A DNA stretch of 64,000 nt from Planctomycetota bacterium (GTDB lineage: Bacteria; Planctomycetota; Planctomycetia; Gemmatales; Gemmataceae), in contig JACPPF010000034.1 of the NCBI GenBank assembly GCA_016191165.1, positions 1 through 64,000 of the forward strand, in the 5' to 3' direction. The number at the start of each line of letters is the position of its first letter. Position 1 is the stretch's first letter. Below the pieces are notes generated by a model. It searched no databases. It was not told the origin of the DNA and worked only from the letters and a program-made list of their open reading frames with translations. The position numbers were made by a program, and so were the translations under genes. This document shows, in pieces, positions 1 to 64,000 of the stretch.

Positions 1-2
1 CG

Positions 3-152
3 CAAGAAATGTCCCTGGAGGAAGCCACCGCCCACGTTCTCGACGCCTTTGGCTTCCCATCGCCCGACGAAGTCGAAATCCGCAAAGGCGACAACAAGGC
101 GATTTCGGAGGAAGAGAAAAAACGAATCTTCCAGTCGAAGTTGAAAAAATAA
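3..152 (+). CDS. C-terminal end of an unrecognised protein (partial)
   Basis: Only the last 49 codons are inside the window, in frame with the TAA stop at 150-152. The tail is charged and lysine-rich (it ends KLKK) and contains an EEATAHVLDAFGF segment. No domain can be named from so little. The reading frame is open from the window edge and the codons look like the rest of the window, with GC-rich third positions, so a real gene end is likely. Nothing ties it to the next ORF, which lies about 130 bp downstream in another frame. Confidence 0.6.
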   Translation, partial: QEMSLEEATAHVLDAFGFPSPDEVEIRKGDNKAISEEEKKRIFQSKLKK

Positions 153-282
153 CGGCGGCCAACGTTGGCTCATGTGGGGCCGGCTTGCGAATACAGCCGG
201 TTGGCGGTGGCGTTCGGCCGTAACATCGGGATGCCTGGCCTAGCCCATCACCCGCCGCAGGAACGCCACGCCCGCGGCGAGG

Positions 283-909
283 TTGGCGCCATCGTCGCGA
301 GAAGATGGTAAAGACGAAACCCGCCGCGGCATCAAACGACTGACGACGCAGAACCTGTGCGGACCGTATCGACTCCTGACCGTGCATGACAAGGGACACG
401 ACATCGTCAACCGCTGCTTCACCGGCAGCGCCACCGGCCATCAGCACTCCTATGCGGGCAAGTGCAAGATGGTCTTCGATTTCAACGCTTTCAAATCAAA
501 ACGTGGCACGCACAAGGAAATCGTTAATCACGAGGTCAAGGCCGCGTACGTCATCGATGGCTTCAAGGCGCGGGAACTGGAGATCATTGCCGAGGTGGAA
601 TTGGGAACCGCCAAGAAGATTGGTTTGCGCTTCGGTTCAGGTGACGCGAAGACTCATGTGACGATCACGAGCGCCGACGAAATGCAGGTGGGCGACGTCC
701 AGACCTTTGCGGTCCGCGGCCGGGCGGACAAACGCTATCGCCTGCAGATCGTCGCCGCCGGGGGCAAGCTGCTGGTCCAGGCCAACAACCGCGTGCAATA
801 CGAAAAAACACTGACCTTGAATGAACCCGCTGCCGTGGAGCTTTTCGCTGAAGGCGGCGCGGCGGTTTTTCACAAGGTAGACCTGTGGGATATCAGGGGC
901 CAAAAATAA
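283..909 (+). CDS. Orphan hypothetical protein, possible beta-sandwich C-terminus
   Basis: The frame is open from 244 to the stop at 909. The longest version begins with TTG at 283 (208 aa) and the first ATG is at 469 (147 aa). The part after the ATG alternates hydrophobic and charged residues in short stretches, such as ELEIIAEVELGTAKKIGLRF, and ends FHKVDLWDIRGQK. This resembles the last strands of lectin-like or DUF1080-like beta-sandwich domains, but no family is recognised. The part before the ATG is rich in Cys, His and Arg and reads less like a normal N-terminus, so the gene may be 5'-truncated or the true start may be 469. No signal peptide is visible. Confidence 0.5.
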   Translation: MAPSSREDGKDETRRGIKRLTTQNLCGPYRLLTVHDKGHDIVNRCFTGSATGHQHSYAGKCKMVFDFNAFKSKRGTHKEIVNHEVKAAYVIDGFKARELEIIAEVELGTAKKIGLRFGSGDAKTHVTITSADEMQVGDVQTFAVRGRADKRYRLQIVAAGGKLLVQANNRVQYEKTLTLNEPAAVELFAEGGAAVFHKVDLWDIRGQK

Positions 910-959
910 GCCCTCGACGATTTCTCGCGAATTTGGCTACAAAACAGGTGGTGTCGAGC

Positions 960-1865
960 TCAGCGCCGCCCGGTGTTCTTGCCGCGGGCGCCGTACAGCG
1001 GAGGGCGTGCTTGCTCCCGGTCGTGGTGGGGGGACCAGCGGGCGTCGTCCGGACGATGCTCCTGGAGCCACTGGCGCAGGGGCACGTCCTCATCGGACGG
1101 ATCGTAGCCGCTGTTGGCGCTGGAGCCAAGGCCGAGTAGCTGCCGGCGAATGGGATCGACGCGTTCACAAAGATACTGGACCGTCATCTCGTCCTTGGGG
1201 CGAAGCCAGCGGTAGGCGTAACCGATCCAGATCACCTTGCGCGTGTGGGGCCCGAAATTCGGGCTACGCGAATGCCACAGACGGCGATCCAGAATGAGCG
1301 CGGCCCCAGCCGGCACGCGCAGCGGGACGGCTCCCGCGGGGTTGGTGTCGCCATCGTTCGGGCAGTCGAGTTCATCAGTCAGGTGCGAGCCCGGCAGAAT
1401 CAAGGTGTTTCCCCAGTCGGGGCCGCTGACGTCGGTCAAGTAGTAACCGATTTTGAGGGACAGGCGCGGTCGGGGATGGGATTCGATCTCCTCGTTGACG
1501 CGCATGCTGTCCTGATGCCAGGCGACGGGTCGTGCCGGAGGCACCGGCAGGGGGGGCGACACGTCAAGGTGGGTGTGATAGACGTAGATGTTCCAGCCCA
1601 AAAGTCCCCATACCTTTGGAAACACGGTTGGCCAGTCGGTCAGATCGACGAAGGCGTCGTCCTCGGGGAGGATGTTGGCAAAGGAGAGGAGCCGGTCCGC
1701 GCCGTGAGCGACCGTGCGCTCCCGGGCATCGACGCGGTTCACGGCCGCGATGAGCCGGGCGTTCATGGCCCTGTCCACGGCCTCGGTCACCACAAGATAC
1801 CCCTGCTCGTGAAGGTGCTGCCTTTCATTCGGAGTTAGAGTGTACTTCAAACAATCGATGTCCAT
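960..1865 (-). CDS. PhyH-family Fe(II)/2-oxoglutarate dioxygenase
   Basis: A 301-aa protein of the phytanoyl-CoA dioxygenase family, non-haem iron enzymes that hydroxylate small molecules using 2-oxoglutarate. The metal triad is readable: HxD as H117 and D119 in AWHQDS, and the distal H198 in LWHSRSPNFGPH, followed by a basic residue (R209) suited to bind 2-oxoglutarate. The jelly-roll segment LILPGSHL is also typical. The ATG at 1865 follows ACAGGA at a normal distance. The substrate cannot be predicted. The gene stands alone between the orphan protein and the recombinase, so context gives no pathway. Confidence 0.85.
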   Translation of the reverse strand: MDIDCLKYTLTPNERQHLHEQGYLVVTEAVDRAMNARLIAAVNRVDARERTVAHGADRLLSFANILPEDDAFVDLTDWPTVFPKVWGLLGWNIYVYHTHLDVSPPLPVPPARPVAWHQDSMRVNEEIESHPRPRLSLKIGYYLTDVSGPDWGNTLILPGSHLTDELDCPNDGDTNPAGAVPLRVPAGAALILDRRLWHSRSPNFGPHTRKVIWIGYAYRWLRPKDEMTVQYLCERVDPIRRQLLGLGSSANSGYDPSDEDVPLRQWLQEHRPDDARWSPHHDREQARPPLYGARGKNTGRR

Positions 1866-2021
1866 GACTTGGTCCTGTCAGGAAGTATTGGGATGTGAAA
1901 GCCTTGTTTTACACCATGACTGACCGATGGGCAAATAGGCCGAAGAGTCCTCGAAAAAATCGCAGCCACCGATTATTTGATCGTGCTTATACTGCACGCG
2001 CCCGAGATTAGCACAATGGTT

Positions 2022-2082
2022 ACGAGCCGCGACCGTAAGGGAGCGGGGACAAGCCCAACGCTCCCTCACGGTCGCGGCTCGT
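2022..2082. repeat. Palindromic repeat family A, copy 1 (both arms)
   Basis: Two 24-bp arms, 2022-2045 and 2059-2082, are inverted copies with one mismatch. The core is ACGAGCCGCGACCGT. The same arm recurs at 39296-39320 and 51472-51531, and in each copy the outer flank reads close to CGGCTCGTNAATGAG. The element lies in the gap between the PhyH gene and the recombinase gene. It looks like a REP-type or non-autonomous mobile palindrome. Confidence 0.85.
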
Positions 2083-2154
2083 TAATGAGGATGTGTCATT
2101 TCGTGGCGCGTGCAGCATTAATGCGAGGGATGGACCTCTCACTTCTCGTCGGAC

Positions 2155-3072
2155 CTACCCCCGCGGGTGAAACTGCCGATGCACGGCTTGCAGCCGGCTG
2201 CGATCGACGTGGGTGTAGTGCTGGGTGGTACGGATATTGGCGTGACCCAGGAGTTCCTGCACCGTGCGCAGGTCGGCGCCGCCCGCCAGGAGATGGGTCG
2301 CGAAGCTGTGCCGGAGCGTGTGTGGGCTGACCCTGGCGTTGAGGCCGGCCCGGCGGACGTACTTCTTCACCAGGATCCACAGCATCTCGCGCGTCAGGCG
2401 CTTGCCCCCTTTGCTGACGAATAGCCAGGGATTTCCCTTATCGCCCGGCGTCAACAGCGGCCTTTGATCTTGCAGGTAGATTTTCAACGCCGACACCGCC
2501 TGCGCGCCCAAGGGCACGACGCGCTGCTTGCTTCCCTTGCCGGTGCATTTGCAGAAGCTTAATTCCAGGTGCAAGTCGGCAAGCTGCAAGTTGACGACCT
2601 CCGACGCCCGGCTGCCGGTGGCGTAGAGCGTTTCCAATAGAGCGCGATCGCGCAGGTAGAAGCGATCCTCGTTGCGCGGCGCTTGCAACAGTTTCTCCAC
2701 ACTCTCCGGGCTGAGCACGTGCGGAATGCGCTCCCAGAGCCGGGGCGAGCTGAGCAGCTCGACCGTGTTCTGTTCGACGCGCTCCTCGAGCCGCAGGTAA
2801 CGGTAGAACATCTTGGTCGCAATCAGGTTCCGCGCCACGGACGGGGCGGCCAGGCCGGCTTCCTTCAGATGGCCCAGGTAATTGGTCAATTCGCGGACGC
2901 TCGGCTTGAGGTAGTTGGGGACCCCACCACTGGCGACCCAGTTGTGAAACTTGGTCAAATCGCGTTCGTAGGCCAGGACGGTATTCTTCGCCATGCCGCG
3001 CTCCGCGGCGAGGTAGCCACGAAAGGCGGTCAGGTCAGCCTGCAAGGCGGCAAGGTGGGTTTTGGCGGTCAC
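2155..3072 (-). CDS. xerD: Tyrosine recombinase XerC/XerD family
   Basis: A 305-aa site-specific recombinase. The N-terminal SAM-like DNA-binding domain covers about residues 8-110 and the catalytic domain about 120-300. All catalytic residues are present: R155 (YATGSRASE), K179 (GKGSK), H251-x2-R254 (HTLRHSFATH), H277 (LLGHANI) and the nucleophile Y286 (TQHYTHV). The length and the terminal HPRG match chromosomal XerC/XerD enzymes, which resolve chromosome dimers at dif, rather than phage integrases. Whether it is XerC or XerD cannot be settled by eye. No attachment site or phage gene is next to it. Confidence 0.88.
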   Translation of the reverse strand: MTAKTHLAALQADLTAFRGYLAAERGMAKNTVLAYERDLTKFHNWVASGGVPNYLKPSVRELTNYLGHLKEAGLAAPSVARNLIATKMFYRYLRLEERVEQNTVELLSSPRLWERIPHVLSPESVEKLLQAPRNEDRFYLRDRALLETLYATGSRASEVVNLQLADLHLELSFCKCTGKGSKQRVVPLGAQAVSALKIYLQDQRPLLTPGDKGNPWLFVSKGGKRLTREMLWILVKKYVRRAGLNARVSPHTLRHSFATHLLAGGADLRTVQELLGHANIRTTQHYTHVDRSRLQAVHRQFHPRG

Positions 3073-3237
3073 GGAGGACCCTCCGAGTGCGGACGCAGGG
3101 CGGCACTTCGGCAGGATCGGCAGGTTAGGCCGGGGGACTTGACCTTTCTCGGGCGTTGCCCTATTTTAGCCCCTTGAAATTTTAGGCCCAAAATGCGATG
3201 AAGTCCGACTTCCCCCTGCAGTGATTTGGCTTTTTTG

Positions 3238-4074
3238 CTACTCTGGCGTGAGGAGTACCGCCAAGACCTTCTGACAGCGCTGTCGCATGGCATCGGTGTT
3301 GCGCTGAAAGAAAACATCCAGATTGAAGCCGACGATCTTACTGAAAAAGGCGTAGGTGCTGATCCTGTCGTCGTCCCCCAGTACTCCAGTAATCACCAGC
3401 ATCTTTGCGTTCTTGTATCGTCGGACGACGGCTGTGCTCGCCTGCGCCGATACGATGGACAAGACTGGCAAGTAGTTTTCAATCGAAGCGTTCATAGCAA
3501 ACCTCAGATCAGCAGCCTGCCGTTTCGCATCGGCGCTCTTGTAACCTTGGCGAGCTTCAAAAACAGCCCCTCGCAGTTGCTTGATACGTTTCTCCGACAA
3601 ACCGAGGTACGTTCCGCACCTCTTCAACCAGTCAACCACACGCTCACGGGCATCGGGCTTCCTGGTGATATGCTCAACATCGATTCGCGCATCAAGGGTC
3701 AGGGTCGCCTTGGTACCATCTTGCTTTTCAATCTCGAAGAACCAGCCCACCTCCTCCTCCGACAACAACAGGGAGTCCTTGATGATTGCCCGGAAGAGGT
3801 TGTCCACGCCTGCGCCAAGCTGGCGATAAATCGAGGTCATTCCGCCTGCGGCCTTGTGGGCCGCATACATCAAATCGGAATCCAGCCCGATCCAATGATA
3901 AAACGGGTCTTCCCCGTAAAGCACCTTGAACTGTTCGAGGGTCACACCGGCGCTGTCCTCAGTACCGAACTTGGGCTTGTAATGGGCGCAGGCGTCGAGC
4001 GGATCGAGGAGCAGATTCAGATAGCGTTGCTCTGAATCCGGCGGAGGTAGATACAGCCGCTTGGTTCTTGGCAT
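3238..4074 (-). CDS. Unrecognised protein paired with DNA methyltransferase; candidate restriction endonuclease
   Basis: A 278-aa soluble protein that starts 2 bp after the methyltransferase stop, so the two are co-transcribed. It has no signal peptide or membrane segment. Residues 172-190 (FEARQGYKSADAKRQAADL) are dense in Glu, Lys, Asp and Arg and could hold a PD-(D/E)XK-type active site; the following YLPVLSIVSAQ looks like the next core strand. This assignment is inference from position, size and composition. No named restriction-enzyme family is recognised with certainty. The region is poorer in GC than its neighbours, as expected of transferred defence genes. An alternative is a methyltransferase accessory or specificity factor. 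Confidence 0.6.
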   Translation of the reverse strand: MPRTKRLYLPPPDSEQRYLNLLLDPLDACAHYKPKFGTEDSAGVTLEQFKVLYGEDPFYHWIGLDSDLMYAAHKAAGGMTSIYRQLGAGVDNLFRAIIKDSLLLSEEEVGWFFEIEKQDGTKATLTLDARIDVEHITRKPDARERVVDWLKRCGTYLGLSEKRIKQLRGAVFEARQGYKSADAKRQAADLRFAMNASIENYLPVLSIVSAQASTAVVRRYKNAKMLVITGVLGDDDRISTYAFFSKIVGFNLDVFFQRNTDAMRQRCQKVLAVLLTPE

Positions 4075-4076
4075 GT

Positions 4077-5399
4077 CTACCCCCTCTTCATGAAAACAAC
4101 CGCCTCGTGCAAGCCGCTCTTGCTTTGCCGCTTCCGCATCTTGTCAATCCGCTCCAAGGCAAACCCGAAGTGTCCAAAAATACCAGCCAGAATCTCGTCG
4201 CTCGGCAACGGGTTGTCGTAGAACTTGCTGTTGCCGATGACGTAGGCCAAACGGCACCGATCCTCGCAAACCTTGGCGATCTCGCCAGCGTGATCGTACA
4301 AGTCGTTAAAATACTTGGTTACATAATGCGCCATTAGGTTGCCGCCGTTGTGGATGTTTTCGATATACGGCTTGAGCAGCTTGGCGATAAGCTCATTCTT
4401 GGGCTTGACGCCAGTGGAGAGTACGGATGTTGCCTTGCCCCAGGTGCCGCCAATAGCATCGGTCTCAAGTTGGCCCACAGCCTTCGCATTCTCGATGAAG
4501 TCGAAAAAGAACAAGTGTGGTCTCGTCTCCCTGGCATAGCTGAATCGATTCGGGTACGGCGGCGATGTAATCACCGATGATACCCTTCGGCCTCGTAAGG
4601 GCAGTACCCTGGATAGCTCTTTGCTGTTGCCGCTGTAGATGGTAACGTCGGACTTCGGGAGATCGGACACCGAATGCAGGTCAGCGACCATGTTTTGCAG
4701 TTGATGCTCGAGAACCTCGGCAAGATCGATGGTAGGGAGTGATTTCTCTGCATAGGTCAGGGAGACGTGATTGTGCTTGGCGTTGCTGACCGGGATCAGG
4801 ATGGCAAGCGCCCCCATGCGCAGGAGATCATGGGTTTCCGTGGTCTCGGCTCGCTCCATTAGGAGTTTGCGGAGGCAAACAAGTTGGGCGAGGTTCCCTT
4901 TCGACCACCAGCGTTCCGGGAAGTTAATTTTCGGTATGTGCTGTGCTTGCTCTGCCAGGTACAAAGCCGGACGATCCTCAAACGGAACGGCATTCAACTT
5001 GTTCCGAAATGCCTTCATGAATTCGGTGAAGTACCGTTCGATCTTCTCGATGGCCCGGTAGGTTCGGGTCTTCACGGTGCCCACGAAATGGAGGTAGGGA
5101 TTGATCTCCACGCTGCAAGCCGGAATGCCTCGGTATTTCATGCAGAGTGGCACTGTCCCGACACCACTGAAAGGATCGAGAACGAGGTCAGTCGCCGATA
5201 GCCCGAAGTGTTTCGCAATGTCTTCTGCCAAAGCGGGAGAGAAACTGGGTGTCAGTCGATACCAGCGATGGATGGGCATGTCCATCTTACCCCGAAACGT
5301 GACCGCCTTCGTTCCTCGGTTGGTAAACGTTGGATCAAGTTCAAACAAAAGCGGTTGTGTCCTTGTCATTCCGGGGTCGCCAGTCGGACCAAATTTCAT
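4077..5399 (-). CDS. DNA methyltransferase (SPPY type) of a probable type II R-M system
   Basis: A 440-aa AdoMet-dependent DNA methyltransferase. The AdoMet-binding motif I is DPFSGVGT (residues 75-82, after a strand ending VLD) and the catalytic motif IV is SPPY (279-282), the form common in N4-cytosine and some N6-adenine enzymes. Motif I precedes motif IV with about 200 residues between them, an alpha-like order in which the target-recognition region sits in the middle. The ATG at 5399 is preceded by GGAGGG only a few bases upstream; a second ATG at 5369 has no ribosome-binding site. The adjacent 278-aa protein is the likely nuclease. The target sequence is unknown. Confidence 0.85.
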   Translation of the reverse strand: MKFGPTGDPGMTRTQPLLFELDPTFTNRGTKAVTFRGKMDMPIHRWYRLTPSFSPALAEDIAKHFGLSATDLVLDPFSGVGTVPLCMKYRGIPACSVEINPYLHFVGTVKTRTYRAIEKIERYFTEFMKAFRNKLNAVPFEDRPALYLAEQAQHIPKINFPERWWSKGNLAQLVCLRKLLMERAETTETHDLLRMGALAILIPVSNAKHNHVSLTYAEKSLPTIDLAEVLEHQLQNMVADLHSVSDLPKSDVTIYSGNSKELSRVLPLRGRRVSSVITSPPYPNRFSYARETRPHLFFFDFIENAKAVGQLETDAIGGTWGKATSVLSTGVKPKNELIAKLLKPYIENIHNGGNLMAHYVTKYFNDLYDHAGEIAKVCEDRCRLAYVIGNSKFYDNPLPSDEILAGIFGHFGFALERIDKMRKRQSKSGLHEAVVFMKRG

Positions 5400-5407
5400 T
5401 TCCCTCC

Positions 5408-5436
5408 ATCATAGTCGAGGGATCCGAACGAGGCAA
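5408..5436 (-). promoter_or_regulatory. Candidate promoter of the methyltransferase operon
   Basis: On the minus strand TTGCCT (5431-5436) and TATGAT (5408-5413) are separated by 17 bp. Transcription would begin almost at the ATG at 5399, giving a nearly leaderless mRNA, or would serve the second ATG at 5369. A single sequence cannot prove activity. Confidence 0.35.
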
Positions 5437-5749
5437 TGTTATTTTGTCCAGTATCCGCCTCCGGAGCAACCCGGCACTTCTCCCGAAGCTCACACGAAAG
5501 GTCATGCGCGCGGCGGCGCCGATTCCGCAGGCGGTCGCCCGTTTTTTTCCAGATTCTGCTTGCACCCGTCCTTGACATTCGACATAATGAGCCTTTGTTG
5601 AGATTTCTGAATTCCCCTGGAAATCTTCTCCCCTCCGCTCATTCGCGCGTGGATTGTTTTCCTCGCAACCGTGAGCCTGATCATCTTGGCTGTAATTTTT
5701 TATTTTTTCATAAGCACGCCCTGCGGGGCGGCGTGGGAGAGAAACGGTC
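5437..5749. other. Non-coding gap between R-M pair and kinase gene
   Basis: No convincing gene in either strand. Short ORFs here have unlikely arginine-rich products. A TTGACA occurs at 5572-5577 on the plus strand, but no matching -10 follows at the proper distance. The last 60 bp before the kinase are T-rich and end with a GGGAGAGAAACGG purine tract that can act as its ribosome-binding site. Confidence 0.5.
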
Positions 5750-7522
5750 ATGGCAATGGAATCGAAAGCGATCAAGGGCGGCGGTAGAAAGCCGCCTGCG
5801 CCGCAAGCAACCAACACCGATCAGATGGCCGCCACCATCGACACCGACCTGGTCGGTGCGATTTCGGATGAGCCGGCCGAGACAACGCCCGCACCCAAGG
5901 CCAAGATTCAGGGGAAGGTCATCCGCAAGGATTCGCCGGTTCACGGATCGACCCAACCCGTCGCACAGGAGACCATTGCCACGCTTCCCCCCGAAGATTC
6001 AGACGAGGAGCCGGTCATGACCGCGCAAAAGCCGTCCAAAGCAGGCGAGGCGCCGGCCCCGCGCAGTCCCGAAAAAGCCGCGACGGTTTTGGGGGACTAC
6101 AAACTCCTCAAGAAACTCGGTCAGGGCGGCATGGGCGCCGTCTACAAGGGGCAGCACACCAGCCTCGACCGGATCGTCGCCATCAAGATTCTCGCCAAGG
6201 AACTGGCCAGCAAGGAATCTTACGTCAAGCGCTTCCTGCGCGAAGCGAAGGTGATGGCCAATCTCGATCATCCCAACATCCTGCGCTGCATCGATGTCAA
6301 GGAGCAAAAGGGCCTCCACTTCATCGTCATGGAATTCGTCGACGGCGGCAGCGTCGAGGGCTGGCTGAAGAAGCTCGGCAAATTCTCCGTTGGCGACGCC
6401 TTGCACATCGTCCTCAAGACCGCCGCCGCCCTGGAACATGCCCACGCCAAGAAGATGATCCACCGGGACATCAAGCCCGACAACATCCTTCTCACCAGCG
6501 ATGGCATCGTCAAGGTCGCCGACCTCGGCCTGGCCAAGGATACGTCCGAAGACACATCCCTCACCAAGACCGGCGCCGGCGCCGGCACGCCGATCTACAT
6601 GGCGCCGGAACAGGCTCGCGATGTCAAGCACGTGGATGCCCGGGTCGATATCTACGCGCTGGGCGTGATGATGTACGTCTTCCTCACGGGCAAGGCGCCC
6701 TTCGAGGGCGCCACCCTGGTCGAGCTGATCTCCGCCAAGGAGAAGGGCAAGTTCGATCCCATTCGCAGGCACAACGATGAGGTTCCCACGAAGATCGATC
6801 TCATCGTGGACAAGATGCTCGCCAAGGATCCCAAGACCCGCTATGCCAGCTGCCAGGAGGTGATCGACGAGCTGGAACCGCTGGGGCTGGCCAACGACGA
6901 GTTGAGCTTCCTGGGAGACAACCAGAACGCGACCCTGGCCCCGGCGTCGAAGACGGCCAAGACGCAAGGCCCCGCCGCCAAGGTTGCCGCCACCCAGGCG
7001 CCTGGACCCAAGGCCGGCGCCACGCAGGGACCGCGCAACAAGGTCGCCGCCGTTACCACCGCTCCCAGCGCGCCGGCCGAATCAACCCACATCGAGGAAG
7101 AGGACGAAGTCGCGCATCAAAATGTCTGGTACTGGCAAATGGTGACCGACGACGGCAAGAAGATCACCAAGAAGCTCAGCACCGAGCAAGTCCGCGCCCT
7201 GGTCAAGACCGGCAGCATCAGCGCCGTGGCCAAGCTTAGCAAATCCGCCACCACGGGCTATCGAGCCGCGGGAACCTTCCCCGAGTTTCACGCCGCTTTC
7301 CAGGCTCTCGACATCGCTTCCAAGGCCAACGTCAAGGGGCACAAGTACCGCCAGCGCTACAAGGACATCGAGGAGGAAGACGAACGCCGGCGCAAGTACG
7401 GCTGGATCTCCCGCATGTTCAAGAGCTTCGGCGGGTTCCTTTTCGGCCTGCTCTGGATCACGTTGATCCTGGCTGTCGTCGGCGGAGCAGCGTATTTTGG
7501 GTGGAAGTACATGAATCCGTGA
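5750..7522 (+). CDS. Membrane-anchored Ser/Thr protein kinase with GYF-like domain
   Basis: A 590-aa PknB-like kinase. A disordered Pro/Ala-rich N-terminus (1-115) precedes the kinase domain (about 116-375): glycine loop GQGGMGAVYKG (124-134), VAIK lysine (146), catalytic HRDIKPDN (238-245), a DLG in place of DFG (258-260) and MAPEQ of the activation segment. A low-complexity Ala/Thr/Lys linker follows, then a GYF_2-like segment beginning WYWQMVTDDGKKI, and a single membrane helix near the C-terminus (GLLWITLILAVVGGAAYFGW). The kinase would face the cytoplasm, anchored by its tail. Planctomycetes carry many such kinases; its target is unknown. Confidence 0.92.
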   Translation: MAMESKAIKGGGRKPPAPQATNTDQMAATIDTDLVGAISDEPAETTPAPKAKIQGKVIRKDSPVHGSTQPVAQETIATLPPEDSDEEPVMTAQKPSKAGEAPAPRSPEKAATVLGDYKLLKKLGQGGMGAVYKGQHTSLDRIVAIKILAKELASKESYVKRFLREAKVMANLDHPNILRCIDVKEQKGLHFIVMEFVDGGSVEGWLKKLGKFSVGDALHIVLKTAAALEHAHAKKMIHRDIKPDNILLTSDGIVKVADLGLAKDTSEDTSLTKTGAGAGTPIYMAPEQARDVKHVDARVDIYALGVMMYVFLTGKAPFEGATLVELISAKEKGKFDPIRRHNDEVPTKIDLIVDKMLAKDPKTRYASCQEVIDELEPLGLANDELSFLGDNQNATLAPASKTAKTQGPAAKVAATQAPGPKAGATQGPRNKVAAVTTAPSAPAESTHIEEEDEVAHQNVWYWQMVTDDGKKITKKLSTEQVRALVKTGSISAVAKLSKSATTGYRAAGTFPEFHAAFQALDIASKANVKGHKYRQRYKDIEEEDERRRKYGWISRMFKSFGGFLFGLLWITLILAVVGGAAYFGWKYMNP

Positions 7523-7556
7523 GACCTTTTTTTTTCGCCATCTGGAGTTAATTTTT

Positions 7557-7850
7557 TTGTCGCGCCACCGCGTTTTTCTCACTTGCGCTGGGTTGACGGA
7601 GGATGAGGGCAGGGAATCGCCTGCGTTAATCCTCCAGGAATTCACTCACCGGCCCTGGAACGAAAATGTTCGATGCAGGTGGGACGGAACGCTGGTTTGG
7701 CTCGAAGCAGAAAACGATTACGACACCATCGGCGCAGCGCTGCTGGACGAATTTCAGGATGCCGTCGTTGCCTGTGTGGCCATCAAGGGACCAATTTTGA
7801 GATTTGGTCCATCGAGCATTTTCCGGAGTCGACGTAAAATGCGATCCTGA
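7557..7850 (+). CDS. Possible small protein without ATG start
   Basis: The frame opens with TTG at 7557 and has no ATG before its last residues. The middle (LQEFTHRPWNENVRC, then WDGTLVWLEAENDYDTIGAAL, then LLDEFQDAV) reads like a real soluble protein with acidic and aromatic residues rather than a shadow frame, and no gene overlaps it. The last part (FGPSSIFRSRRK) is less convincing. It may be a genuine gene with a TTG or GTG start, or a decayed one that has lost its start. No family is recognised. Confidence 0.3.
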   Translation: MSRHRVFLTCAGLTEDEGRESPALILQEFTHRPWNENVRCRWDGTLVWLEAENDYDTIGAALLDEFQDAVVACVAIKGPILRFGPSSIFRSRRKMRS

Positions 7851-7865
7851 GAGAGCGCGGCTTCC

Positions 7866-8216
7866 TCATAAATCCAGGCAGGCACGGACGGCATCCTCGA
7901 TTTTCTTCATGTAGGCGTCTGAAAGGCTTCCAGCCGGTGAGCTTCCAAAACGTGAAGGATCGATGGAACGAACCTGAAAGCCCAAGAAAACCGTTTCCGT
8001 CGGCAAGCCGCTTTCGGTTGAAGGTACGCGAACGTTTGTGGAATAGTCGCGTGTGACATTGGCCCCCTTGGTGCCAATGACGACCGTGACAACGAGCGGG
8101 GACTGGTTGATCGTATCGTTGGAGAGCACCAACACAGGGCGCAAGCCGGCCTGTTCCCGCCCCTTCACGGGATTGAGATTGACAAAGTAAATCTCGCCCC
8201 GTTGAATCGGCATCAC
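7866..8216 (-). CDS. MazF/PemK-family mRNA interferase toxin
   Basis: A 116-aa toxin of the MazF/PemK family, ribosome-independent RNases that cut mRNA at short sequences. The family's N-terminal signature is present (QRGEIYFVNLNPVKGREQAGLRPVLVLSN), as are the central VVTVVIGTKG strand and the late FQVRSIDPSRF element. The gene overlaps the stop of the antitoxin gene by 4 bp (ATGA type), so the pair is translationally coupled with the antitoxin first. Its length is normal and no key element seems lost. Confidence 0.9.
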   Translation of the reverse strand: MMPIQRGEIYFVNLNPVKGREQAGLRPVLVLSNDTINQSPLVVTVVIGTKGANVTRDYSTNVRVPSTESGLPTETVFLGFQVRSIDPSRFGSSPAGSLSDAYMKKIEDAVRACLDL

Positions 8217-8443
8217 ATTCCCTCGAGACCGTCAGCGTCGGTGCTTGAGAATTCCATTTCGATTTGGCGAATTTCCGCCTGGATTTCGGGATCGGCCGCC
8301 ATCGCCGCCATTTCGCCACGAAAATCCGCCGTGCCTACGGGTTTTCGCAGGTTCTGCACCAGACTTTTAATCAACCTGAGTTGCTCGTCTTGGGACAAAA
8401 ACGGCAATTGGTTTTCAATCGTTTGCAACGGGGAACTCGCCAT
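8213..8443 (-). CDS. Antitoxin partner of the MazF-type toxin
   Basis: A 76-aa acidic protein from the ATG at 8443, which follows GAGGA by 9 bp; an upstream in-frame TTG at 8452 is less likely. The N-terminal half (LPFLSQDEQLRLIKSLVQNLR) predicts a helix pair like those of small addiction-module antitoxins. The C-terminus (PEIQAEIRQIEMEFSSTDADGLEGM) is acidic and probably wraps the basic toxin. It overlaps the toxin gene by 4 bp. The name rests on partner and size more than on a family motif. Confidence 0.75.
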   Translation of the reverse strand: MASSPLQTIENQLPFLSQDEQLRLIKSLVQNLRKPVGTADFRGEMAAMAADPEIQAEIRQIEMEFSSTDADGLEGM

Positions 8444-8504
8444 GGGATTCAATCCTCAGTCGGAGGAAATGACAGGAGCAATCGCCACCGTGGACTTGAA
8501 ATGA

Positions 8505-8533
8505 ATGATAGCGAACAAACCGATTTTTTGCAA
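8505..8533 (-). promoter_or_regulatory. Promoter of the MazF-type operon
   Basis: On the minus strand TTGCAA (8528-8533) and TATCAT (8505-8510) are separated by exactly 17 bp, about 60 bp upstream of the antitoxin ATG. The same -10 hexamer is used by the Phd/RelE operon at 23522. Confidence 0.5.
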
Positions 8534-8536
8534 AGG

Positions 8537-8566
8537 AGGCCGACGTGTCGGCCTGTTATTTTTTCA
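8537..8566. terminator. Hairpin at the end of the deacetylase/FG-GAP gene
   Basis: AGGCCGACGTGTCGGCCT (8537-8554) is a near-perfect dyad. It lies immediately after the stop of the minus-strand gene (8556-8558) and just upstream of the MazF operon promoter. On the plus strand it is followed by a T-rich run; on the minus strand the downstream sequence is less T-rich. It probably isolates the two minus-strand transcripts. Confidence 0.55.
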
Positions 8567-10355
8567 ACAACTCCCCAAACCGCCGTCGATCTACATGGTT
8601 CTTCAACAGCACCGTATCCTCATTCGCCCACCACAAATTCCCGGAGTGAACGAAGCAACCGTTGTTCGTACCGTTGCGCCGGATCATGGGGATCGCGCCC
8701 GGATCGCTCGGCTTGCCCGCACGGATTTTCTTCCACCCGGTATTCATGTCGATGAGGCGATGGACGCCCCAGCCGCTTTCGCTTGAATGAACCAGATCGA
8801 GTTTGCCATCGCCATCCAGATCGACGAATCGGCTCCCCGGCGCCAGCGGACACGTGAAGGGGAGGGGAAGCCAGCCCTTGGGCGAGGCCTTGTACACTTT
8901 TCCGCCGGCGTCCAGCAGTTCACAGATGCCGTCGCCATCGACATCAAGCAGGCGGTGAAACGCCGGGTGTTTCTTCCAGTCTGCCTCGCTGAAGGTGCGG
9001 TGATATGCCTTGTCAGTCGCCCACTTTTGGCCATCAAAGTGGTAGACATCCTGGGTGACTTTGCCAGCGCGGCCCATGCCGAGGGTGGCGGATTGAAACG
9101 CCAGCGAGGCGTTTCCGTTTTTCTGCACGATGCCGAAACGGATGCTGCCGCCCAGGAGGAGTTTCAGCGCCAGCCCGTCGGGGCCGGGGCAAACGCGCCA
9201 GAGGGAGAGGTCGGGGTCCCAAAGGTAGGTTTTGGCGGCGCGGGAACGCAGATCGACGACGTCGAGATAGCCGTCGTTGTTGACGTCCAGAAGAAGAACG
9301 CTCTCGGCGCAAGCGCGCCAGGACTCGCCGCGGAAGAGCGATTTTTGCAATCGCTCATGGGATTCCTTGAACGTGAGGAACTTCACCTTCTTGCCATGCC
9401 TGGCGACGGCGTGATCGATCAGGTCGATGACCTGCTCCGCCTTGATCCAGCCGTGCGGGTGGAAGACCATGTTGAAGACGCCCTTTTTTATGACGGTGCT
9501 ATCAAGGGCCGCCTTCCAGTCGCGCACGGTGAGCGGATTGTTGGGCTTGTGCAGGTGCTGGGCCTGCCAGTCGCTCGGCGTCATGCACGGGAACTGCCAG
9601 CAATATTTGCCGATCAGGTACGGATAGGGATAATTCTCGATCCAGTTGACGAACTGCCGATCCGCGGGCAGGTACTTCTTGAAGCGTTCCCTGCCGTCCT
9701 CGAGCACCAGGTTCTTTGGCAACTCCGGATCGCCGGACGTGAACACGGTGAAGACTGAGGAATCGAGCGAGAGGTAGTTTCGCTCTCCGCTGCGGGAGGA
9801 ATTGGTGACCTCGTTGAAGATCTCCGCCCAGTAACGCGGGCTGGGTGTGTTGATCGAATCGCAGCAGGGCATCCGAAACGCGACCGGCTTGTTGTTGGGG
9901 ATCGCGTGCAGCATATCGACGCCGCGATCGTAGGTGTCTTTCGCCTTGGCGAACCCCAGCTTGAAATACGGGCACGGATGATCGACGGTATGAACTTCCA
10001 GGCTCAGACCCTCCTTGAGCCACGTTTGCAACCGCGAATCCTTCGGGTCGGCCTTGCATGTCATGATGCTGACGGGCGCCCGGCCGTCGATCTTCTTGAG
10101 GCGATCGAGAATGGGGCGCAGGAAGGCCTCGTATTTCTTGGATTCGCGCATGTCGTCGATGGCGAGGATGACGACTGCCTCGACCTCGGGTTCGCCGACC
10201 CATTGCGGTGTGGTGAGTTTCGGAAACTTGGCGTGCGGATAGTAGGGGTCGAGGTCATCGAGATACGCGAGCCGATTGCCCGGCGTCGCGCGAGGCGGTT
10301 GCGCCGCGACTGGAAATACCAACAGCAGCGCCGATAAGAGAGTGAGGCAGCGCAT
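8556..10355 (-). CDS. Secreted polysaccharide-deacetylase-like protein with FG-GAP repeats
   Basis: A 599-aa protein from the ATG at 10355, whose product starts MRCLTLLSALLLVFPVAAQ, a clear signal peptide. The frame is open up to 10406, but those extra codons come from a palindromic repeat. The first half resembles the NodB/polysaccharide deacetylase fold (VVILAIDDMRE, MTCKADPKD, a late VFHPHGW histidine motif). The second half contains FG-GAP/VCBS-type calcium-binding loops such as DVNNDGYLDVVD, DVDGDGICELLD and DLDGDGKLDLVH, which form a beta-propeller. It lies directly downstream of the PVC-cytochrome gene in the same frame after its stop, so the two are probably co-transcribed. The substrate is unknown. 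Confidence 0.8.
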   Translation of the reverse strand: MRCLTLLSALLLVFPVAAQPPRATPGNRLAYLDDLDPYYPHAKFPKLTTPQWVGEPEVEAVVILAIDDMRESKKYEAFLRPILDRLKKIDGRAPVSIMTCKADPKDSRLQTWLKEGLSLEVHTVDHPCPYFKLGFAKAKDTYDRGVDMLHAIPNNKPVAFRMPCCDSINTPSPRYWAEIFNEVTNSSRSGERNYLSLDSSVFTVFTSGDPELPKNLVLEDGRERFKKYLPADRQFVNWIENYPYPYLIGKYCWQFPCMTPSDWQAQHLHKPNNPLTVRDWKAALDSTVIKKGVFNMVFHPHGWIKAEQVIDLIDHAVARHGKKVKFLTFKESHERLQKSLFRGESWRACAESVLLLDVNNDGYLDVVDLRSRAAKTYLWDPDLSLWRVCPGPDGLALKLLLGGSIRFGIVQKNGNASLAFQSATLGMGRAGKVTQDVYHFDGQKWATDKAYHRTFSEADWKKHPAFHRLLDVDGDGICELLDAGGKVYKASPKGWLPLPFTCPLAPGSRFVDLDGDGKLDLVHSSESGWGVHRLIDMNTGWKKIRAGKPSDPGAIPMIRRNGTNNGCFVHSGNLWWANEDTVLLKNHVDRRRFGELLKK

Positions 10356-10373
10356 GTTAATCCCCGCGGACCC

Positions 10374-10404
10374 GTTTAGCCGCTCGCCTCTGGCGAGCGC
10401 GAGC
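10374..10404. repeat. Palindromic repeat family C, copy 1
   Basis: GTTTAGCCGCTCGCC followed by GGCGAGCG forms a short dyad between the PVC-cytochrome stop and the deacetylase start. A near-identical copy is at 14224-14249, on the other side of the cytochrome gene, and looser relatives are at 21906-21993 and 55219-55255. Confidence 0.7.
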
Positions 10405-10406
10405 AT

Positions 10407-13400
10407 TCAATCCTTCTGAAGCGAGACGCGTACGCCCTCGGCGCCGACGATCCGCGCCGCCACGAACGGCGCTCCCGCCGCGTTGTTGACGCGCAGGAGC
10501 AAGACGTTCCAGCCCTTTTGCAAAGCCACGGGCGCGTTGCCTTCCTTCAGTTCCACGTTCTTGCCGTTGAGGGAAAGCTTGACATTCTCCGCGCTGCGAA
10601 CCAGCAACTTCGCTGGTTGCGCCTTGGGCGAATGAACATAGGCAAGGACATAGGCAGACCCCGGCTCACGGCCCAGAACGCCGCGTAGGTCGAAACCCTT
10701 GTCGGCGACATCCGCCTGCAGCGCGCGCCAGGTCATGCGTTGCTTGTCCTGCGAAATGACGACCCCGGTAGGATCGGGGTTCTTTTCGAGCGCTTGCGGC
10801 TTCGCCAGATCGCCGTCGAATGGACCGATGGCCCAGGCCGTCAACACCATGCCGCGCAATTCCTCCTGGGCCTTGCGATCGCGCAGGAAAGCGACCAGGT
10901 CGATGAATTCCTTGAAGCTGAGATGGCGCACGACGTCGTCGGGCATCAGCGATTTTTTCGAGGGCACAAATTCATCCAGTTCCGCGGCGGGAATGCGCAC
11001 TTCCTTGCCGGTCGTGTCGCGCAGGATCAACTCCTTGGCGTTTTGCGCGATCTTGAGACCCGTGTAGGTCAGCCCGCCCTTGGTGGTGGCGATGAAGCTC
11101 TGGTAACCTTCCTTGATTTCCTTGGATGGATCGAGCATCGACTCCATGACTTTTTCGAGGGACAGGGTGTCCCACATGCGCGTCAGGTCGGGGCCGACGT
11201 TGCCTCCCACGCCTTCGAGCCGATGGCAGGTGATGCAGCCGACGGCCTTGTTGTTCAGGTAGAGTCTGCGCCCGCGCAGCGGATCGCCCTGGGTTTTCAC
11301 CATGGCGCTGACGCGCTTCAATTCAGCCGGCTCAAGCGACACGAGCAGCCCGCCTTTGACGACGCGCGTCAGGAGATCGTTGACGTCGGGATTGCCCTTC
11401 GACGCGAAACGCCGCAGCGATTCGGAGACCTCCGGCAAAAGCGCCCTGGGCAGCTTCTTGGCGAGGAAACGCTGCCCGACGACGCGGGCGCCCTCGATGC
11501 TCTGGCCCAACATGACGATCGCCTCGCGCTGCACGTCGATGTCGGGATCATTGAGCAGCCCCTCGGCAACCTTGCGCGCTGGCCGATAGTCGATACTGGC
11601 CAGGGCACGAAGGACCTCGACCCGCATGGTGGGATCCTTGGCCTTGATGAATGGAACGACCGCGCCGAACGTGGAACGTTCGTTGAGGGCGCCCAGCGTG
11701 CGAATCAGGGAGATCCTGGTCTCATCCTCGGCGGCATTTTTCAACTGGTCGAGCAGGATCGGCAGGGCCGTCGTAAGCTTCGCCTCGGCGATCGTTTGCA
11801 ACAGGGCCTGGCGCGTTTTGGGATCGTCCGTCTTGAGCATCGCAAGCAGCGTGGTTTTCAAGCGGTCCGCCTTGATCGTGCCCGACGTCGCGAGCACGTC
11901 GAGTGTCGCCAGCTTCACCGCGTTGAGCTGGGCGGCGGAGATTTTCTTGTCCGGCACAACGGGCAGCGCATCGAGAAACTTCACGAGCGGCTCCACCGAG
12001 ATGGGCGGGTCGAGCTGGTAATAAGTGTAAGATCGTATCAAACCGACCTTTTGCTCCGGTTTGACGTGGTAATTCTTGAGCAACACGGGCAATTGCTCGG
12101 CCGCGGACCGGGATCGCAGCGAGGGGTAAACATCGAGCACGCGTTCCAGGTCCCGCGCGGAGCCGGAGTCGGCCAGAGCGAGCAATTTCGTGACGCCTGC
12201 CTTGCCCGTGTATTCCAGCGCGCGGGCCAGGCCGTCGTGTAAGTAGTCGTCGTCGTTCTTTTCGAACTGAATGCCGTTGACGATGACATCGGCGGCGCCG
12301 GGATTGTTGATGCGCCCCAGGGCGACGTAAATGGCGCGGCGGACGGCGAGGTCGTCGTCGTTTGCCGCCGCCACCAGGGCCTCATGCGCGTCGGTGTCGG
12401 TCTTTTTGCAGTTGAGCGCCAGCGCGTCGGCCGCCAGGCGGCGCACGTCGGGCGAGAAATCCTTCAGCCGGTCGATGCAGGCTTTTTTGACGGCGTCATT
12501 CCAAAACGATTGCAGGGCGCCCAGGGCGGCAATGCGGGCGACCAGCGGCTTCCTGTCCTCTTCTTGCAGGATCTTGACCAGGGCATCCCGCTGCCTGGCA
12601 ACGCGATGGCTGAGAACGTGAATCGTGGCCGCGGTGGCAATGGGCTTGAAGGCGGGCTTTTCCTTCCGGTTCTTCAACAGCACGCTGAGCAAACCGGGGC
12701 CACGCCGGACGATGTCGTCCCGGGCACGCTCCCGATCGCTGAAGTTCTCCGCTTCCAGCGTTTTGAGCAGGTCGGCGTCGGTCAGTTTCGCGATCTTTGC
12801 CCAGCTATCCAGACCGCGCGTGGCAATCGCCGGGTGTTCCTTGGTTCCCTTCCAGGTGATGCGGTAGATTCGGCCGTGCTTGCCGTCGCCCCAGAGTTTG
12901 CCCGCTCCGCCGGAGTCCGTGCGCCAGTCGGCAATGTACATCGCGCCATCCGGCCCGAGCACGGCCTGGCAGGGCCGAAAGAGCGGGTCGTTGGAACGCA
13001 ACATTTCAAACTCGTGCGTGACTTCAAAAGTCGCCCCGCGCGGCTGCACGGCATAGGCACGGACGACCTTGCGAAAGACATCCGGATAGTAAAGCAACCC
13101 GCGATACTGCGGCGGCAGGTACGTGTCATTGTAAATGAGCAACCCCGCCGGCGAGCCGCGACCTGTTTTTAGCATGGGAGCGACTTTGCCCGGCGCCTCG
13201 CCGTAGACGGCGCTGCGCAGGAAATCCGGGACGCAACAATCGGTCCCGGGACGCAAACGCCAGCCGAAATCGACGCCCTCGGGAATGTGCATCAGCCGGC
13301 AGCCGGTCCACTTCGAGCCGTCCTCGTTGTCGTTGTCGGCATGGAACATGTTGTACGCGGCATCGAAGACGACATCGCGGTAAGGATTGCGGTAGCCCAG

Positions 13401-14153
13401 CGAGTGGGTGTGCATCTTCGATCCATCAGGCCGGCAGCGGAAGATGGCGCCGGTGCGCAGCACCGTGGCCCGGCTGCCGTCGGAACCCTCGACGTAGTTG
13501 TCGTTGTCGCCTGACGTGATGTACAGCCAGCCGTCGTTGCCGATCGTCAGGCCGGAAACTTGATGGTGATGGTACCCGCAAAAGCCCTGGGCGATGATTT
13601 CCTTTTTGCCCCACGAACCGTCCGGCTGTTTCTTGTATCTCCGCACCGTTCCCTGGCCGCTGGCGTAGAGGTAGCCGTCGTGGACCAGGATGCTCGATGG
13701 CAGTTCCTCTTCGAGGACGACCTTTGCCGAGTCGTAAACGCCTTTCTTGGCGTTGAAGGCGAGCATCTTGATGCGGTCCTTCACGGGCTTGCGCATGATG
13801 ATGATTTTTCGTTTCGTGCCATCCTTGTAGGTGATCTCGATTTCGGACTTCGGGAAGTTGGCGCCGACCGCTTCGACCCACTCGATGACGTAGAGATTTC
13901 CCTCGGCATCGAACGTCATGCCCGCCGGGTTGATGATTACCGGCGCGTCCGCGACGATCTCGATCTTGAGCCCTTCCGGTGCGAAGTAGCCTTTGAGCCT
14001 GGCGTCGTATTGGCCGTGATCGACAATCTTCACCCAGTCCGGTTCGGGTTTGGGCGGTGATTGCTGGAAGTTGAGATCGACTCTCCCGGGCCCCTGCGCG
14101 GACGCGAGACCGATGAGCAACAACAGCAGGCCAACAACGAGAGAGTGTTTCAC
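10407..14153 (-). CDS. PVC-type membrane-bound dehydrogenase with HEAT repeats and cytochrome c domain
   Basis: A 1248-aa secreted protein. The GTG at 14153 follows AGGAG by 9 bp and is followed by a signal peptide (KHSLVVGLLLLLIGLASAQ). Domains in order are: a six-bladed propeller of the PVC-type heme-binding dehydrogenase family (PEGLKIEIVADAP, NPAGMTFDAEGNLYVIEW, GMTFD-type blades), a long array of HEAT-like helices (ADALALNCKKTD, AIYVALGRINNP, REAIVMLGQS), one c-type heme site (CITCH, coded near 11222-11240) and a C-terminal beta-sandwich. This architecture is typical of Planctomycetes and Verrucomicrobia and is thought to oxidise sugars or derivatives in the periplasm. The substrate is unknown. 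Confidence 0.9.
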   Translation of the reverse strand: MKHSLVVGLLLLLIGLASAQGPGRVDLNFQQSPPKPEPDWVKIVDHGQYDARLKGYFAPEGLKIEIVADAPVIINPAGMTFDAEGNLYVIEWVEAVGANFPKSEIEITYKDGTKRKIIIMRKPVKDRIKMLAFNAKKGVYDSAKVVLEEELPSSILVHDGYLYASGQGTVRRYKKQPDGSWGKKEIIAQGFCGYHHHQVSGLTIGNDGWLYITSGDNDNYVEGSDGSRATVLRTGAIFRCRPDGSKMHTHSLGYRNPYRDVVFDAAYNMFHADNDNEDGSKWTGCRLMHIPEGVDFGWRLRPGTDCCVPDFLRSAVYGEAPGKVAPMLKTGRGSPAGLLIYNDTYLPPQYRGLLYYPDVFRKVVRAYAVQPRGATFEVTHEFEMLRSNDPLFRPCQAVLGPDGAMYIADWRTDSGGAGKLWGDGKHGRIYRITWKGTKEHPAIATRGLDSWAKIAKLTDADLLKTLEAENFSDRERARDDIVRRGPGLLSVLLKNRKEKPAFKPIATAATIHVLSHRVARQRDALVKILQEEDRKPLVARIAALGALQSFWNDAVKKACIDRLKDFSPDVRRLAADALALNCKKTDTDAHEALVAAANDDDLAVRRAIYVALGRINNPGAADVIVNGIQFEKNDDDYLHDGLARALEYTGKAGVTKLLALADSGSARDLERVLDVYPSLRSRSAAEQLPVLLKNYHVKPEQKVGLIRSYTYYQLDPPISVEPLVKFLDALPVVPDKKISAAQLNAVKLATLDVLATSGTIKADRLKTTLLAMLKTDDPKTRQALLQTIAEAKLTTALPILLDQLKNAAEDETRISLIRTLGALNERSTFGAVVPFIKAKDPTMRVEVLRALASIDYRPARKVAEGLLNDPDIDVQREAIVMLGQSIEGARVVGQRFLAKKLPRALLPEVSESLRRFASKGNPDVNDLLTRVVKGGLLVSLEPAELKRVSAMVKTQGDPLRGRRLYLNNKAVGCITCHRLEGVGGNVGPDLTRMWDTLSLEKVMESMLDPSKEIKEGYQSFIATTKGGLTYTGLKIAQNAKELILRDTTGKEVRIPAAELDEFVPSKKSLMPDDVVRHLSFKEFIDLVAFLRDRKAQEELRGMVLTAWAIGPFDGDLAKPQALEKNPDPTGVVISQDKQRMTWRALQADVADKGFDLRGVLGREPGSAYVLAYVHSPKAQPAKLLVRSAENVKLSLNGKNVELKEGNAPVALQKGWNVLLLRVNNAAGAPFVAARIVGAEGVRVSLQKD

Positions 14154-14223
14154 GGCAGAGATCTCCTGAAGGATCGTCACGATGCGACAAGGATAAAGTA
14201 ACGAGAATTCCCCGCAAGTCAAA

Positions 14224-14249
14224 GTTTAGCCGCTCGCCTTGGGCGAGCG
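14224..14249. repeat. Palindromic repeat family C, copy 2
   Basis: GTTTAGCCGCTCGCC then GGCGAGCG, matching 10374-10404. It lies upstream of the PVC-cytochrome gene, between it and the divergent redoxin-like gene. Confidence 0.7.
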
Positions 14250-14351
14250 TTGGACAACAAAATCCGCTGTCAGACGCCGGCACGTCGGTCGTCCGTTTGA
14301 TACAACATTCAGCAACCTTTCGCGGTTCATCTCGTTCGTGGAGGACTCAAC

Positions 14352-15314
14352 ATGGCGCGATACCTGACCCTGGCGGCCCTGGCTGTTTTCGCGATGACCG
14401 CGGCGTTCTCCAACGCCGGCGGCGTGGCTCAGAAGAAACAAAAAGACAAGGACATCATGGTCAAGGGAATCCTCACCAAGGACGATGTCAAGGATCCGCA
14501 ACGCGGCGGGCCGAGCCAGATCCATGTCGTGAAACTTCAGAAAGGCAAGACCTACACCATCGACATGGTCAGTTCCCAGATGGATTCCTACCTGCGCCTG
14601 CAAGACGCCAAGGGCAAGCAGCTGGCCGAGGACGACGACAGCGGCGGCGGCCTCAACGCGCGCATCCAGTTTAGCTGCACAGCCGACGGCGATTACCGCA
14701 TCGTCACCACCACTTTCGCCGCCAACGCCATGGGCGCATTCACCCTTACCGTGAAAACGGCCGGCGCCAGTCAAGGCCCCGGCACGGCTCACGCCGGCAT
14801 GTTGGGCAAGGCCGCGCCTGGCCTCAGCGCCGACTTCGCCGTCAACGGCAAACCCCTCGGGCTTGCTGACCTCAAGGGCAAGGTCGTGCTCCTCTATTTC
14901 TGGGAGCCTCGTTCCAGCGCCTCCGCGGCGTTGTTGCCCCGCCTGGGGCAATGGAACAAGGCTTTCAAGGACAAAGGCCTCGCCATCGTCGGGGCAACGT
15001 TCTACCTGACCGACATTGGCCAAAACCTGACCTTTGACAAGGAAACCGGCCTGGTCAAAAAGGGCGCCAAGGCCAATCGAAAATCGGATCAAGCCATCCT
15101 GACCGACTATGCCGCGTATCACAAGATCGATCACCTCCTCCTCGCACTCGCCAAGAAGGAAGCGCTCGCCGCGTTCGACGCCTACATCGTCAACGGGTTG
15201 CCACAGATGGTGCTGATCGATCGCCGAGGCATGGTCCGCATGATCGAGGTCGGTGGGGAGAAGGCCAGCACGGGCGTGGAGGCCGAAATCAAGAAATTAC
15301 TGGCGGAGAAGTAG
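14352..15314 (+). CDS. Secreted redoxin-fold protein lacking the catalytic cysteines
   Basis: A 320-aa protein with a signal peptide (MARYLTLAALAVFAMTAAFSNA). Residues 35-135 form a PPC-like beta domain (YTIDMVSSQMDSYLRLQD, then GDYRIVTTTF). Residues about 150-315 have the TlpA/AhpC thioredoxin fold: KAAPGLSADFAVNGKPL, LKGKVVLLYFWEPRSS, and the cis-Pro region NGLPQMVLIDRRGMV. Where redox enzymes have CxxC, this protein has WEPRSSA (184-190), with no cysteine. It is probably not a thiol oxidoreductase, and a binding or structural role is likelier. GGAGG precedes the ATG. Confidence 0.8.
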   Translation: MARYLTLAALAVFAMTAAFSNAGGVAQKKQKDKDIMVKGILTKDDVKDPQRGGPSQIHVVKLQKGKTYTIDMVSSQMDSYLRLQDAKGKQLAEDDDSGGGLNARIQFSCTADGDYRIVTTTFAANAMGAFTLTVKTAGASQGPGTAHAGMLGKAAPGLSADFAVNGKPLGLADLKGKVVLLYFWEPRSSASAALLPRLGQWNKAFKDKGLAIVGATFYLTDIGQNLTFDKETGLVKKGAKANRKSDQAILTDYAAYHKIDHLLLALAKKEALAAFDAYIVNGLPQMVLIDRRGMVRMIEVGGEKASTGVEAEIKKLLAEK

Positions 15315-15330
15315 CCGAGGTGCAATCAAA

Positions 15331-15885
15331 TCAATGGGCGACGGCGCCTGTTTTCTTACCGCCATTCGCCAGGACCGGTGAAACCTCGTCGTCGCCAACG
15401 GCGACCGGGTTCTCGTGCAGCCGATCTCGCCCCTGGCGGCAGAACGCGCGCGCTTCCGGAAGGCCGAAGAATACTCGCAACCACATGTCATGGCCGCAGC
15501 TTTGGATCCGCGATTCGTCAAGCCAACTCGCCAAGGTTTCTTCGGGAATCCGCAACCCCTCGGCAGCCTCTTTCAGCGTCATGCCGAGGCGGTTCAGGGC
15601 CGCCTGGATTTCAGCCGGGGTCAGCAAATCAAGGTGAGCCCGCAAGGCCGCGGTGATCTGCTTGTCCGAATCACCCGTGAAAAACAATTTCTTGCAGGAA
15701 GTGCAAACGGGGGTTTTCAAGTCGGGAAGGGTAAAAGCATGGATGCGGCCGTCATGGCGTACTTCCGCGTCATAACGCACCGTTCCCATTTCCACTTTCA
15801 TTTCGCCACAATGCCGACAGCGCCACGGGAATGGCCGCTCTGCGCCAGGTTGGCGTTTGGAATTTCTCGCAGTTTCAACGTTCAT
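15331..15885 (-). CDS. MqsA-like antitoxin candidate: zinc ribbon plus HTH
   Basis: A 184-aa protein. Residues 22-68 carry two CxxC pairs (CRHCG and CTSCKK) around a beta segment, as in the YgiT/MqsA-type zinc ribbon. Residues about 90-125 form a helix-turn-helix (LTPAEIQAALNRLGMTLKEAAEGLRI), followed by a segment rich in SWLDESR, which matches the MqsA-type XRE domain. It overlaps the upstream 124-aa gene by 11 bp, so translation is coupled. In MqsRA-type modules the toxin gene comes first and the zinc/HTH protein second, as here. The last 50 residues are not recognisable and may be disordered. Confidence 0.72.
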   Translation of the reverse strand: MNVETARNSKRQPGAERPFPWRCRHCGEMKVEMGTVRYDAEVRHDGRIHAFTLPDLKTPVCTSCKKLFFTGDSDKQITAALRAHLDLLTPAEIQAALNRLGMTLKEAAEGLRIPEETLASWLDESRIQSCGHDMWLRVFFGLPEARAFCRQGRDRLHENPVAVGDDEVSPVLANGGKKTGAVAH

Positions 15886-16249
15886 GGATATTCACCACCA
15901 AGATTGAAGCTTCATCCTGAATGAACGGTTCGCGATAACAAAGACGCGTTTCAATGTAAACCGCTTTGTCTTGAATAGTCAACCGCAAGTCGTGATGATA
16001 TTCGTATTGGGTCCACTCGGGACGCGTTTCCTTGACTTCGTCAATTTCGCCGCCCGCCATTACGTAGTCATGCATTACCCGGCGCAGGCTGTTCAAATCC
16101 ACACCATTTAGTTCACGACGTACCCAGCGGTGTGCTTCCTCCGTCAGCTCGAACTCAACAAAGCCAGTAATCCGCCAGTTTCCCAGGGCGTCTTTATAAG
16201 CCAGCAGCCTTGTCGAGTCGGTTAACGGCGGCACGGCAGGCGCCCTCAT
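15875..16249 (-). CDS. Unfamiliar toxin candidate partnered with the MqsA-like protein
   Basis: A 124-aa protein taken from the ATG at 16249. The frame is open further upstream, but a strong promoter (-10 at 16269-16274) lies inside that extension, so it cannot be coding in the main transcript. The second half (YHHDLRLTIQDKAVYIETRL, then EASILVVNIHE) has the alternating strands of a small alpha/beta RNase-like or RelE/MqsR-sized toxin, but no named family or catalytic set is recognised. The N-terminal half is helical (EEAHRWVRRELNG, SLRRVMHDYV). GC content is lower than nearby (30 of 60 in the line starting 15961), consistent with mobility. Confidence 0.65.
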   Translation of the reverse strand: MRAPAVPPLTDSTRLLAYKDALGNWRITGFVEFELTEEAHRWVRRELNGVDLNSLRRVMHDYVMAGGEIDEVKETRPEWTQYEYHHDLRLTIQDKAVYIETRLCYREPFIQDEASILVVNIHER

Positions 16250-16268
16250 GCGATGCAGACCTGGGTGC

Positions 16269-16297
16269 ATTCTAAACGCGGATTTGATCCAGGTCAA
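16269..16297 (-). promoter_or_regulatory. Promoter of the MqsA-like toxin-antitoxin operon
   Basis: On the minus strand TTGACC (16292-16297) and TAGAAT (16269-16274) are separated by 17 bp. The start codon at 16249 lies about 20 bp beyond the -10. This fixes the likely start of the toxin-like gene. Confidence 0.55.
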
Positions 16298-16368
16298 CGA
16301 GTGGCCACTGCCCGACAGGGCCGGTTTTGCTACGATACCCACAAATCAACCACCCCAGGGAGCCGGCA

Positions 16369-17562
16369 ATGCCAACCAACGAACCAATCAATCGCAAGCT
16401 GCGTATGGGCCTGGTCGGAGGAGGCCAGGGCGCGTTCATCGGGCGCGTGCACGCCACCGCGGCCATCCTTGACAACCGCGCCTGCCTCGTCGCCGGCGCC
16501 CTCTCCAGCGACCCGGCCAAGGCGAAGGCTTCCGCCCCCGATTACGACATCGCGCCGGCGCGAGCCTACGGCTCGGTCAAGGAGATGATCGCCGCCGAGC
16601 TCAAGCTGCCCGCATCGGAACGTATCGACTTCGCCGCCGTCGCCACGCCGAACCATACCCATTTCGAGATCGCCGAGGCGTTCGCCGAGGCCGGCTTCAA
16701 CGTCATGTGTGACAAGCCCATGACCTTCGACCTTGGCCAGGCCGAGGAGCTGGCGAAGATCGTCGAAAAAACCGGCGTCGTCTTCGGTCTCACGCACAAC
16801 TACACTGGCTACCCGCTCGTCCGGCAAGCGCGCGACATGATCCTCTCAGGCGAACTTGGCGAGATCAACGCCATTCGGGCGTCCTACATCCAGGGCTGGC
16901 TGCGCTCGCGCCTCGAATCGACGGGGCAAAAGCAGGCGGGCTGGCGCACCGACCCGAGCAAGTCAGGCGCCGCCGGCTGCTTCGGCGACATTGGCACGCA
17001 CGCCTACAACCTTAGCCGCTTCATCACCGGCCTCATCCCCGACCAGATTTCCTGCACCCTGACCGCTTTTGAATCGGGCCGCGCTCTCGACGACTACGGC
17101 ACCGCCATCCTTCGCTACACCAACGGCGCCATCGGCACGGTCACCGCCTCGCAGATTTCACATGGCCGCGAAAACGACATCTGGATCGAGGTGGACGGAA
17201 CCAAGGGTTCGCTCGAATGGCATCAGGAAGAGCCGAACAAGATGATGGTCCGGGTCAACGGCAAGCCGCACCAGCTTTACACGCGTGCCGGCGGGCCCTA
17301 CCTTGGCGCGGCCGCCGGCGCCGCGACGCGCATCCCCGCTGGACACCCCGAGGCCTTCCTTGAAGCGTTCGCCAACGTCTACACCGCTGCCTACGCCGAC
17401 ATGGTCAAACGCGCCGCGAATCAGAAATTCGATGGCAAGAACACTCTCTACCCCAACGTCGCCGATGGCGTGGACGGCATGAATTTCATCACGCAAAGCG
17501 TCGCCAGCAGCAAGGATGGCGGCGCTTGGAAATCCCTGAAGCACCCGCTGTGCCGGAAATGA
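16369..17562 (+). CDS. Gfo/Idh/MocA-family NAD(P)-dependent oxidoreductase
   Basis: A 397-aa cytoplasmic dehydrogenase from the ATG at 16369. The Rossmann fingerprint is GLVGGGQGAFIGRVHA near the N-terminus. AAVATPNHTHFEIAEAF and the family motif CDKPMTF (an EKP-type motif carrying the conserved lysine) follow, then the GxxxDIGTHAYNL element bearing the catalytic aspartate and histidine. The family oxidises or reduces sugars, inositols and their derivatives. There is no signal or Tat motif. A gene encoding a transglutaminase starts about 100 bp downstream on the same strand. The substrate is unknown. Confidence 0.9.
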   Translation: MPTNEPINRKLRMGLVGGGQGAFIGRVHATAAILDNRACLVAGALSSDPAKAKASAPDYDIAPARAYGSVKEMIAAELKLPASERIDFAAVATPNHTHFEIAEAFAEAGFNVMCDKPMTFDLGQAEELAKIVEKTGVVFGLTHNYTGYPLVRQARDMILSGELGEINAIRASYIQGWLRSRLESTGQKQAGWRTDPSKSGAAGCFGDIGTHAYNLSRFITGLIPDQISCTLTAFESGRALDDYGTAILRYTNGAIGTVTASQISHGRENDIWIEVDGTKGSLEWHQEEPNKMMVRVNGKPHQLYTRAGGPYLGAAAGAATRIPAGHPEAFLEAFANVYTAAYADMVKRAANQKFDGKNTLYPNVADGVDGMNFITQSVASSKDGGAWKSLKHPLCRK

Positions 17563-17663
17563 CCGCACGGGGAAGCAAGAGTCTTCTCCCGTGCAGAATC
17601 AACGGTTGAGACGCCCTGACCGAACGGACAGCGCGCCGCTGTCGGCCGCGGAAAAATGGTCCC

Positions 17664-18536
17664 ATGCTCTACAACGTCAAACACACGACCAGGTACGACT
17701 ACACCGAGGCGGTGTCGCTGTGCCACAACCTGGTGCATCTGCGCCCGCGGATCGCGCCTCGGCAAACCTGCCATCACTCCCATCTGCTCGTGCAGCCGAA
17801 GCCGTGCGCGCTGGTGCATCAGACCGATTATTTTGGCAACCCGGTCGCATTGTTCACGATCCAGGAGCCGCACAGGAAATTGTCCATCACGGTGAAACAC
17901 CGCATCGCCGTGAGGCCGAGCGACCCGATTGCCGTGCAGGAATCCCCGCCGTGGGAAATGGTGCGGGATGGGCTGGCGACCGAACATTCACCGGAGATGC
18001 TGGACGCGTTTCAGTTCACCTTGGAATCGACCTATGTGCCGTGCAACGCGGACCTGGCCGGCTACGCCCAGTTGTCGTTTGCGCCAGGTCGGCCGCTGCT
18101 GGAAGCGGCCCTGGACTTGACGGCGCGGATCCACACGGAATTTCGCTATGACCCCAAGGCCACGACCCTGGCCACGCCGCTGGCGGAGGTGCTCCAGCAT
18201 CGGCGTGGTGTTTGCCAGGATTTCGCCCACCTGCAAATTGGCTGCCTGCGTTCCATCGGCCTGGCGGCTCGCTACGTCAGCGGTTACTTGCAAACGGCGC
18301 CGGCCCCCGGCCGCGAACGCCTCGTTGGCGCCGACGCCTCCCATGCCTGGATTTCCGTTTTTTGCCCCAAGTTCGGCTGGATCGACCTGGATCCAACCAA
18401 CAATCTGGTTCCTTCCGAACAGCACCTCACCATCGCCTGGGGCCGCGATTACAACGACATCTGCCCAATCAAGGGCGTGATTCTCGGCGGCGGCACTCAC
18501 ACCCTTTCCATTGCCGTCGATGTGGTGGCGGTCTAG
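17664..18536 (+). CDS. Transglutaminase-like (protease fold) protein
   Basis: A 290-aa protein of the bacterial transglutaminase family with its usual N-terminal domain (MLYNVKHTTRYDYTEAV, LRPR). The catalytic triad is visible: C184 in HRRGVCQDFAH, H227 in DASHAWISV, and D242 in GWIDLDPTNN. Family members act as peptidases, amide ligases or cross-linkers, and the reaction cannot be chosen from sequence. There is no signal peptide, so a cytoplasmic location is likely. The length matches the family. Confidence 0.9.
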   Translation: MLYNVKHTTRYDYTEAVSLCHNLVHLRPRIAPRQTCHHSHLLVQPKPCALVHQTDYFGNPVALFTIQEPHRKLSITVKHRIAVRPSDPIAVQESPPWEMVRDGLATEHSPEMLDAFQFTLESTYVPCNADLAGYAQLSFAPGRPLLEAALDLTARIHTEFRYDPKATTLATPLAEVLQHRRGVCQDFAHLQIGCLRSIGLAARYVSGYLQTAPAPGRERLVGADASHAWISVFCPKFGWIDLDPTNNLVPSEQHLTIAWGRDYNDICPIKGVILGGGTHTLSIAVDVVAV

Positions 18537-18653
18537 AAACGGCATCGGCAAGGAATGTAGCCAATTCTGTCGTTTTTTTGTTTGTAACCGGCGCATTCTC
18601 GACTAACATGAGCAACACCCACCCAACACCAACCCGCCTCGGAGGAACCTTCC

Positions 18654-19283
18654 ATGCTTCGCATTGGCCTTGCGACGTTCGCCTGCTTCTTCACAACTAC
18701 ACTGGTCGGTGTATCGCAGGACAGGACCGCGCCGCCCGCAACGCTGTCCAAGGCGGAAGCCGACGAGGGATTCGTCAGCCTGTTCGATGGCAAGACCCTC
18801 AAGGGCTGGAAGGGCGCGGTCAAGGGCTATGTCCCCGAGAACGAATCGCTCGTTTGCCAAAAGAAGGGCGGCGGTAATCTCTTCACCGAGGCCGAATTTG
18901 AGGACTTCATCTTCCGATTCGATTTCAAATTCCAGCCGGCGGGCAACAACGGCGTCTCCGTTCGCGGCCATGAGATCCAAATCCTCGACGACTACGCCCC
19001 GATCCACAAGAACATCAAGCCATGCCAGTACCACGGCTCGATCTACTGCAAGGTTCCGGCCAAGCGGGGTTCCACGAAGAAGGCCGGCGAATGGAACAGC
19101 CAGGAGATTCACGTGAAGGGGACCCAGTGGAAGGTGACCGTCAACGGCGTTGTCATCGTTGACGCGGACATCTCCAAGGTCAAGGGCCTCGAAGCCGTCG
19201 CCAAGCGCACCAAGGCGCCGCTGGGTTTCCTGGGCCACGGTACCCGCGTCGAGTTCCGCAATCTGCGCATCAAGAAGCTGTAG
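18654..19283 (+). CDS. Secreted DUF1080 (3-keto-disaccharide hydrolase-like) protein
   Basis: A 209-aa single-domain DUF1080 protein with a signal peptide (LRIGLATFACFFTTTLVGVSQ). The lectin-like beta-sandwich shows the family's landmark strings: FVSLFDGKTLKGWKG near the start, FRFDFKF with NNGVSVRG in the middle, WNSQEIHVKG, and the closing FLGHGTRVEFRNLRIKKL. Planctomycetes carry large numbers of these. Characterised relatives hydrolyse 3-keto sugars or bind glycans. The ATG follows GGAGG by 8 bp. It is alone apart from the transglutaminase gene 117 bp upstream. Confidence 0.9.
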   Translation: MLRIGLATFACFFTTTLVGVSQDRTAPPATLSKAEADEGFVSLFDGKTLKGWKGAVKGYVPENESLVCQKKGGGNLFTEAEFEDFIFRFDFKFQPAGNNGVSVRGHEIQILDDYAPIHKNIKPCQYHGSIYCKVPAKRGSTKKAGEWNSQEIHVKGTQWKVTVNGVVIVDADISKVKGLEAVAKRTKAPLGFLGHGTRVEFRNLRIKKL

Positions 19284-19688
19284 GACATGGGCCAGGGCTG
19301 AAACCAGGATGAAAGCAGCCGCGCTCGCCAGAACGCGGGTTTCCTACGGACACCGCCGCTTTGGGAGTTCTGGCGAACGCGGCTACACTACCCCGCTTTG
19401 AACCATGCCGATTCTTGGAGACGCCGACGCGCCATCCTCCACCACGGCCGGCCATGCCTGAATCCCGCCGCGCGCGCCGCCTCGGATTCCACGAGTTTTC
19501 TTGAGCGAGCGCGGATCAAGCCTTTTGAGCAACGACATCACGGCAAGACACTCCGAGCACCCGCAGGCGTTCCTGGCGTTGCCAAATACCGGCCCGGGGA
19601 AAAACCAAGAGAAAATCGGCGTCCATTCCCCGGGCAAGCGGCAATAGGATAGACTAGGTAAGACGCCCGCCACCAAGAGGAGTCGATC
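19284..19688. other. Non-coding gap with one palindrome
   Basis: No believable gene. An imperfect inverted repeat with 20-bp arms (19315-19334 and 19367-19386), core CGCCAGAAC/GTTCTGGCG, lies in the first third. The rest has no recognisable signal apart from the GAGGAG ribosome-binding site of the next gene. Confidence 0.6.
19315..19386. repeat. Imperfect palindrome (CGCCAGAAC / GTTCTGGCG)
   Basis: The 20-bp arms 19315-19334 and 19367-19386 pair with a few mismatches around a 32-bp loop. It lies 30 bp after the DUF1080 stop and could act as a transcript-end hairpin or as a REP-type element. Confidence 0.6.
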
Positions 19689-21308
19689 ATGATCGGTCTC
19701 GGTTACGCTGAAATTTTGATCATCGCGCTGCTATCGGGCGGCATGACCTCGACCGACGTGGTTTCCAGCCTCGGCAAGGGCAAGGCGGCGGACCCCAAGG
19801 CGCCCGCGAAGAAAAAGGACGACCGCCTGCCACACACGAAACTGGCGCCGGCGAAGCACATCCCGGACCTGTGCCAGCTCAAATATCGTGTCAGCACCGA
19901 TTCAGCCGCGTGCCAGACGTACTTTGACCAGGGGCTTGCGTTCTACTATTCCTACGTCTGGATGGAGGCTGCGCGTTCGTTCGAGACCGCGGTGAAGCAC
20001 GACCCAAACTGCGCCCTGGCATGGTGGGGGCTGAGCAAGGCGTGCGAAAAATGGGGCCGGGCCGCGTATGCGCCGCCGCTCAAAAAAGCCCAGGACTTGA
20101 TGGCCCACGCCAACGAGCGCGAACAAAGGCTCATCAAGGCGAGGCTTCAAGAAAAGGGCTTGCTCGATGGCATCAAGGTCCAGGACCGCCGCGCCGAAGC
20201 GCGCAAGACGCTCGACGAACTCCTGACGCTGCATGATGACGACGAGGAAGGCTGGTTCGCGCGGACCCAGGTAACAGACGGGCCCAACGCAGCCGTCCCC
20301 TATTTCAAGGCCCTGTTGCGCATCAATCCGCAGCATCCCGGCGCCCATCACGAACTCGTCCATCACTACGAAAACATCCGCCGGCCCGCGCTGGGCTGGC
20401 CTCATGCCGACGGCTATGTCAACTCCTCGCCCGGCATCCCCCATGCGTTGCACATGCAAGCTCATCTCGCGATGCGCATCGGCAAATGGGAGAAGACCAC
20501 CGACCGCTCCGCCCGGGCCATCGTCTTGCAGGAGGCCTATCACAAATTGATGGCGGTTCCGCCGAACGACGACTGGCAGTTCAGTCATCATCTGGAAACC
20601 CTGATGCAGTCGTTGATCCATGATGGCCGATTCAAGGAGGCCCATGCCATTCGCAAAAAATGCGAGGGCTACCAATACACGCAACGTGTCCAGTGGTTTC
20701 GGCTCGCCCTAGCCGAGCGCGATTGGGCCGAGGCCCTCAAGCAGGCCAACCTCCATCGCCCCAAGGACAAGGTCACGACCAGTTACCTGCGCGCGCTGGT
20801 CTATCTCAACAAGGGCGACCCCGCTCGCGCAAGGCCGGAAGTCAATGTCTTGCAAGAGAGCTTCGCGACCAATCGCACCAACAAGGAACTCGAACTGCGT
20901 CTGTCGCTTGCTCAGGGGCTGCTGCAATGTGCGACCGGCAGCGGCGATGGCGGCGTGAAACTGCTCGCGAAAATTTGTGACAAGACCAAGGACGATTACG
21001 GCAAACATGCCTGGGGCCATGGCGCCTATTACATGGAATACTGGGGCCTCGGCGCGTTGAAGGCCAATCGCCTCGCTCAGGCGGAAGAGGCCTTCCTCGA
21101 GGCCCTGGCGCATGACGCCGGGTCGGTGCGCGGGGCGCTGGGGATGTACGTTGTCTGTGAACGGCAAAATCGCACCGAGGAGATGAACCGCTTCGCCGAA
21201 CTCGCGCAGCGCTGCTGGAAAAAAGCTGACCCGGGACTGATCCAGGCGGAGTTGGAATATCTGCGGACGATGGGCCTGCCCAGCACCGCCATCGGTGCGA
21301 AAAACTAG
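19689..21308 (+). CDS. TPR-repeat protein with N-terminal hydrophobic segment
   Basis: A 539-aa protein. The first 20 residues (MIGLGYAEILIIALLSGGM) are hydrophobic and could be a membrane anchor. From about residue 60 it consists of helical repeats; readable TPR units include AACQTYFDQGLAFYYSYVWM, ARSFETAVKHDPNCALAWW and LAQAEEAFLEALAHDAGSV. A histidine-rich segment (HHELVHHYENI) lies mid-protein. It resembles the large family of secreted TPR proteins with an N-terminal QGLAFYYSYVW-type repeat; function is probably scaffolding. It begins after GAGGAG. The next gene follows 39 bp downstream and may be co-transcribed. Confidence 0.8.
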   Translation: MIGLGYAEILIIALLSGGMTSTDVVSSLGKGKAADPKAPAKKKDDRLPHTKLAPAKHIPDLCQLKYRVSTDSAACQTYFDQGLAFYYSYVWMEAARSFETAVKHDPNCALAWWGLSKACEKWGRAAYAPPLKKAQDLMAHANEREQRLIKARLQEKGLLDGIKVQDRRAEARKTLDELLTLHDDDEEGWFARTQVTDGPNAAVPYFKALLRINPQHPGAHHELVHHYENIRRPALGWPHADGYVNSSPGIPHALHMQAHLAMRIGKWEKTTDRSARAIVLQEAYHKLMAVPPNDDWQFSHHLETLMQSLIHDGRFKEAHAIRKKCEGYQYTQRVQWFRLALAERDWAEALKQANLHRPKDKVTTSYLRALVYLNKGDPARARPEVNVLQESFATNRTNKELELRLSLAQGLLQCATGSGDGGVKLLAKICDKTKDDYGKHAWGHGAYYMEYWGLGALKANRLAQAEEAFLEALAHDAGSVRGALGMYVVCERQNRTEEMNRFAELAQRCWKKADPGLIQAELEYLRTMGLPSTAIGAKN

Positions 21309-21347
21309 CTGGCCGCGAAACCTGCTTTGCGCGTCTTGGAGTTTGCC

Positions 21348-21902
21348 ATGATTCGTACTTTCGCCACGTTTGCCATTCTCGCCAGCGTTGGGTTTGCCGC
21401 CGCCGACCCGTGCAAATCCGGCCCGCAGCCCAATCAGCGGCCGGGACCGTACTCGTCGCTCGTTTGCGTCGGCAAGGAGCGCGGCACCCAGCATTGCTAC
21501 ATCTGCGAGTCGGCCAATCGCCCCATCATCATCGTCTTCGCACGGACCCTCAACGAACCGCTGGGCAAACTGGTCAAGAAACTCGACGGAGCGGTGAAGC
21601 AGCACAAGACCGCGGAACTGCGGTCCTGGGTCACTTTCTTGGCGGAGGATCAGGCGAAGCTCGACCCGCAGATCGTGAAATGGGCCCAGCAATTCGCCAT
21701 CAGCAACGTACCGTGCGCTGTCTTCGAGGATACCGTTGGCCCGCCCACCTATCTGTTGCACAAAGAAGCTGACGTGACGGTGCTCCTCTCGGTGAAACAA
21801 AAGGTCGTCGCCAACTTCGCGTTCCGGGCCGGCGAATTGAACGATGCGGCGATTGCTCAGATCGTGAAGGCCATTCCGAAGATCGTGTCTGGAAAAAAGT
21901 GA
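21348..21902 (+). CDS. Secreted thioredoxin-fold protein
   Basis: A 184-aa protein from the ATG at 21348 with a signal peptide (MIRTFATFAILASVGFAAA). The central part looks thioredoxin-like: a CxxC in THCYICESA, then RPIIIVFARTL, then the region ISNVPCAVFED with a cis-proline-like VP. The CxxC is not in the usual WCxxC setting, so redox activity is uncertain. Four cysteines near the N-terminus could form disulphides outside the cell. It follows the TPR gene by 39 bp on the same strand. Confidence 0.72.
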   Translation: MIRTFATFAILASVGFAAADPCKSGPQPNQRPGPYSSLVCVGKERGTQHCYICESANRPIIIVFARTLNEPLGKLVKKLDGAVKQHKTAELRSWVTFLAEDQAKLDPQIVKWAQQFAISNVPCAVFEDTVGPPTYLLHKEADVTVLLSVKQKVVANFAFRAGELNDAAIAQIVKAIPKIVSGKK

Positions 21903-21905
21903 ATT

Positions 21906-21993
21906 CGTTTGGCGCTCGCCTGGCGCCGTCGAGGCGCGGAAGTCCTGTGGATGGGCGGCGCGTTGTCGTTGGTTCCGCGCGGGCGCTAAACGA
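21906..21993. repeat. Inverted repeat related to family C
   Basis: TCGTTTGGCGCTCGCC at 21906 and the inverted arm GGGCGCTAAACGA ending at 21993 bracket a GC-rich interior. The 3' arm supplies the CGAGGA ribosome-binding site region of the rhamnulokinase gene. A similar pair of arms is at 55219-55255. Confidence 0.55.
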
Positions 21994-22005
21994 GGATTGC
22001 ACGCC

Positions 22006-23478
22006 ATGTCCACCAAAAAACTCCTCGCCATCGATCTCGGCGCCGAATCGGGCCGCGGCCTGGTTGGCTCTTTCGACGGCGAGCGCCTCGCCCTTGAAGT
22101 CGTGCACCGCTTTCCCAACGGCGGCGTGCCCACGCTCGACACCCTCCACTGGGACGTGCTCGGCCTGTGGCGCGAAATGCTGACGGCCTTGCGCAAGGCC
22201 GAGGCCGAGCATGGCCAGCTTGCCTCGGTCGGCGTCGATACCTGGGGCGTCGATTTCGCGCTCCTGGGCAAGGACGGCGCGCTGCTGGGCAACCCGCGCC
22301 ACTATCGCGATCCGCATACCGATACGATCATGGAGGACGCGTTCATGAAGGTGCCAAGAGCCGAGATTTATCGGCAGACCGGCATCCAGTTCATGCGCTT
22401 CAACTCGCTCTATCAATTGCTGGCGCTGATGCGCGATCGCTCCCAGATTCTCGACATCGCCGAGACCCTGCTGTTCATTCCCGACCTCTTCCACTACTGG
22501 ATGACCGGCAGCAAGGCGAACGAGTACACCGACGCTTCCACAAGCCAGATGATTGACCCCGCGACGCGCGCCTGGGCGCGCGGTCTGGTGCGCTCGTTCG
22601 GCATTCCGGAGAAAATCCTCGGCACCTTGATTCAGCCCGGCACCATGCTTGGCCGCCTGAGGCCAAGCGTGGCGTCTCATGCGGGGGTCGCGTCGATCCC
22701 GGTCATCGCGCCGGCGACGCACGATACCGCCGCCGCCGTCGCCGCCGTTCCAGCGGCGGGTGAATCGTGGGCGTACATCAGCTCCGGGACCTGGTCGCTC
22801 ATGGGCGTTGAAACGAAAACGCCCAGGACCGACGAGCAAACTCTCCGTGTCAACTTCACCAACGAGGGCGGCGTGGGCGGCACGATTCGCCTCCTGAAGA
22901 ACATCATGGGCCTGTGGCTCGTGCAGGAATGCCGCCGCGCCTGGGAACGGGAAGGCGTGACCTACGATTACGCCGCGCTGATGAGATTGGCCGAGGCCGC
23001 CACGCCGTTCGCGAGCATCGTCAATCCCGATGATGCAAGTTTCATGCTGCCCGATCACATGCCGCGCGCGATCGGCGAGTTTTGCAAACAGACCAATCAA
23101 CCCGCGCCGACCGAACCCGGCGACGTGGTGCGCTGTGCCCTGGAAAGTTTGGCGCTGCGCTACCGCTGGGTGCTCGAACGCCTGGAGGAACTGGTCGGCC
23201 ACAAGCTGGACACGATCCACGTCGTCGGCGGCGGCTGCCAGAACACGCTGCTATGCCAGCTCGCCGCCGACGCTTGCAATCGCGAAGTCGTCGCCGGCCC
23301 CGTCGAAGCGACTGCGATCGGCAACGTCCTGGTGCAAGCGATCGGCCTGGGCCTGCTCGGCTCGCTCGCAGAGGGCCGGGCCGTCGTGCGCCGCTCGTTT
23401 GAGGTGCGCTCCTATGAGCCGCGCGAGCATGATCGCTGGACGGAGCCGTATCGGCGGTTTCTGGCGATGATCGGCTGA
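22006..23478 (+). CDS. rhaB: Rhamnulokinase (FGGY family)
   Basis: A 490-aa carbohydrate kinase from the ATG at 22006, preceded by GAGGA. The N-terminal phosphate-binding loop is AIDLGAESGRG; VGVDTWGVDFALLGKDG and NPRHYRD are characteristic of rhamnulokinase, as is YQLLAL. The C-terminal ATP-binding region has THDTAAAVAAVPA, YISSGTWSLMGVE and HVVGGGCQNTLLCQLAAD. It phosphorylates L-rhamnulose at C1. The isomerase and aldolase genes are not nearby, so rhamnose catabolism genes must lie elsewhere or the substrate differs. Confidence 0.88.
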   Translation: MSTKKLLAIDLGAESGRGLVGSFDGERLALEVVHRFPNGGVPTLDTLHWDVLGLWREMLTALRKAEAEHGQLASVGVDTWGVDFALLGKDGALLGNPRHYRDPHTDTIMEDAFMKVPRAEIYRQTGIQFMRFNSLYQLLALMRDRSQILDIAETLLFIPDLFHYWMTGSKANEYTDASTSQMIDPATRAWARGLVRSFGIPEKILGTLIQPGTMLGRLRPSVASHAGVASIPVIAPATHDTAAAVAAVPAAGESWAYISSGTWSLMGVETKTPRTDEQTLRVNFTNEGGVGGTIRLLKNIMGLWLVQECRRAWEREGVTYDYAALMRLAEAATPFASIVNPDDASFMLPDHMPRAIGEFCKQTNQPAPTEPGDVVRCALESLALRYRWVLERLEELVGHKLDTIHVVGGGCQNTLLCQLAADACNREVVAGPVEATAIGNVLVQAIGLGLLGSLAEGRAVVRRSFEVRSYEPREHDRWTEPYRRFLAMIG

Positions 23479-23498
23479 AAGCGCTGGCGCCCTTCGAC

Positions 23499-23527
23499 TT
23501 GTCCATCTAGCTCATTTGCGCTATCAT
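23499..23527 (+). promoter_or_regulatory. Promoter of the Phd/RelE operon
   Basis: TTGTCC (23499-23504) and TATCAT (23522-23527) are separated by 17 bp, about 36 bp before the antitoxin ATG. The -10 is the same hexamer as in the MazF operon. Confidence 0.5.
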
Positions 23528-23550
23528 GTACGTTACCGCCATTTTGTACA
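23527..23550. promoter_or_regulatory. Candidate operator of the Phd/RelE operon
   Basis: TGTAC (23527-23531) and GTACA (23546-23550) form an inverted repeat that begins at the last base of the -10 and covers the predicted transcription start. Phd/YefM antitoxins repress their own operons by binding palindromes in this position; here the assignment is inference. Confidence 0.35.
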
Positions 23551-23563
23551 GGAGGAACCGCTC

Positions 23564-23803
23564 ATGAAAGTTGCAGACATTCGCAACCAGCTGGCCGACG
23601 CCATCAATCGCGTCGCTTACGCCGGCGAGCGCATCGTGCTGGAACGCCGGGGCAAGAAAGTCGCCGCCCTGGTGTCGGTGGAGGATTTGGAATTGCTTGA
23701 GGAAATGGAAGATCAGGCCGACATTCGCGCGGCGAAAAAAGCGCTCAAGGAGAAAGGCCGCATACCGCTGGCAAAAATCAAAGCTCGCTTGGGGATGAAA
23801 TGA
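23564..23803 (+). CDS. Phd/YefM-family antitoxin
   Basis: A 79-aa protein from the ATG at 23564, which follows AGGAGG. The Phd/YefM fold is clear: VADIRNQLADAINRVAYAGERIVLERRGKKVAALVSVEDLELLEE, with a DNA-binding N-terminal half and a helical, charged C-terminal half that would bind the toxin. It represses its operon and neutralises the downstream RelE-type toxin, whose gene starts 1 bp after its stop. The longer open frame from 23516 would include the promoter and is rejected. Confidence 0.9.
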   Translation: MKVADIRNQLADAINRVAYAGERIVLERRGKKVAALVSVEDLELLEEMEDQADIRAAKKALKEKGRIPLAKIKARLGMK

Positions 23804-23804
23804 G

Positions 23805-24068
23805 ATGGCCCGGTATGACGTCCCATACACGCCATCGGCCGACAAGGCCCTTCGCAAACTGCCGAAGTCGACCCAGGTCCGCATCGCCACAACGACTGAT
23901 GAGCTTGGCGACAACCCGCGCCCGCGCGGCTGCAAGAAACTCAAAGGCGAGGACGATCTCTGGCGAATCCGCGTGGGCGACTACCGCATCGTTTATACTA
24001 TCGAGGACGACCAACTGATCATTCTCGCGGTTCGCGTTGCGCATCGCAAGGATGTTTACCAGGGTTAG
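23805..24068 (+). CDS. RelE/ParE-family toxin
   Basis: An 87-aa toxin of the RelE superfamily. It shows YDVPYTPSADKALRKLPKS at the N-terminus, the family core GDNPRPRGCKKLKGEDDLWRIRVGDYRIVYTI, and the C-terminal VRVAHRKDVYQ with the basic and tyrosine residues typical of RelE mRNA interferases. It begins 1 bp after the antitoxin stop, so translation is coupled. It would cleave ribosome-bound mRNA when free. Nothing suggests inactivation. Confidence 0.92.
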   Translation: MARYDVPYTPSADKALRKLPKSTQVRIATTTDELGDNPRPRGCKKLKGEDDLWRIRVGDYRIVYTIEDDQLIILAVRVAHRKDVYQG

Positions 24069-24141
24069 ACTCTGCTTCTGCGCCGGCAACACCCCAACGC
24101 AGCCGAGCCGCAACCGGGAAGCCGAGGGCACAGAACTCGAG

Positions 24142-24271
24142 TTCTCGCAAAGTCGCCAAGGACGCAAAGGAATTCAAAGAGAGGGAATCACCCGTAATTG
24201 TCTCCGCTAGGTTTGTGCTCCTCGTCTGGCGTTCTTTTGTCTTTCTTGGGTCCTTTGCGTCCTTGCGAGAA
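24142..24271. repeat. Inverted repeat containing the TTTGCGTCCTTGCGAG motif
   Basis: CTCGCAAAGTCGCCAAGGACGC near 24144 returns inverted as GCGTCCTTGCGAGA at 24257-24270, with about 10 bp missing from the 3' arm. Very similar motifs are found between genes in many unrelated bacterial genomes. It fills most of the gap between the RelE toxin gene and the next gene on the minus strand. Confidence 0.7.
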
Positions 24272-24367
24272 ACAAAGACTCGGTGTCGGCTGCGCCAAAA
24301 GTTCCACGGATCGTACGCAGAAGCTGAGAGGTGAGAATCGATGTCATAATCGAGCGCGCGCCATCGC

Positions 24368-25051
24368 TCAACGATCCCCTTGTCCAGGTTTATCTTCCGG
24401 CGTTCGCTTCACCTTCGACGTTCCCCGTGAAATAACCTTGTTCCCTTTCTCGGTCAGCGTCAGGGCGTGGGAATCCTCATGCGGCACGACCTTGATCAAC
24501 GCCAGGCGTCTGAGCAAGAAGGCGGCGGCCAGATTGCGTACCTCGTTGACGGGGAGAACCGGGTCGCACGATTGAAGCAGGCGAGCGGCCTCGTCGATCA
24601 ATCGGGAGTCGGCGCGCAAACGATGGGCCCAAATACCATAAGCCTCGATCACACCGGCCGGGCCGCCGATGAGCACGAACGCAAACCCGGCACTGGCGTG
24701 GCGCGGACTGAAAGTGCTCAGGCCCACGGCAGCGCCGATTAGTGTAACCATCTGTTCGTCGTCGGATAGCGGTTGCAAATCAGTCAGTGGATCGATGCGC
24801 AGCCACGCGGACCAGGTCGCCGCGATGAAAAACAACCCGGTGAAGATCGTCGCGAATTGCCAGGCCTGAAGCCCAAGGTAGACGCCGAGGAGAAATCCGG
24901 CGAACCAACTGAACCAAAAAAAGACCGTGAACGTGACGAGCGTGAAGATGATGCCGAGCGATGCCTTCAGGATGGCGTCCCACCCAATCTCGGCATTGCG
25001 CCGCCGGACCAATTCGGCCAGACGCCTGGCGATGGGGGCTACGGTGCGCAT
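24368..25051 (-). CDS. Integral membrane protein of unknown function
   Basis: A 227-aa protein starting after GGAGG by 4 bp. Two adjacent membrane helices occupy about residues 25-70 (LGIIFTLVTFTVFFWFSWFAGFLLGVYLGLQ and ATIFTGLFFIAATWSAW), with a third weaker hydrophobic stretch (ASAGFAFVLIGGPAGVI) near residue 120. The C-terminal 80 residues are soluble and end in a basic tail; LLRRLALIKVVPHEDSHALTLTEKG resembles a small winged-helix-like element. No family is recognised. It sits downstream of the DUF4058 gene on the same strand. Confidence 0.7.
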   Translation of the reverse strand: MRTVAPIARRLAELVRRRNAEIGWDAILKASLGIIFTLVTFTVFFWFSWFAGFLLGVYLGLQAWQFATIFTGLFFIAATWSAWLRIDPLTDLQPLSDDEQMVTLIGAAVGLSTFSPRHASAGFAFVLIGGPAGVIEAYGIWAHRLRADSRLIDEAARLLQSCDPVLPVNEVRNLAAAFLLRRLALIKVVPHEDSHALTLTEKGNKVISRGTSKVKRTPEDKPGQGDR

Positions 25052-25081
25052 GTTACCTCCGGACGATCCTGCGTTTTACCG

Positions 25082-25843
25082 TCACGCCGGCTTCGCCACG
25101 AACTCGCGCCAGTAGGCTGGTACTTCGTTCCACGCTGCTTGATACGTAATCTCCAGGGGCAGCGGGACGTACTCTTCCGGCGTAAGAAACAGCGGCATTT
25201 CGGGAAGGTCATCACCCAAACCTACCGGTTCGATGAACGCCTCGGGAAGGGGATCGCTGACATAGGAGACGCAGGTCAGCGGTTTGGCGGGATTGAACTC
25301 GAACCCATCCTCGCGGTCTGGCCAGATCGCGCGGTGGAGGCCCTCCGGGTCGCGCGGCGTGGGCGGGAATAAATCGGCAATCAGCAGGTGAATGCCGGCC
25401 GCGAGGGTTTCCTCCTCCTTGCGCACAAACGATCCGATTCGGTTCTGGCTGCTCTTGTTGCCAGGCGAGACGATTTCCACCATGGCGATCACCGAATGAT
25501 CGCTGGCATGGCGGATGACGACGGCCTTGGCCCGGGCGGCGTAGGTTTCCGTCTCGGTCAGAGTTTGGATGTGGAAGCGCGCCTTGGGTTTTCGCTCGGC
25601 GACGCGGACGCCTCCGGGCGAATGCCCTTGTACAGGCGCACCCTTCCCGTTCCCATTGCCGGCCGCGCCGGCGTGCAGGGCGAGGACATCCGGTCCAAGT
25701 CGGCCGGCCAGTTGTTCGGCCAGGGCGTAATAACCTTCGGGTAAATGACCCCGATTCAGGAAGCGGCTAATCTCTTCGATCCACGCATGGTGGAAATGAT
25801 GAAAGATGCCCGCAGGCACGCGCGTCCAGTCATGAATCGGCAT
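25082..25843 (-). CDS. DUF4058 family protein
   Basis: A 253-aa protein from the ATG at 25843, which follows GGAG by 6 bp; 13 extra in-frame codons upstream lack such a site. It matches the cyanobacterial/planctomycete DUF4058 family: MPIHDWTRVPAGIFHHFHHAWI at the start, then ARAKAVVIRHASDHSVIAMVEIVSPGNK, which contains the family's core EIVSPGNK, and a basic helix after it. The fold resembles PD-(D/E)XK nucleases in that core, but enzyme activity is not established. The gene begins 40 bp after a perfect hairpin. Confidence 0.85.
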   Translation of the reverse strand: MPIHDWTRVPAGIFHHFHHAWIEEISRFLNRGHLPEGYYALAEQLAGRLGPDVLALHAGAAGNGNGKGAPVQGHSPGGVRVAERKPKARFHIQTLTETETYAARAKAVVIRHASDHSVIAMVEIVSPGNKSSQNRIGSFVRKEEETLAAGIHLLIADLFPPTPRDPEGLHRAIWPDREDGFEFNPAKPLTCVSYVSDPLPEAFIEPVGLGDDLPEMPLFLTPEEYVPLPLEITYQAAWNEVPAYWREFVAKPA

Positions 25844-25889
25844 GGCAAACTCCGGAAAAAGGGCGGTTCTTCTCTTCATCATACCAAAG

Positions 25890-25925
25890 CCGAAAGCTCA
25901 GGGACGGCAGTCCCTGAGCTTTCGG
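25890..25925. terminator. Perfect 16-bp hairpin between secretin and DUF4058 genes
   Basis: CCGAAAGCTCAGGGAC (25890-25905), loop GGCA, then the exact complement (25910-25925). It lies 25 bp after the secretin stop (25950) on the minus strand and before the DUF4058 start. There is no strong T-run on that strand, so it may act by slowing polymerase or by protecting the mRNA end. Confidence 0.6.
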
Positions 25926-25949
25926 TATTATCCCTGGACTTTTTTGTCA

Positions 25950-28900
25950 TTACCGCCCCGGGATCGGCGGGATTTCCCCCAGGAAGATGCGTTCCTCTTC
26001 TTCGACCATGATTACTCGTGCCGTCACCAGGTAGATCAGCGTCGAACCGTCGCGCGACCAGCCGACGTTGCGGAACAATCGGCTCAGGTATGGAATCTTG
26101 CTCAGGATCGGCGGGCCGTACTCGGTGCGTTCCTCCGCGAGGAACTTGAATCCGCCCAGGAGCACCGTACCGCCGTCGGGAATGTTGACCGTGGTATTGG
26201 CGACCAGGAGGTTGGCCTGCGTCGGTTGTATGGTGACCGTCAACGGCTGGTTGGGCAGAACCGGCTGTGGCAGGTTGCCGTCGAAGAAGCCCGGAGAAAA
26301 GCCAGGTACGGCGATCACCTGCGCCCCGGCCGGGTCCTGGATGCCGCCCGCCAGTTGCGGCGTGATGTTCAGGCGGATGAAGCGCCGATCCGGCGACACG
26401 ATCGGCTGGACGGTCATGAACAGACCGAAGGGCATCTGGTTCGGGATCGGCATCATGATGTAGTTGCCGTTGGGCAGGGGCACCGGCGTCACGCCGCTGA
26501 CCGTGGGCCGGAACATCAGGCCGCCGATGTTCGCTTGCTGCCCGTTGAACACGGTCAACTTCGGCGCCTGCATGATGTGCGCCCGGCGATCGCCCTGTAC
26601 GGCTTCCAGGAACATGAAAACCTGAATGTCGCTCAAGAACGCCAGACCCAGGGACAGGCCCGCTTCCGGCTGATAGCCGCCGAACTGTGGCGTCGTGAAG
26701 TTGAACGTGCTGTTGCGGATCGGGATGCCGAGGTCGGGGGTCAGCGTGCCCGCGGGCGTCAGGCCCGAGATGAGTCCGCCCAGGCCGGCGCCCGTCCGGT
26801 TCAGGAACGGGGAGCCAATGAACGTGCCGGCCAGGAGATTGGGTTCCTTACTGGACGTCGGCGTGCGAATGTTCATATCGAAATCAACGCCGATGCGCTC
26901 GAAGAACGTCTCCGACACCAGCACCGCACGCAGTTCCACCGAGATTTGCAGGTCTTGCAAACGTCGCAACGTCGCCAGCAGTTGTTGAATCTCTTCCTGT
27001 ACTTCTTGCGGCTGGCTGATGACCATGGCCATGCCCATCGGGAAATACTGGATGTTCCCGGTGCCGCCCATGTCTTCCCAGGTGTGTTTGCGAATGGTGT
27101 TGACGATGAGGTTCTTGAGGATGTCGGCCATGGCTTCCTTGCTCTTGGCCTTGGTCCCCGGTCCGGGGAGTCCGCCCAGGCCTTGCGAGCCGCCCTGCCC
27201 GGGATACTGACTGTTCTCATGCGAGCTGACCGGCTGGCCGTTGCTGAACGTGAACGGGGGCTGCGTGTAGTTCCCCATGCCGCCGCCGTACATCGGGCTC
27301 GGCATCATCGAGCGCTCGATCGCTTTGTACATGTTCGCGACCTCGGGCATCGGGTGATCTTCCACGGCAATGATCAAGTCGCCGATCGGGTAGGTGATGC
27401 GCACCTGCCGGCCGACGGTCCGGTTGGGCGTCGTGATCATCAACACCTGGTTCTCGATCGTGTAGCTCAGCTTGAGCCGATTGAGCAGAAGGTTGAGTGC
27501 CGACTTCATGTCGATATTGTCCACGGAGATCGACAGCGGCGACTGCATGGAAATCTTCGCCTCGTCCAGGGCCGCGTAGTCGGGCACGACTTGCACGCCG
27601 CTCAGCACGGTCAGGTCCTTGATGGCCTGATCGAGCGGGACGTTATTGAAGTTGAGGCTGATCGGCTGCTTGAGGCGATACTCGATGGCGCGTTCCTTGG
27701 GATCGCGCAGGGGATGCGTGATGGAGCCATCGCCCTTGATGCGTCGGTTGGTGTAACCCTCTTTGAATTCGATCGGGTTGTCCGGGGTAAGGTTGGGGCC
27801 CAGGCGCGGATTGAGCTGATCCAGCTGCATTTCCGCGTTCGCGAACATGTCGCGGTCATGGGCCTCCTGCCGAATCCGCGTGCGGATGATCGTGTGCGCC
27901 GCCAGCGCCGCCGGGTTGTCCGGCGCGATCTCGCGCACCTTGCGGACCGCGGCCTCGGCTTCCTTGAGCTTGTTTTGCTTCATCAGCTCGTTGATGTTTT
28001 TCATGCGCTCCATGATGTCTTTTTGTTGCTCGCTGATCTTGCGATTGCGGTCGTTCTCGTCGTGGTACATCACGAACCGTCCGGGTTCCTGGAGTGATTT
28101 CAACTTGTCGTCGGCGAGAAACGTCTGATACTGCTGAATGCGACCCTCGGGCAGGCGGCGCAGTTCGTTGCTCTTGCGCGGCTCCATGCCGGCGAGGGCG
28201 ACTTGTTCCAGGTAGTTCTTGAGCGTGGCAATCGCTTGCTCCTTTTGCTCGGCGTCCTTGCCCTTGAACTGCTCGGCCGCGGTGCGCAGGGCGTCCTGGC
28301 CGCGCTGGCGCAGGGCCTGAAACTGGACGATCTCGCGGGCCTGCACGCGATCGATCAGGTCGTCGCGCTCGGGATTGAACGGCGTGCCGGGGTCCTTTTT
28401 GGGATTGATCGGCGTCCCCTTCAGGAACTGGCTGCCGGCGGTTTGCAGGACCTCTTGCGGCTGCATTTCGCGGGTGGAGACGATGTCGCGCATGCGCGCC
28501 TGGTATTCGGGGGGCAGCTTGAGCGAATCGATTGTCTTGAACACGAACAACGCCCGGGCGTAGTCTTTGCGCAGGAAGGCCTCGAGGCCGGCGTCAAAGG
28601 TGCGCTTCGATTCCAGAACTTGCTGATTGTATTCCTCCGCGCTGATCGAGCGGATCAGCGCCAGCGCCTCGGCCTGGATGGCGGGGACGGTGTTGTAGAG
28701 TTCCTCGGCCATGCGGCGCGCCTGCGGAGTATTACCATGCTGCAATTCAAGTTGAGCCGCCTGGAGCTTCTGGCGCGCCAGCGGCGGGACGTTGGTTTTG
28801 GCCTGCTGTGGAGCGACGCCCCCCGGTGTTGGCAGCGATCGGCCGCCGGAGGCGACTTGCTGGACGTAATGAGCGGTCTGGTCAATGCGGCCCGCATCCA

Positions 28901-30704
28901 GCTCAAAGGCTTGCGCCAAACGGCGCGCGGCGAGAATCTCGCCCTGCGATTTTTCCAGCCGCTGAGCGTCTTGAACCAGCGCGGCGACGGTGACCGCCTG
29001 TTGCAGGTGCGTCAGGATTTGCTTGTCACACCGGGCGTAGAGACGAGACAAGACCGCGTCGGGAGAATCCTCATCCGCGGAGAAGGTCGCTCGGAGGGCG
29101 CGGGCGTCAAGTGCCTTTTGACGTGCTTCGAGCAACATGCCCTGGCGTTCCAGTTCGCCTGCCTCGCGAATCATCACGATCGCCCGGTTGCGGTTCGCCA
29201 TCTGAGCGCCGCCCGGAAGCGGCGGCAGTTCGCCTTTGCCTTTCGGCTCCACTTTCACAAGGTCTTTCTTTTCACCCGGGCGCGGCAACCCTTTCGCCTG
29301 GCGCGTGCGGTGGATGTCCGCCAACAAGGCGTCGGGCCGCTCGCCAAAATCGAACACGCCATAGGGACCGTGTAAGCGCTTGGCGGTATACGCCTTCTTC
29401 TCGGCTTCGTCGTAGCTGCCCTGGGTGAACAGCTTGCGGGCATCGACCATCAGCTTGACCGATTCGTCTCGTTCGTGGGCCACGCGGACGCGCTGAATGT
29501 CGCGGCGCAGCTTGTCGGGATTGTCCTCGAAAAGCCCCCAGCGGCCGTTGAGCGATTGGGCCTGGGTACAGGCTTTTTCGGCGTCGTCGTATTTCTTTTT
29601 CTGCAAGTACGCCCGGCCCAGTTTGAGATGGACTCGTGGGTCCTTACTGTCATTGGACTGCGGGGCCTGGGCTTGCTGCTTGGGCGCGGGGTCGGCGGGC
29701 TTGACGGCCGGCCCGCCGGTGCGGCCTTCGATTTGGGCGAGCAGGGCATCCGGGTTTGGCTCGTTGGGGCTAAAAGTGACGTTGAGCTCCTTGACCTTGC
29801 CGGCGAGGAATTTTGCCTTGGTGATATCCCCGGCCTGGTAGAAAACGTAGGCGTCCTTGATGGCCTGGCGGGCGATCATCTCATCCGCCTTGCTGGGCGC
29901 GGGGCCTTTGACCTCTTTCTTGGGCGGCGCCGCGCTGTTTGCGGCGAAGGGCCAAAACGGCAGCAGTTTCGACATCGAACTCGATTCCGCAGTGACCGGC
30001 GGCGCCTTCTTGGCCGGCGCCGGGGGTGGTTGTTGTTTGGCCTTGGCGGCCTGGATGTCGCGGCGCAGTTTCGCGGGTGAATCGTTCCACGGTTGCAGCC
30101 AGGTTGGAATCATCGAGCTGGCCTTGTCGGCCTGGAGGGCGTAGGCCTCGGCCGCGGGGAGATCGCCCTTTTGCAGCGCCGCCCGGCCCGAGGCCAGCAG
30201 CGTTTTCGCGTCGGCCTTGCCCGGCGCTGGCTTGGTTGTCTGGCTGGATTTCGTCTGGAAGCGTCGATTCAGATCGGTCAACATTTGCCGTTCCGTGCTG
30301 TTCAGGTACTGATTGGCGTTCAGCGACTTGAGCAGGATGCTGACGTCCTGCACGCGGTTTTGCTGGAGTGCGTCGTTGGCGAGGCGGAGTTGAGCGCCGC
30401 CGTCCTGACGTTGCTTCAGGGCGATGGCGTTCTGGTTGCCGATCTTCGCCAGGTCGTCCTGCTCGTCGCGGGAAAGCCCCGATTTTCCCTTCTGGGCGTG
30501 TGCGAAGAAGCGAGCGGCTTCCTCGTAATCCTGGTTCTTGTGCCGGCTGATCGCCAGGTTGAGCGCCTCGCGGGCTCGAGCCGGGCTGACGGGCTCGTCC
30601 TGCGCGGCTGCATTGAGTGCGGAGAGGACGACCATGCCCAGCACCGCTGCCAGGCGGGCGCCGTGTTGAGCAAAACCAAAAGTTCTGAGTTTGATCGCAG
30701 CCAC
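25950..30704 (-). CDS. Very large secretin (type II/III secretion, GspD/PilQ-like) with TPR-rich N-terminus
   Basis: A 1584-aa outer-membrane channel protein, over twice the usual secretin length. The GTG at 30704 follows AGGAGG by 6 bp and leads into a signal peptide (AAVLGMVVLSALNAAAQ). Residues about 20-700 are Ala/Lys-rich helical repeats resembling TPRs (LNLAISRHKNQDYEEAARFF, LKLGRAYLQKKKYDDAEKAC). Secretin N-domains follow (ISLNFNNVPLDQAIKDLTVL, then PIGDLIIAVEDHP). The C-terminal secretin barrel has ELRAVLVSETFFERIGVDFD, APKLTVFNGQQA and the signature VNIPDGGTVLLGG. No inner-membrane or ATPase partners lie in this window, which is usual for planctomycetes. Confidence 0.9.
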   Translation of the reverse strand: MAAIKLRTFGFAQHGARLAAVLGMVVLSALNAAAQDEPVSPARAREALNLAISRHKNQDYEEAARFFAHAQKGKSGLSRDEQDDLAKIGNQNAIALKQRQDGGAQLRLANDALQQNRVQDVSILLKSLNANQYLNSTERQMLTDLNRRFQTKSSQTTKPAPGKADAKTLLASGRAALQKGDLPAAEAYALQADKASSMIPTWLQPWNDSPAKLRRDIQAAKAKQQPPPAPAKKAPPVTAESSSMSKLLPFWPFAANSAAPPKKEVKGPAPSKADEMIARQAIKDAYVFYQAGDITKAKFLAGKVKELNVTFSPNEPNPDALLAQIEGRTGGPAVKPADPAPKQQAQAPQSNDSKDPRVHLKLGRAYLQKKKYDDAEKACTQAQSLNGRWGLFEDNPDKLRRDIQRVRVAHERDESVKLMVDARKLFTQGSYDEAEKKAYTAKRLHGPYGVFDFGERPDALLADIHRTRQAKGLPRPGEKKDLVKVEPKGKGELPPLPGGAQMANRNRAIVMIREAGELERQGMLLEARQKALDARALRATFSADEDSPDAVLSRLYARCDKQILTHLQQAVTVAALVQDAQRLEKSQGEILAARRLAQAFELDAGRIDQTAHYVQQVASGGRSLPTPGGVAPQQAKTNVPPLARQKLQAAQLELQHGNTPQARRMAEELYNTVPAIQAEALALIRSISAEEYNQQVLESKRTFDAGLEAFLRKDYARALFVFKTIDSLKLPPEYQARMRDIVSTREMQPQEVLQTAGSQFLKGTPINPKKDPGTPFNPERDDLIDRVQAREIVQFQALRQRGQDALRTAAEQFKGKDAEQKEQAIATLKNYLEQVALAGMEPRKSNELRRLPEGRIQQYQTFLADDKLKSLQEPGRFVMYHDENDRNRKISEQQKDIMERMKNINELMKQNKLKEAEAAVRKVREIAPDNPAALAAHTIIRTRIRQEAHDRDMFANAEMQLDQLNPRLGPNLTPDNPIEFKEGYTNRRIKGDGSITHPLRDPKERAIEYRLKQPISLNFNNVPLDQAIKDLTVLSGVQVVPDYAALDEAKISMQSPLSISVDNIDMKSALNLLLNRLKLSYTIENQVLMITTPNRTVGRQVRITYPIGDLIIAVEDHPMPEVANMYKAIERSMMPSPMYGGGMGNYTQPPFTFSNGQPVSSHENSQYPGQGGSQGLGGLPGPGTKAKSKEAMADILKNLIVNTIRKHTWEDMGGTGNIQYFPMGMAMVISQPQEVQEEIQQLLATLRRLQDLQISVELRAVLVSETFFERIGVDFDMNIRTPTSSKEPNLLAGTFIGSPFLNRTGAGLGGLISGLTPAGTLTPDLGIPIRNSTFNFTTPQFGGYQPEAGLSLGLAFLSDIQVFMFLEAVQGDRRAHIMQAPKLTVFNGQQANIGGLMFRPTVSGVTPVPLPNGNYIMMPIPNQMPFGLFMTVQPIVSPDRRFIRLNITPQLAGGIQDPAGAQVIAVPGFSPGFFDGNLPQPVLPNQPLTVTIQPTQANLLVANTTVNIPDGGTVLLGGFKFLAEERTEYGPPILSKIPYLSRLFRNVGWSRDGSTLIYLVTARVIMVEEEERIFLGEIPPIPGR

Positions 30705-31002
30705 CCCGGGCCTCCTTTTCCGACGGATCCAACTGTTTCCGCGAAACCGCCGCGCGCCAATCGCTGCGAGCGTCATCCCCGAGACGCTCGGGCCGACACG
30801 CGGTCAACCTGAAAGAAAATCATTTTCGCTCAAGTTTGGCTAGGAATTCGGGCGGACCATAGCGAGGAGGTGGAAATAGGTCAAGAGCGGATTTTCCGTG
30901 GCCGACCCTGAGACCCTGAGCGCCAAAGCCGCACGGCGCCATGGGCTGGCGCTCGGTCTCGACCATGAAAGGGGGAGGACGTGGTAAGGCCGGGGATTGG
31001 GA
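30705..31002. other. Leader of the secretin gene; no gene seen
   Basis: The gap of about 300 bp between the TPR-like gene and the secretin start shows no credible ORF. It ends with AGGAGG of the secretin gene. No promoter pair with good spacing was found by eye. Confidence 0.4.
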
Positions 31003-31734
31003 TCAGCGCGGGGCGCTGAGATCGGCGATGCGTTTCTGGGCTTCCTGATTGCGGCGTTGATCGGTTTCGTTGTTGATGACCTCGCGATACATCTCAATCG
31101 CCTTGGTGCGATTGTGCAAGTTGCGATCGTAAATGCGGGCCGCCCGGATGCGGGCCTCGTGAGAGGTCTTGCGATTCCATTGATAGCAGCGATGATAATA
31201 CTCCACCGCCCGGTAATACTGGCGGTAGGCCTTGCTCTCGAAAATGTCCCCCAGCATGAATGCCACATCGGAAATCTTGTCGCTGGTGGGGTATTTCGTC
31301 AGGATTTCCTGAAACACCAGCTCGGCCCGGCGCTGATTGTCGATGTAATCCGTGCCAAAGCCCTTGTCCTTGAATTGCATGGCCCACATGAAGAGCTTGT
31401 TGGCCTCGCGGATGTTCTGATTGCCGTTCAGGTTCGGCGGCGGCACGTCGAGGTCCAGAATGAACGCGTGTTTGGGAATCCGGTGGAAGTGAATGAGCTC
31501 TTCCCTCGCCCAGCGCTCGCGTTCCTTGTCCTGGACCTGGTGGTAATGGACGTATAGTTTTTCAAGCGATCTGCGGTATTCCTTGCGCGCCTTGATGAGC
31601 CTTTGGACGAGCTCAAGGTCGCCGGACGGCTTGGGAGCGCCGCCGCCGCCGGGCTGAGTTCGCGCGCGCTCGGCCACTCCTCCCACCGCGACGGCGAGAG
31701 CCACGAGCAACGGCGTCAACCAGCGTCGGGACAC
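31003..31734 (-). CDS. Secreted tetratricopeptide-like protein
   Basis: A 243-aa protein from the GTG at 31734, preceded by AGGAG. The N-terminus is a signal peptide (SRRWLTPLLVALAVAVGGVAERA). The rest is helical with TPR-like pairs in the second half: AELVFQEILTKYPTSDKISDVAF, AVEYYHRCYQWNRKTSHEAR and AIEMYREVINNETDQRRNQEA. This is the pattern of outer-membrane assembly or tol-associated repeat proteins. It lies upstream of the secretin gene on the same strand, so a shared envelope role is plausible but not shown. Confidence 0.75.
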   Translation of the reverse strand: MSRRWLTPLLVALAVAVGGVAERARTQPGGGGAPKPSGDLELVQRLIKARKEYRRSLEKLYVHYHQVQDKERERWAREELIHFHRIPKHAFILDLDVPPPNLNGNQNIREANKLFMWAMQFKDKGFGTDYIDNQRRAELVFQEILTKYPTSDKISDVAFMLGDIFESKAYRQYYRAVEYYHRCYQWNRKTSHEARIRAARIYDRNLHNRTKAIEMYREVINNETDQRRNQEAQKRIADLSAPR

Positions 31735-31814
31735 GTAAGGTCTCCTGGGCGTGGGAATCCAAAGGTACGTCAGCCTACCACACCCTCGCCACGGGCGCAT
31801 GTTACAAACCCAAC

Positions 31815-31880
31815 CAGCCCCACGCGCCAGCGTGGGGAGGAAGCTTCAAGGGCCCCCACCACGCTGGCGAGTGGGGCTGG
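31815..31880. repeat. Palindromic repeat family D, copy 1
   Basis: ACCAGCCCCACGCG with CGTGGGG, then an inverted CCACGCTGGCG and GTGGGGCTGG. It lies between the PIN-TRAM stop and the start of the TPR-like gene. A second copy with the same outer arms is at 52569-52636. Confidence 0.7.
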
Positions 31881-31895
31881 TCTGCCAAGGCGTTG

Positions 31896-33044
31896 CTACC
31901 GGCTCGCTGGCAGGGCGGCGTGTTCCCCGGTGCCGCCGATGCGGCCGAACACCATGCGGCCGGCGGGGGTTTGCAGAACGCTGGTCACGGTAATGGCCAC
32001 GTCCTGCCCGATGGCGCTGCGTCCCTGTTCGACGACGACCATCGTCCCATCATCGAGATAGCCGACACCCTGACCGATCTGATCGCCTTGCTTGACGATC
32101 TTGACGTTCAGCAATTCCCCCGGCAGCGCCACCAGCTTGAGGGCATTGGACAATTCGTTCAAGTTGATGACATCGACGCCTTGCAACTGGCAAATTTTGT
32201 TCAGATTGAAGTCATTGGTCACGACGCGGGCGCTCAGTGCGTTGGCCAGCACCACCAGGCGCTCGTCCACCTTCTGCACGTCGCGCAGCTCGGGCAGGTT
32301 GCCCTCGTGCATTTGCAGCTCAACCTTGGGGTTGGTCTGCATGCGCTTGAGCACATCCAGACCGCGCCGGCCGCGGTTGCGGCGAATCTTGTCGGAGCTA
32401 TCCGCGATTCCTTGTAATTCCTGCAACACGAAGCGCGGGACGATCAGCTTCGTGTCGATGATTCCCGTATCACAGATATCGGCAATTCGTCCGTCAATAA
32501 TTACACTGGTGTCCAAAACCAGGGGTTTTGCGCCTTTGAGCTGTTTGGAGAATTCGACGTAGGGGATGATGAACCGGAAGTCGTCCTTGGTCCTCAACAA
32601 CATGGAAATGGCCACGTAGCAACCCAGCACGGTGATGAGCAGCTGGATCGTTTTTTCGATGCGGGTGCCGCGGTCGCCCAGATCGCGGATTCCGCTCAGG
32701 TATTCGTGCACGACCGGTTGCACCGCCAGCCAGAACAGCCAGCTGATGGCCAGGCCGCCCAGCAGCCCGAAGCTCACGGCCGACAGGGTCGAAATATCCT
32801 TGGTGCGCGTGGCCGAATCGAGCGAGAGCACCCCAATCGACAAAAGCCCCACGACCACAATGAAAAAGGCGATAACCAGAATCACGGCGGCCACGCCCAC
32901 GGAGTATTGAAGCCTCTCATCGAATTGCACGGCGAAAATCAAGGCGTCGGTGGCAATGCCGGCGATCAAAACAAGCAGCAGGAGACGCACGAGCCAAATG
33001 ACAGTGTTTGGTCCGCCGAATAATTCGCTGAGTTTGGTAAACAA
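31896..33044 (-). CDS. PIN-TRAM domain membrane protein (YacL-like)
   Basis: A 382-aa protein. TTG at 33044, preceded by GAGG, is the best start; the frame runs further upstream without a good site. Four membrane helices cover about residues 10-165 (VIWLVRLLLLVLIAGI, YSVGVAAVILVIAFFIVVV and two more). A PIN nuclease domain follows, opening with PLVLDTSVIIDGRIADI, which holds the metal-binding aspartates, and ending near RVVTNDFNLNKICQLQGVDVINLNEL. The TRAM domain comes last (VKIVKQGDQIGQGVGYLDDGTMVVVEQG). This is the YacL architecture known from Gram-positive bacteria and planctomycetes. RNA is the probable substrate. Confidence 0.9.
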   Translation of the reverse strand: MFTKLSELFGGPNTVIWLVRLLLLVLIAGIATDALIFAVQFDERLQYSVGVAAVILVIAFFIVVVGLLSIGVLSLDSATRTKDISTLSAVSFGLLGGLAISWLFWLAVQPVVHEYLSGIRDLGDRGTRIEKTIQLLITVLGCYVAISMLLRTKDDFRFIIPYVEFSKQLKGAKPLVLDTSVIIDGRIADICDTGIIDTKLIVPRFVLQELQGIADSSDKIRRNRGRRGLDVLKRMQTNPKVELQMHEGNLPELRDVQKVDERLVVLANALSARVVTNDFNLNKICQLQGVDVINLNELSNALKLVALPGELLNVKIVKQGDQIGQGVGYLDDGTMVVVEQGRSAIGQDVAITVTSVLQTPAGRMVFGRIGGTGEHAALPASR

Positions 33045-33322
33045 GGCAACCTCGGTTTGAGGAATGAAACCCGGAGCCTGTTTGAAGAACGGACCGCCGG
33101 TATTATTTTCGCGACGCCAAGAAAAGACGAAACGCTCCCTTCTTGCCCAACTTGCTACCGCGGACGCGCGGCCCGGTTGGAACAGGCGGGGAGCCCTGCC
33201 GGGTGCGGATTGCCCGCTCGGGGGGTGGGACTCGGCTTCGGCGGCAACTGCTGGAACAGGGGACATGGGGGGGGGTGTTCGATCCGGCCCATGTGGCGCG
33301 TTCGGCAGCCGCCTTAATGATT
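33045..33322. other. Gap between dNTPase and PIN-TRAM genes
   Basis: No gene seen. The last third contains two G-runs (GGGGGGTGGG and GGGGGGGGGT near 33216 and 33267) on the plus strand, C-runs in the transcript of the minus-strand genes. No clear hairpin or promoter was recognised. Confidence 0.4.
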
Positions 33323-34492
33323 CTACACAAACGATGCGGGCTGGAACAGCCGCAGGTATTCATCCTGGGCAAAACGGTCGGTCATCCCGGCCAAATAATC
33401 GCAGACGGTCAGTTCCAGGCCAACCGCCTCGGCCCGCCTGCGATACCGCGTGGGCAAGGAATTTGGGCGTGAGCGAAACTCTTCAAACATCTCCCTGAGA
33501 ATGCGTTGCCCCTTGTGTGCCATGCGCATCACTCGATAGTGTCGATAAACACGTTCGTGCAGAAAAACCTCAAGGCCCGTTTTCAGGCGTTTGACCTCCG
33601 CGCCCGGCGTAACCAGCAAGCGCGGACATCGCCGCACGTCCTCGACGGCGCGAATTTTCTCCGCGTGAAGATTCCGGGAAGTGGTTTCGAGTAAGTCCAC
33701 GACCTGCCAGTCGATGAGTTTGCGAACCACCGTTGGCTGGAGTTGTTCCGCCTTCAACCGCGGATGCTCGGTCCGGGCCTGTTCCAGGGCGCCTTGCCAG
33801 AACGGCTCGTTGGCTAGGTCGTCCAGCGTGATCAGTCCCACACTCAGGGCATCATCGACATCATGGCAATCGTAGGCCAGGCTGTCGGACGCATCGACAA
33901 CCTGGGCCTCCAGCAAGGGCTGGCCGACATCGAGGTAGGGCTTGACCTCCGGCGCCTCGGGCCGCTTGCTGTGCATCGCCTGGGATTCGAGCACTTCCCA
34001 GGACAGGTTTAGGCCCGGAAAATCGGGATAGCGATATTCGAGGAACTCCACCAGCCTCAAACCGTGGCGATTGTGTTCGTAGCCGCCGTGGGCGCGCATG
34101 GCTTCGTCGAGCGCGGTTTCGCCAGCGTGTCCGAACGGCGGATGGCCGAGGTCGTGCAGCAGGGCAACCGCTTCCGTCAGGTCTTCGTTCAAGCCCAGTC
34201 GGCGTGCGATGGTCCGGGCGATCTGGGCAACCTCCAGGGTGTGCGTCAGGCGCGTGCGGTGGTAGTCCCCGGGTTGATTGACGAGCACCTGCGTCTTGTG
34301 CATGAGCCGGCGAAACGCCGTCGAATGAACAATGCGATCCCGATCCCGCTGATAAAGCGTGCGATACGGATGCGGAACCTCGGCGTGTTTTCGCCCACGA
34401 CTGCCGCCCGTGCGCATGGCGTAAGGGGCCAGGAAATCGTCCTCGCGGGAGAGCCAATCACAGGGTTCAAAGGCAGCGCCGTCAGCGTTCAT
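33323..34492 (-). CDS. dgt: dGTPase-like dNTP triphosphohydrolase
   Basis: A 389-aa HD-domain phosphohydrolase of the deoxyguanosinetriphosphatase family. The metal site is readable: H84 in RTRLTHTLEV, H113-D114 in LLHDLGHPPFGHAGE, and the later D in ASDSLAYDCHDVDDAL. The N-terminal PYRTLYQRDRDRIVHSTAFRRLMHKTQV is diagnostic. It hydrolyses dNTPs to deoxynucleosides and triphosphate, thereby adjusting the dNTP pool. The upstream HIT gene is on the same strand, separated by a long palindrome. Confidence 0.92.
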   Translation of the reverse strand: MNADGAAFEPCDWLSREDDFLAPYAMRTGGSRGRKHAEVPHPYRTLYQRDRDRIVHSTAFRRLMHKTQVLVNQPGDYHRTRLTHTLEVAQIARTIARRLGLNEDLTEAVALLHDLGHPPFGHAGETALDEAMRAHGGYEHNRHGLRLVEFLEYRYPDFPGLNLSWEVLESQAMHSKRPEAPEVKPYLDVGQPLLEAQVVDASDSLAYDCHDVDDALSVGLITLDDLANEPFWQGALEQARTEHPRLKAEQLQPTVVRKLIDWQVVDLLETTSRNLHAEKIRAVEDVRRCPRLLVTPGAEVKRLKTGLEVFLHERVYRHYRVMRMAHKGQRILREMFEEFRSRPNSLPTRYRRRAEAVGLELTVCDYLAGMTDRFAQDEYLRLFQPASFV

Positions 34493-34501
34493 TTTTTTCC
34501 C

Positions 34502-34582
34502 AAGCCGAGGGGTGAGCGCAGCGAACCCCTGGGATCGCGCCCGGGATGATCCCGGGGGTTCGCTGCCCTCACCCCTGGGCTT
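34502..34582. repeat. Long palindrome, repeat family B copy 1
   Basis: The arms GGGGTGAGCGCAGCGAACCCC and GGGGTTCGCTGCCCTCACCCC pair over about 25 bp with three mismatches, with an inner CCCGGGATGATCCCGGG hairpin. The 3' arm runs into the HIT gene and contains its TGA stop (34569-34571). Related copies are at 35552-35579 and 57945-57985. Confidence 0.8.
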
Positions 34583-35069
34583 CCGCCAAACGGGTGGTTA
34601 GCAGCGTGTATAATTCATCCAGCGATTGCACGATGACACGCGTATCGGCGCAGACCGCCATGAAATTGGTGTCCCCGCTCCAGCGCGGCACGACATGCCA
34701 GTGCAGATGACCCGGCAGCCCCGCTCCCGCGGCGCGGCCGAGGTTCATGCCGATATTGAACCCATCCGGCTTCATCATTCCGCGCAAAAGGCCGATCAAT
34801 TTCGCCATGACCTGTTGCATCTCCGTGCTTTCCTCCACGCTGAGGTCGTGTAACTCGGCCTTGTGGGCGTTTGGCGCGATCAGCAGATGCCCGTTGTTGT
34901 AGGGGAAGCGATTCAACACCACGACGCTGTGCGAACCGCGCCAAACGAGCAGGTTCTCGCGATCGTTTTGGTCGGCCAGGCCGCGGCATAGGAAACAGGA
35001 GTCCTTTTCGTCCGTCGGCCTGGCGCCGGCTACATAGGATAGACGCCAGGGGGCCCACAAACGGTCCAT
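34569..35069 (-). CDS. HIT-family nucleotide hydrolase/transferase
   Basis: A 166-aa histidine-triad protein. The triad HxHxH is H121-H123-H125 in HLHWHVVPRW; the upstream CFLC (25-28) is a zinc-type pair often seen in the Ap4A-phosphorylase-like branch, and VVLNRFPYNNGHLLIAP is the conserved nucleotide-binding strand. It probably splits AMP-containing dinucleotides. Its last codons and stop fall inside the palindrome at 34502-34582. Confidence 0.88.
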   Translation of the reverse strand: MDRLWAPWRLSYVAGARPTDEKDSCFLCRGLADQNDRENLLVWRGSHSVVVLNRFPYNNGHLLIAPNAHKAELHDLSVEESTEMQQVMAKLIGLLRGMMKPDGFNIGMNLGRAAGAGLPGHLHWHVVPRWSGDTNFMAVCADTRVIVQSLDELYTLLTTRLAEAQG

Positions 35070-35132
35070 GCGCTGCTCCTCGTTGAGGTCTGCGTGCGAC
35101 CTGCCTGACGTATTCTAGGTCGGTTGAACACG

Positions 35133-35528
35133 ATGCAAAAGATGCGCTGGCTGTTTTCCGTTCGTTTTCATCTGATCGCCGCCCTGGCGCTTTGCATTCT
35201 CGGCGCCGCTGGTTTGTGGTGGGGACTCACCGATCGCCAGCACACCTGGCTACGCTGGCTGGCTTGCTGGATGCTGGCTTGTAACGTGGTCACATTCGTT
35301 TATTACGGTCTGGACAAGTGGCTAGCCATGCGGACCTTCTTCTTCCGTATTCCCGAAGTTACGCTCCACACCCTGGCCGCCGTGGGAGGAAGTCCGGCGG
35401 CGCTGTTGGCGATGTGGATTTTTCGCCACAAAACGATCAAGGCGTCATTCCGCATCCTCTTTTGGGTGATCGTCGGCGCCCAAATCGCTTTGTCGGCCTA
35501 CGTCGCCAAGTTGCTGTGGTGGAACTGA
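35133..35528 (+). CDS. DUF1294 membrane protein
   Basis: A 131-aa protein from the ATG at 35133; a TTG three codons earlier is less likely. It has four short membrane helices. The family landmarks YYGLDKWLAM and IPEVTLHTLAAVGGSPAALLAMWIFRHKT match DUF1294, small inner-membrane proteins of unknown function, sometimes fused to a cold-shock domain. It starts about 60 bp from the divergent HIT gene. Confidence 0.88.
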   Translation: MQKMRWLFSVRFHLIAALALCILGAAGLWWGLTDRQHTWLRWLACWMLACNVVTFVYYGLDKWLAMRTFFFRIPEVTLHTLAAVGGSPAALLAMWIFRHKTIKASFRILFWVIVGAQIALSAYVAKLLWWN

Positions 35529-35551
35529 CTTCATACAATGGATTCTGCACC

Positions 35552-35579
35552 CGGGTTTCGCTGTGCTCATCCCCGGGTA
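35552..35579. repeat. Repeat family B, single copy
   Basis: CCCGGG, then the reverse complement of ATGAGCACAGCGAAA, then CCCCGGG. This is the family B core flanked by CCCGGG on each side, in the gap between the DUF1294 gene and rpmF. Confidence 0.65.
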
Positions 35580-35649
35580 TCCGGAAATCCCTCCAGACCC
35601 CGCAATGAGCGCTGCGTAAAGCGGGGAGTTGAAGAAAGCGACATTCATC

Positions 35650-35847
35650 ATGGCCGTTCCAAAAAGGCGTGTCTCCAAGGCACGCCGAGGCAAGAGGCGA
35701 AGCCATCAGCATTTGACGGTACGCCAAAATACTTACTGTTCCCGCTGTGGCGAGCCGATTCGCCCGCATGTTGTCTGCTGGCACTGCGGTTGGCATAACA
35801 CGCAGGCGCGCGAGGCCGTCGTTCTCGAAGCAATCGAGGAGACCTAA
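35650..35847 (+). CDS. rpmF: 50S ribosomal protein L32
   Basis: A 65-aa ribosomal protein from the ATG at 35650. MAVPKRRVSKARRGKRRS is the universal L32 start, and two CxxC pairs (CSRCG and CWHCG) form the zinc-ribbon version of the protein. It is followed after 3 bp by plsX, the widespread rpmF-plsX-fab arrangement that links ribosome and membrane-lipid synthesis. Confidence 0.97.
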   Translation: MAVPKRRVSKARRGKRRSHQHLTVRQNTYCSRCGEPIRPHVVCWHCGWHNTQAREAVVLEAIEET

Positions 35848-35850
35848 CCG

Positions 35851-36864
35851 ATGCGGATCGCGCTCGATGCCATGGGAGGCGACCATGCTCCCGGTCCGAT
35901 TGTGCTGGGAGCCGTTCAGGCGGTTCAAAGAGACCCGGACCTGCGCGTCGTTCTGGTCGGCGATCAGGCGCAGATCGAACCGCACCTGGCCTCCGCGCAA
36001 GGCCTGCGCGATCGCCTGGAGGTCTTCCATTGCACCCAGGTCGTTGGCATGGAAGAATCGCCAGGCATGGCCTTCCGCAAGAAACCCGATAACTCAATCA
36101 CGCGCGCCTGGCAACTCCTGCAACAGAAAAAAGTCGACGCGGTGGTCAGCGCCGGCAACACCGGCGCCATGGTCGCCGGCGGGTTCCTCCTGCGCCTCTT
36201 TCTCAAGGGCGTACGCCGTCCCGGCATCGCGGCTCTCATGCCCACCGAGAAGGGGCTCTCCGTCCTCCTCGACGTCGGCGCCAACGTCCACCCCAAACCC
36301 GAACACCTCTATCAATACGGCGTCATGGGCGCCATCTACGCCAAACACATTCTCCAGCGCGACAAGCCCAAGATCGGTCTCCTGAACGTCGGCGCGGAGG
36401 AAGACAAGGGCAATGAACTCGCCAAGGAAACCCAGGACCTTTTCCGCGCTGGCCCACTCAAGGACCAGTTCATCGGCAATATCGAAGGGCGGGACATCAA
36501 CAAGGGCGTTTGCGAGGTCATCGTCACTGACGGCTTCGTCGGCAATGTCGTCCTGAAGGTTTGCGAGGGCGTCTTCGACTTCGTCATGAAGGTCGTGGGC
36601 AAAGAAATCCTCGGCGCCCTTCAGACCGACAAGCTCCTCGGCCAGCAGGCCTTCCAGGGCATCATCAAGCGCTACGACTACCACGAGCTCGGCGGCGCTC
36701 CGCTCCTGGGCGTGGACGGCATCTGCATCATCTGTCACGGCAGCTCCAAGGAACGCGCCATCGAGAACGCCCTCAACCTGGCTGCCAAACATGGCCGCGC
36801 CAAGTTGAATGAGTTGATTGTCAAGGAACTCGGCGCGAGCGCGCAGGCTAGCGCGGACGCATGA
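35851..36864 (+). CDS. plsX: Phosphate acyltransferase PlsX
   Basis: A 337-aa enzyme making acyl-phosphate from acyl-ACP, the first step toward phosphatidic acid by the PlsX/PlsY route. MRIALDAMGGDHAPGPIVLGA is the family N-terminus; VSAGNTGAMVAGG and MPTEKGLSVLLDVGAN are the central signature, followed by GRDINKGVCEVIVTDGFVGNVVLK. It begins after GAGGAG, 3 bp behind rpmF. The length is normal. Confidence 0.97.
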   Translation: MRIALDAMGGDHAPGPIVLGAVQAVQRDPDLRVVLVGDQAQIEPHLASAQGLRDRLEVFHCTQVVGMEESPGMAFRKKPDNSITRAWQLLQQKKVDAVVSAGNTGAMVAGGFLLRLFLKGVRRPGIAALMPTEKGLSVLLDVGANVHPKPEHLYQYGVMGAIYAKHILQRDKPKIGLLNVGAEEDKGNELAKETQDLFRAGPLKDQFIGNIEGRDINKGVCEVIVTDGFVGNVVLKVCEGVFDFVMKVVGKEILGALQTDKLLGQQAFQGIIKRYDYHELGGAPLLGVDGICIICHGSSKERAIENALNLAAKHGRAKLNELIVKELGASAQASADA

Positions 36865-37022
36865 TCTGGTTTGCCAGGTGTTGCAGCGGGCGTTCACCTC
36901 CTTTCCGGCGCCGATTCTTGCTGAAACTCCATTTTTTTGTACAAACACCGGTGCGTCATTCACCGACCCACCACGCCCTTCGCCAGGCCATGCGCGACAT
37001 CTACCTCATCAGGATTCCTTTC

Positions 37023-37541
37023 ATGCGTGCCCCAAAATTCGTTGCCGTGGCGTTGCTTGCGTTGCTGTTTGTTGGCTGCGGTGAAAAACCGCTGACGGAA
37101 TACAGTGATGGCCCGGGCAAATTCAAGGTCCTCTTCCCCGGTTCTCCCAAAGTCGAAACGACGACAGGGCAAAACAACGTCCACGTCAAGGTCTTCAGCG
37201 TCGAGAGCTTTTCTTGGGCTTATACCCTCAACTACTACGACTCGCCGATCCCGCTCCCGAAGGACCCCAATTTCACGCAACTGGCCATGACCAAAGAGGT
37301 GGAAGGAATCTACACGGGTTTGAAGGGCCAAAAGGCATCGCAGACGAGCGTCAAGTTGCAAAATCAATATGCCGGACTCGACCACTCTGGAACGGTGACC
37401 AAGCCGAAGAACCTCAATGTTCGTGGCCGAATCTACATCGTCGGTAATCGCGTGTACAACATCCTTGTCATGGGCAGCGCCGACAAGGTGAAGGGCGAAA
37501 CTGCAACCAAGTTTCTGGATTCATTCAAGGCCGAACCATAG
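37023..37541 (+). CDS. Lipoprotein of unknown function
   Basis: A 172-aa protein from the ATG at 37023, preceded by AGGA; the open frame upstream is not credible. The signal ends in a lipobox (LLALLFVGCGE), so the mature protein would be lipid-anchored. The rest is a compact beta-rich domain (KFKVLFPGSPKVETTTGQ, then GRIYIVGNRVYNILVMG, then KFLDSF at the end), similar in layout to small secreted proteins found in many planctomycetes. It lies between plsX and fabD on the same strand, an insertion in that cluster. Confidence 0.82.
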   Translation: MRAPKFVAVALLALLFVGCGEKPLTEYSDGPGKFKVLFPGSPKVETTTGQNNVHVKVFSVESFSWAYTLNYYDSPIPLPKDPNFTQLAMTKEVEGIYTGLKGQKASQTSVKLQNQYAGLDHSGTVTKPKNLNVRGRIYIVGNRVYNILVMGSADKVKGETATKFLDSFKAEP

Positions 37542-37568
37542 GCCCGCGTTCTTTCAGAGGGTCTCCGC

Positions 37569-38474
37569 ATGGCAAAAATCGCCATTCTCTTCCCAGGCCA
37601 GGGCGCTCAATACGTTGGCATGGCGCAACAGCTCTGCGAATCGCTGCCGGTCGCTCGGAAGCTCTTCGACGAAGCCGCCGGCATCCTCGGCTACGACCTG
37701 CTCGAAATTTGCACGAAAGGCCCCAGGGAGAAGCTGGATAGTACCGCGACCAGCCAGCCGGCCATCTATGTCGCCAGCCTCGCCGCTCTCGAAAGCTTGC
37801 GCAGTCAATCCCCGGACATCCAGAAAGATTGCATCGCGACGGCAGGCCTGAGTCTGGGCGAATACACCGCCCTGGCGTTCGCGGGTGTTTTCAGCTTCGC
37901 CGACGGTTTGCGCCTGGTCAAGACACGCGGCGAGGCGATGCAGGCGGCCTCCGACGCTACGCCCAGCGGCATGGTCAGCGTGCTGCTCCTGACGATCGAT
38001 AAAGTGGAAGAACTATGCGCCAGGGCTCGCACCGTCGGCACCATGCAAATCGCCAATCTGCTTTGCCCCGGCAATACGGTTGTGTCGGGAACGAAGGCAG
38101 CCTGTGATGAAATCGAAAAGCTGGCTGCCGAGGCTGGCGCGAAGACGATTCGCCTGGCCGTCGCCGGCGCGTTCCACACCGACATCATGAAACCCGCGGA
38201 TGAAACGCTCGCCGCCGCGCTTGAACAGACCGACCTTCAGCCAGCAAAAATCCCGGTCTGGTCCAACGTCGATGCCAGGCCACACACGGCGCCCGAGGAG
38301 ATTCGCGCGTTGCTGGTGCGCCAGGTGCTGCAACCGGTGCAATGGGAAACAACCCTGCGCGGCCTGCTGGCGGCCGGGGTCGAAAAATTCTATGAGCTGG
38401 GTCCGCAGCGCGTCCTCGCCGGCCTCCTCAAACGCGTCGATCGCAAAATGGAATGCGTCAACGTCCAGGCATGA
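37569..38474 (+). CDS. fabD: Malonyl-CoA:ACP transacylase FabD
   Basis: A 301-aa enzyme that loads malonyl groups onto acyl carrier protein. FPGQGAQYVGM opens the protein; the nucleophile serine is in GLSLGEYTALAFAG, where most family members have GHSLG, so the residue before the serine is leucine rather than histidine. The catalytic histidine is in VAGAFHTDIMKPA and the oxyanion glutamine is in the first motif. It follows plsX and the lipoprotein gene; fabH and fabG are not in this window. Confidence 0.95.
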   Translation: MAKIAILFPGQGAQYVGMAQQLCESLPVARKLFDEAAGILGYDLLEICTKGPREKLDSTATSQPAIYVASLAALESLRSQSPDIQKDCIATAGLSLGEYTALAFAGVFSFADGLRLVKTRGEAMQAASDATPSGMVSVLLLTIDKVEELCARARTVGTMQIANLLCPGNTVVSGTKAACDEIEKLAAEAGAKTIRLAVAGAFHTDIMKPADETLAAALEQTDLQPAKIPVWSNVDARPHTAPEEIRALLVRQVLQPVQWETTLRGLLAAGVEKFYELGPQRVLAGLLKRVDRKMECVNVQA

Positions 38475-38654
38475 TCGCAATGCCAAAGCGGAACCGCCCG
38501 GCGAGGCAAACCACGGCAACTTTCGCGGCTCGAACGGATGTGCCAGGCCGCCCACGGGAACGTCTTTTCAATCACCGTCAGTTTCCCGCGCTCCTGACCG
38601 GGTTGGGAGGTAGGATTTCCCTATCGACCAACACCGCAGAGGGAGTCGCTTGCC

Positions 38655-39134
38655 ATGCGTCCAACACTCATAGCCGTCTTTTTCGTTTGCGTCCTCACCA
38701 AAGCGGCGCCAGCCCAGCAGGCCGGCGCGCAGGGGCCGACGAAGTCCGACGGGATTCAGAAAGACTTTTCCTATTTCGAGACCTGGGGTTTGAAACGCAA
38801 GACCTTCTCCCTGGAAATGCTAGAGCAAACTCTGCCCGACGGGAGTCGCGTCACGCTTGGGAGGATTACCTACGTGCTCGAATTTGACACCGAGGTCTCC
38901 GGCTACGATCTCGATACGCTGCAATGGAATATCGCCCCGAAAAATCGCCGGCTGCGGCACTTGCTATTCGATACTGACAACGTGGCGATCAACGCCAACC
39001 GCATCCACGACCATCGGCTTCAGGGCGAAGTCTCGGGCGTCCCGGGCGAGGCATTTCGCATCACCTTTGACTTTGTCCTGACCGGGCAGGTTCCGCCAGG
39101 TGCGCTCAAGAAAGTCGTCGCGCGCTCCCTTTGA
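38655..39134 (+). CDS. Secreted hypothetical protein
   Basis: A 159-aa protein with a signal peptide (MRPTLIAVFFVCVLTKAAPAQ) after GAGGGAG. The mature part has an alternating pattern suggesting a single beta-domain: GSRVTLGRITYVLEFDTEVSG, then GVPGEAFRITFDFVLTG. No family is recognised. The gene stands between fabD and the acyl-CoA ligase gene, which points toward it. Confidence 0.65.
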   Translation: MRPTLIAVFFVCVLTKAAPAQQAGAQGPTKSDGIQKDFSYFETWGLKRKTFSLEMLEQTLPDGSRVTLGRITYVLEFDTEVSGYDLDTLQWNIAPKNRRLRHLLFDTDNVAINANRIHDHRLQGEVSGVPGEAFRITFDFVLTGQVPPGALKKVVARSL

Positions 39135-39187
39135 CGTTTTTCCCAGGGGCGGAGGTTCTTGTCAGTTCCCCGCAACCGGGTAAAGAG

Positions 39188-39250
39188 GAACCGAGAACGG
39201 AGAATGAAGAAATCAGCGCGATCGGTCTGATCATTCTCCGTTCTCGGTTC
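39188..39250. repeat. Perfect inverted repeat (20-bp arms)
   Basis: GAACCGAGAACGGAGAATGA (39188-39207) and its exact reverse complement (39231-39250) flank a 23-bp loop. It lies in the gap after the secreted protein gene and before the ligase gene end, with a single family A arm right behind it. Confidence 0.85.
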
Positions 39251-39295
39251 TCCGTTACGCGGTTGTTCGGTTCGAATTCCGATATCGAGCCCACC

Positions 39296-39320
39296 GCTCC
39301 CTGACGGTCGCGGCTCGTCA
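39296..39320. repeat. Repeat family A, single arm; supplies the ligase stop codon
   Basis: GCTCCCTGACGGTCGCGGCTCGT is the family A arm, followed by CAATGAGGA as in the other copies. The minus-strand ligase gene ends in it: its TGA is 39318-39320. No matching 5' arm is present here. Confidence 0.75.
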
Positions 39321-40934
39321 ATGAGGATTTTTTTCAACCGTCAAGGCCCCTTCGGCATAGCGTTGCCGCAAAACCTTTTTATCGAACTTGCCGACGCTGG
39401 TTTTCGGCACCTCTTCGATGATCGCCCAGCGTTCCGGGAGCCACCAGCGCACGACGCGGCTGGAAAGAAAAACGCCCAGGTCGGCAAACGTCGTCGTCGA
39501 GCCTGCCTTCAGCACCACGCAGGCCAGCGGGCGCTCGTCCCAGCGATCGTCGGGGACGGCGATGACGGCGGCCTCGATCACGTCGGGGTGGGCCATCAGG
39601 TGATTCTCCAGTTCGACCGACGAGACCCACTCGCCGCCGGACTTGATGACATCCTTGGCGCGATCGGTGATCTGGATGTAGCCGTGGGGATCGACGGTGC
39701 CGACATCGCCGGTGCGGAGCCAGCCGTCGTGGAATTTTTCGGGGGCGGGATCCTTGTAGTAGCTGCCCGTGACCCAGGGGCCGCGCACCTCGATCTCGCC
39801 GATCGCCTCGCCGTCCCAGGGCAGAATGGTCTCGCCATCGGTGATGCGCAGGTCGATGCCATGTAGCACCCGGCCCGTCTTGGTGCGCCAGGCAACGTCC
39901 TCTTCCGAGCCTGAAGCGTGAGCGAAGGGCGGATGGGACAATGCCGCCAACGGGCCGGTCTCCGTCATGCCCCAGATCTGCACCAGACGCACGCCTTGTC
40001 TGTCCATTCGCTCGATCAGGCTGCGCGGCACCGCTGACCCGCCGCTGATCGCCAAGCGCAGGGACGATAGATCGACGGGGTTCGCCTCGGCAAAACGCAC
40101 CAGGTCGTTCCAGATCGTCGGCACCGCGCCGGCGAAGGTCGGTTTTTCCTGGGCGATCAGCCGGCTCAACGGCTCGGCCTGCACGAAACGTCCCGGAAAG
40201 ATCAGGTCGGCGCCGACCCACCAGCCGACGTGCGGAATCCCCCACGCGTTCGCGTGAAACATCGACGGGATGACCAGCGCCCGATCGCGCCACGACAGAT
40301 CGAACGCCGACGCCGACGCCACCGCCATCGAATGCAGGCAGATCGAGCGATGGCTGTACACGACCCCCTTGGGGTTTCCGGTTGTCCCACTCGTGTAGCA
40401 CATCGCCGCGGCGGAACGTTCATCAAGGTCGGGCAGAGAGGAATCCGAGGTTTCACGCATCAGCAAATCCTCGTAGCCGTGAGCGCGACCCGGAAACGCG
40501 GCCGGAGCGCCGACGACGATGAAATGCTGGACGGTTGTCAGCCTGGGAAGGATTCCCGTCAGCAAGGGGACGAGCGATTCATCCACGATGATCGCGCGGT
40601 TCTCGGCATGGTTGACGATGTAGGCGATCTGCTCGGGAAAGAGCCGAAGGTTGAGCGTGTGCAGCACGGCCCCGATGCACGGCACGGCGAAATAGGCTTC
40701 GAGGTGTTCCTGGCAATTCCACAGGAACGTGCCGACGCGGTCGCCCGGCTGGATACCGAGCCGCACCAATGCTGCGGCCAGCCGGCGCGCGCGTTGCGCG
40801 ACTTGCGCAAAGGTCGCCCGGCGCGTGCATGTGCCATCGAAGGTAACAACGGCGCTATCCGCGGCGACGCGTTCGCCGTGCTCGAAGATCGCGCGAAGGT
40901 TGAGCGGATAGGAATCCTGCATCGTGCTGAGCAT
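39318..40934 (-). CDS. AMP-forming acyl-CoA ligase (medium/long-chain)
   Basis: A 538-aa member of the ANL adenylating superfamily, from the ATG at 40934, which follows GAGG by 5 bp; the frame continues 33 codons upstream without such a site. The P-loop is YTSGTTGNPKGVVYSH; A5 and A7 motifs appear as WGMTETGPL and YKDPAPEKFHDGWLRTGDVG; A10 lysine is in the region KTSVGKFDKKVLRQ. MFHANAWG is typical of medium-chain acyl-CoA ligases such as AlkK. It makes acyl-CoA from fatty acid, ATP and CoA. The final NPH residues and stop derive from a repeat. Confidence 0.92.
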   Translation of the reverse strand: MLSTMQDSYPLNLRAIFEHGERVAADSAVVTFDGTCTRRATFAQVAQRARRLAAALVRLGIQPGDRVGTFLWNCQEHLEAYFAVPCIGAVLHTLNLRLFPEQIAYIVNHAENRAIIVDESLVPLLTGILPRLTTVQHFIVVGAPAAFPGRAHGYEDLLMRETSDSSLPDLDERSAAAMCYTSGTTGNPKGVVYSHRSICLHSMAVASASAFDLSWRDRALVIPSMFHANAWGIPHVGWWVGADLIFPGRFVQAEPLSRLIAQEKPTFAGAVPTIWNDLVRFAEANPVDLSSLRLAISGGSAVPRSLIERMDRQGVRLVQIWGMTETGPLAALSHPPFAHASGSEEDVAWRTKTGRVLHGIDLRITDGETILPWDGEAIGEIEVRGPWVTGSYYKDPAPEKFHDGWLRTGDVGTVDPHGYIQITDRAKDVIKSGGEWVSSVELENHLMAHPDVIEAAVIAVPDDRWDERPLACVVLKAGSTTTFADLGVFLSSRVVRWWLPERWAIIEEVPKTSVGKFDKKVLRQRYAEGALTVEKNPH

Positions 40935-41110
40935 GTTTGCCTCGACGGTTGGGTCCATGTCGGAGGGTGTCCATGAAGAACGGATTGTAACCAAACCCGC
41001 GGAAAAAGCGATGCCTGAATGGGCGTCGGCCAAGTCGAAGGGATTTTTTCGGTACGATCAGGTATGCTGGTGGGAGCAAGAAAACGCAACGACCGCCGCG
41101 AGGCCAGACG

Positions 41111-41416
41111 ATGGAGCTCGACGCCAAAATCTGTTATTGCTTCCATGTCACACGCCGCAAGCTGGTGAACTTCGTACGGCAGAGCAAGCCGAAGGTGGCA
41201 AGCCAGCTTTCGGAATGCGGCGGCGCGGGGACAGGGTGCGGGTGGTGCATCCCGTTCCTCAAGCAGATCCATGCGCAGGCGGAAGCGGATCTGGAAATAC
41301 TCACGCCGGAGGAATATGGCCGCCGCCGGGCTGAGTACATCCAGGCGGGCAAGGGCAAGCCGCCACCGGGCGCCACGCCGCTGCCGGAAGAGCACAACGC
41401 GGGGGCGTCGGAATAA
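41111..41416 (+). CDS. BFD-like [2Fe-2S] protein
   Basis: A 101-aa protein with the bacterioferritin-associated ferredoxin pattern CxC-x32-CxxC: C8, C10, C43 and C46 (ICYCFHVT and TGCGWCIPF). The loop has SECGGAGTGCGWC. BFD domains bind one [2Fe-2S] cluster and pass electrons to bacterioferritin or stand alone as small ferredoxins. The last 40 residues are Pro/Glu-rich and probably disordered. The ATG follows GAGG by 7 bp. The gene faces the ligase gene, start to start, about 180 bp away. Confidence 0.88.
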   Translation: MELDAKICYCFHVTRRKLVNFVRQSKPKVASQLSECGGAGTGCGWCIPFLKQIHAQAEADLEILTPEEYGRRRAEYIQAGKGKPPPGATPLPEEHNAGASE

Positions 41417-41421
41417 CGCGG

Positions 41422-44115
41422 CTATTTTGTGCTCAGCGCCACCACGCGCAGATCGCCCGCCGGCACGCGCAGGACGATTTCGCCTTTCTTGTTCACCGCC
41501 AGATCACGGGGGTCTGTCATCTCACGAACGCTGGCCCATTTTCTGGGCGTCCGAATGGCGACATCGACAAACGCCTTCCGATCGACGCGGGCGATGCCAT
41601 TCTGGGTCTTGTCGATGCCGCGATGATTGTAGAGTGAGACGAGCCAGCCGGTCTTGGTCTTGTTGACGGAGTACATGATTTCGCCCGTCGGATGGCGCCC
41701 GTCGGCAAGGCGCACGTCCACAGGGAGCAGGTCATCCGTCAGCGCGTTCATCAACACGGGCAAGCAAGGGTGGGCGCGCTCGTCAAGGCCCAGGCCATGG
41801 GGCACGAGAACGGTGATTACCGCGCCGTCGCCGACGGCATGGCGCGTAATCAACGGCGACTTCGCGCCGGCGATTGCGAGGGCCTTGGCGCCCTGGAGCG
41901 TCGCATCGGCGACCTCAAAGGGCGTCGCGTTCGACCAGACCACTCCGTCGAGCGACCACTTTTCCGCGCGCGTCCGATTGCCCGTGACTTTCAGGCCGGT
42001 AAACGTCGCCGGCAAAGCCTTGGCCGCGACGACGTTGACGACCAGCGTGCCCCCCTTTTTCACGTAATCCTCGACGGCAGAAAACATTTTTCCACCCAGC
42101 CTCACATCGCCCGCGGCCCAGACGACTGGGTATTGCGTGAGCGCAGCCGCCTTGCCTGGACGATCGACCAGCACGTCAAAGATGTCGCCAAAGACGCCGC
42201 TGGGCATCGACTGCACATCCGGTGAAGCCGGTTTGCCTTCCAGTTCACCGGCCGGATGCCAGCAAACGTTGAAGAGCTCGCGCAATTCCAGGTCGTTCTT
42301 GTCCTCCTGGAAATCGTGCAGCATCTTGCAGCGGTAATTCACGCGTTCATAGCCGTGGCCGTAGCCGAGCAGGAGACCAATCGGCGTGTACGGTTCACCG
42401 CGATCGGGCACACGGCTGGCGAACGCCTGAAAGTCCTCGGTCGCGCGGCCAAAGGGGGAGAGTTGAATGGGGTGCGTGCCCGGACCGGGGAGAAGGAATT
42501 GATTCGTCAGGTTCTGCTCCCAGTAAATGGCCGATGCGCCGCCGAGGTAATTCATGTAATAAAGTTTTCTATACCAGCTAATACTTACTCCGTCGGTGAT
42601 GGCGTATCGGCTATGGAACCAGGACGGGGCGCCGCGCGGGACGACGGGGTTCTGCGTGAAGTAATTGCAGGCATCGCCGAAGTTGCCGGAGGCGTAGTTG
42701 ATCCAGGAGCCGCCGTACTGCCGGGCGGCGCCGCGCTCGAAGGCGATGCGCATCGGCACATGCACATTGGTGGCGTCGATTTCATAGCCCACGGTGCGCG
42801 CGCCGGATTCGTGATAAAGGTGAGCCAGCGCGATCGAATCGACCGACAGGCACGCGATGCCGCGCGACCAGTGCTCCGGGGCAACCTTGGTCTTGTAGAT
42901 TCGGCTCCAGGCCTCGGCCTGTTTTTCGCGCAGGTGTTTGGGGAGCGCATCAACGTAGGCGCGGCGATCGAGTTTGGCCTTGTTGTCGGGCAGGCTGATG
43001 CCGGACGTGCCGATCGCTTCGCCGTGAATGTAGCCCATGAATTGCTCTTTGAGAGGACCCGTGAGCGCGGCATAGGTGCCCGGGCCATCCTTGGCGGTGT
43101 AGCTTCCGCCGGCGTAGTTGGTCATGATGAAGAACGGCGTCTTGGTTCGTTCGAGCCATTTGCGGATCGGGCTAACGTCGGAGAGGTCGGGTGAATTGCC
43201 CAGATAGAACCCAGGAAGAAGACCAGGCCAGGACATGATCGGGATGTCTTTCTTGCCTGCGAATTGTTTGTGAAACTTGTCCCGGATATCGCTTGGCGGC
43301 GAGAATTGAAAGAAGACATCGTAGGGCGAAAGCTGGTTGACCGCTTGTTTGCCCCACCATTTCAGGTCGGCATCAACGCCGGTCCACATGGAGAAATCGC
43401 GCCCCGCAATCGGCTGGCGCAGGCTTGGCGCCGCGAGGACGAAGTCGTTTTTTTTCCCACGCCAGCTCGCGCCGTTGGGATCGCGCAGGCCGAACGCCGA
43501 TTGATACGCGAACCTCGGTTTTTCGCGGCCCGAAGGCGTGAACGCCAAGTCATCGGTGACGAGGATGGCGTCAACCTGCCGCCAGGCCTGGCCGGGCTTG
43601 TCGATCGACACGACCAGCCGGGCCGAGCCTTCCTTCAGCGTGGCATCGAACGAACTCCAGGCGAACGAGAAGCCCCAGAAGAGTTGGTACTCGTCGTTCG
43701 GCGACACCGCGGGCCTGATGCCGTATTCGCCATTGAACATCGGTTTGCCGGCCTGCTCGATGGCAACGCGAAACGGCGATGTCATTTTACGATGCTGCAC
43801 ATAGCGAACCCAAACGCGATATTTTCCGCCGCGTGGCACGATGAAGTCTCGCTGACAGCGCGCGGTAGTCTCCGCCGCGACGGCGCCCATCGAATTCCAT
43901 TCGCTCTCGCCGCCTTGCGACCACTCGGCACTGATCCCCGGCCCCGCGATGCCCCAGGCGCCCGTCGGCTTGGCGGTCCCGGTCCAGTAGTTAAACGAAC
44001 CCTTGACCCCCTCGAACCATTCCGGCTCAAACCAAAGATGAATCGGCGGGCGCTCCTGGGCGCCAAGCACGCTCGACGACGCACCCAGAATGGCGAGAGC
44101 AAGAAAGATGCGCAT
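41422..44115 (-). CDS. Large secreted glycoside-hydrolase-like protein
   Basis: An 897-aa protein with a signal peptide (MRIFLALAILGASSSVLGAQ). Four regions can be seen: a carbohydrate-binding-type beta domain (about 25-190, with WVRYVQHRKMTSPFRVAIE), a TIM-barrel-like middle (about 280-620, with FFIMTNYAGGSYTAKDG, YIHGEAIG, TVGYEIDATNVHVPM, MNYLGGASAIYWEQNL), a beta-galactosidase-trimerisation or class I amidotransferase-like domain (about 680-790, VWAAGDVRLGGKMFSAVEDYVKKGGTLVV), and a last beta domain. This is a glycosidase-like layout, but catalytic acids cannot be assigned. It faces away from the CBS gene. Confidence 0.72.
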   Translation of the reverse strand: MRIFLALAILGASSSVLGAQERPPIHLWFEPEWFEGVKGSFNYWTGTAKPTGAWGIAGPGISAEWSQGGESEWNSMGAVAAETTARCQRDFIVPRGGKYRVWVRYVQHRKMTSPFRVAIEQAGKPMFNGEYGIRPAVSPNDEYQLFWGFSFAWSSFDATLKEGSARLVVSIDKPGQAWRQVDAILVTDDLAFTPSGREKPRFAYQSAFGLRDPNGASWRGKKNDFVLAAPSLRQPIAGRDFSMWTGVDADLKWWGKQAVNQLSPYDVFFQFSPPSDIRDKFHKQFAGKKDIPIMSWPGLLPGFYLGNSPDLSDVSPIRKWLERTKTPFFIMTNYAGGSYTAKDGPGTYAALTGPLKEQFMGYIHGEAIGTSGISLPDNKAKLDRRAYVDALPKHLREKQAEAWSRIYKTKVAPEHWSRGIACLSVDSIALAHLYHESGARTVGYEIDATNVHVPMRIAFERGAARQYGGSWINYASGNFGDACNYFTQNPVVPRGAPSWFHSRYAITDGVSISWYRKLYYMNYLGGASAIYWEQNLTNQFLLPGPGTHPIQLSPFGRATEDFQAFASRVPDRGEPYTPIGLLLGYGHGYERVNYRCKMLHDFQEDKNDLELRELFNVCWHPAGELEGKPASPDVQSMPSGVFGDIFDVLVDRPGKAAALTQYPVVWAAGDVRLGGKMFSAVEDYVKKGGTLVVNVVAAKALPATFTGLKVTGNRTRAEKWSLDGVVWSNATPFEVADATLQGAKALAIAGAKSPLITRHAVGDGAVITVLVPHGLGLDERAHPCLPVLMNALTDDLLPVDVRLADGRHPTGEIMYSVNKTKTGWLVSLYNHRGIDKTQNGIARVDRKAFVDVAIRTPRKWASVREMTDPRDLAVNKKGEIVLRVPAGDLRVVALSTK

Positions 44116-44280
44116 GGAAATCTCCCTGGGGCGAATCTGGATTTTCGGGGGAAGGTCGTTTTACGGAAAGTCTCCTGGGACGAAGCCGGAAAGTCCACAC
44201 CCTTGCCGTTCGGCGCACCAACATCGACAATGACCTAGAAACCAGCGTGAAGCCGCAAGCGAGACCCATGAGATCGACGC

Positions 44281-44745
44281 ATGGACCTGACACGCAACCT
44301 GATAAACGAGACCGTGTCGCGGCTGTATCCGACGCAACCCTTGCTGGTGCAGCGTACTTCGCCGGTTGCCGACGCGGTGAAGTTGATGCGCGAAAAGAAG
44401 GTTGGTTGCGTTTTGGTCTGCGAGCAGCGGCGTGTCGTCGGCATCTTTACCGAACGGGACCTGCTTCGCCGCGTCCTGCTGGAAGGGAAGCAACTCGACA
44501 CGCCGATCGCGGAGTGCATGACGCCGGACCCGGTGACCGTGCATCCAAAGGACTCGATCAGCAGTGCGATCAAGCGGATGCAAAAAGGCGGCTACCGCCA
44601 TCTGCCCGTGGTCATCGATGACAAGCCTGTGGGAATCTTGTCGGTGAAACGGATCGTCCATTACCTGGTGGAACATTTTCCCACCATGGTTTACAACCTG
44701 CCTCCCCACCCCCAGCCGATCCAGCCGAGGCGGGAAGGCGCCTGA
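44281..44745 (+). CDS. CBS-domain protein upstream of korA
   Basis: A 154-aa protein made of a tandem CBS pair (Bateman module), an adenosine-nucleotide sensor. Repeat one: VADAVKLMREKKVGCVLVCEQRRVVGIFTERDLLRRVL. Repeat two: ISSAIKRMQKGGYRHLPVVIDDKPVGILSVKRIVHYLVEHF. It starts 164 bp before korA, and a second CBS gene follows korB, so a regulatory link with the oxidoreductase is likely but not proven. The ATG at 44281 has only a weak ribosome-binding site. Confidence 0.9.
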   Translation: MDLTRNLINETVSRLYPTQPLLVQRTSPVADAVKLMREKKVGCVLVCEQRRVVGIFTERDLLRRVLLEGKQLDTPIAECMTPDPVTVHPKDSISSAIKRMQKGGYRHLPVVIDDKPVGILSVKRIVHYLVEHFPTMVYNLPPHPQPIQPRREGA

Positions 44746-44908
44746 AACCTCGATTGGAGACGGCGTGGATTTGGATCGCAGATTTCAAATGGCGGATTGC
44801 AAATCGAAAGCCCCGGCATGGGGTTGATCGCGCTTCCGAAAAGTTGCAACGAGCGTATTGAAATCTGCAATCCGCGATCCGCAATCTGCAATCGGCAATC
44901 TCCTTTTC
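44746..44908. repeat. Short AT-richer tract of GCAATCNGC-type repeats upstream of korA
   Basis: GCAGATTTCAAATGGCGGATTGC (44780-44802) appears inverted, and partly tandem, as GAAATCTGCAATCCGCGATCCGCAATCTGC... (44859-44890). The tract is visibly richer in AT than both genes. It lies in the only gap between the CBS gene and korA, so it may affect korA expression or be a mobile remnant. Confidence 0.55.
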
Positions 44909-46798
44909 ATGCCATCCAAACAACAACGACTGGCGAAGGACTCGGCCCCCAAGGCGGCTTCTCGTGTTGTCGTGGATGAACGCGATGACCTGGTCGTGCG
45001 ATTCGCCGGGGATGCCGGGGATGGCGTGAATTTGATCGGCGAGCGGTTCACGGCCTCTTACACCGCGCAGGGCAACGCCGCCTTCACTTGCTTCGATGCG
45101 CCTGCGGAGATTCGGGCGCCGGCGGGCACGCTGGCGGGGGTCGGAGCGTTTCACGTTCACATCGGCGGGACGCAGGCGCTGACGCAGGGCGATTCGTTGC
45201 AAATCTTGTTTGCGCTGAATCCCGCCGCACTCCGCGCCCATCTGGCTGACCTTGAACCCGGCGGGCTGTTGATCGTCAACTCCGACGCATTCTTGCCGGA
45301 GGAACTGGAGAAGGCCGGCTACACCACCAACCCGCTCACCGATGGCGCGCTCGTCAAGTTTCGCGCGGTGGGAGTGCCGATGAACCAGCTCAATCGCGAG
45401 GCCATCGCGCGCGTGAAGGTTAGCCCGCGCGAGGCGGAGCGATGCAGGAATTTCTTCATCCTGGGCCTGGCACTGTGGCTTTGCGATCGCCCGCCGGAGC
45501 CGACCGTCAAATGGATTCGTGAAACATATGCCAGGAACCCAGGCATGATCGAAGCGGGCACGCGCACACTCAAGGCGGGGTGGCAATGCGGTGAAGCGTG
45601 TGCCGAGCTGTCCACGCGTTTTCGCATTCGCAAGGTGCACGTTCCCGCCGGGCGCTATCGTCAGGTCCTGGGGATTGACGCCCTCGCGCTGGGCGTCCTG
45701 GCGGCGGCGCACCAGGCGGGGTTGCCCACCGTTTTCACGGCGTTTCCGGCGCCGCCCGCCAGTGATTTGCTCCACCGCATGTGCGAGTGGAAACAACCGA
45801 ACGTCAAGGTAATTCAGGCGGAGGATGACCTGGCGGCGTTGAATCTCGCGCTGGGCGCGTCATTCGGGGGCGCCGTGGGCGTCACGGCAACCACCGGGCC
45901 CGGGCTCGCGCTGCAAACGGAAACGCTGGGTCTCGCGGTCATCAGCGAGTTGCCCTGTGTTGTCATTGCCATCCAGCGGGCCGGGCCGGCCGACGGGATG
46001 CCGGGGAAGGCCGAACAGGCGGACCTGTGGCAGGCGCTACACGGGCGCAATGGCGAAAGCCCGCTAATCGTGCTGGCGCCAAGGAGCTCCGCGGACGGAT
46101 TTGCCACGGTAAGAGAAGCCTCGCGCCTTGCGCTCCGCTACATGACGCCGGTGATTGTGCTCACCGACACCACCCTGGCGCGCAACGCCGAGACCTGGCG
46201 GGTGCCGCTGCTGCCCGACCTGCCACCTTTCGGCGTTGCCCATGGTGTGCCCCCGAACCGCGGCGCCGGGTCTTTCCTGCCCTATCAACGCAATGAGCGA
46301 CTGGCACGCCCCTGGGCGGTGCCGGGCACGCCCGGTCTGGAACATCGCACTGGCGGCCTGGAAAAGGAAGAACTGACCGGCAACGTAAGCTACGATCCGC
46401 AAAACCATCAACGCATGGTCGAACAACGCGCGCGTAAGATCGCCGGGGTCGCCGACGAGTTGCCCTTGCTTGAAGTGAACGGCCCTCCCAAGGGCAACCT
46501 CCTCGTGGTCGGCTGGGGCAGCACGTCCGGCGCAATTTGCGCCGCGGTAAAGCGCGGCCAAGAGCAGGGCCTCTCGGTTGCCTCGGCTCACCTGCGCTAT
46601 TTGAACCCATTGCCGCGCAATGTCGGTGAGGTGCTTCGAAACTACCGAAGGATTCTCGTGCCTGAATTAAACACCGGGCAACTCTGCTCGTTGCTGCGAG
46701 CGACCTTCCTGGTCGATGCCGTCAGCCTGAGCAAAGTGCAAGGTCAGCCGTTTTTGGTGAGGGAGATTGACCGAAAAATCCAGGAGTTGTTGCAATAG
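44909..46798 (+). CDS. korA: 2-oxoacid:ferredoxin oxidoreductase, fused gamma-alpha subunit
   Basis: A 629-aa protein from the ATG at 44909. The N-terminal gamma domain (about 20-200) has VVRFAGDAGDGVNLIGERFT. The alpha part starts near residue 235 with RYRQVLGIDALALGVLAAAHQAG and holds GVTATTGPGLALQTETLGLAVISELP, then QRAGPADGMPGKAEQADLWQ and GRNGESP, the pattern of KorA-type subunits with QRGGPSTGMPT altered to QRAGPADGMPG. It works with KorB to decarboxylate 2-oxoacids and reduce ferredoxin. A terminator-like hairpin follows it. Confidence 0.88.
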   Translation: MPSKQQRLAKDSAPKAASRVVVDERDDLVVRFAGDAGDGVNLIGERFTASYTAQGNAAFTCFDAPAEIRAPAGTLAGVGAFHVHIGGTQALTQGDSLQILFALNPAALRAHLADLEPGGLLIVNSDAFLPEELEKAGYTTNPLTDGALVKFRAVGVPMNQLNREAIARVKVSPREAERCRNFFILGLALWLCDRPPEPTVKWIRETYARNPGMIEAGTRTLKAGWQCGEACAELSTRFRIRKVHVPAGRYRQVLGIDALALGVLAAAHQAGLPTVFTAFPAPPASDLLHRMCEWKQPNVKVIQAEDDLAALNLALGASFGGAVGVTATTGPGLALQTETLGLAVISELPCVVIAIQRAGPADGMPGKAEQADLWQALHGRNGESPLIVLAPRSSADGFATVREASRLALRYMTPVIVLTDTTLARNAETWRVPLLPDLPPFGVAHGVPPNRGAGSFLPYQRNERLARPWAVPGTPGLEHRTGGLEKEELTGNVSYDPQNHQRMVEQRARKIAGVADELPLLEVNGPPKGNLLVVGWGSTSGAICAAVKRGQEQGLSVASAHLRYLNPLPRNVGEVLRNYRRILVPELNTGQLCSLLRATFLVDAVSLSKVQGQPFLVREIDRKIQELLQ

Positions 46799-46803
46799 AG
46801 GCT

Positions 46804-46864
46804 GTTTCAAATCCAGCCGCCGCGTGGACCACAGCCCACGCGACCGGTTTGAAACAACTTTTTT
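46804..46864 (+). terminator. Terminator-like hairpin between korA and korB
   Basis: GTTTCAAA (46804-46811) and CGCGTGG (46821-46827) pair with CCACGCG (46836-46842) and TTTGAAAC (46848-46855), followed by a T-run (46859-46864). It starts 5 bp after the korA stop, so it should end most transcripts there or leave korB at a lower level unless korB has its own promoter. Confidence 0.7.
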
Positions 46865-46950
46865 GTCCCGTTCGCCCCGTACCGCAGGCTGCCCGTTCGA
46901 TCATGTATTAACCTCGTGCAGGCAAGCCGCGTGTACAACGAAAGGCGCTG

Positions 46951-47961
46951 ATGTCCGTAGGTACTTTACCCCTGTTGACGCCCGGCGATTTATCCTCGGA
47001 CCGCGAGGTCCGCTGGTGCCCCGGGTGCGGGGATTTTTCGATCCTCGCGCAACTCAAAAGGGTCCTCGCCACCCTCGGAGTGCCGCGCGAAAACTTCGTC
47101 TTTGTCTCCGGCGCCGGGTGCGCGAGCCGTTTGCCTTACTACCTGAGCACCTATGGCTTCCAGGGGTCGTGTGGGCGGGCGCCGGCGCTGGCGACGGGCG
47201 TGAAGCTGGCGAGCCCGAACCTGGATGTGTGGGTGGTGACCGGCGACGGCGACGCCCTGTCAGTGGGTTCCAATCACTTGATCCATGCGCTGCGGCGCAA
47301 CGTCGATCTGAAAATCCTCTTGTTCAACAACGAGGTCCATGGCCGATCGCGCGGACAGGCGTCGCCGACGACGCGCGTCGGGACCTGCACAAAGACCAGC
47401 CCCGAAGGCGCGTTTGAAACACCGTTGCGGCCCCTGTCGATCGCGCTCGCCGCCGAGGCCAGCTTTGTGGCTCGCACGATTGACGTGGATGTCAACCATC
47501 TGGGCGACGTGCTCGAACGAGCGGCGGCTCATCGCGGCGCCGCCCTGGTCGAGGTTTACCAAAACTGCAAGATCTACAACGACGGCGCCTTCGATTACGC
47601 CACCGACGCCAGCATCAAGGCCGAGACCGTCATCCACCTCGAACACGGCCGGCCGCTTTTGTTCGGCAAGGATCGCAACCAGGGCCTGCGTCTCAACGGC
47701 TTCGAGCCCGAGGTCGTGACGCTGGGCCACGGAATCACCATCGATGACATTCTCATCCACGACGAGAAGGCAACCGAACCGACGCTGGCGTTCCTGTTGA
47801 GCAGGCTCATCGGCCCCCATTTTCCCGAGTGTCTGGGGGTGTTCCGCAGCGTGCAACGGCCGACGTTTCAGCAATTGCTCGATGATTCCTTCCGCCAAGG
47901 GGACCCGCCAAGCAGCCTGGCGTCGCTGCTCGCGGGTGACGATTCCTGGGTCGTCGCATAG
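46951..47961 (+). CDS. korB: 2-oxoacid:ferredoxin oxidoreductase, beta subunit
   Basis: A 336-aa TPP and [4Fe-4S] subunit. The four cluster cysteines are present (C23 and C26 in WCPGCGDFS, C57 in SGAGCASRL, C206 in YQNCKIYND). The thiamine-binding motif is VVTGDGDALSVGSNHLIHALRRN with LLFNNEVHGRSRGQ. In relatives the segment after the glycine-rich loop reads HGRA; here it is CGRA (QGSCGRAPALATG). It acts with KorA on 2-oxoglutarate or a related 2-oxoacid. AAAGG precedes the ATG by 5 bp. Confidence 0.9.
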   Translation: MSVGTLPLLTPGDLSSDREVRWCPGCGDFSILAQLKRVLATLGVPRENFVFVSGAGCASRLPYYLSTYGFQGSCGRAPALATGVKLASPNLDVWVVTGDGDALSVGSNHLIHALRRNVDLKILLFNNEVHGRSRGQASPTTRVGTCTKTSPEGAFETPLRPLSIALAAEASFVARTIDVDVNHLGDVLERAAAHRGAALVEVYQNCKIYNDGAFDYATDASIKAETVIHLEHGRPLLFGKDRNQGLRLNGFEPEVVTLGHGITIDDILIHDEKATEPTLAFLLSRLIGPHFPECLGVFRSVQRPTFQQLLDDSFRQGDPPSSLASLLAGDDSWVVA

Positions 47962-48042
47962 CTTGTCGGAGCCTGAGCGCCAGCGAACAGGAACCTCTGC
48001 CCCTGGCTGGCGATCAGGCCAGGAAAAAAAGGATTACAATCC

Positions 48043-48558
48043 ATGATCTGCCCCTCGTGCGGCCACAAGAACTTGCCAGGCGATGATGTTTGCAGACACT
48101 GCAAGCAGCCGCTGACGGCGTTCGATTTGCCTCAGCCGGAGAATCCCGTCGAACAGAGTCTGATGTTCGACCAGGTGAAGACACTTAAACAAAACGCGCC
48201 CGTCACGATCGGTCAGGCCGCGACGATTGGCGATGCGATGGAGATGATGCAGTCCACCAATGTTGGCGCGATTCTCGTCGTCGATGACGCTGGCCGACTC
48301 GTGGGCATCTTCAGCGAACGGGACCTGTTGAAGCGGGTCGTCGGCAACGTGGCCGACTTTCAGAAGCTGCCCATCACGCAATTCATGACTCCCAGGCCGG
48401 AGTGCGTGGCCACCACCGATACGCTGAATTTCGTACTGCAAAAAATGGACGCCGGCGGCTACCGGCATGTCCCCGTGCTGGAGAACGGCAAGCCCGTGAG
48501 CATCATTTCCGCCCGCGACATGCTGCGGTTCCTTACGCGCCTGTGCCGCGAGGCTTGA
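48043..48558 (+). CDS. CBS-domain protein with N-terminal zinc ribbon
   Basis: A 171-aa protein. An N-terminal zinc ribbon has CxxC pairs at 3/6 and 17/20 (MICPSCG, DVCRHCK). The tandem CBS pair follows: [38 protein letters not shown] and [37 protein letters not shown], nearly the same layout as the CBS protein upstream of korA. It lies 81 bp after korB and 145 bp before rpsB. Possible roles are an adenylate-sensing regulator of the oxidoreductase or a general energy sensor. Confidence 0.9.
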
Positions 48559-48602
48559 TCGGCGCCGCCCTGGCAAAAAAACCAGCCAAATCAGCCGGTC
48601 TC

Positions 48603-48631
48603 TTTGCCGTTGCCGGGCGAATTTCTACAAT
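48603..48631 (+). promoter_or_regulatory. Candidate promoter of rpsB-tsf
   Basis: TTTGCC (48603-48608) and TACAAT (48626-48631) are separated by 17 bp, about 73 bp before the rpsB start. The -10 is good and the -35 is weaker. Confidence 0.45.
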
Positions 48632-48703
48632 ACCGTTTCCCGAAACCCGACCGTTTTCTCCGGGACGCGCAGCTGCGCTCCCGACCTTCAGGAGGTGTCT
48701 TGC

Positions 48704-49561
48704 GTGGCGATCGTTCAAGTGCAGGAGTTGATTGAAGCCGGCGTTCACTTCGGCCATCGCGCCAGCCGCTGGAATCCGAAGATGCGGCCATACATCTATG
48801 GCAAGCGGAACCTCATCCACATCATCGACTTACGGGAAACGGTCCGCGGCCTTCTGCGCGCCTACAAGTTCCTGGCCAAGGTCGCCAGTCGTGGCAGCCT
48901 GGTCGTGTTCGTCGGCACCAAACGCCAGGCCAAGGAAACCATTGAACGCGAAGCGGCACGCTGCAAGATGCCCTACGTCAACGAACGCTGGCTGGGCGGC
49001 ACGCTCACCAACTACCGCACCATCCGCGATCGCCTGAAACGCCTCACCGAACTCGAAGGCTTGTGGCTCCCGCATGGCGAAAAGCCGGAAAAGGTCGATC
49101 TCGTCAGCTACATGAAGACGATGATCAACGAGACGGGCCGGCTCGACCTGGCCAAGGCCCCGGACACCGCGGCCGTTCGGACCTACTCGAAAAAGATGGT
49201 CTCGACGCTAATCCGCGAATGGACGAAGATCAACCGCAACCTGCAAGGCATCCGCGAAATGAACAGGCTGCCCGACGCGATGGTGATCGTCGATCCGAAG
49301 CGCGAGGATATCGCCGTCAAGGAAGCCCAGCGCATGGGCGTGACGACGGTGTCGCTCATCGACACCGACAGCGATCCGGACGTGGTCGATTTGCCGATCC
49401 CGGGCAACGACGACAGCATTCGCTCGATCGAGTTAATCCTGGCCAAGCTTTCGGACGCGGTCAATGAAGGCCGGGCGGCGCTGCCCCCCGAGCCTCAGCG
49501 CGGCGGCCGGCCCGGGCAAGGCGGCGCGAACCCCAAAGCGGCTGCACCCGTCGTCTCTTGA
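48704..49561 (+). CDS. rpsB: 30S ribosomal protein S2
   Basis: A 285-aa S2 protein. The GTG at 48704 lies 8 bp after AGGAGG. The S2 signature [24 protein letters not shown], then [36 protein letters not shown] and [23 protein letters not shown], runs through the protein. The C-terminal 30 residues are Gly/Pro-rich. It is followed by tsf, the near-universal S2-EF-Ts pair. Confidence 0.97.
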
Positions 49562-49639
49562 TACCTCTGCCGCTTGCGGCTTTGCGTTCGCGTGAAGGCG
49601 CCGGAAACCGCAGGTGGCTTGATAACCGAGGAACAAACC

Positions 49640-50485
49640 ATGGCCATTACCGCCAACGACGTCAAAACGCTGCGCGATCGCACGAACGCACCGATGATGG
49701 AATGCAAGACCGCCCTCAACGAGACCGGCGGCGATATGGAAAAGGCGATCGAATGGCTGCGTAAAAAAGCCGGCAGCAAGATCGGCAACTTCGCCGCGCG
49801 CGAAACCGCTGAAGGACGCATCGCCGTCTATCTCGACCCCACCACCCAGACCGGCGCCCTGGTCGAGGTCCGTTGCGAGACCGCCCCCGTCTCCAAGACC
49901 GATCAATTCATCGGGCTGACCAGCGAGATCGCCAAGCAGATCGCGCTAAAAAACCCGGCCACCGTCGAGGCGCTCCTCGACCAGACCAGCGTCGATCAAC
50001 CGACGAAGAAAATCTCCGACCGCATCATGGACGTGTTTCAACTGATCCGCGAGAACATGAGGCCGCACCGCTTCGTGCGTCTGACGGGCCTTTTGGGCGA
50101 ATATGTCCATCACGACGGTTCCGTCGGCGTCTTGCTTCAGGTCGACGGCGCCCAGGCCGACCCGCAGGTCCTGCGCGATGTGTGCATGCACATCACTGCG
50201 CGCAACCCGGTCGCGGCCACCAAGGACGACGTGCCCGCCGCCACGCTGGCCAAGGAAACCGAGATCATCCGCGAGCAGACCGCAGGCGACCCGAAGAACA
50301 AAAACAAGCCCGCCAACATCCTCGACAAGATCATCGAAGGAAAGCTGAAAACCTGGCTCGCGGAAAATGTCCTGCTCGAGCAACCATTCGTCAAGGACGA
50401 CTCGAAAACCGTCGGCCAACTGCTCACTGCCAGCGGACTCAAGTTCGTCAAGTTCGTGCGCTACAAGGTCGGCGACATCAGCTAA
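49640..50485 (+). CDS. tsf: Elongation factor Ts
   Basis: A 281-aa EF-Ts that exchanges GDP for GTP on EF-Tu. The TDVP-type start is altered but recognisable (ITANDVKTLRDRTNAPMMECKTALNETGGDMEKAIEWLR), followed by AETAEGRIAVY-type and ADPQVLRDVCMHI elements and the closing QPFVKDDSKTVGQLL. The ATG at 49640 follows GAGGA by 6 bp. It shares a transcript with rpsB, whose stop is 78 bp upstream. Confidence 0.97.
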   Translation: MAITANDVKTLRDRTNAPMMECKTALNETGGDMEKAIEWLRKKAGSKIGNFAARETAEGRIAVYLDPTTQTGALVEVRCETAPVSKTDQFIGLTSEIAKQIALKNPATVEALLDQTSVDQPTKKISDRIMDVFQLIRENMRPHRFVRLTGLLGEYVHHDGSVGVLLQVDGAQADPQVLRDVCMHITARNPVAATKDDVPAATLAKETEIIREQTAGDPKNKNKPANILDKIIEGKLKTWLAENVLLEQPFVKDDSKTVGQLLTASGLKFVKFVRYKVGDIS

Positions 50486-50509
50486 ACCCCAAGCCGCTGG
50501 CGGCGTCAT

Positions 50510-51331
50510 TCACGGCGCCAGCGATTTCTTCACGCGCGGCCCGCGCATTTCCGCCCTGGTGATGTTCAGCGCTTGCAGGAAGAAGCCGTACACATCCTTG
50601 AAGAAAATCTCCTCGCTGAAGATTTCGAGATCGCGAATCCGAGCGATGCGCTTTTGACTGTTGTCGAGCAGATCGTGAATCGCGGGCATCTGAAATTGAT
50701 TCAACACGGGCCGAATCCCCGCCAAGGCCGCGTCGCGATCTGCTTCCAGGAACAAATCGTAGAACGACTTGAACAGGCTGTAATGAGCCCTTTCGTCCAC
50801 CGTTATCAGGGCGAGAATCTTGTCCAGGGCCGGATCGCCTCCCATGGCCTGTACGCGCTGACGCAAATTGCGATAGTTCAAGAAAGTCGCGTGCTCCTGA
50901 ACCATCGCGTACGCCAGCATCCCCAGATGGCTTTCCTGTGGCAGGTTCCACTGCTGGTCGAGAACGCGAGTTTCCAGATCGACCATGTATTCTTCCGTCC
51001 GGTGCTTGGAACGCACCAGCCAGTCCCCCAGGGCCAGCGAATGCTTGGATTCCTCGTAGCCCCAGTTGGCGTAAAACCACGATCGGCCCTTGCTGTGCCG
51101 GACGATCGGCAGCACCTTGCCGACGTAATCGGGCAGATAGAGTTCCACGCAGCAAAACGATTCGACGACATCGGCAATGGCCGGGTCGAGGTTGGGGTTG
51201 CACTCATCCCACGGAATATCGTCGCGCACGCGCCAGCGGCGTTTCCGTTCCGCGGCATCGAAGAACTCGCGGTAAATGTGCCACAGTTGGCGCTCAACTT
51301 CGGGATAGGAAATCGTTTCTTCCGGTTTCAT
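50510..51331 (-). CDS. Acyl-ACP desaturase (di-iron)
   Basis: A 273-aa protein from the ATG at 51331; the longer frame upstream lacks support. It has the two ExxH motifs of the ferritin-like di-iron fold: E94-x-x-H97 in GYEESKHSLALG and E180-x-x-H183 in VDERAHYSLF, with further acidic ligands at E58 and E146 (QEHATF). It is related to plant-type acyl-[acyl-carrier-protein] desaturases, which introduce a double bond into fatty acids. It is convergent with tsf, with a 24-bp gap. Confidence 0.88.
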   Translation of the reverse strand: MKPEETISYPEVERQLWHIYREFFDAAERKRRWRVRDDIPWDECNPNLDPAIADVVESFCCVELYLPDYVGKVLPIVRHSKGRSWFYANWGYEESKHSLALGDWLVRSKHRTEEYMVDLETRVLDQQWNLPQESHLGMLAYAMVQEHATFLNYRNLRQRVQAMGGDPALDKILALITVDERAHYSLFKSFYDLFLEADRDAALAGIRPVLNQFQMPAIHDLLDNSQKRIARIRDLEIFSEEIFFKDVYGFFLQALNITRAEMRGPRVKKSLAP

Positions 51332-51671
51332 GCCAGTTAGCCTTCCTGCGACGAAAAGAATCCACCCGCCACGTGAAAGTTGGGCGATCCGTAAAACTAT
51401 GGTGTGGTGAAATGTTATCCTCTTTGAAATAACTTGACCAGTGGACGCCTTGCGCAAAAACGTTCTCATCAACGAGCCGCGACCGTAAGGGAGCGCTGGC
51501 TTGTTCCCGCTCTCTCACGGTCGCGTCTCGTAACAATTGTGCAAATCTCGAGCGCGTCTAGTATAGAATGGCATCCTTAGAGATGCACAACGTCACCCCT
51601 CCGAATTTGGATGGCCCCAATCGAATGCGGCATCCGCTGTCGGTGCAAATCAAAGCCAGGAGTGCACGAGG
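51332..51671. other. Divergent gap between desaturase and yjbQ, with family A palindrome
   Basis: No gene is seen. A family A palindrome occupies 51472-51531. Toward yjbQ, TTGTGC (51537-51542) and TAGTAT (51559-51564) have 16 bp between them and could be its promoter. The desaturase promoter was not located. Confidence 0.45.
51472..51531. repeat. Palindromic repeat family A, copy 2 (both arms)
   Basis: The arms ACGAGCCGCGACCGT...GGGAGCG (51472-51495) and the inverted copy (51508-51531) carry a few mismatches. Outside, CATCAACGAG matches the flank of the other copies. Confidence 0.8.
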
Positions 51672-52094
51672 ATGAAGTCTTTTACCGACTACGTTACGAT
51701 GAATGTCCCCGGGAAGATGACCTTTGTAAACATTACGCCCCAGGTGTCGCAAGCCGTAAGGAAAAGCGGCGTCACGGAGGGGATCGTGCTCGTCAATACG
51801 ATGCACATTACCTCGTCCGTCTTCGTGAACGACGACGAATCCGGACTGCACCACGACTTTGGCAAATGGCTTGAGGGGTTGGCTCCGTTCAACCCCGATC
51901 CGAATCACTACCACCACAACCGAACCGGGGAGGACAATGCCGACGCCCACTTGAAACGCCAGATCATGGGCCGCGAGGTCGTGGTCGCCATCACGAAGGG
52001 CAAACTCGATTTCGGCCCCTGGGAGCAAATCTTCTATGGTGAGTTCGATGGCGATCGCGCCAAACGGGTGCTGGTGAAGGTGATTGGGGAGTGA
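51672..52094 (+). CDS. YjbQ-family protein
   Basis: A 140-aa protein of the YjbQ/UPF0047 family, small trimeric beta/alpha proteins that have been linked to secondary thiamine-phosphate synthase activity. The diagnostic histidine region is [27 protein letters not shown], and the C-terminal [28 protein letters not shown] is complete. AGGAG precedes the ATG by 9 bp. Confidence 0.92.
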
Positions 52095-52100
52095 CGTTTG

Positions 52101-52427
52101 TTACATGACAAACAGGCGCAATTCGTCATAGGTTATTGGCGTAACAAAGTTACCGCCGATGAGGTAGGTGCCCCCGGCCTGTTTCGTGCAGTGAATGACG
52201 CGCGTCAAGAGCGTCTTGGACGCCTTCTGGGCGGGATTCACGAGGTTGATGACGATCAACATTCCGGTGTCGAGGGGCTGACTTGAAATCAGGCCGACGC
52301 CCTCGCATGACAGGTTCTTTACTCGCGCCGGGCCGAAATCCTCGAGAACGGGCGAGATAAAATCACATGATGACGAGAAGTTGACCGGATAGCGTTCCGC
52401 CGTCCGTTTCTCTTTGGGATCGTTCAT
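52101..52427 (-). CDS. PilZ-domain protein
   Basis: A 108-aa single PilZ domain from the ATG at 52427; a GTG 11 codons upstream is possible. RYPVNFSSSCDF opens the domain (an RxxxR-like KRTAERYPV precedes it), and VKNLSCEGVGLIS is the DxSxxG-type second motif with an asparagine in the aspartate position. PilZ domains bind cyclic di-GMP, so this could be a small effector; the altered second motif may weaken binding. It converges on yjbQ. Confidence 0.8.
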   Translation of the reverse strand: MNDPKEKRTAERYPVNFSSSCDFISPVLEDFGPARVKNLSCEGVGLISSQPLDTGMLIVINLVNPAQKASKTLLTRVIHCTKQAGGTYLIGGNFVTPITYDELRLFVM

Positions 52428-52716
52428 GGGCCAATTCTCAACACGTTTCAGCAAACCCACTCCGTCTATTGTATGCGCCGCCGAGCCTGATTATAACTCC
52501 TGCCACGGATTGCACACGCTGTCGGGTTCGACACGTTTAGCCGCGCTACCGTTCGTCGAAGAGCACTTGACCAGCCCCCAGCGCAAGCTGGGGTTTTGGG
52601 GGACTGCCCAATACCCCACGCTTGCGCGTGGGGCTAGGATCGCTTCGCTTGACGAAAGGTAATGCGGCCAACCGCAATTAAGCTTCCTTGCCATTTGGAG
52701 CATAAGATGAAAAACG
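52428..52716. other. Gap before hrpB, mostly a family D palindrome
   Basis: No gene seen. CGTTTAGCCGCG near 52538 resembles the start of a family C repeat, and a family D palindrome fills 52569-52636. The rest holds no recognised signal. Confidence 0.5.
52569..52636. repeat. Palindromic repeat family D, copy 2
   Basis: ACCAGCCCCCAGCG and AAGCTGGGG with the inverted ACCCCACGCTTGCGCGTGGGGCT; the outer arms match those at 31815-31880. It sits directly upstream of hrpB. Confidence 0.7.
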
Positions 52717-55209
52717 ATGCGCGATCGTCTGCCGATTGATGGATTGCTCGACGATTTGATGGCGAGGTTGCGCGCTCACCACGCACTGGTCTTGCGCGCC
52801 CCGACCGGCGCCGGCAAGACGACACGGGTGCCACCGGCATTGCTGGACGCCAACCTGACGTCGGGCCAGATCGTCGTCCTGGAGCCGCGGCGACTCGCCG
52901 CCCGGGCCGCCGCGCGCCGCATGGCTCAGGAACGCGGGCAGAACCTTGGCGACGAGATCGGCTATCACGTGCGTTTCGACCGGCAGGCCGGGCCGCGCAC
53001 GCGCGTCATCGTCATGACGCCGGGCATCCTCTTGCGCCGGTTGCAGGACGATCCCTTTCTGGAATCGGTCGGCCTCATCGTCTTCGATGAATTCCACGAA
53101 CGCTCGCTTGACAGCGATCTCGCTCTCGGCATGGCCCACCTGATTCAAACGACCGTCCGGCCCGAATTGCGTCTCATCGTCATGTCGGCCACGCTGGCGA
53201 CGGAAAGAGTTGCCGCATACCTCGGCGATTGCCCGGTCGTGACCAGTGAAGGCCGATTGCATCCGGTCGAGTTGACCTATGAGCCGCGCTCGCTGCAACA
53301 GCCCTGGCCGATCGCGGCGGCGCAGGCGATCGAGCGCTTGCTGCCGCGAACGCCGGGCGATATCCTCTGCTTCCTGCCCGGCATGAATGAGATTCGCCAG
53401 ACGGCGCGAGCCCTTTCGGACGTGGCTTCAGTCGAGAACGTGCTCGTACTGCCCTTGCACGGCGACTTGTCGGCCGAGGACCAGGATCGCGCGTTGACGA
53501 TCCAGGATCGGCGGCGGGTGGTGTTGGCGACGAACGTCGCGGAGACATCGGTGACCGTGGAGGGCGTGACCGGTGTCGTTGATACCGGCCTGGCGCGGAT
53601 GCAGATGTTCGACGCCTCCGTCGGCATGGATCGCCTGGAACTCACGCCAATTGCGCGCGATGCCGCCGATCAACGCGCCGGCCGCGCGGGTCGCACCAGG
53701 CCCGGCGTCTGCGTGCGTCTATGGACCGAGGCGTCCCATTCGCAGCGTGCGAGTCAAACCTTGCCCGAGATTCGGCGGGTTGACCTCGCCGGCGCGGCGC
53801 TGCAACTTTTGACGTGTGGCGAAACGGACGTGCGCGCGTTCCCCTGGCTCGAAGCACCGCGCGACGAAGCCGTGCAGCAAGCGTTGTCCCTCTTGCAACG
53901 GCTCGGCGCCACGGAGCAGCGGAAGGTGTCGGCACTGGGCCAGGCGATGGCGCGGATGCCCGTTCATCCCCGGCTGGCCCGGATGCTGCTCGCGGGGCAG
54001 CGCATGAACCAGGCGCCGCGCATCGCTCTGGCGGCGGCGCTCCTGTCGGAGCGCGATCCATTCGTGCGCGGCACGAACCCCATGCCCCGCAAGCAACACG
54101 CCGGCAGTGCCTCCGACGTGCTCGATCGCGTGGAAGCGCTGGAAGCGTTCGAGAAGCACGGCGTCTCTTCGACGCTTGCCGGCACGTTGCAGGATGGAGC
54201 CGGTCGTTTTCTTTTGCGAGCGCGCGATCAACTCTTGCGAACCTTGCAACAAGAGGCGGGGCAGGCGCGTGTTCCAATTTCGCCTTGCGAGGACGAAGGC
54301 CTCCTGCGCGCCTTGCTGGCCGCGTTTCCGGATCGCGTCACGCGGCGGCGCGCTGGCGATCCCATGAGGGGCCTGATGGTCGGCGGCGTGGGCGTGCGGC
54401 TCGCGCCGGGCTGCGACGTTCTCGCGTCGGAACTTTTTCTCTGCATCGATGTCAATGCCGACCCGCGTGAAGCATTTGTTCGCCAGGCGTCCTCCATCGA
54501 GCGTGAGTGGCTGACCACCGAGACCCGGATCGAGATGTTCTTTGACGAAGTGAGCGAACGGATGGCGGCGCGCAAGCGCGTTTATTACGAAGATTTGCTG
54601 ATCGAAGAAAACGACGCCGCCCTGCCCCGCTCGGAAGGAGCATCGCGTCAGCTGGCCGAGGCGGCACGCACTCGCTTACCGCGCGTTCTGCCAGCGCCCG
54701 ATTCTGCGGCCGGGGCGTTTCTGGTGCGCCTGCGCTGCCTGCGCGCATGGATGCCGGAGTTGAATTTGCCCGCGTACGATGACGACGATTTGCGCGGGAT
54801 GCTACCGTGGGCGTGTGCCGGCTGTCGATCGTTCGACGAGGTGCGCAAGGCCGACTGGCTCGGCCTCCTTCAGGGCAAGCTGTCCGCCGCTCAAGCGCGG
54901 GCGGTCGAGCGCGAGGCGCCGGAGCGCGTGCAAGTTCCGAGCGGGAACCGGCTGGCACTTCAGTATGAAGTGGGTCGCCCGCCCATCTTGGCGGTGCGCA
55001 TCCAGGAAGTCTTCGGCCTGGCCGATACGCCCCGCGTCGCCGGCGGGAGAGTGCGCGTGTTATTGCATTTGCTCGCGCCGAACTATCGCCCCCAGCAGGT
55101 GACCGACGATCTCGCCAGCTTCTGGAAAAACACCTATCAGCAGGTGCGCAAGGAGCTGCGCGCCCGCTATCCAAAACACAAGTGGCCGGAGGATCCGTGG
55201 AACGGCTGA
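52717..55209 (+). CDS. hrpB: ATP-dependent RNA helicase HrpB
   Basis: An 830-aa DEAH-type helicase. Walker A is APTGAGKTT (28-36), motif II is DEFH (124-127), and SAT, motif V and the QRAGRAGRTRPG motif VI are all visible (RDAADQRAGRAGRTRPGVCVRLW). The HrpB-specific C-terminus follows (LAPGCDVLASELFLCIDVN, LHLLAPNYRPQQVTDDLASFWKNTY). The role is RNA remodelling; E. coli hrpB mutants have mild phenotypes. The ATG at 52717 has a weak site, with GGAG about 18 bp upstream. The protein is full length. Confidence 0.95.
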   Translation: MRDRLPIDGLLDDLMARLRAHHALVLRAPTGAGKTTRVPPALLDANLTSGQIVVLEPRRLAARAAARRMAQERGQNLGDEIGYHVRFDRQAGPRTRVIVMTPGILLRRLQDDPFLESVGLIVFDEFHERSLDSDLALGMAHLIQTTVRPELRLIVMSATLATERVAAYLGDCPVVTSEGRLHPVELTYEPRSLQQPWPIAAAQAIERLLPRTPGDILCFLPGMNEIRQTARALSDVASVENVLVLPLHGDLSAEDQDRALTIQDRRRVVLATNVAETSVTVEGVTGVVDTGLARMQMFDASVGMDRLELTPIARDAADQRAGRAGRTRPGVCVRLWTEASHSQRASQTLPEIRRVDLAGAALQLLTCGETDVRAFPWLEAPRDEAVQQALSLLQRLGATEQRKVSALGQAMARMPVHPRLARMLLAGQRMNQAPRIALAAALLSERDPFVRGTNPMPRKQHAGSASDVLDRVEALEAFEKHGVSSTLAGTLQDGAGRFLLRARDQLLRTLQQEAGQARVPISPCEDEGLLRALLAAFPDRVTRRRAGDPMRGLMVGGVGVRLAPGCDVLASELFLCIDVNADPREAFVRQASSIEREWLTTETRIEMFFDEVSERMAARKRVYYEDLLIEENDAALPRSEGASRQLAEAARTRLPRVLPAPDSAAGAFLVRLRCLRAWMPELNLPAYDDDDLRGMLPWACAGCRSFDEVRKADWLGLLQGKLSAAQARAVEREAPERVQVPSGNRLALQYEVGRPPILAVRIQEVFGLADTPRVAGGRVRVLLHLLAPNYRPQQVTDDLASFWKNTYQQVRKELRARYPKHKWPEDPWNG

Positions 55210-55218
55210 TTGGCTGGC

Positions 55219-55255
55219 GTCTAGCGCTCGCGTGCCGCCTCGCGGGCGCTAAACG
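55219..55255. repeat. Inverted repeat related to family C
   Basis: TCTAGCGCTCGCG pairs with CGCGGGCGCTAAACGA at the convergent ends of hrpB and the GT39-like gene. The arms resemble those at 21906-21993. Confidence 0.6.
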
Positions 55256-55262
55256 AATCCAC

Positions 55263-56939
55263 CTATTGATACCCGGCCCAGCCCAGTTCCACCATCAAGT
55301 CGAAAATCCACGGATGCCGCCACGGGCTCCATAACTGGTAGCTTACCGAAAAAACGGAGATGCCCAGAAACAATCCGCCCACCCAGCGACCAAACCGGCT
55401 TTGGCCCAGCCAGTCGGCGACCGGCAGCAAGCAGGTCAACCAGATGGGCGTGAGCCACATCAACCAGCGCAGGCCGTTCGTGTAACCGCCATAGTTATCG
55501 CTCTTGACCAGGTAAAAGCCAACGACGACGACTGTTAAAGCCAGGCCGAGGGGTTGCACGAACCAGGGAAAATCGGTAGCCTCCTTGAACAACGCTTGGC
55601 GCCAAAGGGATCTGAGGCACAGCGATCCGAGGATCATGCCGGCGAGGGAGAGCAGCCAGATCGGCGTCAACGAAAACAACCCATGATGCCCGACGAGAAC
55701 ATGGAGTGCGTAATCGACGCGTGATTCATGGTGCTTGGCCCAGTCGATGCCGAATTTCTTTTCCCCCGTGGGCGGCGGTTTCCAGTGGCTGCCTTCGTAT
55801 TCGTACCAGGCGCTGCCGAACTCGGATTGTGCCGGGCGAAGCTGCCCCATCGCCAGGTAGTTGGTTCCGAAAAACGCCGCAGCCGGAATGAGGGCGGCCG
55901 GCACGAACAACAGCAACGTCCGCCCCGGTCGCCACCAAAGAAGCAGCACAAAGCAGGCCGCCGCGAACGACAACGCCGGCATCTCCATGCTGGCCGCGAA
56001 CGCGCTGAAGAACCCTGCCGTTACGATCGCGACTCTTCCCCCCTCTCCCTCTGGGAGATGGGCCCGGGGCGAGGGTGCGCCGCCGACGCCCTCACCTTCA
56101 ACCCCTCTCCGGGCGGGGGCGGGAAGCGACATCTTGTCCCACACGCGCAGCACCGACCACCACGCCGCCATCACCGCGAACGCGCCAATCGTGTGATTGT
56201 TGAGCGTGACCAGAAACGGACTGATGAGGGTCGCAAACGCCCCGGCCGCGACGATGTAAATCTTGCCCCAGTCCGTCATTCCCCAGCGCTCGGCGATGCG
56301 CGTCAGCAGCCAAAGGTATCCCGCGAAGGGCAATGCATTGACGAGCACCAGCATCACGCGCACGACGATCGTCGGATGGTCGATCAGGCTCAGCCCGGTC
56401 ACGTTAAGGAAAATCCAGTAGACCCCGGCGAGCAACGTCGAGAGGAGCGGCGGTTTGCTGGAAAGAAACTCCAGCGTATTGGGATTGAGTACGCGATCAA
56501 TGGTCGCCCAGCCGTGCTCCTTGAATTTCGGTTTGAAGATGATCCCCGAATGGCTGCTCGGATTGGAGACATCGGTGCGAACGAGGCTGCCGGTTTGATA
56601 GAGAACGGCCGCCTGGAGCGGGTCGGTCGTCCCGAAGGCCGCGAGGGCAGAGGCGACATGGGTCGTCGGGTTGCGTTTGCCGATGACGTAGCTGTGGTCA
56701 TGGACGAGCGAGCGGATCGTCGCCCAGCGGGCGCGGTCGTTCGAGCCGAACATGGGCATCGCGTCGGGCCGGGAGGAAGGCCAGACTGGGCGGCGATCGC
56801 CTGCCTTGGCAAGGTCACGATGAAACGCCGGCTCATAGATGCGCTGCACCGACGCGATCCGCCCGCAGGCAATCGCAAAGGCGATGGCGAGGATCAGGTG
56901 ATAGATCCAGCGGCGCAATTTGGCGGGGTCGGTCGTCAT
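55263..56939 (-). CDS. Polytopic glycosyltransferase-like membrane protein (GT39/DUF-type)
   Basis: A 558-aa protein with about ten membrane helices, starting MTTDPAKLRRWIYHLILAIAFAIACG. The long first periplasmic loop and the pattern of helices resemble GT39-type polyprenyl-phosphate-sugar glycosyltransferases, but no catalytic motif is certain. A 96-bp low-complexity insertion (56036-56131) encodes PAPARRGVEGEGVGGAPSPR and more between two helices, and it looks like a palindromic repeat translated in frame. It is the last gene of a minus-strand operon after the GT2 and LPG-synthase-like genes, the natural user of a polyprenyl-phosphate sugar. Confidence 0.8.
   Translation of the reverse strand: MTTDPAKLRRWIYHLILAIAFAIACGRIASVQRIYEPAFHRDLAKAGDRRPVWPSSRPDAMPMFGSNDRARWATIRSLVHDHSYVIGKRNPTTHVASALAAFGTTDPLQAAVLYQTGSLVRTDVSNPSSHSGIIFKPKFKEHGWATIDRVLNPNTLEFLSSKPPLLSTLLAGVYWIFLNVTGLSLIDHPTIVVRVMLVLVNALPFAGYLWLLTRIAERWGMTDWGKIYIVAAGAFATLISPFLVTLNNHTIGAFAVMAAWWSVLRVWDKMSLPAPARRGVEGEGVGGAPSPRAHLPEGEGGRVAIVTAGFFSAFAASMEMPALSFAAACFVLLLWWRPGRTLLLFVPAALIPAAAFFGTNYLAMGQLRPAQSEFGSAWYEYEGSHWKPPPTGEKKFGIDWAKHHESRVDYALHVLVGHHGLFSLTPIWLLSLAGMILGSLCLRSLWRQALFKEATDFPWFVQPLGLALTVVVVGFYLVKSDNYGGYTNGLRWLMWLTPIWLTCLLPVADWLGQSRFGRWVGGLFLGISVFSVSYQLWSPWRHPWIFDLMVELGWAGYQ
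56036..56131. repeat. CCCTCTCCC-type palindrome inside the GT39-like gene
   Basis: CCCTCTCCCTCTGGGAGATGGGC followed by CCCTCACCTTCAACCCCTCTCCGGGCGGGGGCGGG is the well-known GC-rich intergenic palindrome type. It is present inside the reading frame and keeps it open, adding about 32 residues. Confidence 0.75.
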
Positions 56940-56957
56940 GGTGGTGCATGCCTCCGT

Positions 56958-57932
56958 TTAGCCACCTGCCTCGGGCGGGGATTCTGACGGCGTCGTCCGT
57001 TCCTTCACGCTGTAACTCTCCTGATCCTTGCTCAGGTACGCCGTGATCAGCTCCGCCAGGAAGCCGATCGACATCATCTGGGCGCCGATCAGCAGCGCGG
57101 CCACCGCGTAGATCAACAGCGGGCGCTTGTGCAGGGGGTCGAACCAGTCCGGCTCGACGAAACGCAACAACCATGTGATCGCCAGGTACAACATGCCAAG
57201 ATTGCCCGCCAGGAAGCTAAACAGCCCGATGCTGCCCAAAAGATGCTGCGGACGCTGGCCGAAGCCTGTAAGAAATTTTACCGTAAGAAGATCCAGGAAT
57301 CCCTTCACGAAACGGCGCACGCCGTACTTGGAGTAACCAAACTGGCGCCGGCGATGGTTGATGACGATCTCGCCGACCTTGAAGCCGCGCGCCTCGGCCA
57401 GCACCGGGATGAAGCGGTGCAGCTCCCCGTAGAGCCGAATCTCCCGGAGCACCTCCGCCCGGCAGCACTTCATGCCGCAGTTGTGGTCGTGCAGTTTCAC
57501 GCCGGTGACCCACGAGACCATGCCGTTGAAGACCCAGCTCGGCCAGGTCTTGTGCCAGGGATCGAGTCGTTTCTGTTTCCAGCCGCAGACGACATCGAAT
57601 CCCTCGCCGAGTTTGGCGAGGAAGCTGGGAATCTCCGCGGGATCGTCCTGCAGGTCGGCATCGAGCGTCATGATGATGTCACCGCGAGCCGCCGAAAAGC
57701 CAGCGGAGAGAGCCGCCGCCTTGCCGAAGTTGCGGCGAAAGCGGATGCCATGAACGTCCGGGTGGCGGTCGGCGAGCGAGCGAATCACGTTCCAGGAGTC
57801 GTCGGTGGAGCCATCGTCGATGAAGAGGACTTCCATGCCCAGGCTCGCCGCCGTTGCCACGCGGGTGAGTTCCTCGTGCAACAGCGTCAGGCTGTCTTGC
57901 TCGTTGAAGACGGGAATGACGACGGAGATCAT
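56958..57932 (-). CDS. GT2 polyprenyl-phosphate glycosyltransferase (DPM1/GtrB-like)
   Basis: A 324-aa enzyme from the ATG at 57932; an ATG at 57977 exists but lies inside a palindromic repeat. The GT2 A-fold is clear: ISVVIPVFNEQDSL, LFIDDGSTDDSW, and the DxD-type TLDADLQDDPAEIP, with HDHNCGMKCCR and an RxxYGEL-like stretch. Two C-terminal membrane helices follow (SFLAGNLGMLYLAITWLL and LIYAVAALLIGAQMMSIGFLAELI). It transfers a sugar from a nucleotide to polyprenyl phosphate. The start lies close to the stop of the upstream flippase-like gene. Confidence 0.93.
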   Translation of the reverse strand: MISVVIPVFNEQDSLTLLHEELTRVATAASLGMEVLFIDDGSTDDSWNVIRSLADRHPDVHGIRFRRNFGKAAALSAGFSAARGDIIMTLDADLQDDPAEIPSFLAKLGEGFDVVCGWKQKRLDPWHKTWPSWVFNGMVSWVTGVKLHDHNCGMKCCRAEVLREIRLYGELHRFIPVLAEARGFKVGEIVINHRRRQFGYSKYGVRRFVKGFLDLLTVKFLTGFGQRPQHLLGSIGLFSFLAGNLGMLYLAITWLLRFVEPDWFDPLHKRPLLIYAVAALLIGAQMMSIGFLAELITAYLSKDQESYSVKERTTPSESPPEAGG

Positions 57933-57944
57933 GTCGGCTTTCAC

Positions 57945-57985
57945 CCGGGGGTCACCCCCGGGAATCGCTGCGCTCATCCCGGGGC
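57945..57985. repeat. Repeat family B, copy at an operon junction
   Basis: CCCGGGGGTGACCCCCGGG (57947-57965 region) followed by AATCGCTGCGCTCATCCCGGGG. It contains the stop (57974-57976) of the LPG-synthase-like gene and an ATG (57975-57977) in frame with the GT2 gene, so codons of both genes come from the repeat. Confidence 0.75.
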
Positions 57986-58936
57986 TTGCGCGGTCGGTTC
58001 GGCAGGTTTACGCCACCACGTGGCAACCGCGAATAGCGCCTCCGCGACGATCCAATCGAGCCGCAAAAGCAGAACCGCCACGGCAATATACTGGCCCGGA
58101 CCGAAGGAGCCTAGCAGCATTCGCAACAGATATTCCCGCACGCCTAGCCCCGCCGGCGCGACGACGATCACGAACCCGGCAACGTTGGCGAAGGCGATCC
58201 CCGCCGTGCATTGTGCCCAGGTCGCGGGTGACAGGATCGGCGGATCGGGCAACACCGCTTGCAGGAGCGCCCACGTACTCAAGCCGTGCAGCCACCAGCC
58301 CGCGCTGGTCGTCAGCAAGCCCGACGCCAGCGTGACGAATCGCACCGGCGGCAGGCGATACGTTTCCATCAATTGCACGCGCGCGGTCAGCTTCGCGATG
58401 ACGAAGTTGAACACGCCAGGCAAGAGCGGAATCCCGCACAGGCCGATCAAGACCGCGCCCAGAGTAAGCGGGTGCCAGGCCAGGTCGAAGTCCACCGGCG
58501 GTTGAACGGCGTAAATCACCGCGGCCAGGATCGCGCCCGCCGCCATGCCGGTGAATACTTCGTAGAACGACGCGATCACCGACACGCCATAGGGCACGCC
58601 GCACGGATGCACCAGTTCCGAGCGAATCGCGACGGCCATCGCCTTGCCCGGCACGTATTTGCCAAGCTGCCCGACAAAGTGCGCCCGCACGGCCGTGTAG
58701 AGCGAGATCGGATACCCGAACCGCAAGAGCAAGTGCCGCCAGAACCACGCGGAGGGGAACAGCCCCGCCAGATAAAGCAGGCCCGAAGCGAGCAGCCAGC
58801 CGGGGCGAAGTTCGATTTCCGAAAGCGTCAATCGTTCCAGATCGCGGTAAAACTGCGCGCCGACGAAAAAGAGGATCACGCACGCCAGCGCCGCCTTGAC
58901 GCCGCGCATGAGCCAACGCTTCCGGTCCGGGTTCAT
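57974..58936 (-). CDS. LPG-synthase-TM-like membrane protein
   Basis: A 320-aa protein of the lysylphosphatidylglycerol synthetase transmembrane-region family (UPF0104), without the synthetase domain. Eight to ten helices are visible, with family-like patterns VGQLGKYVPGKAMAVAIRSE and the late APAGLGVREYLLRMLLGSFG. Relatives in polysaccharide operons are thought to move lipid-linked sugars or lipids across the membrane. It is the first gene of the three-gene envelope operon. Confidence 0.88.
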   Translation of the reverse strand: MNPDRKRWLMRGVKAALACVILFFVGAQFYRDLERLTLSEIELRPGWLLASGLLYLAGLFPSAWFWRHLLLRFGYPISLYTAVRAHFVGQLGKYVPGKAMAVAIRSELVHPCGVPYGVSVIASFYEVFTGMAAGAILAAVIYAVQPPVDFDLAWHPLTLGAVLIGLCGIPLLPGVFNFVIAKLTARVQLMETYRLPPVRFVTLASGLLTTSAGWWLHGLSTWALLQAVLPDPPILSPATWAQCTAGIAFANVAGFVIVVAPAGLGVREYLLRMLLGSFGPGQYIAVAVLLLRLDWIVAEALFAVATWWRKPAEPTAQAPG

Positions 58937-59117
58937 GGGGGAATTGTAGCGAAACGCACGCCTTTTCGCTCGCGTCGGGCTCAGCGCTGCCGTAAACTGA
59001 ACGCGCTGAAAGGGTGCTGGCGTGCCGATGGTCGTGTCCCGCCGCTAGCCCTTCGCAGCCCACCGCCGGGACAAGCCCGGCGGCTCGCCCTGAATTCCCA
59101 ATCAAAGGACGACGCCA

Positions 59118-60623
59118 ATGCGCATGTCAATCCACATCGCTCTCGCGCTGCTCATGCTACCCGTCGCCGCCAACGCGCAGCCCTGGTTCCGCGATGCGAC
59201 CAAGGAATACGGCCCCATCGGCGGCGGGCCGGCCGCGTTTGCCGACGTTGACGGCGACGGCTTTCCCGATCTCGTTTGCGATGGCCGAATCTACAAGAAC
59301 GACGCCGGTAAACGCTTCATCGATGTGACCAAGGATTCCGGCGTCTCTGGCTCGGGCACCGCCTGCATCGCCGACATCGATAACGACGGCAAGCCCGACA
59401 TCTATTTCTCCGGCGGGCCGGGCCGACTCTATCGCAACCTCGGCAACTTCAAGTTCGCGGACTGGACCAAGAAAGTCCCTCCCAACAAGCACGCCCGGTC
59501 CCTAGCAGCAGCGTTCGGCGATCTCGATGGCGACGGCCATGTCGATCTCTACGTCACCAACTACGAGGACTGGAAGGACAACACCTACCCCTATCCCGAC
59601 CTCCTCTTCAAAAACCGCGGCGGCGACAAGGGCTTTGAACCCTGGTGGGAAGCCAAGAACAAGGAACACATCATGGCGGGCCGCGGTGTCACGTTCTTCG
59701 ACGTCGATGGCGATGGCAAACCGGAAATCTACGTCTCCAACTACCGCCTCGGCCCCAACTTCCTCTGGTTCTTCGACAAGAAAAACATCCTCAGGGATCG
59801 GGCCGTGGAACTCGGCGCCGCGGGCAAGCTGGGACCGAACGTGCGTTATGGCAACGGCGCCGTAGTGCGCTGTTGCGGGCACACGATCGGCAGTTGTATC
59901 GCCGACTTCGACAACGACACGCACCTCGACATCCTCGTCGCCAACTTCTCGCACCCGCCCGCTTACCAGAATCGCACGCAATTCCTGCGCAACCTTCCCC
60001 CCTCTCCCCTTGCGGGAGAGGGGAAGGGGGTGAGGGGGCACAAATTCGAGGACAAAAGCGCCCTCGCCAACCTGCGCTGGCAGGAAAGCTACGCCGTCGC
60101 CGCCGCCGGGGATATCGACAACGATGGCCTGGTCGATTTCGTCCTCACCACCGTCTACCCCGGCGACAAGAGCGTCATCTACCGCAACCTCGGCGGCTGG
60201 AAATTCGCCGACATCACCAAGGAAACCGGCGTCGCCACCGCGAACACCTACCAGGCCAGCTTCGCCGACATCAATGGCGACGGTTACCTCGACCTCGTCT
60301 CCGGCGGCAAAGTCTGGATCAACACGCTCGGCAAAACCCTGAAGCACAATTACGTCAAGATCCGCCTGGAAGGCGCGGGTACATGCAACAAAAGCGCCGT
60401 CGGTTCGCGCGTCATCGTCAAGGCCGGCGGCAAAACCTTCACGCGCCAGGTCGAAGCCGGCACCGGCAGCGGCTGCCAAAACGACCTCACCCTGCACTTC
60501 GGCCTCGGCAGCGCCACCGGACCCGCCGACGTCACCATCCACTGGGCCGGCGGCGGCGTCAGCACCCAGCGCATCGATTTGAATCGCACGGTGGTGGTGC
60601 GGAAGGCGCTATTACCACGTTGA
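59118..60623 (+). CDS. Secreted FG-GAP/ASPIC-UnbV protein
   Basis: A 501-aa protein with a signal peptide (MRMSIHIALALLMLPVAANA). FG-GAP/VCBS calcium-loop repeats cover about residues 40-380: DVDGDGFPDLVCDGRIY, DIDNDGKPDIYFSG, DLDGDGHVDLYVTN, DVDGDGKPEIYVSN, DFDNDTHLDILVAN and DIDNDGLVDFVLTT. The C-terminus is an ASPIC/UnbV domain (KSAVGSRVIVKAGGKTF, LTLHFGLGSATGPADVTIHW). The protein is extracellular, probably adhesive or matrix-binding. At 59996-60039 a CCCTCTCC palindrome is translated in frame (LPPSPLAGEGKGVRG). The stop lies inside a terminator hairpin. Confidence 0.9.
   Translation: MRMSIHIALALLMLPVAANAQPWFRDATKEYGPIGGGPAAFADVDGDGFPDLVCDGRIYKNDAGKRFIDVTKDSGVSGSGTACIADIDNDGKPDIYFSGGPGRLYRNLGNFKFADWTKKVPPNKHARSLAAAFGDLDGDGHVDLYVTNYEDWKDNTYPYPDLLFKNRGGDKGFEPWWEAKNKEHIMAGRGVTFFDVDGDGKPEIYVSNYRLGPNFLWFFDKKNILRDRAVELGAAGKLGPNVRYGNGAVVRCCGHTIGSCIADFDNDTHLDILVANFSHPPAYQNRTQFLRNLPPSPLAGEGKGVRGHKFEDKSALANLRWQESYAVAAAGDIDNDGLVDFVLTTVYPGDKSVIYRNLGGWKFADITKETGVATANTYQASFADINGDGYLDLVSGGKVWINTLGKTLKHNYVKIRLEGAGTCNKSAVGSRVIVKAGGKTFTRQVEAGTGSGCQNDLTLHFGLGSATGPADVTIHWAGGGVSTQRIDLNRTVVVRKALLPR
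59996..60039. repeat. CCCTCTCC-type palindrome inside the FG-GAP gene
   Basis: TTCCCCCCTCTCCCCTTGCGGGAGAGGGGAAGG forms a hairpin and continues GGGTGAGGGGG. It lies inside the reading frame, keeps it open and adds residues PPSPLAGEGKGVRG. Confidence 0.8.
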
Positions 60624-60644
60624 AAACGTGGACCGTCTTTTTTT
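60615..60644 (+). terminator. Intrinsic terminator of the FG-GAP gene
   Basis: CCACGTT (60615-60621), loop GAA, AACGTGG (60625-60631), then a run of T (60638-60644). The gene's TGA stop (60621-60623) lies inside the hairpin. Confidence 0.75.
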
Positions 60645-60837
60645 GGATCGGGTACTGATCTGGTGAACACTTTTTTGCGCCTGATTCCGAATCCACAGAA
60701 TGATGGCACGAACGGAATCTCGCAGCAAAGGGTCCAAGCCGCAACCCGAGCGCCGGGCAATTCGCCAACCCTTGCCCTGGTCGCTACAATGGTGTGGACG
60801 AACTAGAACAACCTCCGTCCAAAAGGATGTGCTGGCC

Positions 60838-61476
60838 ATGATCGATATGTCCGCTCCGTTCCGCCTCGATCCCAAAACGCAGCGTGGGGGCAACTACGCC
60901 AGGCAACGGCAGATGACCCTGTCCGATCTCCTCATGGAGAATCGCATCATTTTTTTGGGCAGCTCGCCCGAAACCGGGTTCGATCCCGAGATCACCGACT
61001 ACATGGCCAACATCACCATTCAGCGCTTGCTCTACCTGCAATACGAGAACAAAACCCAGGAAATTCACATGTACATCAACAGCCCCGGCGGCTCGGTGTA
61101 TGCGACCCTGGCGATCTACGATACGATGCAGTTCCTCCAGTGCCCCATCGCCACTTATTGCATGGGCATCGCGGCGTCCGGCGCCGCCATTCTGCTCGCT
61201 GCCGGTTCGCCCGGCAAACGCTACGCGCTACCCAACTCCAAGGTGATGATCCATCAGCCGTGGGGCCAGGTGATGGGGCAGATCACCGACATGGAAATAC
61301 AGGCCGGCGAATTCACCAAGGACCGTCAACGGCTCAACGAGATTCTCGCCAAGCACTGCAAGCAACCCGTTGACCGCATCGCGCAGGAAACCGAGCGCGA
61401 CCACTACTTCTCCGCCATGGAGGCGAAGGAGTTCGGCCTGGTCGATGAAGTGGTGGAGAAGACCGCCGCCACCTGA
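60838..61476 (+). CDS. clpP: ATP-dependent Clp protease proteolytic subunit (first copy)
   Basis: A 212-aa ClpP from the ATG at 60838, which follows AGGA. The catalytic serine is in MGIAASGAAILLAAG and the histidine in NSKVMIHQPWG; the aspartate lies after it in [36 protein letters not shown] is the conserved oxyanion region. It forms a barrel with ClpX or ClpA to degrade unfolded or tagged proteins. A second clpP follows 113 bp downstream. Confidence 0.95.
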   Translation: MIDMSAPFRLDPKTQRGGNYARQRQMTLSDLLMENRIIFLGSSPETGFDPEITDYMANITIQRLLYLQYENKTQEIHMYINSPGGSVYATLAIYDTMQFLQCPIATYCMGIAASGAAILLAAGSPGKRYALPNSKVMIHQPWGQVMGQITDMEIQAGEFTKDRQRLNEILAKHCKQPVDRIAQETERDHYFSAMEAKEFGLVDEVVEKTAAT

Positions 61477-61589
61477 TATTTCCACGTTTCCAGGCGCCGC
61501 CTGGAGGCCAGCCAAGAAAAATTTCCTCAACTTGATTCCCCCCGGTTGCCGATCTCGAAGGAATGGAACCGGGAGGCGCGGAGAATACG

Positions 61590-62183
61590 ATGCCTCTGAT
61601 TCCCTATGTTGTTGAAGGCGGTGGACGTGAAGAGCGGGTTTTTGACATCTACAGCCGGCTGCTGAAGGATCGCATTATCTTTCTGCAGGGCGAGGTGAAT
61701 GACGACAGCGCGAGCCTGATCGTCGCCCAGATGCTGTACCTGCAATTCGATCAGGCGAAGACGGACATTCACCTGTACATCAACAGCCCCGGCGGCTCGG
61801 TGACCGCGGGTCTGAGCATCTACGACACGATGCAATACATAACCTGCGACGTCGCCACCTATTGCATCGGTCAGGCCGCCAGCATGGGCGCGGTCCTCTT
61901 GTGCGCGGGGACGAAGGGAAAACGCAACTCCCTGCCCAACTCGCGCATCATGATCCACCAGCCCCTGGGCGGCATGCGCGGCAGCACGACCGAAATCTTG
62001 ATTCGCCTCAAGGAAAACCAGCGGCTCAAGAAGGTGCTCAACGACATCTTGATGAAACACACGGGAAAGTCGGTCGAGCAGATCGAGCGCGACTGTGATC
62101 GCGATAACTTCATGTCCTCCCAGGAGGCCAGGGACTATGGCCTGGTGGACACCGTGCTCGAGCGGCTGCCGCCAGTCCTGTGA
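61590..62183 (+). CDS. clpP: ATP-dependent Clp protease proteolytic subunit (second copy)
   Basis: A 197-aa ClpP from the ATG at 61590, preceded by GGAG. The serine is in [16 protein letters not shown], the histidine in [12 protein letters not shown] and the aspartate in [36 protein letters not shown] is conserved. The two copies could make homo- or heteromeric rings. A gene pair of this kind is common in planctomycetes. The start skips an in-frame ATG at 61563 that lacks a good site. Confidence 0.95.
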
Positions 62184-62205
62184 ACAAGGTACAAGGGCCA
62201 CGAAC

Positions 62206-63024
62206 ATGCAGGCACGATGCCGAGGTGCGTTCCTGCTGATCTTGGCGCCACTCCTTTTCCACGCCGCGGGTTGCAGCCGCAACAAATCCGATCTCATCGA
62301 AGCCGAGTTGCGCGATCGCACGCAGCTTTACCGTGAAGCCCTCGAAGACCAGCGCCGCGCCGACGCCCGCATCCTTTCGCTTCAGCGCGAGGTCGAGGCG
62401 CTGCGCCAGGGCGCGAAGGTCACGCCGGACCAGGCGGCACAGACTTTCGGGCTCCAGCGCATCGTCCTGGGCCGATCGACCGTCGGCCTGGACAATGACA
62501 GCCTGCCCGGGGACGAATTGCTTCAGGTCGTGGTGGAGCCGCGCGACGAGAGCGATCACTCGATCAAGGCGCCGGGCACGCTGCAAATCTTCGTCGTGGA
62601 AATCTCGCCTCAGGGCATCAAGACGCAGCTATCGCAATGGGATATCCCCCCCGAGAAACTTCGGGACAGCTGGAAGCAGGGTCTTTTGAGCACGGGCTAC
62701 ACGCTGCGCCTGCCCTGGAAGACGCCGCCGGCAACGGAGAAGATCCGCGTGGTTGTGCGGTTGATCACGTCGGACCAGCGGGTTTATGAAGCGGACAAGG
62801 ACATCAAGGTGCGGTTGATGCCCGGCGCGTCGCGACCCCGACCGCAGGTGGCGCCGGAGGTCCCGCCGATGCCGTATCCGGCGCCGGAGGCGCAGGCGGC
62901 CCCGATTCTGATGCCGACGAGTCGCGTCGTGCCAGTGCCGCATGTGACGCAGTGGCGGCCGGTCGCGGAAACAGGCGGCGTGACGGTGGGTCGGCCGGAA
63001 CCGATCGATGGGCCGTCGCGGTAG
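62206..63024 (+). CDS. Lipoprotein with a coiled-coil segment
   Basis: A 272-aa protein from the ATG at 62206. The signal ends in a lipobox with the acylated cysteine C23 (LLFHAAGCSR). Residues 28-60 predict a coiled coil (DLIEAELRDRTQLYREALEDQRRADARI). The middle is a beta-rich domain (LLQVVVEPRDESDHSI, QIFVVEISPQGIKTQLSQW) and the last 60 residues are Pro/Ala-rich and disordered. No family is recognised. It follows clpP by 22 bp and may share its transcript. Confidence 0.78.
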   Translation: MQARCRGAFLLILAPLLFHAAGCSRNKSDLIEAELRDRTQLYREALEDQRRADARILSLQREVEALRQGAKVTPDQAAQTFGLQRIVLGRSTVGLDNDSLPGDELLQVVVEPRDESDHSIKAPGTLQIFVVEISPQGIKTQLSQWDIPPEKLRDSWKQGLLSTGYTLRLPWKTPPATEKIRVVVRLITSDQRVYEADKDIKVRLMPGASRPRPQVAPEVPPMPYPAPEAQAAPILMPTSRVVPVPHVTQWRPVAETGGVTVGRPEPIDGPSR

Positions 63025-63186
63025 ATGACGCCCACGCGAAACCGCAAGCGGGCGCGCTTGCTGATTTTCTGAGAATGGGCCGCAAGTTTTCCTCTCCTTT
63101 GCGTTCTCGTCAAGAACTGTCGTTGCCTGCGCGGGATTTGGCTATGATTTGAATAGGCGCTTTGCAGCACACCACCTGAGGTTCCG

Positions 63187-64000
63187 ATGGCGAACGGGAT
63201 CGTCAACATCACTCGACGGCGAGATTGGCCCCTCGCAAATCCCTGGGCCTGGCTGGCGGCCGGGCTTGGCCTGGTCCTCTGGTCCTGGCTGTGGGTCGTG
63301 ACGTTCGGTGAGATGTCGTCGGACTATCGCGTCGTCGTTCTTGCGCTGGGTTTGCTCGCGGGCAGCGTGGGGGTCTGGCTTCGTTATCGCGATCGGCAGT
63401 CGATTTACCTTTGCGCCTGGGCGGCGCCGCTTGAACGGATCGTTCGGCGCGGGCTGGGCGGCTTGTTCAGCGTGATCGGCCTTGGGAGCACCGGGCTCTT
63501 CATCTATTCCATGACGCCAGGCGCCGTCGGCCTCGCCACCGCGCCCGCGTTTCTCGTGTTCCTGACCCTGGCGGCGCCGAGCTATTACGCCGCCCGGCGT
63601 TGTTTTCAAACGCCAACGAAGGAAGGCACGCCACGTGAGATTACCGAGGAAATCGCCCTGGCGTTTGTCGCGCTGGCGGCGTTATGCTTTCTGAGCGGTT
63701 TCGCACTCTACCTTGGCCCGACGCCGCTTCAAGATTTGGGCGCGACCTGGTATTCCTCCGCCGGGCCCAACTGGTCGCCTCCCGTTTCCGAACTGGCCCA
63801 CGATTGGGACACGATCCGAATGTTCGTGCGGGTCCTCGGCGTCGTCTGCTTCTACGCCGCGGTGCTGGTCATCGTCTCGCCCGGAGTGCGCCGTGCGACG
63901 CTGAGCCTGCTGTTCGTCCTGCACTTCATGGGAATCTCCACCGCCTGCCTGGCGGCGCCGCCCGCTCCGTGGCTTGTCACCCAGGCGTGGGTCCGCGTCT
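63187..64000 (+). CDS. Polytopic membrane protein (partial, runs off the window)
   Basis: The ATG at 63187 follows TGAGG by 5 bp, and the frame is open to the last complete codon of the window (about 271 residues seen, with no stop). At least six membrane helices are readable (WAWLAAGLGLVLWSWLWVV, VVVLALGLLAGSVGVWL, IALAFVALAALCFLSGFALYLG, VLGVVCFYAAVLVIVSP and others). The end, APPAPWLVTQAWVRV, resembles a large planctomycete membrane-protein family of unknown function, but that link is from memory only. Confidence 0.8.
   Translation, partial: MANGIVNITRRRDWPLANPWAWLAAGLGLVLWSWLWVVTFGEMSSDYRVVVLALGLLAGSVGVWLRYRDRQSIYLCAWAAPLERIVRRGLGGLFSVIGLGSTGLFIYSMTPGAVGLATAPAFLVFLTLAAPSYYAARRCFQTPTKEGTPREITEEIALAFVALAALCFLSGFALYLGPTPLQDLGATWYSSAGPNWSPPVSELAHDWDTIRMFVRVLGVVCFYAAVLVIVSPGVRRATLSLLFVLHFMGISTACLAAPPAPWLVTQAWVRV

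Follow-up and report, generated by a model that had tools for sequence, protein, structure and literature searches.

A type II restriction-modification gene pair in a planctomycete: a catalogued nuclease family with a predicted PD-(D/E)XK core

INTRODUCTION

A DNA methyltransferase gene followed almost without a gap by a gene of obscure affiliation raises the question of whether the two form a restriction-modification system and, if they do, what kind of nuclease is encoded by the second. Such a pair lies in the first 64,000 nucleotides of contig JACPPF010000034.1 of a Planctomycetota bacterium (Gemmataceae), a stretch hereafter called the window. An earlier note, made from the letters of the DNA, had described an SPPY-type methyltransferase (M) and, 2 bp downstream, a 278-residue protein (R) which it could place in no named family; it proposed a horizontally transferred type II system with a new or very divergent nuclease, whose active site might reside in a Glu/Lys/Asp-dense segment at residues 172–190. 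Here, these proposals are examined against profile libraries, predicted structures and related loci. The points that are new are a proposed active site for R and a change of methyltransferase class beside a relative of R.

RESULTS

The gene pair and its composition

Both open reading frames are present on the minus strand in the arrangement that the note had described, each with an ATG start and with 2 bp between them (Table 1). GGAGGG stands just 5′ of the ATG of M, and a purine-rich AAGAGGGGG inside the end of M precedes the start of R, which suggests that translation of R is coupled to that of M. The G+C content of the 2,162-bp pair is 54.3%, whereas the window averages 61.1% (sd 2.1); values as low were found in 2 of 619 windows of equal size, both on the pair itself, and no other 2.2-kb portion of the whole stretch is as poor in G+C. 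GC3 is 0.68 in both R and M, versus 0.79–0.83 in three adjoining genes. The counts on which the note had based its remark about composition (30 of 60 G+C in the line starting at 4141, 42 of 60 in that starting at 6121) are exact.

Table 1. Coordinates of the gene pair, its signals, the candidate active-site residues and neighbouring genes
Feature	Position	Strand	Evidence
M: alpha-class SPPY DNA methyltransferase, 440 aa	4077..5399	minus	ORF, PADLOC, PHROG, M.DraR1 alignment
R: candidate type II restriction endonuclease, 278 aa, PD-(D/E)XK-like core	3238..4074	minus	ORF, PADLOC, fold model
GGAGGGA, ribosome-binding-like, ahead of the M start	5400..5406	minus	
M stop codon, purine-rich AAGAGGGGG inside the M end and 2-bp spacer ahead of the R start	4075..4090	minus	
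R D128, candidate motif II metal ligand, end of strand 122–127	3691..3693	minus	Model and conservation; coordinate from residue number
R residues 173–189: candidate motif III E173-x-R175 (strand 169–175) and motif IV K184, R185, D189 (helix 183–198)	3508..3558	minus	Model and conservation; coordinates from residue numbers
XerD-type tyrosine recombinase gene	2155..3072	minus	
PemK/MazF-family toxin gene	7866..8216	minus	Pfam, E = 2.1e-24
79-aa ORF directly before the toxin gene	8213..8452	minus	

The methyltransferase

M carries FxGxG (FSGVG) at residues 77–81 and TSPPY at residues 278–282; the long variable region between them is a candidate target recognition domain. This is the alpha-class order (FxGxG, target recognition region, (S/D)PPY), which has been described for M.DraR1 (PMC6712171). 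M matched the PADLOC model MTase_II PDLC03224 (E = 4.9e-30) and the DNA methyltransferase group phrog_18146 (E = 9.8e-34), while a profile of its relatives matched structures of N4-cytosine and other amino-methyltransferases. The product is likely N4-cytosine, which is favoured by the SPPY motif and by the similarity of M to M.DraR1.

R belongs to a catalogued family

R matched the PADLOC-DB profile PDLC03512 (REase_II) with E = 1.1e-66, its residues 15–275 aligning with positions 11–273 of 276, and more weakly a second REase_II profile, PDLC03406 (E = 1.5e-13). Searches of Pfam, NCBIfam, PHROGs and PDB chains with R gave no meaningful sequence match, a profile of 21 R sequences found no relative in the PDB, and no relative was found among plasmid, phage and IMG/VR sequences. 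The statement that R fits no named family thus stands for Pfam, NCBIfam, PHROGs and PDB sequences and falls for PADLOC-DB; what it shows is how far the common libraries reach, not a new nuclease. The suggestion of novelty has to be abandoned, as two type II restriction-enzyme models match R and the family, judged by these profile matches, is already catalogued under that description. A weak PDLC03406 match (L074) was rejected as spurious; it lay antisense to a long ORF and had no adjoining methyltransferase.

Predicted fold and candidate active site of R

The fold model of R (14 sequences; mean pLDDT 87.6) runs from helix 78–102 through strands 111–116, 122–127 and 169–175 to helix 183–198 and strand 201–207. 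The R protein of relative L017, 27% identical to that of the window and modelled from an overlapping alignment of 17 sequences, showed the same order and core (mean pLDDT 89.4). Foldseek matches were weak (best E 0.03 for the window protein and 0.007 for that of L017), and the TM-scores of fold matches were near 0.3. With VIA-align, PD-(D/E)XK nucleases dominated the list of 50 rows obtained for each model, at Z up to 8.7; those listed include VC1899, Can2/Card1/Cdn1, EcoO109I, PspGI, BspD6I, BsaWI, PfoI, EcoRII, Ecl18kI, Bse634I, AgeI and HindIII. The non-nuclease rows were few and of lower Z, mainly phosphoribosyltransferases, PRPP synthetases and sugar-phosphate isomerases. A viral fold library gave no informative match to R. 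It is the consistency of the match list, and not any single score, that leads to the PD-(D/E)XK assignment; the note had held that a match to a non-nuclease fold would count against its proposal, and the comparison, modest as its scores are, returned mostly nucleases.

In the model, D128 ends core strand 2 and E173 lies on core strand 3, the places expected of PD-(D/E)XK acidic residues. E173, R175, Y178, D182, K184, R185, A188 and D189 are invariant in the 21 R sequences, as are P203, Q211, R219, Y220, F255 and L274, and D128 is conserved at 90% or more. The position of the motif III lysine is held by Arg175, with K184 and R185 in motif IV, all three of them invariant. E-x-R in place of E-x-K is unusual and counts against a PD-(D/E)XK reading; in such families, the motif III lysine can migrate to motif IV, often as arginine (PMC1913061), and the modelled site fits motifs II, III and IV with the lysine replaced or migrated. 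The Glu/Lys/Asp-dense segment singled out by the note does exist, and no other stretch of the family is as well conserved; the model supports its suggested role, with E173-x-R175 fitting motif III and K184/R185/D189 fitting motif IV.

The same residues would also suit a narrower version of this reading, in which R is a relative of the CCGG family (NgoMIV, Cfr10I, PspGI, EcoRII) with a permuted D…K…E site made up of D128, a basic residue of 175–185 and D189, a CCGG or CCNGG core being read from the start of helix 183–198. Structures of this family recur in both fold lists (PfoI, EcoRII, Ecl18kI, Bse634I, BsaWI, AgeI and Kpn2I in both, NgoMIV and SgrAI with the second model), and PspGI is the top Foldseek match for the L017 model, although VC1899, EcoO109I and Can2 score as well or better. 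The active-site and recognition motifs of the family are known to be permuted, with variants in known members (PMC6344858). D182-x-K184-R185 and D189 are invariant at the helix start; the helix does not carry R-(D/E)R in its literal form, however, which weakens the case for membership without defeating it, and an invariant E173 occupies the canonical motif III position. The SPPY and C5 methyltransferases found beside R (see below) would both suit a cytosine-containing site. Taken together, we consider CCGG-family membership rather unlikely.

Linkage to methyltransferases and probable exchange of partners

Relatives of R were found in 4 of 392 sampled Planctomycetota genomes (its own included), in 13 of 301 from Chloroflexota, and also in Pseudomonadota and Latescibacterota. 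A DNA methyltransferase adjoins R in each of the 26 loci examined, 25 times of the SPPY type (the same family as M) and once of the C5 type; M comes first in the window clade, and all the other SPPY loci have the reverse order, R-M. Linked methyltransferase and candidate endonuclease genes, as expected of type II systems, are present both in the window and in the relatives examined, and this linkage and the family assignments together support the type II pair that the note had proposed. The pair is best regarded as a type II restriction-modification system of known kind, whose nuclease comes from a family that lacks a solved structure. PD-(D/E)XK folds are also found in modification-dependent enzymes, and R might on these grounds be a type IV or type IIM nuclease directed at foreign methylation that stands next to M by chance; linkage at 26 of 26 loci, in several phyla and in both gene orders, is typical of type II and unexpected for a methylation-dependent nuclease, and we deem this reading of R highly improbable.

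In one relative, L006 of Fimbriiglobus, whose R is 63% identical, the gene that precedes R in the same slot encodes a C5-cytosine methyltransferase (Pfam DNA_methylase, E = 5.7e-58; TIGR00675, E = 3.3e-54) whose end overlaps the start of R; the locus spans L006:3886–5843, and no relative of M was found in that genome at E ≤ 1e-10. The exchange of an SPPY for a C5-cytosine enzyme beside R implies a cytosine in the target of R. Since R outlasts a swap to a methyltransferase of different chemistry, it most likely has a sequence specificity of its own and is the likely specificity-setting nuclease. An attempt to read the target of R from the C5 enzyme failed, its best solved relatives, M.HaeIII and M.HhaI, being too distant for specificity to be transferred. 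The swap also bears on whether R could be a non-cutting accessory or specificity subunit of the methyltransferase. R does not closely match any characterised nuclease in sequence, and the scores of its fold matches are modest, as might be expected of such a subunit; an accessory subunit of an SPPY enzyme would not, however, tolerate replacement of its partner by an unrelated C5 enzyme, and the REase_II match in PADLOC and the nuclease-like core with conserved D, E and R/K argue against it too, leaving a non-cutting role very hard to credit.

Within clades, the identities of R and M are alike (81/84, 64/63 and 53/47 for R/M); comparison of the window clade with the rest gives 43% for R and 30% for M. 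Compared with L017 and L004, the window clade has M 66% identical and R only 26%. This mismatch is most simply read as an exchange of R between related systems, a possible reassortment of nuclease and methyltransferase. Tree tests did not establish a formal conflict between R and M (an R tree constrained to group L007 with L017/L004 had p-AU 0.059, and none of the other groupings was contradicted), so the mismatch rests on the identity values. At these two loci (L017:179–2253 and L004:1513–3567), M is 62–70% and R 25–28% identical to members of the window clade, and the gene order is reversed.

At least 7 of 25 relatives (L007, L009, L010, L011, L013, L036 and L037) have an R gene that is interrupted or cut short inside the contig, and two (L004 and L029) have an M gene so affected; some of these broken copies are possibly assembly errors. 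At L009:4956–5813, a single in-frame TAG interrupts the R gene beside an intact M. Both genes of the window are intact.

Probable acquisition of the pair

R and M were sought in six genomes of the same genus and were absent from all of them, and the DNA resembles that of the nearest relative, L005 (80%), only as far as the borders of the two genes. Together with the low G+C content, these observations support the horizontal transfer that the note had suspected. Comparison with an empty site was uninformative, the genes upstream of xerD not being conserved within the genus, and the case for transfer therefore rests on composition and patchy distribution. The XerD-type recombinase gene that adjoins the pair is the genus's conserved chromosomal copy (84–87% identical in genus relatives), and is therefore no evidence for an integrase-borne island. 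Some 2.5 kb from the pair lies a toxin region (7866–8452) with a PemK/MazF-family gene; the 79-aa ORF directly before that gene may encode its antitoxin.

DISCUSSION

With high confidence, we regard the pair as an acquired type II system in which M protects a cytosine-containing target and R, a PD-(D/E)XK nuclease, cuts that same target when it is unmethylated. M would methylate the target cytosine, most likely at N4, and so protect the host chromosome. R would act as a sequence-specific endonuclease, presumably as a dimer, with a site formed by D128 (motif II), E173-x-R175 (motif III) and, in the next helix, K184/R185/D189 (motif IV), a basic residue of motif III or IV taking the place of the canonical lysine. 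A more tentative proposal, which we think possible and no more than that, is that the family as a whole has a distinct PD-(D/E)XK site (D…E-x-R…K-R…D), possibly with CCGG-type recognition, and that its genes reassort freely with partner methyltransferases; were this true, nuclease specificity would be conserved while the protective chemistry changes.

For the host genome itself, the result is an ordinary one, an ordinary type II system. Its wider interest is that R of the window is an intact member of a restriction-enzyme family without a Pfam entry or a solved structure, for which candidate residues can now be named. The replacement of an N4-type by a C5-cytosine enzyme beside the same nuclease provides a natural test of whether the target is kept while the protective mark changes.

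Among known systems, that of M.DraR1 offers the closest comparison for the methyltransferase. M.DraR1 of Deinococcus radiodurans is an alpha-class N4-cytosine enzyme that reads CCGCGG (PMC6712171, PMC10855626); M has the same succession of FxGxG, variable region and SPPY and is 27.5% identical to it over 97% of its own length. The partner nucleases differ, that of DraR1 being of the GIY-YIG type and encoded ten ORFs away, whereas R is PD-(D/E)XK-like and encoded 2 bp downstream. For R, the best full-length match among restriction enzymes is EcoO109I, a PD-(D/E)XK type II enzyme (residues 11–278 of R; Z 7.7, rmsd 5.0, 184 residues aligned, 9% identity), which differs in that R has E-x-R where the canonical E-x-K sits. 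CCGG-family enzymes (NgoMIV, PspGI, EcoRII and PfoI among others) recur in the fold matches of both models, and R resembles them in the acidic and basic residues that open the helix following motif III, but it lacks the literal R-(D/E)R and has the additional invariant E173 at the canonical position. Within PADLOC-DB, PDLC03406 is the best REase_II model for the L004 and L017 relatives, while R of the window is matched best by PDLC03512.
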